Origin: Thiomargarita sp.
GTDB lineage: Bacteria; Pseudomonadota; Gammaproteobacteria; Beggiatoales; Beggiatoaceae
DNA: 34,488 bases
NCBI GenBank assembly: GCA_020720115.1
Contig: DYPD01000033.1
Coordinates: forward strand, 1 to 34,488
Reading direction: 5' to 3'
Below, one piece after another: positions 1-34,488 of this stretch; the first letter of the stretch is position 1; every line of letters begins with the position of its first letter. The position numbers were made by a program, and so were the translations under genes. The notes beneath the pieces are model-generated. The model was not told the DNA's origin, did not search any database, and worked only from the letters and a program-made list of their open reading frames with translations.

Positions 1-1180
1 CACCGCTGAAATCCCCCGCTGCTATTTTGTTTTCAATCAGTGTGACAAAGGCGTTTTCTATCGTGGCTAAGCCTTGTAAAGCCTGCGCATTGCCTGCGTC
101 TTGGCGTAAGACATTTTTATAGCAATCCAGCGCGTTGCCGCTGTCGCCTTGGGTTAAACGATTAGCGGCGAGGTGTGCGGCGCAGGTGCGGAGTTGGGCG
201 CTGTAGTCGGGTTTTATCGGCTCGGGTGGGGCTGCAATCACCGGCGGCGGCGGTGTGCTGCCTTGCCCTAGGGCATCTAACAGGACTTTGGCGGTTTGTG
301 CTTGTTCGCTGTTGGGGTAATCATCGAGAAACGCCAGCAGTTGTGCTTGCGTGGGTTTGTTGTGCATGAGCCGTTGCCAGTGGACACTGGCGCAGCCTTT
401 GGGGTGTAGGCAAAAATCGCCGCCGCTGATGCTGCTGCGCAGCCAGGGTTGTTGTCCGCTTTGGTTTTGTACTTCTAAACTGATTTTCTTGAACAGGTTG
501 TCAATGGATAAGCCGGATTGCTGCTGCATGTATTTGAGCAGGGCGCTGGTGTAGGGGCTGTGTTGCCCGTCACCTAGCGCATCTAGTGCGGGTTTGCCTG
601 CCACTGCTGCAAAGCTGACGAGTGAGCCGACGGTGCCGGGTTCCATGCCGCCTAAGCCGCCGCTTTGTCCGCTGCGCAGGCGGATGCTGCGAAAGGGGTT
701 GTCGCGGCAGGCATCGAGCAGCATGAGGTTGAGTCCGTTGGCGTGGTTGCCGTCGCCGAGTGTGGCGGCTTCCATGTTGGCAAGGATGGTTTGGGCGCTG
801 AGGGTGCGGTCGGGCAGGGTGAGGTGGGTGATTTCGGTTTGTACTGGAATCAGCCAGTTGATGTTGTTGATTTCTAGCGCGTGTCCGGCGTAGTAAAACA
901 AGCCGACATCGCCGAGGCTGAGTTGTGCTAGGAAGCGGCTGATGTTGTTGTCCATTTGCGCCCGGTTTTGGTCGTAAATATCGGTGACTTGGAAGCCAAA
1001 TTGCCGTAGTTGTTGTGCGACGGCTTGGGCGTCGCTGCGTGGGTTGGGCAGGTTGGGTTCTTTGCTCAGCGGTAAGCTGGGTTCGTATAAGCCGTTGCCG
1101 ATGACGAGGGCGTAGCGGGTTTGTGCCTGTAGCGGCAGGCTGATGAGTAGGGCGATGAGGATAAGGATGAGTAAAGGCAT
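1..1180 (-). CDS. Caspase family protein (peptidase C14-like), exported, with TPR-like C-terminal region; 3' end outside window
   Basis: Not in the ORF track because it runs off the window. Reverse-complement translation from ATG at 1180: MPLLILILIALLISLPLQAQTRYALVIGNGLYE... (signal peptide, caspase ALVIGN motif), His motif LFYYAGHALEI, Cys motif LLDACRDNPF, then FAAVAGKPALDALGDGQHSPYTSALL; C-terminal ALDCYKNVLRQDAGNAQALQGLA looks TPR-like. Confidence 0.9.
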   Translation of the reverse strand, partial: MPLLILILIALLISLPLQAQTRYALVIGNGLYEPSLPLSKEPNLPNPRSDAQAVAQQLRQFGFQVTDIYDQNRAQMDNNISRFLAQLSLGDVGLFYYAGHALEINNINWLIPVQTEITHLTLPDRTLSAQTILANMEAATLGDGNHANGLNLMLLDACRDNPFRSIRLRSGQSGGLGGMEPGTVGSLVSFAAVAGKPALDALGDGQHSPYTSALLKYMQQQSGLSIDNLFKKISLEVQNQSGQQPWLRSSISGGDFCLHPKGCASVHWQRLMHNKPTQAQLLAFLDDYPNSEQAQTAKVLLDALGQGSTPPPPVIAAPPEPIKPDYSAQLRTCAAHLAANRLTQGDSGNALDCYKNVLRQDAGNAQALQGLATIENAFVTLIENKIAAGDFSG

Positions 1181-1223
1181 GGCATTCTCCGTCTTGTATA
1201 GTGAGATAATACTTTGTATTTTT

Positions 1224-1324
1224 CCTCGTGCCAGCGTTCTACGCGGCACGGCTTAGGGGCGCTCTGCGCCCTGTTACGCGCAGAGCGCGGAACTGCTCAT
1301 GCGGCGCGGAGCGCCCGCACGAGG
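1224..1324. repeat. 100-bp palindromic dispersed repeat, copy A
   Basis: Terminal inverted repeats CCTCGTGC (1224-1231) / GCACGAGG (1317-1324); internal 11-bp stem GCGCTCTGCGC (1259-1269) / GCGCAGAGCGC (1278-1288); left-arm hairpin CGTGCC..GGCACG (1227-1250). Related copies at 3082-3136 and 31239-31293. Confidence 0.85.
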
Positions 1325-1395
1325 TGTCGCTATGTGTTCTTTTGCGTCGCTTGTGCCTTTTGCGTTAAATTTTTGTAGTGTCTGCGTAAGGTCAG

Positions 1396-1926
1396 TTATT
1401 CACTGACCGAACTAATGCGCGCAAATTCTACACGCCGATTCAGTGCTTTGTTTGACTCTGAATCATTCGCTCGCAACGGTTGTGTTTCGCCATAAGCACG
1501 AATGCGCAAGCGTTGCTCTTCAACCCCAAAGCTGCCCACCAAAAAAGCCTTCACAGCGTGCGCCCGACGTTGCGATAAAGATAAATTATATTCATCTGTA
1601 CCCTCGCTATCGGTATGTCCGCCGATTTCCAATACGGCGTTTTTTAAGCCGCCGTTTAACGCTTGCCCGTACTCGCTCAGTAGCGCATAAGATTCGCTTT
1701 TGATCAGATCGGAATCAAAATCAAACTGGATGGCTGCCATGACTTTCGGCGCATCCTGCACTATGCCACCCGTACCGCGTTCTCGCGGCACTGGAAAACT
1801 ACGGGTACGCGGGCGTTCTTGTAAATGCTGTTCAATTTCAGCGGCAGTTTTAGGTGCGGGCGGAAGTCCGGTTTCCGCTAAGCTGGAGAGGCTCAAAAAA
1901 CACAAGCTAAAGAGTAAGAAACGCAT
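1396..1926 (-). CDS. OmpA family protein (C-terminal OmpA-like peptidoglycan-binding domain)
   Basis: Signal peptide MRFLLFSLCFLSLSSLAE; IQFDFDSDLIKSESYALL...LEIGGHTDSEGTDEYNLSLSQRRAHAVKAFLV...RIRAYGETQPLRANDSESNKALNRRVEF is the canonical OmpA-C motif. Confidence 0.92.
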   Translation of the reverse strand: MRFLLFSLCFLSLSSLAETGLPPAPKTAAEIEQHLQERPRTRSFPVPRERGTGGIVQDAPKVMAAIQFDFDSDLIKSESYALLSEYGQALNGGLKNAVLEIGGHTDSEGTDEYNLSLSQRRAHAVKAFLVGSFGVEEQRLRIRAYGETQPLRANDSESNKALNRRVEFARISSVSE

Positions 1927-1946
1927 GAGGATGCTCCTGGTTAAAG

Positions 1947-2999
1947 TTACTGGTGCATAAAGGTGCGCACTTGCACACAGCCATTAGCTTGTTCACATTG
2001 TCCAAAAAATTCATCTACTTGTACCGAAAACTGCTGTCCGTCATCGCCCTGGATTGAGTGTTTCATTTTCGCCAGCGGGTCAGCAATAATCCCCGCCGCG
2101 CCGCGAGTGCGGGTTAAGGCTCGCGTCAAATCTGCACTCGCTACCTGCATACTTGGCTTGTCGTGCGCTTTTTGTAGCGCCTCGTATTGTGCCTCTAGTT
2201 CCTGGTCCTGCTCAGGTGCGGCAATAAAATATAAGGTTTCTGTACCTGTTTGATTATCCAGATAAAACGACTTATCTGCTGCGGGAATGCTATAGGTTTT
2301 GCCGGCTTGCACTGGATTGTGATTATTCACCACCACTCCGCCCATTTGCTGCATGGGAAACAATTGCTGTAACTTATTAGCACTATCGCGTTGAAAAATA
2401 TAAACAAAAGCGGTTTGCTTTGGGGTAAACACCAGCTTGTAATGATCGCCCGAATGCAATACTGCGCCTTCATTCAAAGGCTTTAACTCGCCTTGACCGC
2501 CTGGGCGATAGACGTAATTAATATCAAACTGCAAGGCTGATTGCGGTAACTTAACGCCCGCCGACTGTGCTTCCTTGGGATGTTGCGCAACAAAACTTTG
2601 CAAATGGATTTTAATCTGCGCTAATTCTGCTTCCAGATTATCCACACGCGGCTCAACCTTGTCTAAACGCGCTTTCATCGTATCTAACAGGTTTTTTGTA
2701 TCCACCAAAGTGCGCTGCAAACGCGCAATTTCTGTCTGCGCTTGCGGATCATCAGCGGTTGCAGCACTTTCCTTATAAGAGACCAATTGCGTAGAAATAT
2801 TGGTTAAATCCTGTTGCCACTGTGCGATTTTTTCCGCGTCCCCGTTTTGCTTGATAAATTCGTAGAAAGTATTGCCTGCTACGCCCAATGCTGCACTCTC
2901 AAAAGCTTTCCAAGCCGCCGCCTGCCAAAGGGCTTGCGCCGGCACACTGATGCCAAGACACAAGCTTGCAATCAGCATCCATTTACTTAGTTTATTCAT
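1947..2999 (-). CDS. DUF4384-type domain protein, exported, coiled-coil N-terminal half
   Basis: Start at 2999 gives MNKLSKWMLIASLCLGISVPAQA (signal peptide). Central GAVLHSGDHYKLVFTPKQTAFVYIFQRDSANKLQQLFPM resembles DUF4384. The longer ORF start (3095) adds an unlikely N-terminus. Confidence 0.75.
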   Translation of the reverse strand: MNKLSKWMLIASLCLGISVPAQALWQAAAWKAFESAALGVAGNTFYEFIKQNGDAEKIAQWQQDLTNISTQLVSYKESAATADDPQAQTEIARLQRTLVDTKNLLDTMKARLDKVEPRVDNLEAELAQIKIHLQSFVAQHPKEAQSAGVKLPQSALQFDINYVYRPGGQGELKPLNEGAVLHSGDHYKLVFTPKQTAFVYIFQRDSANKLQQLFPMQQMGGVVVNNHNPVQAGKTYSIPAADKSFYLDNQTGTETLYFIAAPEQDQELEAQYEALQKAHDKPSMQVASADLTRALTRTRGAAGIIADPLAKMKHSIQGDDGQQFSVQVDEFFGQCEQANGCVQVRTFMHQ

Positions 3000-3081
3000 G
3001 ATTAATGCTCCATTTTTCATAGGGTAAGGTGTTGCCGTAATGCAGCGGATCATGTACATCAGCGGGTATGATAAACCACTT

Positions 3082-3136
3082 TGCTCATGCGGCACAGAGC
3101 ACCGGCACGAGAGCGGCAGAACGCTGGCTGGCGCGA
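3082..3136 (-). repeat. Dispersed repeat, copy C (two tandem half-units)
   Basis: 3082-3111 TGCTCATGCGGCACAGAGCACCGGCACGAG matches 1294-1323 at 26/30 positions; the adjacent 3112-3136 resembles the reverse complement of the left arm of copy A (AGAACGCTGGC..GCGAG). Confidence 0.7.
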
Positions 3137-3261
3137 GGGTAAAAGCCTTCGCCGCTCTTGCGAGAAAATTGCTACACTTATGGGTAGACCTTAGCTGGTT
3201 GCCTGCTTTTTCATGTGGGCGGCGGCGGGCGGCGGGTATCTATCTTTATCTGGAGGGCGGC

Positions 3262-3672
3262 ATGAAAACCTCATCTTTTTTACTATTCCCATTCTTAACG
3301 CTGGCGTTGACGCTCAGTTTGCCGGTGTTGGCGGCGGACGCTTCGGCGGCGGTGTCAGCCTTGCTCGTTGAGGCAAAAACCCATTTTAGCCAGGGCAAAA
3401 ATGAGCAGGCGGCGGCGTTGTTGGAGCGGGCGCTGCGCATTCAGCCGGGGAACCCGATTTTGTGGCATAACTTGGCGGGTGTGCGTTTGCAGCAGGAGGA
3501 GTGGGCAAAAGCGGCGAGTTTGGCGGCAAAAGCCAATTCTTTGGCGGTGAATGATCGCTGGCTGCGCATTCGTAATTGGACGGTGATTGCGCTGGCGTGT
3601 GACGGTATGGGCAATGCGGGCTGTATGCGCGAAGCCCGTAGTCGTGCGCAGACGTTGGCGGCGGCGGAATAA
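3262..3672 (+). CDS. Small exported tetratricopeptide-repeat protein
   Basis: ATG at 3262 after GGAGG: MKTSSFLLFPFLTLALTLSLPVLAADA signal peptide; HFSQGKNEQAAALLERALRIQPGNPILWHNLAGVRLQQEEWAKAASLAAKANSL TPR pattern. Confidence 0.8.
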   Translation: MKTSSFLLFPFLTLALTLSLPVLAADASAAVSALLVEAKTHFSQGKNEQAAALLERALRIQPGNPILWHNLAGVRLQQEEWAKAASLAAKANSLAVNDRWLRIRNWTVIALACDGMGNAGCMREARSRAQTLAAAE

Positions 3673-3677
3673 CCGGG

Positions 3678-4565
3678 ATGTTGCTGAATGCTTTAAAAAA
3701 TCTGCCTTGGGCGGGGTTGTTTAATGTGCCGTTAGCTGCTGTTTTGGGCTATGCGCTGATGCGCTTGTTTTTGCCGCCGTTGGAGGCGGGTTTGAGCCAG
3801 CAAAATTTCTTGCAGCCAACGGGCGATGTGCCTGCGCCCAGCCGCCTTGACGCGCAACCGCCGCTCACTTTGTATGGCGTGTTGCAGGCTCATTTGTTTG
3901 GTCAAGCCCTCGCACAACAACCCAGTAGCGCACCGCCGCTCTCGGAAACGCTGAATGCGCCGGAAACTCAGTTGCAATTAACCTTGCAAGGCACTTTGAT
4001 CAGTGAAGATCGGCATTATGCGAAAGCTATCATTGCGCCTGCCAATGGCAGAGGTGAGGAATACGACATTGGTAAGCTCTTGCCAGGCGGTGCAAAATTG
4101 CATGATATTCATGTAGATAGGGTGATATTGGAGCATCAGCAGCAGCTTGAAACGCTGCCGCTGGTGAATGCCGAAGCCAAGTCGCAAGTGGCTATTACCT
4201 CTGCTGCTGTCCCCGCTGTCTCCGCTGCTGCTGGTGTGCCAGCGGCGGAGATTAGCCAAAGTTTACAAGCCTACCGGCAGCGCATTATGGAAAATCCGGC
4301 GGTGATGGGGCAGTTAATTCGCATTAATCCTGCCCAGCAAGACGGGCAATTTGTCGGCTATACCTTGACGCCAGGGCGCGATGCCCAATTATTTGAGTCA
4401 GCGGGTTTGCAAGCAGGTGACCTGCTCACGCACTTAAACGGTATGCTCTTGGATTCGCCCATGCGCGGCTTGAGCGCCTTACAAGAATTGGCGCAAACGG
4501 ATTACTTGAATTTGCAAGTGTTGCGCAATGGAGCGCCCCTGCATTTTTCTTTTTATCTGCGCTAA
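3678..4565 (+). CDS. gspC: Type II secretion system protein C (GspC)-like inner-membrane protein with C-terminal PDZ-like domain
   Basis: N-terminal TM segment, then LYGVLQAHLFGQA, LQLTLQGTLISEDRHYAKAIIAPANGRGEEYDIGKLLPGGAKLHDIHVDRVILEHQQQLETLPL (GspC homology region) and PDZ-like YTLTPGRDAQLFESAGLQAGDLLTHLNGMLLDSP. Confidence 0.8.
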   Translation: MLLNALKNLPWAGLFNVPLAAVLGYALMRLFLPPLEAGLSQQNFLQPTGDVPAPSRLDAQPPLTLYGVLQAHLFGQALAQQPSSAPPLSETLNAPETQLQLTLQGTLISEDRHYAKAIIAPANGRGEEYDIGKLLPGGAKLHDIHVDRVILEHQQQLETLPLVNAEAKSQVAITSAAVPAVSAAAGVPAAEISQSLQAYRQRIMENPAVMGQLIRINPAQQDGQFVGYTLTPGRDAQLFESAGLQAGDLLTHLNGMLLDSPMRGLSALQELAQTDYLNLQVLRNGAPLHFSFYLR

Positions 4566-4601
4566 CCCGCTGTTTACTAATTAAATTTTTAGGATAAATT
4601 G

Positions 4602-5558
4602 ATGGCGGCTTTATTCGCTCCCTGCGCGCCTTACGCAACTCACTCGCTCAAAGTCACGCAAATCCATACCCTGTATCTGGAAGAATCTGGCAATTCCAAT
4701 GGCTTGCCAGTGGTTGTGCTGCACGGGGGACCGGGCGCAGGCAGTGCGCCTACACACAGACGTTGGTTTGATCCCAGCCGCTACCGCATTATCCTGTTCG
4801 ATCAGCGCGGCTGCGGGCGTTCTACGCCGCACGCGGAATTGAGCGACAACAGCACCCAGGCATTGCTGTCGGATATTGAAAACATCCGTACTTACTTAGG
4901 CATTGATCGCTGGGTGGTGGCAGGGGGTTCTTGGGGGACGACTTTGGCGCTGGCTTACGCGCAACGTCATCCAGAGCATGTATTGGGCATGATTTTGCGC
5001 GGCGTGTTTTTATGTCGCCAGCACGATCTGGATTGGCTATACGGCGCGGGCACTTGTCAGTTTTTTCCCGCTGAATGGGAGGCTTTTCTCCAGGCTTTAC
5101 CGGCAGAATTACGCGCTGATCCCATTACCGGTTATTATCAATTGTTGACCAGCAAAGACCCAGAGGCGCGCCTTGCCGCTGCCCGTGCTTGGGCGACTTG
5201 GGAAGGGCGTCCCGCCACACTGTTGCCCAACGAGGCAGTGGTCGCTGCCTTTACCGAGGCGCATACCGCGCTCAGTCTTGCACGCATTTCAACGCATTAT
5301 TTTGTTCATCACTGTTTTTTGCGGGAAAACCAGTTATTGACCGATCTCGGCAAAATTCAGCATATTCCTGGCATTATCGTGCAAGGTCGTTATGACATGC
5401 TGTGTCCGCCGGAAAATGCTTGGCGCTTGCAACGCGGCTGGGCGGCGGCGGAATTAAACATCATCCCTGATGCCGGACATTCTGCTTATGAACCCGGCAT
5501 CAGCGCCGCGTTGGTGGATGCCGCAAACCGCCTACTGACACTTTTAGACGCGAACTGA
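4602..5558 (+). CDS. pip: Proline iminopeptidase (alpha/beta hydrolase)
   Basis: VVLHGGPGAGSAPTHRRWFDPSRYRIILFDQRGCGRSTPHAELSDNSTQALLSDIENIRTYLGIDRWVVAGGSWGTTLALAYAQRHPEHV. Confidence 0.95.
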   Translation: MAALFAPCAPYATHSLKVTQIHTLYLEESGNSNGLPVVVLHGGPGAGSAPTHRRWFDPSRYRIILFDQRGCGRSTPHAELSDNSTQALLSDIENIRTYLGIDRWVVAGGSWGTTLALAYAQRHPEHVLGMILRGVFLCRQHDLDWLYGAGTCQFFPAEWEAFLQALPAELRADPITGYYQLLTSKDPEARLAAARAWATWEGRPATLLPNEAVVAAFTEAHTALSLARISTHYFVHHCFLRENQLLTDLGKIQHIPGIIVQGRYDMLCPPENAWRLQRGWAAAELNIIPDAGHSAYEPGISAALVDAANRLLTLLDAN

Positions 5559-5581
5559 TTTGTATGATTGGATAGAAACCC

Positions 5582-5773
5582 ATGACTTTAGACAGAGCCA
5601 GAGAATTGCTGCAAGTACAACTCGATTTTGGCGGCGGCTACAACCGCAATGCAGCACGCTTGATTCTCGCTGAAATCCAGCGCGAACAAGGACAAGCCGC
5701 AGTCAATACGCTGATTCAAGAACTCAATTTGGAAGTCGCTTTTGGCTTTAAGCCAAATACGGTGTTTAAATAG
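5582..5773 (+). CDS. Small hypothetical protein (63 aa)
   Basis: ORF fits exactly between pip and msrB in the same orientation with short spacers; no family recognised. Confidence 0.55.
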   Translation: MTLDRARELLQVQLDFGGGYNRNAARLILAEIQREQGQAAVNTLIQELNLEVAFGFKPNTVFK

Positions 5774-5782
5774 GAAAATACT

Positions 5783-6175
5783 ATGACTGATATAGCAAAA
5801 CCGGCGTGTGCTGGATACGAACATTTAACCCCTGAGCAACGCCAAATTTGTTGCGAGAAGGGCACGGAGCGCCCATTTAGCGGTGCTTATTACAACTGCA
5901 AAGAGGCAGGCATGTACCAATGCGTGTGCTGCGGCGCGGACTTGTTTAGCTCGCAGGCTAAATTCGATTCCGGCACAGGCTGGCCGAGTTTTACTCAAGC
6001 CACCCAAGCGCAAGCAATTGATGAACATAAAGATTTGAGTCAGGGTATGCTGCGCACTGAAGTGGTTTGTCATCAGTGTGGCGCACATTTGGGGCATGTG
6101 TTTCCCGATGGTCCCGCGCCGACGGGCTTGCGTTACTGCATCAATTCCGCTGCCCTGAATCTGGTTAAAGCATGA
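5783..6175 (+). CDS. msrB: Peptide-methionine (R)-S-oxide reductase MsrB
   Basis: [44 protein letters not shown]...[35 protein letters not shown], with Cys pairs. Confidence 0.96.
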
Positions 6176-6816
6176 ATAATCTCTATCGCCGCGCTGTTTA
6201 TCTCTGTGCGGCTCATACCTTAGCACAAACGCCAGAAGACGCTGGTTTGGAAGTGGCTTTTGCGGGTCGCTCTAACGCTGGAAAATCCAGCGCAATCAAT
6301 GTGATATGCGACCAAAACAGCCTCGCTCGCACGAGTAAAACCCCGGGGCGCACGCAACAAATTGTATTTTTTACCCTGGATGCCAACCGTCGTTTGGTGG
6401 ATTTACCTGGCTATGGTTACGCCAAAGTGCCAATGGCGGTCAAACTGCATTGGCAAAAAACCCTAGAGCGTTATTTGCAAGAACGCAAAAGTCTGCAAGG
6501 GCTGATTTTGTTGATGGACATTCGCCATCCCTTCACCGACTACGACACCCACATGGTGCATTGGTGTTTGGACTCGCACATGCCGGTACATATTCTGCTC
6601 ACCAAAGCCGATAAATTCAGTCGCGGCAAAGCCATGAGCCTGTTGCTGCAAGTGCGCACTGAGTGCGAAAAACTCTCTGCCGGACGCGATACCCGCGTTA
6701 CTGCGCAACTGTTTTCCGCGTTAAAAAAAGATGGCTTAGACGATGCCTGGCAGTGCTTGGATAGCTGGTTACAAGTCGGTGTTGAACTTGAAATGCCAAT
6801 GCTAACAGACATTTAG
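6172..6816 (+). CDS. engB: Ribosome biogenesis GTP-binding protein EngB/YsxC/YihA
   Basis: [41 protein letters not shown]...[12 protein letters not shown]...LLTKADK; ATGA overlap with msrB stop. Confidence 0.95.
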
Positions 6817-6834
6817 ATTTAGCATGAGGTCGTT

Positions 6835-7176
6835 ATGCTGCGCAACATGGAACTGATACGCCGCCTGCTGATCGCCGTAGAAGCCCTGCCTTATCCCAAT
6901 GAATACATTAGTTTCAAATGGGCGGATCAGGACGCGCAAAAGGTTCGCTACCATGTCAATTTGCTGCACGAAGGTGGCTTGATTCAAGCCTATGCAAATC
7001 CTTTGAGTTGCTTTGATGAATGGAGTCAAGTGCGGCTGACTTGGGAAGGGCACGAATTACTGGCGCTGCTGCGTGATGAGCCAGTCTGGCAGCAGGCACA
7101 AGCAGCGGTACAAGAGCGCAGCGGCGGGGATAATTTGGTGCTGCTGAAAAACTATTTGTTGCAGCATTATTCATGA
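6835..7176 (+). CDS. DUF2513-like protein
   Basis: MELIRRLLIAVE...VRYHVNLLHEGGLIQA...VRLTWEGHELLALLRDEPVWQQA matches the DUF2513 pattern (MDLIR...YHV.LL.EAGLI...LTWEGHEFL). Confidence 0.75.
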   Translation: MLRNMELIRRLLIAVEALPYPNEYISFKWADQDAQKVRYHVNLLHEGGLIQAYANPLSCFDEWSQVRLTWEGHELLALLRDEPVWQQAQAAVQERSGGDNLVLLKNYLLQHYS

Positions 7177-7186
7177 ATTTACCCCA

Positions 7187-8083
7187 ATGATTGACAAGCA
7201 AAGTTGGCGTGGCGAATTGCGCTACCAAGAACTGATGAGTAAACACACCACCTGGCGCATTGGCGGCGCAGCCGAGCGGTTTTTTATCCCCGCAGATGTG
7301 GCTGATTTACAAGCATTTTTAGCTGCTTTGCCAGCGCACGAACCACTGCTGTGGTTGGGGCTGGGCAGCAATTTGCTGGTGCGTGACGGCGGCATTCGCG
7401 GCACTGTGATTTTGACTGCCGGATTAAACCGCTTAACGCCGTTGGGCGCGGGAATCTGGGAAGCGGAAGCGGGCGTACCTTGCGCCAAAATCGCTCGGCA
7501 AACAGTGAAAGCAGGTGACTTGGGGGCAGAATTTTTAGCCGGCATTCCCGGTTCTTGGGGCGGCGCCTTAGCGATGAATGCGGGGGCTTTTGGCGGCGAA
7601 ACCTGGCGTTTGGTCTGCACCGTTGCCACGCTAGATCACCAAGGCGTGCTGCGCGAACGCCCGGCGGCGGATTTTCAAGCGAGTTATCGTAGCGTGCAGG
7701 GACCTGCAGATGAATTTTTTTGCGCCGCACAAATGCAGCTCCAGCCCAGCGACGCGCAACAAACAGCCGCAAGTAGCGAGCGCATTCGTGCGCTCTTGCA
7801 ACAAAGGCGCGAGACGCAACCGACCAGCCTGCCCAATTGCGGCTCAGTATTTCGCAATCCGCAGCCCTTGTTTGCCGCCCGCTTAATAGAAGAATGCGGT
7901 TTAAAAGGGTTTCCCATAGGTGACGCACAAGTTTCTGAAAAACATGCCAATTTCATCATCAATGTGGGGCACGCACGGGCTGCTGAAGTGGAAGCCCTGA
8001 TTGCGCATGTGCAGGAAAGGGTTTTACAACAGCATGGCATTGCTTTGCATCCCGAAGTGCGGATTGTTGGCGAAGCCGTCTAA
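7187..8083 (+). CDS. murB: UDP-N-acetylmuramate dehydrogenase
   Basis: NTSKHTTWRIGG-like SKHTTWRIGGAAERFF, GLGSNLLVRDGGIRGTVI, FLAGIPGSWGGALAMNAGAFGGETW, SYRSV, LPNCGSVFRNP, EKHANFIIN. Confidence 0.96.
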   Translation: MIDKQSWRGELRYQELMSKHTTWRIGGAAERFFIPADVADLQAFLAALPAHEPLLWLGLGSNLLVRDGGIRGTVILTAGLNRLTPLGAGIWEAEAGVPCAKIARQTVKAGDLGAEFLAGIPGSWGGALAMNAGAFGGETWRLVCTVATLDHQGVLRERPAADFQASYRSVQGPADEFFCAAQMQLQPSDAQQTAASSERIRALLQQRRETQPTSLPNCGSVFRNPQPLFAARLIEECGLKGFPIGDAQVSEKHANFIINVGHARAAEVEALIAHVQERVLQQHGIALHPEVRIVGEAV

Positions 8084-8098
8084 AATCAACAGGCTAAC

Positions 8099-8884
8099 TC
8101 AAGCAGCTTCGATCACTTCCAATTGTTCATCTGGGCGCTTCGTCAATACTTCCACGCCGGTTTCAGTCACCAATACCGTATGTTCCCACTGGGCTGACAG
8201 GCTGCGATCCTTGGTCAGCACCGTCCAGCCATCCGGCAACAGGCGCACATGCCGCCGCCCAGCATTTATCATTGGCTCAATGGTAAAGGTCATGCCTGGC
8301 TCTAGCCGCACGCCCGTCCCACGCCGCCCATAGTGCAGCACTTGCGGCTCTTCGTGAAAAGCTTGTCCAATGCCATGCCCGCAATATTCCTGCACCACTG
8401 AACAACGGTTGGCTTCAGCATAACGCTGGATGCTGTAACCGATGTCGCCCAGATAAGCGCCCGGACGTACCTCAGCGATGCCGCGTAGCAAGCAATCATG
8501 GGCAATTTGCACCAGGCGTTTGGCTTGGATGCTGGGTTCACCGACGAAAAACATTTTGCTGGTATCGCCGTGATAGCCATTTTTGATAATAGTGATGTCC
8601 AGGTTGACGACATCGCCATTTTTCAATGGCTTATTATTGGGAATACCGTGACAGACAACATGATTGACCGAGGCACAAATGGATTTAGGAAATCCTTTGT
8701 AATTCAAGGGCGCAGGCACGGTTTTTTGCTCATTCACCATGTAATGGTGACAAATGCGATCCAGTTCGTCGGTGGTCACACCCGCCTTGACATAAGGCTC
8801 AATCATTAGCAGTACGTCGGCAGCCAGTTGCCCGGCAACGCGCATTTTTTCAATTTCTTCCTGGGTTTTGATGCGGACAGCCAT
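8099..8884 (-). CDS. map: Methionine aminopeptidase, type I
   Basis: MAVRIKTQEEIEKMRVAGQLAADVL...SICASVNHVVCHGIPN...GDVVNLDITIIKNGYHGDTSKMFFVG...GHGIGQAFHEEPQVLHYG...GMTFTIEPM...TVLTKDRSLSAQWEHTVLVTETGVEVLT. ORF track extends to 8938 but 8884 is the natural start. Confidence 0.96.
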   Translation of the reverse strand: MAVRIKTQEEIEKMRVAGQLAADVLLMIEPYVKAGVTTDELDRICHHYMVNEQKTVPAPLNYKGFPKSICASVNHVVCHGIPNNKPLKNGDVVNLDITIIKNGYHGDTSKMFFVGEPSIQAKRLVQIAHDCLLRGIAEVRPGAYLGDIGYSIQRYAEANRCSVVQEYCGHGIGQAFHEEPQVLHYGRRGTGVRLEPGMTFTIEPMINAGRRHVRLLPDGWTVLTKDRSLSAQWEHTVLVTETGVEVLTKRPDEQLEVIEAA

Positions 8885-9301
8885 GTTTAATAATGTTCGG
8901 TCAGTAAGGGGCTTAAGTGAGGCACTCATCTCAACCAAGCCTGAAGGAAATTCACAAGATTCAGATTGTTATAAAATGCCTGATATGGTATAAAGCGCAC
9001 GCTTTAGGGCTTGGCTAATAAAGCGGATTTACTTATCAACTTTATGTACAGCCCTTTAAAGACGGTCTTAAGAATCAGAGGCGTTCATGTTGGATGAGTG
9101 CGCAGAGTAGAACTTTTCCGCAAGGGCTTTCGAGGCGTTCAATGTATGCCGGAAATAGCCTGTAATGCACTGAATCTTAAGTCAGTTTAACGACAAACCG
9201 CAGAGTGTAACAAAGCCTTGTACAATCTGCTGTGTCAATATGGCATTTCGCCCAATACATTGCAATGCCTGTTTTAAGGCAACCGGGCGGATAATTTCAC
9301 A

Positions 9302-9372
9302 CACGCATCGGCACACGAACTGGGGTGCTCGCAACCGGCAACGGATTTGAGAGTCAGTTCATGGGATGCGTG
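9302..9372 (+). promoter_or_regulatory. Structured rpsB 5' leader (S2 leader / t44-like candidate)
   Basis: Nested stems CACGCATC (9302-9309) / GATGCGTG (9365-9372) and GAACTG (9317-9322) / CAGTTC (9355-9360) enclosing GGGGTGCTCGCAACCGGCAACGGATTTGAGAGT, about 30 nt upstream of the rpsB start. Confidence 0.65.
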
Positions 9373-9403
9373 GAGGTTCTAAAACCCTACTTTGGAGTCA
9401 TTT

Positions 9404-10222
9404 ATGTCAATTGTATCTATGCGTCAAATGTTGGAAGCAGGTGTTCACTTCGGACACCAAGCGCGTTACTGGAATCCCAAAATGTCAAATTACATTTTTG
9501 GGGAACGCAACAAAATCCATATCATTAATCTCGAAAAAACCCTGCCGATGTACATTGAGGCAACGAATTTTCTTGGTAAACTTGCCTCTCGGCGCGGCAA
9601 AGTGCTCTTTGTCGGTACTAAACGCGCTGCACAAGATGCCATGCGCGAAGCCGCAGACAAATGTGGAATGCCGTATGTCAATCGCCGCTGGTTAGGCGGT
9701 ATGCTGACTAACTACAAAACCGTCAAATCCTCTATCAAGCGTCTAAAAGATTTGGAAGCCATGGAAGCCGATGGCACGTTACACAAATTAACCAAAAAAG
9801 AAGCGCTTGATCTGTCACGCGAACGCGAAAAACTAGAACGCAGTTTAGGCGGCATCAAAAACATGAATGGTCTGCCTGATGCGCTGTTCATCATTGACGT
9901 AGGGCACGAAAAAATCGCCGTGCGCGAAGCCGTCAAACTAGGTATTCCAGTCATTGGCGTGGTAGATACCAATAACAGCCCGCTGGACATTGATTATGTC
10001 GTACCTGGCAATGATGACGCGATCCGTGCGATTCGTTTGTATGCCGACGGAGTAGCAAGTGCTATTTTAGACGGCATCCACTCCTCCGCGCAGGTCAGCG
10101 CCAGTAGCGATGATTTCGTAGAAGAAACCGCCGCACCTGTTGCCGAAGCCGAGCCAGCCGCACCTGAAGCGGTAGCAGCGACTGACGACGACCAGGGCAA
10201 GCCAGCTGCTGAAGCGGCTTAA
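9404..10222 (+). CDS. rpsB: 30S ribosomal protein S2
   Basis: [47 protein letters not shown]...[23 protein letters not shown] at 9404 after GGAG. Confidence 0.98.
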
Positions 10223-10267
10223 TCCTGCCGACAGGTCTCGTCTACTCTTCAGCAGTCCTTTTTGCAT

Positions 10268-10300
10268 ACCTGGCGCAACCTTCTAAGGGCTACGCCAGGT
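10268..10300 (+). other. Intercistronic hairpin between rpsB and tsf
   Basis: ACCTGGCG (10268-10275) ... CGCCAGGT (10293-10300) perfect arms, with inner CCTT/AAGG; no strong following T tract. Confidence 0.7.
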
Positions 10301-10378
10301 TTCAAACAGTAATTCAACTGGGTCAGACGACCTATCCTCATTCTTTAATATTTAACGACTCAAATCGAGGTTTATGCT

Positions 10379-11245
10379 ATGCAGATTACAGCGGCATTGG
10401 TAAAAGAACTGCGCGAGCGCACGGGCGCAGGCATGATGGAGTGCAAAAAAGCATTAACTGACAATAATGGCGATATAGAAGCCGCCATTGAAGCTATGCG
10501 TATTTCCGGGCAAGCAAAAGCCGCGAAAAAAGCCGGACGTATCGCGGCTGAAGGTTTAATCAGCGTGGCACAAGACGGCAATAAAGCCGCTATGGTAGAA
10601 ATTAACAGCGAAACGGATTTCGTTGCTAAAGGCGATGATTTCAAAAACTTTTGCAGCGAAGTAGTACAAGTCGCTTTGCAACAGCAAACATTTGAACTCG
10701 AAACCCTGTTAGCTGCGCCTATGGCAAGCGGACAAACCGTTGAAGAAACACGTTACGCCTTGGTAGCCAAAATTGGCGAAAACATCAGCGTGCGCCGCGT
10801 GGCTTTATCTGAAGCCACCAACCAAGGCATGTATCTGCATGGCACGCGCATTGGCGTGTTGGTCGCGTTAGACGGCGGCGATGCCGATCTTGCCAAAGAC
10901 ATCGCCATGCACATTGCTGCCAGCCGCCCGGTTTGCGTTTCTGCTGAACAAGTGCCCGCCGAATTACTGGAAAAAGAAAAAGAAATTTTCTCTGCACAAG
11001 CGGCTGACAGCGGTAAACCCGCTGACATTATCGAAAAAATGGTGCAAGGCAGAATCCAGAAATATCTCAAAGAAGTCACCTTAGTTGGACAGCCTTTTGT
11101 CAAAGACCCAGAGCAAAGCATTGAGCAATTGCTGAAAAAAGCCGGCGCTAAAGCGCTGAGTTTCATCCGCTTTGAAGTCGGCGAAGGGATTGAGAAAAAA
11201 GTGGATAATTTTGTTGAAGAAGTGATGCGGCAGGCGAAAAGCTAA
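10379..11245 (+). CDS. tsf: Translation elongation factor Ts
   Basis: [41 protein letters not shown]...[16 protein letters not shown]. Confidence 0.98.
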
Positions 11246-11316
11246 CTTCAGCAACTTCTAGCATAGCGCGAAAATCACCACTCAAAATATCAGCAACAGT
11301 CACTCACGGAGCTTTT

Positions 11317-12033
11317 ATGGACACTCCCGCGTATCGGCGCGTATTATTAAAACTCAGTGGCGAAGCCCTGATGGGACGCAGTGATTTTGGTATTGACCCC
11401 AACACGCTGGCATTCGTCGCTGGGGAAATCAAGGCGCTGGTAGCGGCGGGCGTGGAGATCGCGCTGGTGATTGGCGGTGGCAATATTTTTCGCGGCGCGG
11501 GTTTGACGGCTTCCGGCATTCATAAGGTGACAGCCGATCACATAGGTATGTTAGCTACGGCAATGAATGCGCTGGCAATGCAGGATATGCTCAAGCGTCT
11601 CAATGTGCCAGCGCATGTTTTGTCTGCTTTTGCTATTGAAGGCGTATGCGAAACCTATCAGTGGTGGCAAGCAGTGCATTATCTGGAACAAGGGCGTGTC
11701 GTCTTGTTTGCAGCGGGCACTGGTAATCCTTTTTTTACCACAGACTCTGCTGCCAGCTTGCGGGCTATCGAAATCAGCGCCGATTTGCTGATTAAAGCCA
11801 CCAAAGTAGATGGTGTGTACAGTGCCGATCCGATGAACAATCCAAACGCCGAACGCTTTACTGCGCTCAGTTATGACGAAACCTTGCAACGCCGATTGCA
11901 GGTCATGGATAGTACCGCTGTGGTATTGTGCCGTGATCACCAGATGCCGTTGCGGGTGTTGGATATGCTCAAGCCTCAAGCCTTGCGCCGTGCAATAATG
12001 GGCGAAGACGAAGGCACTTTGATTCATTCTTGA
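11317..12033 (+). CDS. pyrH: UMP kinase
   Basis: [15 protein letters not shown]...[14 protein letters not shown]...[19 protein letters not shown]...[20 protein letters not shown]. Confidence 0.97.
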
Positions 12034-12053
12034 TTAAAGACAAGTACCTAAAC

Positions 12054-12611
12054 ATGATTGAAGAAATACAACTCGATTCTGAAGAACGCATGGAAAAATC
12101 CTTAGAGGCGTTGCGCCAGGATTTCACCAAAATACGCACCGGACGTGCGCATACCAGTTTGCTCGACCATATCACAGTACCTTATTACGGCGCCGACACT
12201 CCGCTGGCGCAGGTGGCGAATGTCAACGTGCTGGATGCCCGCACCCTGGGCATTACGCCCTGGGAACATAAAATGGTGCCAGTGATTGAAAAAGCCATCA
12301 TAGATTCTGGTTTGGGCTTAAATCCCTCCACATCCGGCACTATTATCCGCATTCCATTACCGCCCATGACCGAAGATCGCCGCCGTGACATGACTAAAAT
12401 CGTGCGTCATGAAGCCGAAGCGGGGCGCGTTGCCGTGCGTAACATTCGTCGTGATGCCAATCATCATTTGAAAAAATTGGTGAAAGATAAAGTCATCAGT
12501 GAAGATGACGAGCGTCACGCAGAAGAACAAATCCAGAAATTGACGGACAAATTCATTACTAAAATTGATGAATTGCTGACTGAAAAAGAAGCGGAATTAA
12601 TGGAAATTTAA
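12054..12611 (+). CDS. frr: Ribosome recycling factor
   Basis: [40 protein letters not shown]...[34 protein letters not shown]. Start chosen by alignment to the family; ORF track starts at 12030. Confidence 0.97.
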
Positions 12612-12695
12612 GCTGCTTTTGTGTGTATTTCAGGTGCGTTTTAGGTTCTTTCGTCTGTCAACCGTCAGGCAGACTCACTCCCTCTCAGGTTGCGT

Positions 12696-13439
12696 ATGAC
12701 TTTACCGCTTGCGAATTTGCCGCGCCATGTTGCCATTATTATGGATGGCAACGGACGCTGGGCAAAGAAACGTCTGCTCCCCCGTTACGCGGGACATACG
12801 GCAGGCACAGAAACCGTGCGCAAAGTGGTGCAATTCTGTACCGAAATTGGCATTGAGTGCCTGACGCTGTTCGCTTTTAGCAGCGAAAACTGGCGCCGAC
12901 CGGAGCGCGAAGTGGGGATGCTGATGGATTTGTTTCTAAACGCCCTACAACGCGAAGCGAATCGGCTGCATAAAAATAATGTGCAGTTGCGCATCATTGG
13001 CGAACGCAGCGCCTTTCCGCAAAAATTACAAGATAAAATTCAGCAAGTTGAAGAGCTTACTGCCAGCAATACCGGCTTAAAATTGCGCGTTGCCGCCAAT
13101 TACGGCGGGCGCTGGGACCTTGTACAAGCTTTTCAAAAACTTGCACTCCAGGCGCAAGCGGGGCTGTTAAACCCACAAAACATGACTGCCAACAGCTTAG
13201 CTGAACACTTAGCCCTGAATGACTTGCCTGAACCGGATTTATTTATTCGTACTGGCGGCGAACGGCGCATCAGTAATTTCCTCCTCTGGCAATTGGCGTA
13301 TACCGAACTGTATTTTACCGAAGTGCTCTGGCCGGATTTTGATCGAGAGAATTTTCAGCTCGCCTTGCAAGATTTTGCTTCACGTCAGCGCCGCTTTGGT
13401 CGAACTGGCGACCAGGTTGAGCAGAATAAAACATGCTAA
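12696..13439 (+). CDS. uppS: Isoprenyl (undecaprenyl) diphosphate synthase
   Basis: HVAIIMDGNGRWAKKR...YAGHTAGTETVRKVV...LTLFAFSSENWRRPEREV...LFIRTGGERRISNFLLWQLAYTELYFTEVLWPDF. Start 12690 or 12696. Confidence 0.96.
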   Translation: MTLPLANLPRHVAIIMDGNGRWAKKRLLPRYAGHTAGTETVRKVVQFCTEIGIECLTLFAFSSENWRRPEREVGMLMDLFLNALQREANRLHKNNVQLRIIGERSAFPQKLQDKIQQVEELTASNTGLKLRVAANYGGRWDLVQAFQKLALQAQAGLLNPQNMTANSLAEHLALNDLPEPDLFIRTGGERRISNFLLWQLAYTELYFTEVLWPDFDRENFQLALQDFASRQRRFGRTGDQVEQNKTC

Positions 13440-14293
13440 AACAAAGGGTTGTCACCGCCCTTCTGCTGGCAATCAGCGTCTTTGCAGGGATTTTCTATTT
13501 ACCGCCCCTTGCCTTTGCTGCTTTTATCAGCCTGGTGGTTCTGCTTGCGGCTTGGGAATGGAGCCGACTGGCAGGCTGGCAAACGCTGAATGCGCAACTT
13601 TTTTACGTTACAACAATGGCGCTGCTCGGGTTGGGAATGCCGCTACTATACCCGCCATTTATAGACATCTTACTGATTATTGCGCTGTTTTGGTGGCTAT
13701 TGGCGCTCTATTGGGTAATCCGTATTCAACAAGGGCGGCGCTTACCTTGGCTGGCGTGGCGTAGCTTAAAAAGTGTGCTGGGTTTTGCCGTATTGTTGCC
13801 CGCCGGCTATGGCTTTTATCGCCTTCTCACTTTCCCTCCTCAGACCGAGCAACTCGAAGGGCGCCTGCTCTTGGTGTTTTTTTTACTCCTGATTTGGGCG
13901 GCTGACATCAGTGCCTTTTTCGTCGGGCGGCGTTGGGGAAAACGTAAACTAGCCGCCAACATCAGTCCTGGCAAAAGCTGGGAAGGGGTGCTGGGTGCGC
14001 TTGCCGCCGCCGCCGTATTGGGATTCGCCTTTAGCCTTTGGCACTTCCAGCACTGGACTCTACAGCTTGTCTGGGTGCTCCTGAGCATCTTAACTGTTGC
14101 CATCTCGGTTTTGGGTGATTTGTTGGAAAGCGTCTTCAAACGCCAGATGGACATGAAAGACAGCAGCCATTTGTTACCCGGACATGGTGGCATTTTGGAT
14201 CGTATTGACAGCCTGACCGCTGCTACGCCTTTTTTCCTGTTCAGCCTGTCTGTACTGGATGCTGTGCGACACCTTGGTTTGGGCGTTATTTGA
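13433..14293 (+). CDS. cdsA: Phosphatidate cytidylyltransferase
   Basis: Multi-TM protein; [33 protein letters not shown]...[37 protein letters not shown] CdsA signature. Overlaps uppS by 7 bp. Confidence 0.97.
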
Positions 14294-14321
14294 GGCAACC
14301 TGTGAAACAAGGAGACATGCG

Positions 14322-15518
14322 ATGAGCCTCGGCGTAACCATTTTAGGCGCAACAGGTACGATTGGCGTCAATACCCTTAATGTTATTCAGCAGCACCGAC
14401 CACGTTATCGGGTGTTGGCACTGACGGCTAACACAGCGGTGGATAAACTCTACGAACAATGCTTGGAATGGTCGCCGCGCTACGCGGTAATGGTCAATGC
14501 CGATGCCGCCGCACAACTGCGTCAGCGTTTACAACTGAGCAATCCCGATATTGAAGTGTTAAGCGGCGTTGAGAGCCTAATCCAAGTTGCCTCGATGGAT
14601 GAAGTAGATATTGTTATGGCAGCAATTGTTGGCGGTGCGGGTTTATTGCCAACGCTGGCAGCAGCGCGAGCCGGTAAAAAAGTGTTGCTGGCGAATAAAG
14701 AAAGCCTAGTGATGTCAGGACAGGTTTTCATGGATGCAGTTAAACAACAGAACACACGCTTACTACCGATTGACAGCGAACACAACGCAATTTTTCAGTG
14801 CCTGCATGGACAAGACAAACTGGCGGCACGAAAAATTCTGCTGACCGCTTCAGGCGGTCCCTTTCGCACCCACCCACTGGAAGCCCTCGCACATGTCACA
14901 CCAGAGCAAGCCTGTGCGCACCCTAAATGGGTTATGGGACGCAAAATCTCCGTAGATTCCGCAACCATGATGAACAAAGGCTTAGAAGTCATTGAAGCCT
15001 GTTGGTTATTTGACACAACCCCCGATCACATTGAAGTGCTGATTCACCCACAAAGCATCATCCACTCGTTAGTGGAATACATTGACGGCTCAGTGCTGGC
15101 ACAACTGGGCAACCCAGACATGCGCACCCCCATCGCTTACGGACTGGCGTGGCCTGAACGCATCGCAGCAGGCGTCGAACCCCTAGACTTAAAAGCCATT
15201 GCCCAACTGGATTTTTCTGCCGCCGATACAGATCGCTTCCCCTGTTTGCGCCTGGCATACGAAGCCATGCTAGCGGGTGGCACCACTACCACCATTCTCA
15301 ATGCCGCCAACGAAATTGCCGTTGCCGCCTTTTTGCAAGCGCGTCTGAAATTTACCGACATCGCTAAAATCATCGAAACCACCCTGGCAAACCTCTCAGG
15401 ACGCACCGCCAGTAGCCTAGAAATCATTTTAGAAGACGACGCCAAAGCACGGGATTTGGCAGAAGAAGCCATTCAGCGTTTATATCCCTCGCATTCGCCC
15501 TTGTTACGCACGGCTTAA
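14322..15518 (+). CDS. dxr: 1-deoxy-D-xylulose 5-phosphate reductoisomerase
   Basis: [22 protein letters not shown]...[16 protein letters not shown]...[14 protein letters not shown]...LTASGGPFR...[27 protein letters not shown] at 14322 after GGAGA. Confidence 0.97.
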
Positions 15519-15544
15519 CGCAGAAATTTTTAAGAGATTTTTCT

Positions 15545-16897
15545 ATGGAATTGATACAAACAGTGCTGGTTTTTCTGGTCACATTAGGCATCCTCGTTGC
15601 CGTACACGAATGGGGGCATTATTGGGCTGCTAAACGCTTAGGAATCAAAGTCATACGCTTTTCCATTGGCTTTGGTCCTATGTTGCTCAAACGCTACTGG
15701 GGCAAAGACCAAACCGAATTTGCCATAGCCGCCATCCCGCTGGGTGGCTACGTCAAGATGTTAGATGAACAAGAAGGCGAAGTTGCCCCCGAAGAACTGC
15801 ATCGCGCCTTTAATCGCCAGCCCTTGTGGGTGCGCTCTTTAGTGGTCGTTGCCGGTCCCCTGGTCAACTTTTTGTTTGCCATTTTGGTCTTTACCCTGAT
15901 GTTCATGTTCGGCGTTCAAGGCACGCGCCCCATTATCGGCGAAGTGCTACCCAACACACCCGCCGCACAAGCCGGTCTCAAAGCCGGTTACGAGATTATC
16001 GCAGTCAATGAGCAAAACACCTTGCGCTGGGAATCCGTCATCCAAGAAACCCTACAAAGCCTAGTAGATGCCAACGAAATCCTCTACAAAGTGCGCGATG
16101 AACAAGCGCGTGAATGGGCTTTTAACCTAGATTTAAGCAACTTCTCTCCAGACGATTTCAGCCAGCAGGGCTTATTTGAAAAACTCGGCGTCACCCCGTA
16201 TCGCCCGCAATTCCCTGCCATTATCGGGCAGATTCAAAACAATAGCCCAGCACAACAGGGCGGCTTACAGGTTGGAGATAAAATTTTAACCTTCAATGGA
16301 CAAACCATCAGCACTTGGCAAGCATGGGCAGAACAGATTGCCAAATATCCAAAACAATTGGTTTCAGTGGAAATCGAACGTCAGGGCAACCGCCTCCAGT
16401 TATCATTAACCCCTCAAAACGAACAGGGACGCGGCAAGCTCGGCGTCGGCGTACAAGTGCCAAAAGATTGGCAGTCTCACTATCTTAGCCTGGAACGATA
16501 TGATATGTTTGCCGCCTTTGGGCACGCGACAGCAAAGACCTGGGATTTATCACTGTTGACGCTAAAAATGCTGGGAAAAATGCTGATATTGGAAGTTTCC
16601 CCCAAAAATATCAGCGGACCCATCACCATTGCCGAATACGCCGGACATTCATTTGCGCTAGGCTGGGATCGCTTTTTGTTTTTTTTAGGGCTGGTTAGCT
16701 TAAGCCTCGGCGTCTTAAACCTATTACCCATACCCTTGTTAGACGGGGGACATTTGCTGCTGTATGCGCTGGAAGGCATAAAAGGCACGCCTTTATCAGA
16801 AAATAGTTTGGTCTTTATGCAGCGCATTGGCATCAGCATTGTGTTGCTACTCATGAGCCTGGCGTTATTTAATGACGTAAATCGCCTACTCAACTAA
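15545..16897 (+). CDS. rseP: RIP metalloprotease RseP (site-2 protease family, PDZ domains)
   Basis: HEWGHYWAAKRLGIKVIRFSIGFGP...IPLGGYVKMLDE...LNLLPIPLLDGGHLL. Confidence 0.97.
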   Translation: MELIQTVLVFLVTLGILVAVHEWGHYWAAKRLGIKVIRFSIGFGPMLLKRYWGKDQTEFAIAAIPLGGYVKMLDEQEGEVAPEELHRAFNRQPLWVRSLVVVAGPLVNFLFAILVFTLMFMFGVQGTRPIIGEVLPNTPAAQAGLKAGYEIIAVNEQNTLRWESVIQETLQSLVDANEILYKVRDEQAREWAFNLDLSNFSPDDFSQQGLFEKLGVTPYRPQFPAIIGQIQNNSPAQQGGLQVGDKILTFNGQTISTWQAWAEQIAKYPKQLVSVEIERQGNRLQLSLTPQNEQGRGKLGVGVQVPKDWQSHYLSLERYDMFAAFGHATAKTWDLSLLTLKMLGKMLILEVSPKNISGPITIAEYAGHSFALGWDRFLFFLGLVSLSLGVLNLLPIPLLDGGHLLLYALEGIKGTPLSENSLVFMQRIGISIVLLLMSLALFNDVNRLLN

Positions 16898-16912
16898 GCA
16901 AAAGCAACCAGG

Positions 16913-16931
16913 TTTTAAGTCTCACTTAAAA
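16913..16931. other. Inverted repeat downstream of rseP
   Basis: TTTTAAGT-CTC-ACTTAAAA perfect 8-bp arms in the rseP-bamA gap; AT-rich, function unclear. Confidence 0.5.
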
Positions 16932-17025
16932 TCACTCATAGGCTATTTATTTTGTATAACTCAATTGAATTGATTGTGAAAATATGAACACAACTCATGC
17001 ACGGCATACATCCAGGGGAGTTGGA

Positions 17026-19335
17026 ATGGGAATTATCATGCGAACAGATCGTATAATAGTAGGTTTTCTATTGCTGTTCAGCAGTTTATTGGTTGCACAT
17101 CCAGTGATGGCATTTGACACATTTGTGGTGCAAGACATTCGCCTAGAAGGGCTGCAACGCATTGCGATTGGCACAGTGTTCAATTATCTCCCCATCAAAG
17201 TAGGAGAACGCATTGAACCGCAATCCGCACAAGCTGCGATTAGCGAACTATTCAAAACCGGTTTATTTAACGACATTCGCCTACAACGCGAGGGCGACAT
17301 CCTCATTATTGCAGTGACTGAGCGTCCGGCTATTTCTGAAATCAGCTACACCGGCAATAAAGAAATAGATACAGAAGAATTAAAAACCGCATTAAAGAAA
17401 ATAGGTTTTGCCGAAGGACGGGTTTTTGATCGTTCAATTCTGGAAAAAGTCAAACTAGAGTTACAGCGTCAATATTTTAGCCTAGGGCACTATGCCGCAA
17501 AAATAAAATCTACTGTCACCCCGCAAGAACGTAATAGAGTGAATATTAAAATCGAAATATCTGAAGGTCGTCCTGCCAAAATTCATCAGATTACCTTGGT
17601 TGGTAACACCGTCTTTAGCGACACAGAACTATTAGATGAATTTGAACTTAGCCCAAGTACCTTTTGGTCATTTTTTGGTAGCTCCGATCAATATTCTAAG
17701 CAAAAACTCGCGGCTGATTTAGAAACCCTGCGTTCTTACTATTTAGATCGTGGCTATTTGAATTTCAATATTGATTCCACCCAAGTATTCATCACGCCAG
17801 ACAAACAGGATATTTACATTACCATCAATTTAACCGAAGGGCGTAAATACAGCGTCAACGAAATTAAACTACTCGGAAATTTAATTGTAGATGAATCGGA
17901 ATTACTAAAGAAAATCGAAATCCAGCCTAAAGGCATTTTCTCTCGCAAACAAATTACCGCTAGCACCGAGGCGCTTCAGGAGCGTCTAGGCAACGAAGGC
18001 TATGTTTTTGCCAATATTAATGTGGTGCCTGAACCCGTAGAAGGACAGGATACCCTGGTTAATTTGAATTTCTATATTGATCCAGGACGCCGGGCTTATG
18101 TACGCCGCATTGATTTCAAAGGCAATAGCAAAACCAAAGATGAGGTTCTACGCCAAGAAATGCGCCAAATGGAAGCAGCGTGGGCTTCTGGAGAAAAAAT
18201 CAAGCGTTCCCGTACCCGTTTAGAACGCTTGCAGTTTTTTGACACTGTTGAAGTTGAGCAGATTAATGTACCTGGGGTTGCAGATCAAATTGATGTGGAA
18301 TACAAAGTTACTGAACGTGCATCGGGTAATTTCCTCGCAGGCGTTGGTTTTTCACAAACCCAAGGTTTTCTATTTAATGCCAGCGTAACCCAAGACAATT
18401 TTCTGGGTAGCGGTAAGCGCGTAGGAGTTCAGTTCAATAATAGCCAAGTAAACACTGTTTATAGTTTGCAATACCTTGATCCTTATTACACTATTGATGG
18501 CATTAGTCAGAGCCTTAATATGTACTATCGAGAGACCAACGCTGAAGAAGCCAACTTAAGCCGTTATGCGTTGGATGTATTAGGTGGTTCATTAAACTAT
18601 GGTTTACCCATCAGCGAACACAATTCGGTGCGTTTAGGCTTGGAAGCAGAAGATTTAACCATCAAAGCAACACAGTATAGTCCTGTAGAAGTGCATGATT
18701 ATGTTTCCAGTACGGGAGACAACTTCAAAACCTTTAAACTGGTTAGCGGTTGGACACATGACTCACGCAATCGTGGCTTGTTTCCAGATCAGGGCATGTT
18801 ACAATCTCTTGGCGCAGAAGTAACAATTCCTATTGGTGATGATTTACAATACTATAAATTATCTGCCCACCAACAAGTGTATTTACCTTTGATTCGGGAT
18901 TATGTATTGCTTTTGAAAGGCGATGCCAGCTATGGTGAAAGCTATGGTGGCGCAGCATATCCGTTCTTTGAAAATTACACTGCGGGTGGTCCACGCACGG
19001 TTCGAGGCTTTAAGGAAAATACTTTAGGTCCGCGAGACTCCAACAATAGTCCGGCGGGTGGCAATATACGATTGGTTGGTAATGCGGAGTTTATTTTGCC
19101 TGTTCCTTTTGTAAAAGAAAGCCGTTCTATGCGTTTATCGGCATTCTTTGATATAGGCAATGTATATGCTGTGGGTGAAAATCTGGATACTGGAACTTTG
19201 CGTTATTCTACTGGTGTTGGAGCGATATGGCTGTCGCCTTTGGGAGCATTAAGTTTTAGCTTGGCTAAACCTTTGAACAGTCAAGAAAGGGATGAAACAC
19301 AAATGTTTCAGTTTACGTTGGGAACTACTTTTTAA
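17026..19335 (+). CDS. bamA: Outer membrane protein assembly factor BamA
   Basis: POTRA repeats (FVVQDIRLEGLQRI...) and C-terminal surface-antigen barrel ending ...ETQMFQFTLGTTF; RGFKENTLGPRD loop-6-type motif. Confidence 0.97.
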   Translation: MGIIMRTDRIIVGFLLLFSSLLVAHPVMAFDTFVVQDIRLEGLQRIAIGTVFNYLPIKVGERIEPQSAQAAISELFKTGLFNDIRLQREGDILIIAVTERPAISEISYTGNKEIDTEELKTALKKIGFAEGRVFDRSILEKVKLELQRQYFSLGHYAAKIKSTVTPQERNRVNIKIEISEGRPAKIHQITLVGNTVFSDTELLDEFELSPSTFWSFFGSSDQYSKQKLAADLETLRSYYLDRGYLNFNIDSTQVFITPDKQDIYITINLTEGRKYSVNEIKLLGNLIVDESELLKKIEIQPKGIFSRKQITASTEALQERLGNEGYVFANINVVPEPVEGQDTLVNLNFYIDPGRRAYVRRIDFKGNSKTKDEVLRQEMRQMEAAWASGEKIKRSRTRLERLQFFDTVEVEQINVPGVADQIDVEYKVTERASGNFLAGVGFSQTQGFLFNASVTQDNFLGSGKRVGVQFNNSQVNTVYSLQYLDPYYTIDGISQSLNMYYRETNAEEANLSRYALDVLGGSLNYGLPISEHNSVRLGLEAEDLTIKATQYSPVEVHDYVSSTGDNFKTFKLVSGWTHDSRNRGLFPDQGMLQSLGAEVTIPIGDDLQYYKLSAHQQVYLPLIRDYVLLLKGDASYGESYGGAAYPFFENYTAGGPRTVRGFKENTLGPRDSNNSPAGGNIRLVGNAEFILPVPFVKESRSMRLSAFFDIGNVYAVGENLDTGTLRYSTGVGAIWLSPLGALSFSLAKPLNSQERDETQMFQFTLGTTF

Positions 19336-19339
19336 CTTT

Positions 19340-19372
19340 CAAAACAGCCAAGCTCTGGCTTGAATTGTTTTG
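19340..19372. other. Hairpin between bamA and skp
   Basis: CAAAACA (19340-19346) / TGTTTTG (19366-19372) with inner CAAGC (19349-19353) / GCTTG (19358-19362). Confidence 0.6.
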
Positions 19373-19476
19373 TTAAGAAACTTAAACAAAAATCGGCTAG
19401 GTTGTTTCATGATGGTAAAAGCTGCAAGAAACAACTGCCATTGCTGCTGATTTAACCATACTTCATATTTATCACA

Positions 19477-20013
19477 ATGGAGCTTGCTTTGAACAAGATA
19501 ACCCGCTCAAAAACCCTTATTGGTTTAACTTTTGCCACTTTTTTTAGTTGTGCTACTGTTCCTGCTGTGCTGGCGGCTGATTTGCAAATCGGTTTTGTCA
19601 ATATTCTCAAAGTATTGGATTTGGCACCTCAAGCTAAACAGGCTGATGCTCGCTTAAAACAAGAGTTCGCGCCTAAAGAAAAATCCCTGGCAGGTACCAG
19701 GGATGATATTCGCCGCATGGAAGAGCGCTTGCGCAAAGAAGAAGATACTATGAGTGCATCAGAGTTGACGCGTTTAACCAAAGATTTACGCACCCAACGT
19801 CGTGATTTTGATCGTGATCAAGAGGCATTGCGTGAAGACTTTAATCTGCGTCGTAATGAAGAACTCAATAAACTACAAAAAGAAATATTTAAAGCAATTG
19901 TGTCCCTTGCTAAAGAGGATGGCTATGATCTGGTGGTTGGCGAGGGTGTTATCTATGCGGGTGAGAATGTTGATATAACTCACAAAATCTTAAAGCGCCT
20001 AGGTTATCAATAA
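19477..20013 (+). CDS. skp: OmpH/Skp family periplasmic chaperone
   Basis: Signal peptide, LQIGFVNILKVLDLAPQAKQADARLKQEFAPKEKSLAGTRDDIRRMEERL..., downstream of bamA and upstream of lpxD. Confidence 0.93.
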   Translation: MELALNKITRSKTLIGLTFATFFSCATVPAVLAADLQIGFVNILKVLDLAPQAKQADARLKQEFAPKEKSLAGTRDDIRRMEERLRKEEDTMSASELTRLTKDLRTQRRDFDRDQEALREDFNLRRNEELNKLQKEIFKAIVSLAKEDGYDLVVGEGVIYAGENVDITHKILKRLGYQ

Positions 20014-20055
20014 ATAGCTAGGTTTCATATAAACTTTTCGCCTCTGTGAAACGTT

Positions 20056-21105
20056 ATGGGCAAGCTCTCAGTTACTTTGGCTACCTTAGCAGAGATTATT
20101 GACGCACGCATAGAACAACCTCAGGCAGCAGCCTCGATCATAGTTTCAGGCATTGCAACCTTGATGGATGCTCAGGCACATGAGGTGAGCTTTTTTGCTA
20201 ACCGCCTTTACCGTCAAGTTTTACAAAAAACTCAAGCGGCTGCCATTATCCTGGCAGCAGAAGATCAGCACTTAAGCCCTGTGCCCGTTCTTGTTGTGAA
20301 GCAGCCTTATGTGGCTTATGCGCAAGCAGCACGTTTTTTTAATCCGCCACCACTGCAACAGGCGCAATTGCATCCTAATGCTTGGATTAGTCCGCAGGCG
20401 CACCTGGGTAGCCAGGTGACAGTGGGCGCACAAGCAGTCATTGAAGCGGGGGCGGTTATTGGTGCAGGCTCAGTGATTAGCGCAGGTTGCGTGATTGGTA
20501 AAAATGTGCAGATTGGCAATGACTGCTACCTGTATCCTAATGTCACCCTCTACGACAATTGCCAGTTAGGACAGCGTGTAGTCATTCATGCGGGTGCGGT
20601 GATAGGCGCAGATGGTTTTGGCTTGGCACATGATGGACAACATTGGCTTAAAGTACCGCAGTTAGGACGAGTTTGTATTGGTGATGACGTAGAAATAGGT
20701 GCGAATACCTGCATTGATCGCGGCGCCTTAGGAGATACTATCATTGAAAATGAAGTCAAATTAGATAATCTCATTCAGATTGCGCATAATGTAAGAATTG
20801 GTAGCCAGACGGCTGTGGCGGCTTGTGTAGGTATTGCCGGCAGTACGCATATAGGTAAACGCTGCTTGATTGGTGGTGGAGTCGGTATTGTAGGGCATAT
20901 AGAAATTGTAGATGACGTACATATTACCGGTGGGTCTAATGTTCTACAATCTATCAAAAAACCCGGTATGTATTCAGCTGGCACGCCCTTACAGGAAAAC
21001 AAAGAATGGCACAAAAACTATTTGCGTTTTAAGCAACTGGATAAAATATCTCGGCATTTAACCGAATTGGAAAGACAAGTGGCAACTTGCCCGCATAATA
21101 AGTGA
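20056..21105 (+). CDS. lpxD: UDP-3-O-(3-hydroxyacyl)glucosamine N-acyltransferase
   Basis: Left-handed beta-helix hexapeptides; [56 protein letters not shown]. Confidence 0.96.
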
Positions 21106-21118
21106 GAACGACAGCACA

Positions 21119-21568
21119 ATGAACAGCATGGACATACATGAGATATTGCAATATTTACCTCATCGTTATCCTTTTCTTTTAATTGACAAGGTAGTAGATT
21201 ACAAAATTTCGGACTACCTGATTGCAATTAAAAATGTTTCTTTTAATGAACCTTTCTTTCAGGGGCATTTTCCTATTCGCCCGGTGATGCCTGGTGTTTT
21301 GGTTGTGGAAGCAATGGCGCAAGCAACTGGCGTGCTTTCCTTTAAAACTGCACAAGCTCAACCAGATGACGATTCCCTGTATTACCTGGCAGGTATTGAT
21401 AATGCAAAATTTAAAAAACCCGTAGAGCCTGGCGATCAATTGGAACTCAACGTAAAACTTTTGCGTGCCACTCGAGGCTTTTGGAAATACTCGGCAGAAG
21501 CCAAAGTAGATGGCAAAATTGTCGCTTCTGCTGATCTCATGTGTGCTCACCGGAAAATCTCAGCTTGA
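21119..21568 (+). CDS. fabZ: 3-hydroxyacyl-ACP dehydratase FabZ
   Basis: [20 protein letters not shown]...[31 protein letters not shown]. Confidence 0.97.
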
Positions 21569-22335
21569 TTGATTTACGCGCCATCATAGATAGCAAAGCT
21601 CAACTGGATTCTAGCGTCACAGTGGGACCTTTTTCAATTATTGAAGGTGAAGTTGAAATTGGCGCTAACACCTGGATTGGTCCTCATGTAGTCATCAAAG
21701 GACCCACCAAAATCGGCAGTCACAACCGCATTTATCAATTTGCTTCTTTAGGCGAAATTCCACAGGATAAAAAGTTCGCTGGCGAAAGAACCCTGCTAGA
21801 AGTAGGTGACGGCAATGAAATCCGCGAATATTGCACCATGAGCCGGGGCACAGTACAAGGCGGCGGCGTTACTCGCGTGGGCGACAATAACTGGCTCATG
21901 GCTTATACCCATTTTGCACACGATTGCATTGTTGGTAGCCATACTATTTTTGCCAATGGTGCTTCTTTAGCTGGACATGTCAAAGTAGAAGACTATGCGA
22001 TTCTGGGAGGCTTCTCTGGCGTGCATCAGTTTTGCGCCGTAGGCGCACACAGTTTTATTGCAGCCGGTTCTATCGTATTCAAAGATGTACCGCCTTTTGT
22101 CATGGTCGCAGGCAATAGTGCAGCCGCTAACGGTCTAAATCGTGAAGGTTTGAAGCGCCGTGCATTCGCGCCAGAAACCATAGAAACCTTAAGAAAAGCC
22201 TACCGAATCATCTACCGTCAAAACCTAACCTTAAAAGCTGCTATAGAAACCTTGCAACCAATGGCTGAAATCTGCCCGGAAGTTGGACAATTAATTGTCT
22301 TCCTGCAAAAATCCACTCGCGGTATTGTGCGCTAG
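21541..22335 (+). CDS. lpxA: Acyl-ACP--UDP-N-acetylglucosamine O-acyltransferase
   Basis: Hexapeptide repeats; [49 protein letters not shown]. Start is GTG 21541 or TTG 21565; either overlaps fabZ. Confidence 0.95.
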
Positions 22336-22389
22336 AACTCACAGCGCTGAATTTTCAAGTTTAGATTTTCTTTTGCAGCTAAAGTTTCT

Positions 22390-25300
22390 ATGCGTCTGAG
22401 CCAGATTAGACTTGCCGGATTTAAATCTTTTGTTGATCCCACCACTATTTCCTTTCCTAGCAATAGAGTCGGCGTCGTAGGTCCTAATGGCTGCGGCAAA
22501 TCCAATGTCATTGATGCAGTGCGTTGGGTAATGGGCGAAAGCTCCGCGAAAACCTTACGCGGTGCTTCTATGTCTGACGTGATTTTTAACGGTTCTCGCA
22601 ATCGCAAACCCGCAGATTATGCAGAAATTGAACTGGTATTCACGCAAGCCAACTTACCCCAATATCCAGGCATGGATGAAATCGCCATCAAACGTCGTTT
22701 AGGGCGCGATAATCAATCCCTGTATTTTCTGAATGGTGTGCGCTGCCGACGCAAAGATATTACCAGCATTTTCTTAGGTACAGGTTTAGGACCACGCAGT
22801 TATGCCATTATTGAACAGGGCATGATTTCGCGTTTCATTGAAGCCAAACCAGATGAATTACGCATTTTTTTAGAAGAAGCTGCCGGTATTTCTCGCTATA
22901 AAGAAAAGCGTCGAGAAACTGAGCTGCGTATGCAGCATACGCAAGAAAACTTAGATCGCTTGAGCGATTTGAATCAAGAACTAGACAAACATGTAGATAA
23001 ACTCAAGCGCCAAGTCCGAGCCGCTGAGCGTTACAAACAACTCAAAGAAGCAGAGCATTTACTGAAAGGACAATTGCTGGCAATGCGCTGGCGTAAATAT
23101 CATAGCTCAGTAGAACAACAAGAACAAACTATTAGCGGGCAATCCGAAATCCTTACTCTTTTAAAACAACGCCTAGAAGAGCTAACAACCCGCAACGCAA
23201 CTCAACGCCAAACCTATAGTGCTGCGACTGTGCGCTTTAATGAAATACAGGCTTTGTATTATGCGCATCAATCAGAACTGGATCGGCTTGCGCAAAAACT
23301 TGAGCATTCCAAAGAAAAACAAGAACAAATTGAATGGGATTTAACCCAGACTGAACAGGCACAGCGTCAAGCCAAGCAAACCTTAGAAACTGATGAAGGA
23401 CGACTCATAGGTTTGCAAACAGACGCTTTTGTTATAGAAAATCAACTGGAAGAACTGCAATTGCGCTGCGTAGCAGCGCAAGAACAATTAGACGGTGCGC
23501 AAGAACAAACACACAGCATTGAAATTCGTTGGGAGCATTTCAATCAAAAAGCCGCGGAACCAGCGCAGCAGATTAAAGTTGAAACAGCGCAGAGGCAAAA
23601 TTTGGAAGTGCAACTGGCTAAAAATCGTCAGCGTTTATCACGTTTGGAAGCAGAAAACCGAGAATTGGATTTACGCAATTTAGAACAAGACCTCAGCCAC
23701 TTAAATACTCAGCTCAGTGAATTAGAGGAACAATTAGAAGAACAACAAACTCAATTATTGCAAGCACAGGACACTATTGTTGAACAACGCGAGCAACAAG
23801 AACAAATGCAGCATAAACTGCACGAACAACACTCTCAATTGCAACAGATTCAAGGACGACTGGCTTCTTTAGAGGCTTTGCAAGAATCTGCTTTAGGCAA
23901 AGGCGATGCTGATCTGGAAGAATGGTTACGGCAACGTGCTATCAGTGCGGACACGCCGCGTTTAGCGCAATGTTTGAAAGTTGAAGCGGGTTGGGAGCGG
24001 GCGGTTGAAACCGTCTTGGGCGAAACTTTGGAAGGCTTGTGTTTGGCGCATTTGGATGCCCTGTTAGCGCGTCTGGACACCTTACCTCAGGGCAAGCTCA
24101 AATTAATTGATACCCGCCAGTCTTTTGCTGCACAGCCGCTCAACCCACCTAAAGCAACGCGCTTACTGGATAAAGTGACTGCCGATTGGGCGCTTTCCAG
24201 CCTGTTGGCAGGCGTTTATATCGCTGATAATCTGGCAGAAGCCTTGCGCCTGCGTGCGCAGCTTGCACCGCATGAATCCATCATTACCGCTCAGGGCTTG
24301 TGGTTGGGAGCTAACTGGTTGAGTATTAACGAAGAACGCGACCAACGTGCGGGGATTTTTGCGCGAGAACAGGATATTCAACGTCTACGCAGCGAAAGTG
24401 CTCAGATAAATCAAACAATAGCCGCATTGGTGCAACAAATAGAATTTATAAAACAAAATCTTACACAGCAAGAAGCCCTGCGCCTTCAATTTCAGCAAGG
24501 GATTAACCAGACGCAACGCCAACTAGCGCAACTCAAAGCCGCTCACGGTGGGCAAGCCGCTAAACTTGAACAAATGAGCGTGCGAGCGCGACAATTGCTC
24601 AGTGAACATTCAGAGTTGACTGAAGCCATTCAACAGGAGACGCTGGCGCTGGAAGAAGCGGCAGAACGGCTCTGGCAGGCAGAACAACGCCTGGAAAATT
24701 TTGCTGTAGAACGGGAAAATTTAGTGCAAGAACGCGCCCGCCAACGAGACATGGTTGAACAAGCCCGTCAGCAGTGGCAAATGAGTCGTGATGCGCGTCA
24801 GCAAAGCCAAGCGCGGTTGCAGAATATGCAGACAGAAATTGCCGGTTTGCAACAAAGTATTGAGCGTTTGCAAATACAATTAGAAGATTTACAAGAGAAA
24901 CACCAGGTTTTACACAGCCTTTTAGAACAAGAAACGCCTATAGATGAATGGCGCGAACAACATCAAGAACACGCCGAGCAACAACAGCTTTTAGCCGAAG
25001 ATTTACAACAAGCACAAGAACAGGTTAGAAACCTAGAAATTGAATTACGTCAGTTAGAAGAAGAACAGCGCACTGTAGAAGAACAAATTGGACACATTCG
25101 TGCAACGCTAGAACAGGATAGATTAGAGCATCAAAATCATTTGGTACGTCGCCAAACATTAGAAGAGCAATTGCAAGAAGGCGCATACCAGGTTGACACC
25201 CTGCTTGCCGAATTGCCAGCAGAGGCAACCGAAGAAATCTGGCAAGAAGGCATTGAGGATATTGAAAATAAAATTTTGCGTTTAGGTTCAGTTAATTTGG

Positions 25301-25896
25301 CAGCGTTAGAAGAATATGAAGAGCAAAAAGAACGTCAAGATTACTTAAAGAATCAACGCGATGATCTGGATAAAGCTTTGCGCATGTTGCAACAAGCCAT
25401 TGGAGAAATTGATAATGAAACTCGTAGCATTTTGCAAAAAACCCTGGATACCGTTAATCAAGGCTTTCAAGCCATGTTTCCGCGTTTGTTTGGTGGTGGA
25501 CAATCTAATCTGCGTTTGACGGGCGATGATATTTTAACTTCTGGGGTGGCGGTAATGGCGCGTCCACCAGGTAAGCGCAATAGCACTATTCATTTGCTAT
25601 CTGGTGGAGAAAAAGCCTTGACCGCAGTGGCGCTGGTATTTGCTATATTTGAATTAAATCCCGCACCTTTTTGTATGCTGGATGAAGTAGATGCACCTTT
25701 AGATGACACTAATGTTGGGCGCTTTTGTGATCTGGTTAAGAGTATGTCTGAGCATGTACAATTCATTTTTATTTCGCATAACAAAATTGCGATGGAAATG
25801 GCAGATCAACTCATCGGAGTCACCATGCAAGAAGCGGGCGTTTCTCGTCCGGTCACTGTGGATATTGATCTCGCTATGGAAATGGCCAGTAGTTAA
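22390..25896 (+). CDS. smc: Chromosome segregation protein SMC
   Basis: MRLSQIRLAGFKSFVDPTTI...VGPNGCGKSNVIDAVRWVMGESSAKTLRG..., long coiled coils, C-terminal LLSGGEKALTAVALVFAIFELNPAPFCMLDEVDAPLDDTNV. Confidence 0.98.
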   Translation: MRLSQIRLAGFKSFVDPTTISFPSNRVGVVGPNGCGKSNVIDAVRWVMGESSAKTLRGASMSDVIFNGSRNRKPADYAEIELVFTQANLPQYPGMDEIAIKRRLGRDNQSLYFLNGVRCRRKDITSIFLGTGLGPRSYAIIEQGMISRFIEAKPDELRIFLEEAAGISRYKEKRRETELRMQHTQENLDRLSDLNQELDKHVDKLKRQVRAAERYKQLKEAEHLLKGQLLAMRWRKYHSSVEQQEQTISGQSEILTLLKQRLEELTTRNATQRQTYSAATVRFNEIQALYYAHQSELDRLAQKLEHSKEKQEQIEWDLTQTEQAQRQAKQTLETDEGRLIGLQTDAFVIENQLEELQLRCVAAQEQLDGAQEQTHSIEIRWEHFNQKAAEPAQQIKVETAQRQNLEVQLAKNRQRLSRLEAENRELDLRNLEQDLSHLNTQLSELEEQLEEQQTQLLQAQDTIVEQREQQEQMQHKLHEQHSQLQQIQGRLASLEALQESALGKGDADLEEWLRQRAISADTPRLAQCLKVEAGWERAVETVLGETLEGLCLAHLDALLARLDTLPQGKLKLIDTRQSFAAQPLNPPKATRLLDKVTADWALSSLLAGVYIADNLAEALRLRAQLAPHESIITAQGLWLGANWLSINEERDQRAGIFAREQDIQRLRSESAQINQTIAALVQQIEFIKQNLTQQEALRLQFQQGINQTQRQLAQLKAAHGGQAAKLEQMSVRARQLLSEHSELTEAIQQETLALEEAAERLWQAEQRLENFAVERENLVQERARQRDMVEQARQQWQMSRDARQQSQARLQNMQTEIAGLQQSIERLQIQLEDLQEKHQVLHSLLEQETPIDEWREQHQEHAEQQQLLAEDLQQAQEQVRNLEIELRQLEEEQRTVEEQIGHIRATLEQDRLEHQNHLVRRQTLEEQLQEGAYQVDTLLAELPAEATEEIWQEGIEDIENKILRLGSVNLAALEEYEEQKERQDYLKNQRDDLDKALRMLQQAIGEIDNETRSILQKTLDTVNQGFQAMFPRLFGGGQSNLRLTGDDILTSGVAVMARPPGKRNSTIHLLSGGEKALTAVALVFAIFELNPAPFCMLDEVDAPLDDTNVGRFCDLVKSMSEHVQFIFISHNKIAMEMADQLIGVTMQEAGVSRPVTVDIDLAMEMASS

Positions 25897-25911
25897 AACT
25901 TTGGAGCCAAC

Positions 25912-26766
25912 ATGGAATTTATTCAACGCTGGATGGCTGAACCTTGGATTCTAAGCTCCGCCATTATGTTGCCGATTATTTTACTGATTTTGTGGAAGTT
26001 ATTGCGTCGCCCCCGCTATGATGAAATTCAGTTATCCGATAAAGATTTATACAGCTACCAATATTTTGATGACAGTCCTATTTTTGAGAATAATGAACTG
26101 GTAGATGCCAGTGTTGCTGGTGTTTCAGTGGATGCGGGCACAGCTCCTCCCGCTTTAACAGAAAAAACCGCAGACAATTTTAGCGATGATTTTAGCGATG
26201 ATCTTGATCCGGCATTTTCCGATTGGGAACAACTGCGCGCAGCAGAAAACCAAGCACCTGTAGAGTCCCCTAAACCGCCGCCGCCAAGCAGTCCAGTATC
26301 TGCAAAAAAAACCGCCGCTGTTAAAAAAGAACTACCAAAAGAACTCATCATTGCCATCAATATTCGTGCGATACGAGACGTCGGGTTTCAAGGTACGGAT
26401 ATTTTTGCCGCTATGGAACAACTGGGCATTCAACACGGTAAAATGAATATTTTTCATCATTATGGTATTGAAAAAGCCCCTACTACTGACGCTGTGTTTA
26501 GTATTGCTAATTTATTGAAACCCGGTACTTTTAATCCCAGTGACATGGAAAGTTTCTCTACGCCTGGTTTGATTGCGTTCATGCAGTTACCTGGTGCTTT
26601 AGGCGGACGAGTGGCTTTTGAACTCATGCTGCATTATACACAACGCCTTGCTACTATTTTGCATGGACGCTTGGAAGATGATCGCAAGCAACCCGTAGAT
26701 GCAGAATTAATTGATTTCATTCGTCACAGTATTGATGAGTTTGAACAACCAGTGCATTTTGATTAA
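25912..26766 (+). CDS. zipA: Cell division protein ZipA-like
   Basis: N-terminal TM then acidic/Pro-rich linker and ZipA C-domain-like FQGTDIFAAMEQLGIQHGKMNIFHHYG...FSIANLLKPGTFNPSDMESFSTPGLIAFMQLPG; follows smc. Confidence 0.9.
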   Translation: MEFIQRWMAEPWILSSAIMLPIILLILWKLLRRPRYDEIQLSDKDLYSYQYFDDSPIFENNELVDASVAGVSVDAGTAPPALTEKTADNFSDDFSDDLDPAFSDWEQLRAAENQAPVESPKPPPPSSPVSAKKTAAVKKELPKELIIAINIRAIRDVGFQGTDIFAAMEQLGIQHGKMNIFHHYGIEKAPTTDAVFSIANLLKPGTFNPSDMESFSTPGLIAFMQLPGALGGRVAFELMLHYTQRLATILHGRLEDDRKQPVDAELIDFIRHSIDEFEQPVHFD

Positions 26767-26820
26767 TGCGCGGTCTTTACTATTTTCTTGCCGTTTCTCT
26801 TGCTAACCGCAGGGTTCATT

Positions 26821-28038
26821 ATGTTTACATTTGTCGCTGGTTGTGACTGGGTGCAACCCTTTCAGATCGCCCGTTTGCCAAAAATCGTGTTTGGTGAAGG
26901 CACTTTTGCGCAACTACCTGAAATTGCTGCTGCTTATGGTCAGCGGGTGTTATTGGTGACGGGGCAGAGTTCCTTTTTGCGTAGCCCGCAATGGCAAACT
27001 TTGCAAGCTGTTTGGCAGCGTAGCGGGGTTACTTGGGAACGGGTCAGCATTCCTGGCGAGCCGTCGCCGCAGTGGATAGATGCGGCAGTTACAGCACATA
27101 AAAATCAAGGCATTAGCCTGGTCATTGGGATTGGCGGCGGGAGTGTGTTGGATGCAGCGAAAGCCATTGCCGGGTTGCTGCCGCATGGCAATTCGGTGTT
27201 GGATCACCTCGAAGGCGTGGGGCGCGGCGTGCCTTATCAGCCACCGGCAACGCCCTTTATTGCGGTGCCGACCACTGCGGGCACGGGTAGCGAGGCGACG
27301 AAAAACGCGGTGCTGAGTCAGCATGGCGCAAATGGTTTCAAAAAATCCTTTCGCCACGAGGCGTTAGTGCCGCAAGTGGCGCTGGTTGACTCGCAATGGC
27401 TGGCATCTTGCCCGCCGGCATTGATCGCTGCCAATGGCATGGATGCCTTCACTCAATTGCTGGAGTCCTACGTTTCTACTCGTGCCAATCCCTTTACCGA
27501 CGCGCTGGCGCTGGCGGGTATTTGCGCTTTTGCGGAGGCTTTTTGGGCGGTGTGGGAAGACCCCGCCGCTGCCAGCGTTGCCCGTCCTAAACTGGCGTAT
27601 GCTGCGCTGCTGTCGGGCATTAATCTGGCGCAAACGGGCTTGGGTTCGGTGCATGGTTTGGCGTCGCCGCTGGGGGCTTTTTACCCTATCCCGCATGGCG
27701 CTGTGTGTGGCACGCTGGTAGCGGAAGCAACCGACATCAACATCGCCGCTTTGCGGGCGCGGTTGCCAAACAGCCCAGCATTGGACAAATACGCTCACAT
27801 CGGGCGGCTGTTAAGTCAGCAACCGACGCTGGAGCGAGACGCGGCTTGGGCGGCATTGGTGAGCACTTTACGCGACTGGACTGTGCGTTTGCAGTTGCCG
27901 CCGTTAAGCCATTACGGGGTGACAGCGGCGAGTTTTGCCGCCATTGTGCAAAATAGCCAGGGCAACAGCATGAAAACCAACCCGCTGCCGCTGACTGATG
28001 CCGAATTACACAGCATTTTGCAGCGCCGCTTTAATTAA
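26821..28038 (+). CDS. Iron-containing alcohol dehydrogenase
   Basis: FQIARLPKIVFGEGTFAQLPEIAAAYGQRVLLVTG...VIGIGGGSVLDAAKAIAGLL...FIAVPTTAGTGSEATKNAVL...HGLASPLGAFYPIPHGAVC. ORF extends to 26788; 26821 preferred. Confidence 0.93.
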   Translation: MFTFVAGCDWVQPFQIARLPKIVFGEGTFAQLPEIAAAYGQRVLLVTGQSSFLRSPQWQTLQAVWQRSGVTWERVSIPGEPSPQWIDAAVTAHKNQGISLVIGIGGGSVLDAAKAIAGLLPHGNSVLDHLEGVGRGVPYQPPATPFIAVPTTAGTGSEATKNAVLSQHGANGFKKSFRHEALVPQVALVDSQWLASCPPALIAANGMDAFTQLLESYVSTRANPFTDALALAGICAFAEAFWAVWEDPAAASVARPKLAYAALLSGINLAQTGLGSVHGLASPLGAFYPIPHGAVCGTLVAEATDINIAALRARLPNSPALDKYAHIGRLLSQQPTLERDAAWAALVSTLRDWTVRLQLPPLSHYGVTAASFAAIVQNSQGNSMKTNPLPLTDAELHSILQRRFN

Positions 28039-28052
28039 AAGCTGCTAACCTA

Positions 28053-28946
28053 ATGACTTCAAAGCTATTTTTGCAGGAATGCCAGACCGACTTGCTGTCA
28101 GTCATCATGGTGAATTATAACGCTGGCGAGTGGCTCACGCAGGCGGCGCAGCGCGTGCTGGACTCTGATACTGCGGTAGAACTCTTTGTGCTAGACAATG
28201 CTTCCGAAGATGACAGCTTTACCCACCTGCTGCACCGCTACGGCACAGATGCGCGTTTACACAGCGAGCAATTAGCGCACAACCTAGGCTTTGCCGCTGC
28301 CGTCAATCGAGCACTGCCACATGTGCGCGGTGCTTACATCCTGATTCTCAACCCCGATTGCCTGATTTCCCGCGATACCCTAAGCCGCTTGCGCACCGCG
28401 CTAGACGCATATCCACAGGCAGGCATGGCAGGCGTTTTAGTGCTCAACGAAGATGGCAGCGAACAAGCCAGCAGCCGCCGCCACATTCCCACACCAGGGC
28501 GGGCACTGGTACAACTGCTATTCTTGCATCGGCTGTTTCCGCACTGGCAAACCGTCGCGCAAAGCCGCCAACCGCTCCCCACAGCGCCCGTTGAATTAGA
28601 AGGCATTTCTGGGGCTTTCATGTGCGTGCGTCGCGCCGCAGTAGAACAAGTGGGGTTGCTGGATGAACGCTATTTTTTGCACTGCGAAGACCTCGATTGG
28701 TTCATGCGCTTTCAAGCCGCCGGCTGGCGGATACTGTTTGTGCCACAACTGCGCGTCACACACCTCAAAGGCGTCTGTAGCCGCCGCCAGCCGCTGCGCG
28801 TTTCCTGGTACAAACACCGCGCCATGCTCATGTTTTACCGCAAATTTTTCCGCCACAGTTACCCCGCTCCCTTACTCTGGGTAGTCAGCCTCGGCGTCTG
28901 GCTACGCTTTAGCGCCCTCGCACTGCTACACAGCCTGCGCCGCTGA
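28053..28946 (+). CDS. Glycosyltransferase family 2 protein
   Basis: LLSVIMVNYNAGEWLTQAAQRVL...ELFVLDNASEDDS...NLGFAAAVNRAL...YILILNPDCLIS...GAFMCVRRAAVEQVGLLDERYFLHCEDLDWFMRFQAAGW. Confidence 0.93.
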   Translation: MTSKLFLQECQTDLLSVIMVNYNAGEWLTQAAQRVLDSDTAVELFVLDNASEDDSFTHLLHRYGTDARLHSEQLAHNLGFAAAVNRALPHVRGAYILILNPDCLISRDTLSRLRTALDAYPQAGMAGVLVLNEDGSEQASSRRHIPTPGRALVQLLFLHRLFPHWQTVAQSRQPLPTAPVELEGISGAFMCVRRAAVEQVGLLDERYFLHCEDLDWFMRFQAAGWRILFVPQLRVTHLKGVCSRRQPLRVSWYKHRAMLMFYRKFFRHSYPAPLLWVVSLGVWLRFSALALLHSLRR

Positions 28947-29038
28947 AGTTTTTGCGCCTGTTCCTGCTCAGTCTGCTTGAACATTGAAGAAATCATTTTG
29001 ATAATGCTGCTCCTCCCATCCACATTTAAGGAACCCTT

Positions 29039-29899
29039 ATGGCAAAGCAACAAAAACAACTCCCCATCGCAATCGTGATTGTCTTGGCAATCCTGTATTT
29101 TTTCGCGCAGAAATTGGGCTTATTGCCTTCCGAATCGCAACAACCTGCACCACCACCGCAGCCAACCGCGCCAATTGATCTAAGCCGTTTGCCGCATTCG
29201 CCGAGTAGTTTTAATAAAGCTAAAACACTGGTGTATAAAGAGATTTATAAGGGACACGAAAAAACTTTTTATTGTAATTGCGCTTTTAACCCGACAGATC
29301 GTTCGGTGGATTTGCAAAGCTGTGGCGTGACGCCGCGCAAAGACAGTAAACGGGCACAGCGCACAGAAGTTGAACATGTGTTTCCCGCGCATCAGTTTGG
29401 TCATTTTCGCCAGTGTTGGCGTGAGCCAGAAAAGGTTTGCCCCGCCGAAGCAGGTAAAAAACAAGCCAGCGGGCGTCAATGCTGTGAGGACACAGATAAG
29501 GTTTTTCTAACTGCGCACAATGACTTGCATAATCTGTATCCGGCTGTGGGAGAAATTAACGGCGATCGTTCTAATTTTAATTGGGGAATGGTCAGCGGCG
29601 AAAAGCGTGAGTATGGCAAATGCGCCATGGAAGTAGATAGCGAAAATCGCCGCGTTGAGCCACCCGCATATGTGCAAGGCGACATTGCGCGGACCATGTT
29701 TTACATGAGTGCAACCTATGGCATCCGCTTATCTAAGCAAGACATTCAGCTTTTTACCGCTTGGAGCCAGCAGGATGCAGTAGATGGCTGGGAGCACGAA
29801 CGGAATCAGCGCATTGAGAAAATTCAGGGCAACCGTAATCCTTTTGTTGATGGCGCTGTGTATGATCCTAACCAAATCGCTCATTATGCAGATGAGTGA
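29039..29899 (+). CDS. Endonuclease I family (extracellular/periplasmic DNase, EndA/Dns-like)
   Basis: N-terminal TM/signal; TEVEHVFPAHQFGHFRQCW...GRQCCEDTDKVFLTAHNDLHNLYPAVGEINGDRSNFNWGMVSGEKREYGKCAMEV. Confidence 0.93.
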   Translation: MAKQQKQLPIAIVIVLAILYFFAQKLGLLPSESQQPAPPPQPTAPIDLSRLPHSPSSFNKAKTLVYKEIYKGHEKTFYCNCAFNPTDRSVDLQSCGVTPRKDSKRAQRTEVEHVFPAHQFGHFRQCWREPEKVCPAEAGKKQASGRQCCEDTDKVFLTAHNDLHNLYPAVGEINGDRSNFNWGMVSGEKREYGKCAMEVDSENRRVEPPAYVQGDIARTMFYMSATYGIRLSKQDIQLFTAWSQQDAVDGWEHERNQRIEKIQGNRNPFVDGAVYDPNQIAHYADE

Positions 29900-29946
29900 C
29901 AAGCCTTCCTTCTGTTATTCCCTAAAATCGTTATAAGGACTTGAAT

Positions 29947-31113
29947 ATGTACAAAATTCTCACTTTAAACAATATCTCAGTGGTGGGGTTGGAACGCTTG
30001 CCGCGTGATGCTTACGAAATTGCCTCAGAAATCCAGCACCCAGACGCAGTGCTGTTGCGCTCGTTTAAGCTGCATGATTGGGAAATTCCTGAAACTTTAC
30101 AGGCGGTTGGGCGGGCTGGTGCGGGAGTAAACAATATCCCAGTAGAAAAAATGAGTGCGCGTGGGATTCCAGTCTTCAATGCGCCTGGCGCAAATGCGAA
30201 TGCAGTAAAAGAGTTAGTGCTGGCAGGGATGCTACTGGCAGCGCGTAATATTTGCCAAGCATGGGATTATGCCCGCACTCTGCAAGGCTCTGATGAAGAA
30301 ATAGGTAAACAAGTCGAGGCAGGTAAGAAAAACTATGCAGGTTTTGAATTACCCAATCGCACCCTGGGCGTCGTGGGACTTGGCGCCATTGGGGTTAAAG
30401 TCGCAAACGCAGCCATTGATCTGGGGATGCGCGTGATTGGCTATGATCCACAAATCACCGTGAAAAGCGCTTGGAAGCTATCCTCTAAAGTTGAACAAGC
30501 CACCAGCGTGGATGACATCATGAATCACTCGGATTTCATTACTTTTCATGTCCCACTGATTGATGCCACACGCAATATGATCAACACCGAGCGCCTACAA
30601 CACATGCGCCCTGGCGTGACTATTCTAAACTTCGCCCGCGCCGGGATTGTAGATGACAGCGCCGTGCTGCAAGCCTTAGACGCCGGTAAAATCAATGCCT
30701 ATGTGTGTGATTTTCCAACCAATCAAATCAAGCAACATCCGCGTGTTATCACCTTGCCACATCTAGGCGCATCAACTCAGGAAGCAGAAGACAATTGCGC
30801 CCTAATGGTCGCCGACCAAGTGCGGGATTACTTAGAACAGGGCAGCATCCTCAATTCAGTGAATTTCCCCGACGTGCAAATGCCGCGTGATGGAAATCAT
30901 CCGCGCATCGCCATCGCCAATTCCAATGTACCGAACATGGTTGGACAAATCAGCACCGCAATAGCTAAAGCCAACATCAACATTTTGGATATGCTCAATA
31001 AATCACGCGGTGAATTAGCCTATACCCTGGTAGATGTAGAAACTGCTGTACCTAATTCAGTGCTAGAAGAAATCCGCCAAATTCAAGGCGTACTCAAGGT
31101 ACGAGTGCTTTAA
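29947..31113 (+). CDS. serA: D-3-phosphoglycerate dehydrogenase-like (2-hydroxyacid dehydrogenase with ACT domain)
   Basis: VGRAGAGVNNIPVEKMSARGIPVFNAPGANANAVKELVLAGML...LGVVGLGAIGVKVANAAIDLGMRVIGYDP...PHLGASTQEAEDNCA; C-terminal ACT IAIANSNVPNMVGQISTAIAKANINILDMLNKSRGELAYTLVDVE. Confidence 0.92.
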   Translation: MYKILTLNNISVVGLERLPRDAYEIASEIQHPDAVLLRSFKLHDWEIPETLQAVGRAGAGVNNIPVEKMSARGIPVFNAPGANANAVKELVLAGMLLAARNICQAWDYARTLQGSDEEIGKQVEAGKKNYAGFELPNRTLGVVGLGAIGVKVANAAIDLGMRVIGYDPQITVKSAWKLSSKVEQATSVDDIMNHSDFITFHVPLIDATRNMINTERLQHMRPGVTILNFARAGIVDDSAVLQALDAGKINAYVCDFPTNQIKQHPRVITLPHLGASTQEAEDNCALMVADQVRDYLEQGSILNSVNFPDVQMPRDGNHPRIAIANSNVPNMVGQISTAIAKANINILDMLNKSRGELAYTLVDVETAVPNSVLEEIRQIQGVLKVRVL

Positions 31114-31144
31114 GCCTAGATTCACCTATGTAGGGCGAATCAAG

Positions 31145-31193
31145 CGCAGCGTATCCGCGCCAAAACTCTGGGCGGATACGGCGCAATGCTGCG
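31145..31193. repeat. Palindromic intergenic repeat downstream of serA (GTAGGG-type)
   Basis: CGCAGC (31145-31150)-GTATCCGC (31151-31158) ... GCGGATAC (31172-31179) ... GCTGCG (31188-31193); preceded by GTAGGGCGAATCAAG. Confidence 0.7.
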
Positions 31194-31238
31194 AAAGACG
31201 AAGATTCTTTTCATCTTGCCACAGCAAAGCTGCTTTTT

Positions 31239-31293
31239 CTCGTGCCAGCATCCTACGCGGCACAGCTGAGGAGCGCTCTGCACCTTATGCAGA
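31239..31293. repeat. Dispersed repeat, copy B (left half)
   Basis: CTCGTGCCAGCATCCTACGCGGCACAGCTGAGGAGCGCTCTGCACCTTATGCAGA aligns with 1225-1285; internal stem TCTGCA (31277-31282) / TGCAGA (31288-31293). Confidence 0.75.
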
Positions 31294-31306
31294 CCCCACT
31301 GCAACT

Positions 31307-31511
31307 TCAACTGCCCGCGCAAACTCGAACTTGTTTCCAGAGAATACCGGTGGCTGGATGAACCTGATGGGCGGCATACCGACGATGAAGTTCATCCCGT
31401 TCTTCTGCTGAAAGCTCCAATGAAAACGGCAGGATGCTTTCCATCTATCCTCCACAAGCTGAATCCGCTTGGAGACAGGCAGCTTTTTAATATCTTCTAC
31501 AATGGTATTCA
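31307..31511 (-). pseudogene. Frameshifted addiction-module antitoxin remnant (TIGR02574-like)
   Basis: MNTIVEDIKKLPVSKRIQLVED in one frame, then the +1 frame gives MESILPFSLELSAEERDELHRRYAAHQVHPATGILWKQVRVCAGS*. Together these match the 'LP..eRiqLVEdIWdSI...L...er.EL.rRlaaH...P..gi.WeeV' pattern. Confidence 0.7.
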
Positions 31512-31548
31512 TAATCACACCATGAAAATGTATGGCTAAATGAACAAT

Positions 31549-31575
31549 GGTGTGCAACGAAAAGATGTTGCACAC
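31549..31575. repeat. Palindromic repeat (GTAGGG-type)
   Basis: GGTGTGCAAC (31549-31558) - 7 nt - GTTGCACACC (31566-31575), perfect 10-bp arms; the minus strand reads GTAGGGTGTGCAAC. Confidence 0.75.
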
Positions 31576-31580
31576 CCTAC

Positions 31581-31877
31581 CTATCTGCCGTCCGGCGTGT
31601 CTTCGGCGATGCACAAGGCTCTGTCGAGAAACGTCTGTACCATCGCCCGCAGCAGCAAGTCCTCGTCGGCGCGGGGCAGCCGCGCCACGTTGCTGAAATC
31701 GCACTTGCCGCCGAACACCGCCGCCTCGCTGACGCAGCCGATTTCGTCGCGGTGTTTGCGCACCGCCAGAATCACCGTCGAGGCGTAGCCGTTGAGCAAT
31801 TCCGGTTGCAGCACCACCAAATCGCCGAAGGTAAACCGCATAACCAAGCCATGATTGGCGAGCAGGGTGACGGCGGC
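31581..31877 (-). pseudogene. Truncated fragment resembling the C-terminal part of a GTPase/COR-type protein
   Basis: Minus-strand AAVTLLANHGLVMRFTFGDLVVLQPELLNGYASTVILAVRKHRDEIGCVSEAAVFGGKCDFSNVARLPRADEDLLLRAMVQTFLDRALCIAEDTPDGR* reads as an internal domain piece lacking both ends; it stops at the 31549-31575 palindrome. Confidence 0.5.
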
Positions 31878-32081
31878 TTACCGCCGTACTGAAACATGAA
31901 CCCGCCGAAATCCCGTGTTTGGTGCAGCGGACGGCGGTGACACACAGGGATGTCCGGCGGCAACCCGTGCATCTTGGGATTTTTTCAAATCCGCGTAAAT
32001 CGCCCACAGGTCGAAATTAAAGCGGGCGGCATGGTTTTCCCTCGTCTGGCGGACTTCATCAACGATTTCATCATTCAGCAT
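31878..32081 (-). CDS. Probable antitoxin partner of the PIN-domain toxin (67 aa)
   Basis: MLNDEIVDEVRQTRENHAARFNFDLWAIYADLKKSQDARVAAGHP... matches the small 'DEIV.EVR..RE..A..F.yDl..I...L...q' antitoxin type; ATG overlaps the toxin stop. The tail CVSPPSAAPNTGFRRVHVSVRR looks non-native. Confidence 0.65.
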   Translation of the reverse strand: MLNDEIVDEVRQTRENHAARFNFDLWAIYADLKKSQDARVAAGHPCVSPPSAAPNTGFRRVHVSVRR

Positions 32082-32553
32082 TGTCTTCCCCCAATAATTC
32101 TTCCGGCGTACAGATAAACGGTAGAAACAAGCCCTTTTCTTCAAGAAAAGCAGCTATTTTTCTTTGCAACTCTGGATTTGCGATATGGCGGCAATTCCAG
32201 GTCAGCAAATAATCCACGCCGTACAATGTCGCAATTGCGATGTGTAGCGCGTCTTCCGCTGCTTTTGCCGGTACAATGCCGTTCTGCACCAATTCAGCGG
32301 CAATGCCGACGGCGTGTTCGTCAATTAGAATCAAGGGAATCTCGGCGACTGCCGCCAGCCGTTTTTGCGCGGCAACCGGGTCACCGGCGGCACACTCCCG
32401 CAACACTGGCTCCGATACAAATAACTTGTATTGTTCGCGTGATTCCCACCAAGCCAGAGTAATCTGTTGATGCGCCGCGCCCAAGATGGTTTTGCTTGGT
32501 TTTGCGGTAAGGTAGCTGATTACCGAGGTTTCAAGATAGATTTTGCGTTTCAT
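32071..32553 (-). CDS. PIN-domain (VapC-like) toxin
   Basis: MKRKIYLETSVISYLTAKPS...LFVSEPVLRECAAGDPVAAQKRLAAV...KAAEDALHIAIATLYGVDYLLTWNCRHIANP; PIN acidic residues present. ORF track extends to 32577 but 32553 is the natural start. Confidence 0.85.
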   Translation of the reverse strand: MKRKIYLETSVISYLTAKPSKTILGAAHQQITLAWWESREQYKLFVSEPVLRECAAGDPVAAQKRLAAVAEIPLILIDEHAVGIAAELVQNGIVPAKAAEDALHIAIATLYGVDYLLTWNCRHIANPELQRKIAAFLEEKGLFLPFICTPEELLGEDNAE

Positions 32554-32573
32554 AACGTATGGGATAATCCGCG

Positions 32574-34488
32574 TCACTCTACCTTGAAAAACGTCCCAAT
32601 TTGCTTAACTAATCCCATGAGTTCACCCACCAATGCCTTAGCGTTCTCGAAGTCAGCCGCTAATCCTTTGAAGAATCGTAGCACAGTTTTTGCAATACCT
32701 TTGCCTGCTACCGGGTCTTGTGCGGCTTCAGCAATTTCTTGGACTTTCTTTAATGCTTCCGCTTTGTCTTCGTCGCTCAATTCACCGGCATTAGTTAATA
32801 GCCTGTGCAAATTTTGCAGGGTTTCTTTGATACCGATTTGCTCACCGGTTGCGGCGGGCATTTGATTGACAGCATTTTGAACCTGCCCACTAATTTCGCC
32901 TAGATTCAAGGTACTTCCAATGATGGGTGAATTTGTAATTGTTTGGTTTCCACTGTTACTCATATAGTTTCCTGATATGTAGAAGTTGAATTGCTCTTGT
33001 CTTTTGTCAGGTGGCATAATTCTCAGTAGTTTTGACACATCGTAAGATATGCCATTCTCATGGATATATTCATTTCTGCCCCGCCCCTCATGTGCCAATA
33101 AAGTTCTGAATGGTGCTCGCCCAGCGTTGCCTGGTAAATGCACCCACTCTTTATAGGGTAGGTCTCTCATGCTTGCTAGAATCTGCGTTACATCATCATA
33201 AAGCGATGAAAAGTAACGATTGGCATGTTGCCCATTCACCCATAAAGACAAACGGCGGGCATGGTAATCAGCCTCTATCAAAGCATCGGGGTTAAAATTA
33301 TTATGTCGCAACTGTGTGCCATTTTGCCACACCATATTTAAAAAGATTTGCGTATGCCGCTTGACAATTAAGTTACAAATAACATGACGCGGCAGAAAAC
33401 TTTCAAAATCCAAATCAAACCGCATAGCTGAATCATAATCAAAGCTAAGTTTTTCTGGTCTATCCGATGAAAGCAGATCAGGGAAAATAAAAATATTTTC
33501 TCTATCAGAGATGCGATAACACAAATTAAATTCTATCATTGCGTCAATAATAAAACGGCAACGTTCCGCTGGATAGGTTAATTCGTGACCATCATTGCCA
33601 ATTGTTTTTATAGATAGAATATTTACAACATCTGAGTAAGATAATTCACCAAACTGTTTTTTTGCAATTTCTGAGAATAATAGTGTATATATTCCATATG
33701 TAATCCAGCGAGGATTTAGAACAAATTCATTAAGCGTGGTCAGTTTTGGAAAATTTGAAATCTCCCCCAAATTATCCATGTATTGTAATAACCATTGACG
33801 ATCTTGACCACCACTTTTAGGAATATTATGTCTGTCGCATAAAGCATAGAAATCATCTTTTCCAAGAAATGACTGTTTTACAGAAAGATTTCTTAATTCT
33901 TAAAGAACAGCAAAATGTGCATCTTCAAAGCGCACCTGTCTTTTATCAAGTTCACATAATTGATTTATAAAATCGCGCTTAAATCTTTCAAACTCTGCGT
34001 GGTATGTTTCTTTATATTGAGTACAAGAAACCGGATAAAAACCAATAATGCTTGGATATTTATCTTGTAAACGGAACATGTCTATATTGACTTGCGCCAA
34101 ATCCGCTTTATTACCAACAATCAAAATTGGCGCATTCCCACCAAAAGCGCGAACATGCTCTAACCAATATTCAGTTTGTTGATTTGCGTTAATATCAGTA
34201 CGGGCATTTAGCACTATTACATACAAGCACTGTGTACGCATGAAAAATTGGTGGGTAGCATGAGCCATAACTTGACCGCCAAAATCCCAGAAATGCGCAA
34301 TAATCTCAGTATTCGGTACCGACCATTCACTGATGTTGATGCCCGCCGTCATAGGTTCTACGCCTGGCACTACTTCTTTTCCATTGAATATACGGATGAG
34401 AGAAGTTTTTCCTGTTTCTCCATAGCCAAGAAAAATGGTGCGTACACGGTTAAGGCTTTTTTGCGTGCGTCCCTGATATTGAGCTAAA
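32574..34488 (-). pseudogene. ROCO protein (Roc GTPase + COR + C-terminal beta/coiled-coil module), interrupted by an in-frame TAA at 33900-33902; N-terminus outside window
   Basis: Minus-strand open reading from the window edge: LAQYQGRTQKSLNRVRTIFLGYGETGKTSLIRIFNGKEVVPGVEPMTAGINI...AHFWDFGGQVMAHATHQFFM...ILIVGNKADL (P-loop, DFGG, NKAD). After TAA the same frame continues ELRNLSVKQSFLGKDDFYALCDRHNIPKSGGQDRQWLLQYMDNLGEISNFPKLTTLNEFVLNPRWITYGIYTLL (COR-like). Confidence 0.8.

Follow-up and report, generated by a model that had tools for sequence, protein, structure and literature searches.

A ROCO gene of Thiomargarita sp. with a probably recent nonsense codon early in COR-A

At one end of a contig of Thiomargarita sp., two open reading frames on the minus strand encode a Roc GTPase half and a COR half, which raises the question whether a single ROCO gene has been broken here or whether the two halves are made and used separately. 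The window, by which we mean the whole stretch of DNA analysed, is an entire contig (G000:C61, 34,488 bp), one of the 185 contigs in the genome. The original prediction placed both frames in one register with a single TAA between them and offered four readings, namely a recent nonsense mutation, readthrough, a functional two-polypeptide arrangement and a sequencing error.

Reading the minus strand from the contig end (34487) to the TGA yielded a single frame of 637 codons with one internal stop, the TAA at 33902-33900, the rest of the frame being open (Table 1). This confirmed that the two listed frames are one, and likewise that the 40 codons separating the TAA from the ATG at 33779 contain no further stop. 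The break had also been placed exactly at the Roc/COR junction, which did not hold: the second residue behind the TAA already corresponds to position 11 of the COR-A model, and the stop therefore lies about nine positions inside the model. Since the contig, and with it the window, ends within the gene, the gene lacks its 5' end here and the GTG at 34370 is not its true start. A search with the N-terminus of a relative found the missing N-terminal part on no other contig and matched only a paralogue on contig C10, so that the 5' part of the gene is absent from the assembly.

Table 1. Features of the interrupted ROCO frame (window coordinates)
Feature	Position	Strand	Details
Roc GTPase half	33903..34487	(-)	195 codons, open at contig end; P-loop GYGETGKTS, WDFGGQ, NKAD; PF08477 5e-22; 4wnr 2e-38
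In-frame TAA stop	33900..33902	(-)	about nine positions into COR-A model; sense residues in this column of relatives
COR-A stretch after the stop without any ATG/GTG/TTG	33780..33899	(-)	40 codons
COR half (COR-A, COR-B, C-terminal helical tail)	32577..33899	(-)	441 codons; COR-A 1.7e-20, COR-B 5.2e-15; 3dpt 1.3e-25
First possible restart ATG downstream of TAA	33777..33779	(-)	no clear Shine-Dalgarno; duplex energy -2.7 kcal/mol
Normal TGA stop of the ROCO frame	32574..32576	(-)	from reading of the frame

Both halves proved to be Roc and COR sequence, as had been claimed, each domain match in Pfam lying far above chance. The part before the stop contains a Roc G domain (PF08477, 78.8 bits against a cut-off of 27), and COR-A (PF16095) and COR-B (PF25497) follow after the stop in the same frame. 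The best structural counterparts are an archaeal Roco (4wnr) for the Roc half and the COR of C. tepidum (3dpt) for the COR half. In the window gene, the in-frame TAA keeps Roc and COR from forming a single continuous polypeptide; by descent the locus is a ROCO gene, but it does not encode an intact ROCO protein. The C-terminal tail matched no Pfam family above cut-off. In PADLOC, this tail (32577-32880, minus strand) weakly matched the candidate-defence model PDC-M14B (E=0.0029), and it is similar to the tail of another ROCO locus, L047. A weak PIN-domain frame (32071-32577, minus strand; Pfam E=0.0053, below cut-off) starts at the ROCO stop codon, and a short frame behind it could be its antitoxin.

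The best relatives are 44-53% identical to the window gene over Roc-COR, and nearly all carry both domains in one open frame. Nearly all of the 29 family relatives that were aligned also read from Roc into COR in one frame, with E, Q, K, T, D and other, mostly polar, sense residues in the column of the stop. Comparison with orthologues in related strains had been proposed along with the original prediction; across some 100 related loci, Roc and COR were almost always joined. When about 110 loci were scanned for stops and frames, all but a few ran from Roc through COR in one frame. In-frame stops occurred in three main Roc-COR copies in total (positions 192, 196 and 346; position 192 is a TAG in L027, position 346 lies in L091), and two loci of the same genome as the window, C10 and C89, showed frameshifts. 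The premature stop is absent from the relatives, none of the close ones among the 29 aligned and the roughly 110 scanned sharing it. Stops or split frames were also seen in several further ROCO loci of this family, where broken copies are thus not rare.

The TAG of L027 (2362-2364 of G029:C209, from another genus of the same family) lies four residues upstream of the equivalent of the window TAA; we treated it as a probably independent pseudogene. A stop hotspot at the Roc/COR border was considered and rejected, given only three in-frame stops overall and no close relative with the same TAA.

Of the 58 genomes searched as relatives, the genome of the window included, 28 contained ROCO matches, nearly all of these 28 belonging to the same family; a sample of 369 genomes from across the class gave matches in only 9 at a stricter E-value, three of which were again members of this family. 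The ROCO frames of a genome from the same genus (G001) contain no stops. Neither the family genomes nor GTDB contigs yielded an orthologue closer than about 53% identity over full Roc-COR, viral contigs yielded no relatives, and ROCOs on plasmids are at most about 30% identical to the window gene. A Roc sequence about 70% identical to that of the window occurs in Candidatus Electronema aureum (L097, about 5000-5420), where the match ends abruptly and unrelated sequence follows; it may represent a ROCO that has been truncated or else a join made in assembly.

Production of two functional polypeptides would require that Roc ends at the TAA and that COR is made from the ATG at 33779, by reinitiation or at a new start. 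Both halves are conserved, and the COR of the C. tepidum Roco has been crystallised as a separate construct (3dpt; PMC6337361), which would be in line with such an arrangement. Against it, Roc and COR are fused in about 100 relatives and a conserved split occurs in none; the restart lies 40 codons downstream, no ATG, GTG or TTG being found within that distance after the TAA, it has no clear Shine-Dalgarno sequence, and starting there would lose part of COR-A. Taken alone, the predicted Shine-Dalgarno pairing (-2.7 kcal/mol) is a weak point, since some window genes fall within the same range. As the approximately 110 loci showed isolated lesions only, we found no lineage that appears to keep Roc and COR as separate chains, and a naturally split ROCO was rejected. 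A functional two-polypeptide arrangement is thus very unlikely, and it seems slightly less probable still that a Roc-ended chain and a COR chain restarted at the ATG are translated separately and reassemble. If the split were functional, Roc and COR would form a natural pair of separate chains with which the control of Roc by COR in LRRK2-like proteins could be studied; the evidence argues against this.

Readthrough of the TAA would give a low level of full-length ROCO and would fit the conserved frame downstream. However, TAA is the terminator of 14 of the 25 well-supported window genes and the commonest there, on which ground an alternative code or TAA suppression was rejected. TAA is generally the least leaky stop codon and is not known to have a dedicated recoding residue in bacteria. 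Moreover, no relative has a stop in the same column, the TAG of L027 lying at a different codon, four residues upstream. Readthrough is therefore scarcely credible, the least probable of the readings.

The age of the stop was estimated from the sequence on either side of it. A regression of COR on Roc identity across 325 pairs of intact relatives placed the window gene at average divergence (mean residual z=0.05), and of the residues invariant in its eight closest relatives it has kept 43 of 48 in COR and 50 of 53 in Roc. Neither measure revealed excess COR divergence, and thus no relaxed selection downstream of the stop was seen, as is expected if the stop is very recent. Since 4.8% of possible substitutions create stops, the finding of just one among 637 codons (1,911 bp, indels ignored) leaves room for about 3% neutral change at most (95% level). 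With the COR half conserved as well as the Roc half and neutral change limited in this way, these data indicate that the stop is recent or else a consensus error.

In the latter case, the TAA would be a sequencing, assembly or strain-mixing artefact of the draft genome, and the cells would carry one ordinary ROCO gene. The conserved COR half would agree with this, as would the position of the gene at a contig edge, where the consensus is weakest, and the state of the assembly (185 contigs, 4.4% contamination); related multi-copy genes can, in addition, yield a chimeric consensus. Cross-assembly is unlikely because the closest paralogue, at C10, is only 49% identical to the window gene. This paralogue carries a single frameshift in COR-A. 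At a second ROCO locus, C89, frameshifts interrupt the LRR-Roc part and a DDE transposase lies nearby, and at the third, C38, the ROCO frame is open to the contig end, so that two of the three other ROCO loci and, counting the window gene, three of four are damaged. In contrast, 71 conserved genes spanning 83 kb, set against their orthologues in a closed relative, contained no single-base lesion. Three candidates were noted among them: two proved to be spurious extensions of the frame ahead of its start, and the third was an ammonium-transporter-like gene (L160, about 6628-6790 of G000:C9) split by a short MITE-like insertion with terminal inverted repeats GACTTGTTGCGG...CCGCAACAAGTC. About 0.54 Mb of the genome itself served for estimating lesion rates.

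As three of the four ROCO loci are damaged and the 71 conserved genes free of single-base lesions, the concentration of lesions in ROCO genes favours relaxed selection, and thus probably real decay of an accessory conflict-type family, over a high rate of random sequencing error. Selection acts more strongly on the conserved genes than on ROCOs, so that the former are an imperfect, biased gauge of sequence error, and for this reason error or strain mixing keeps a small share of the probability, remaining unlikely but clearly ahead of separate chains or readthrough.

Among the readings offered, a recent nonsense mutation is best supported, by the fused relatives, the undecayed COR, the lack of a good restart and the broken sister ROCOs. 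We consider it probable that a ROCO gene of the bacterial AP-GTPase/ROCO conflict type, one of several paralogues decaying in this genome, recently gained a nonsense codon early in COR-A, and we infer both that the cells themselves carry the stop and that function has been lost. Translation would most likely end after the Roc domain. In the ROCOs studied, COR contacts the switch II loop of Roc, brings about dimerisation and links Roc with the module at the C-terminus; as a product ending at the TAA would have none of these, it is probably non-functional. The finding would then show little more than that accessory ROCO genes come and go in filamentous sulfur bacteria.

Like the prokaryotic ROCOs of Chlorobium tepidum (CtRoco) and Methanosarcina barkeri (Roco2), the window gene has a Roc with WDFGGQ and NKAD followed in frame by COR-A and COR-B, and its halves find their best structural matches in solved ROCOs from bacteria and archaea; it differs from them by the one in-frame stop in COR-A. 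Prokaryotic Rocos have been described with an LRR-Roc-COR layout (PMC6337361), whereas in L043 and L046, the closest intact relatives checked here, the N-terminus measures about 240-270 residues and gave neither an LRR nor any other match in Pfam. N-termini of about 240 residues occur in several of the loci L043-L048, a number of them being rich in Ala (YAADAA-like runs); according to a review, LRRs are present in every prokaryotic Roco identified. Bacterial proteins that combine an AP-GTPase and COR with variable C-terminal modules are described in the literature as conflict systems (PMC8195603), and the relatives of the window gene share with these their variable C-terminal tails and numerous paralogues; the window gene itself differs in being interrupted, in having its N-terminus off the contig and in a tail without a Pfam match above cut-off. 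With its single premature stop, otherwise intact frame and intact relatives, it resembles bacterial nonsense pseudogenes, and the locus is most likely an ordinary, newly disrupted copy of a known family rather than a new two-part protein.
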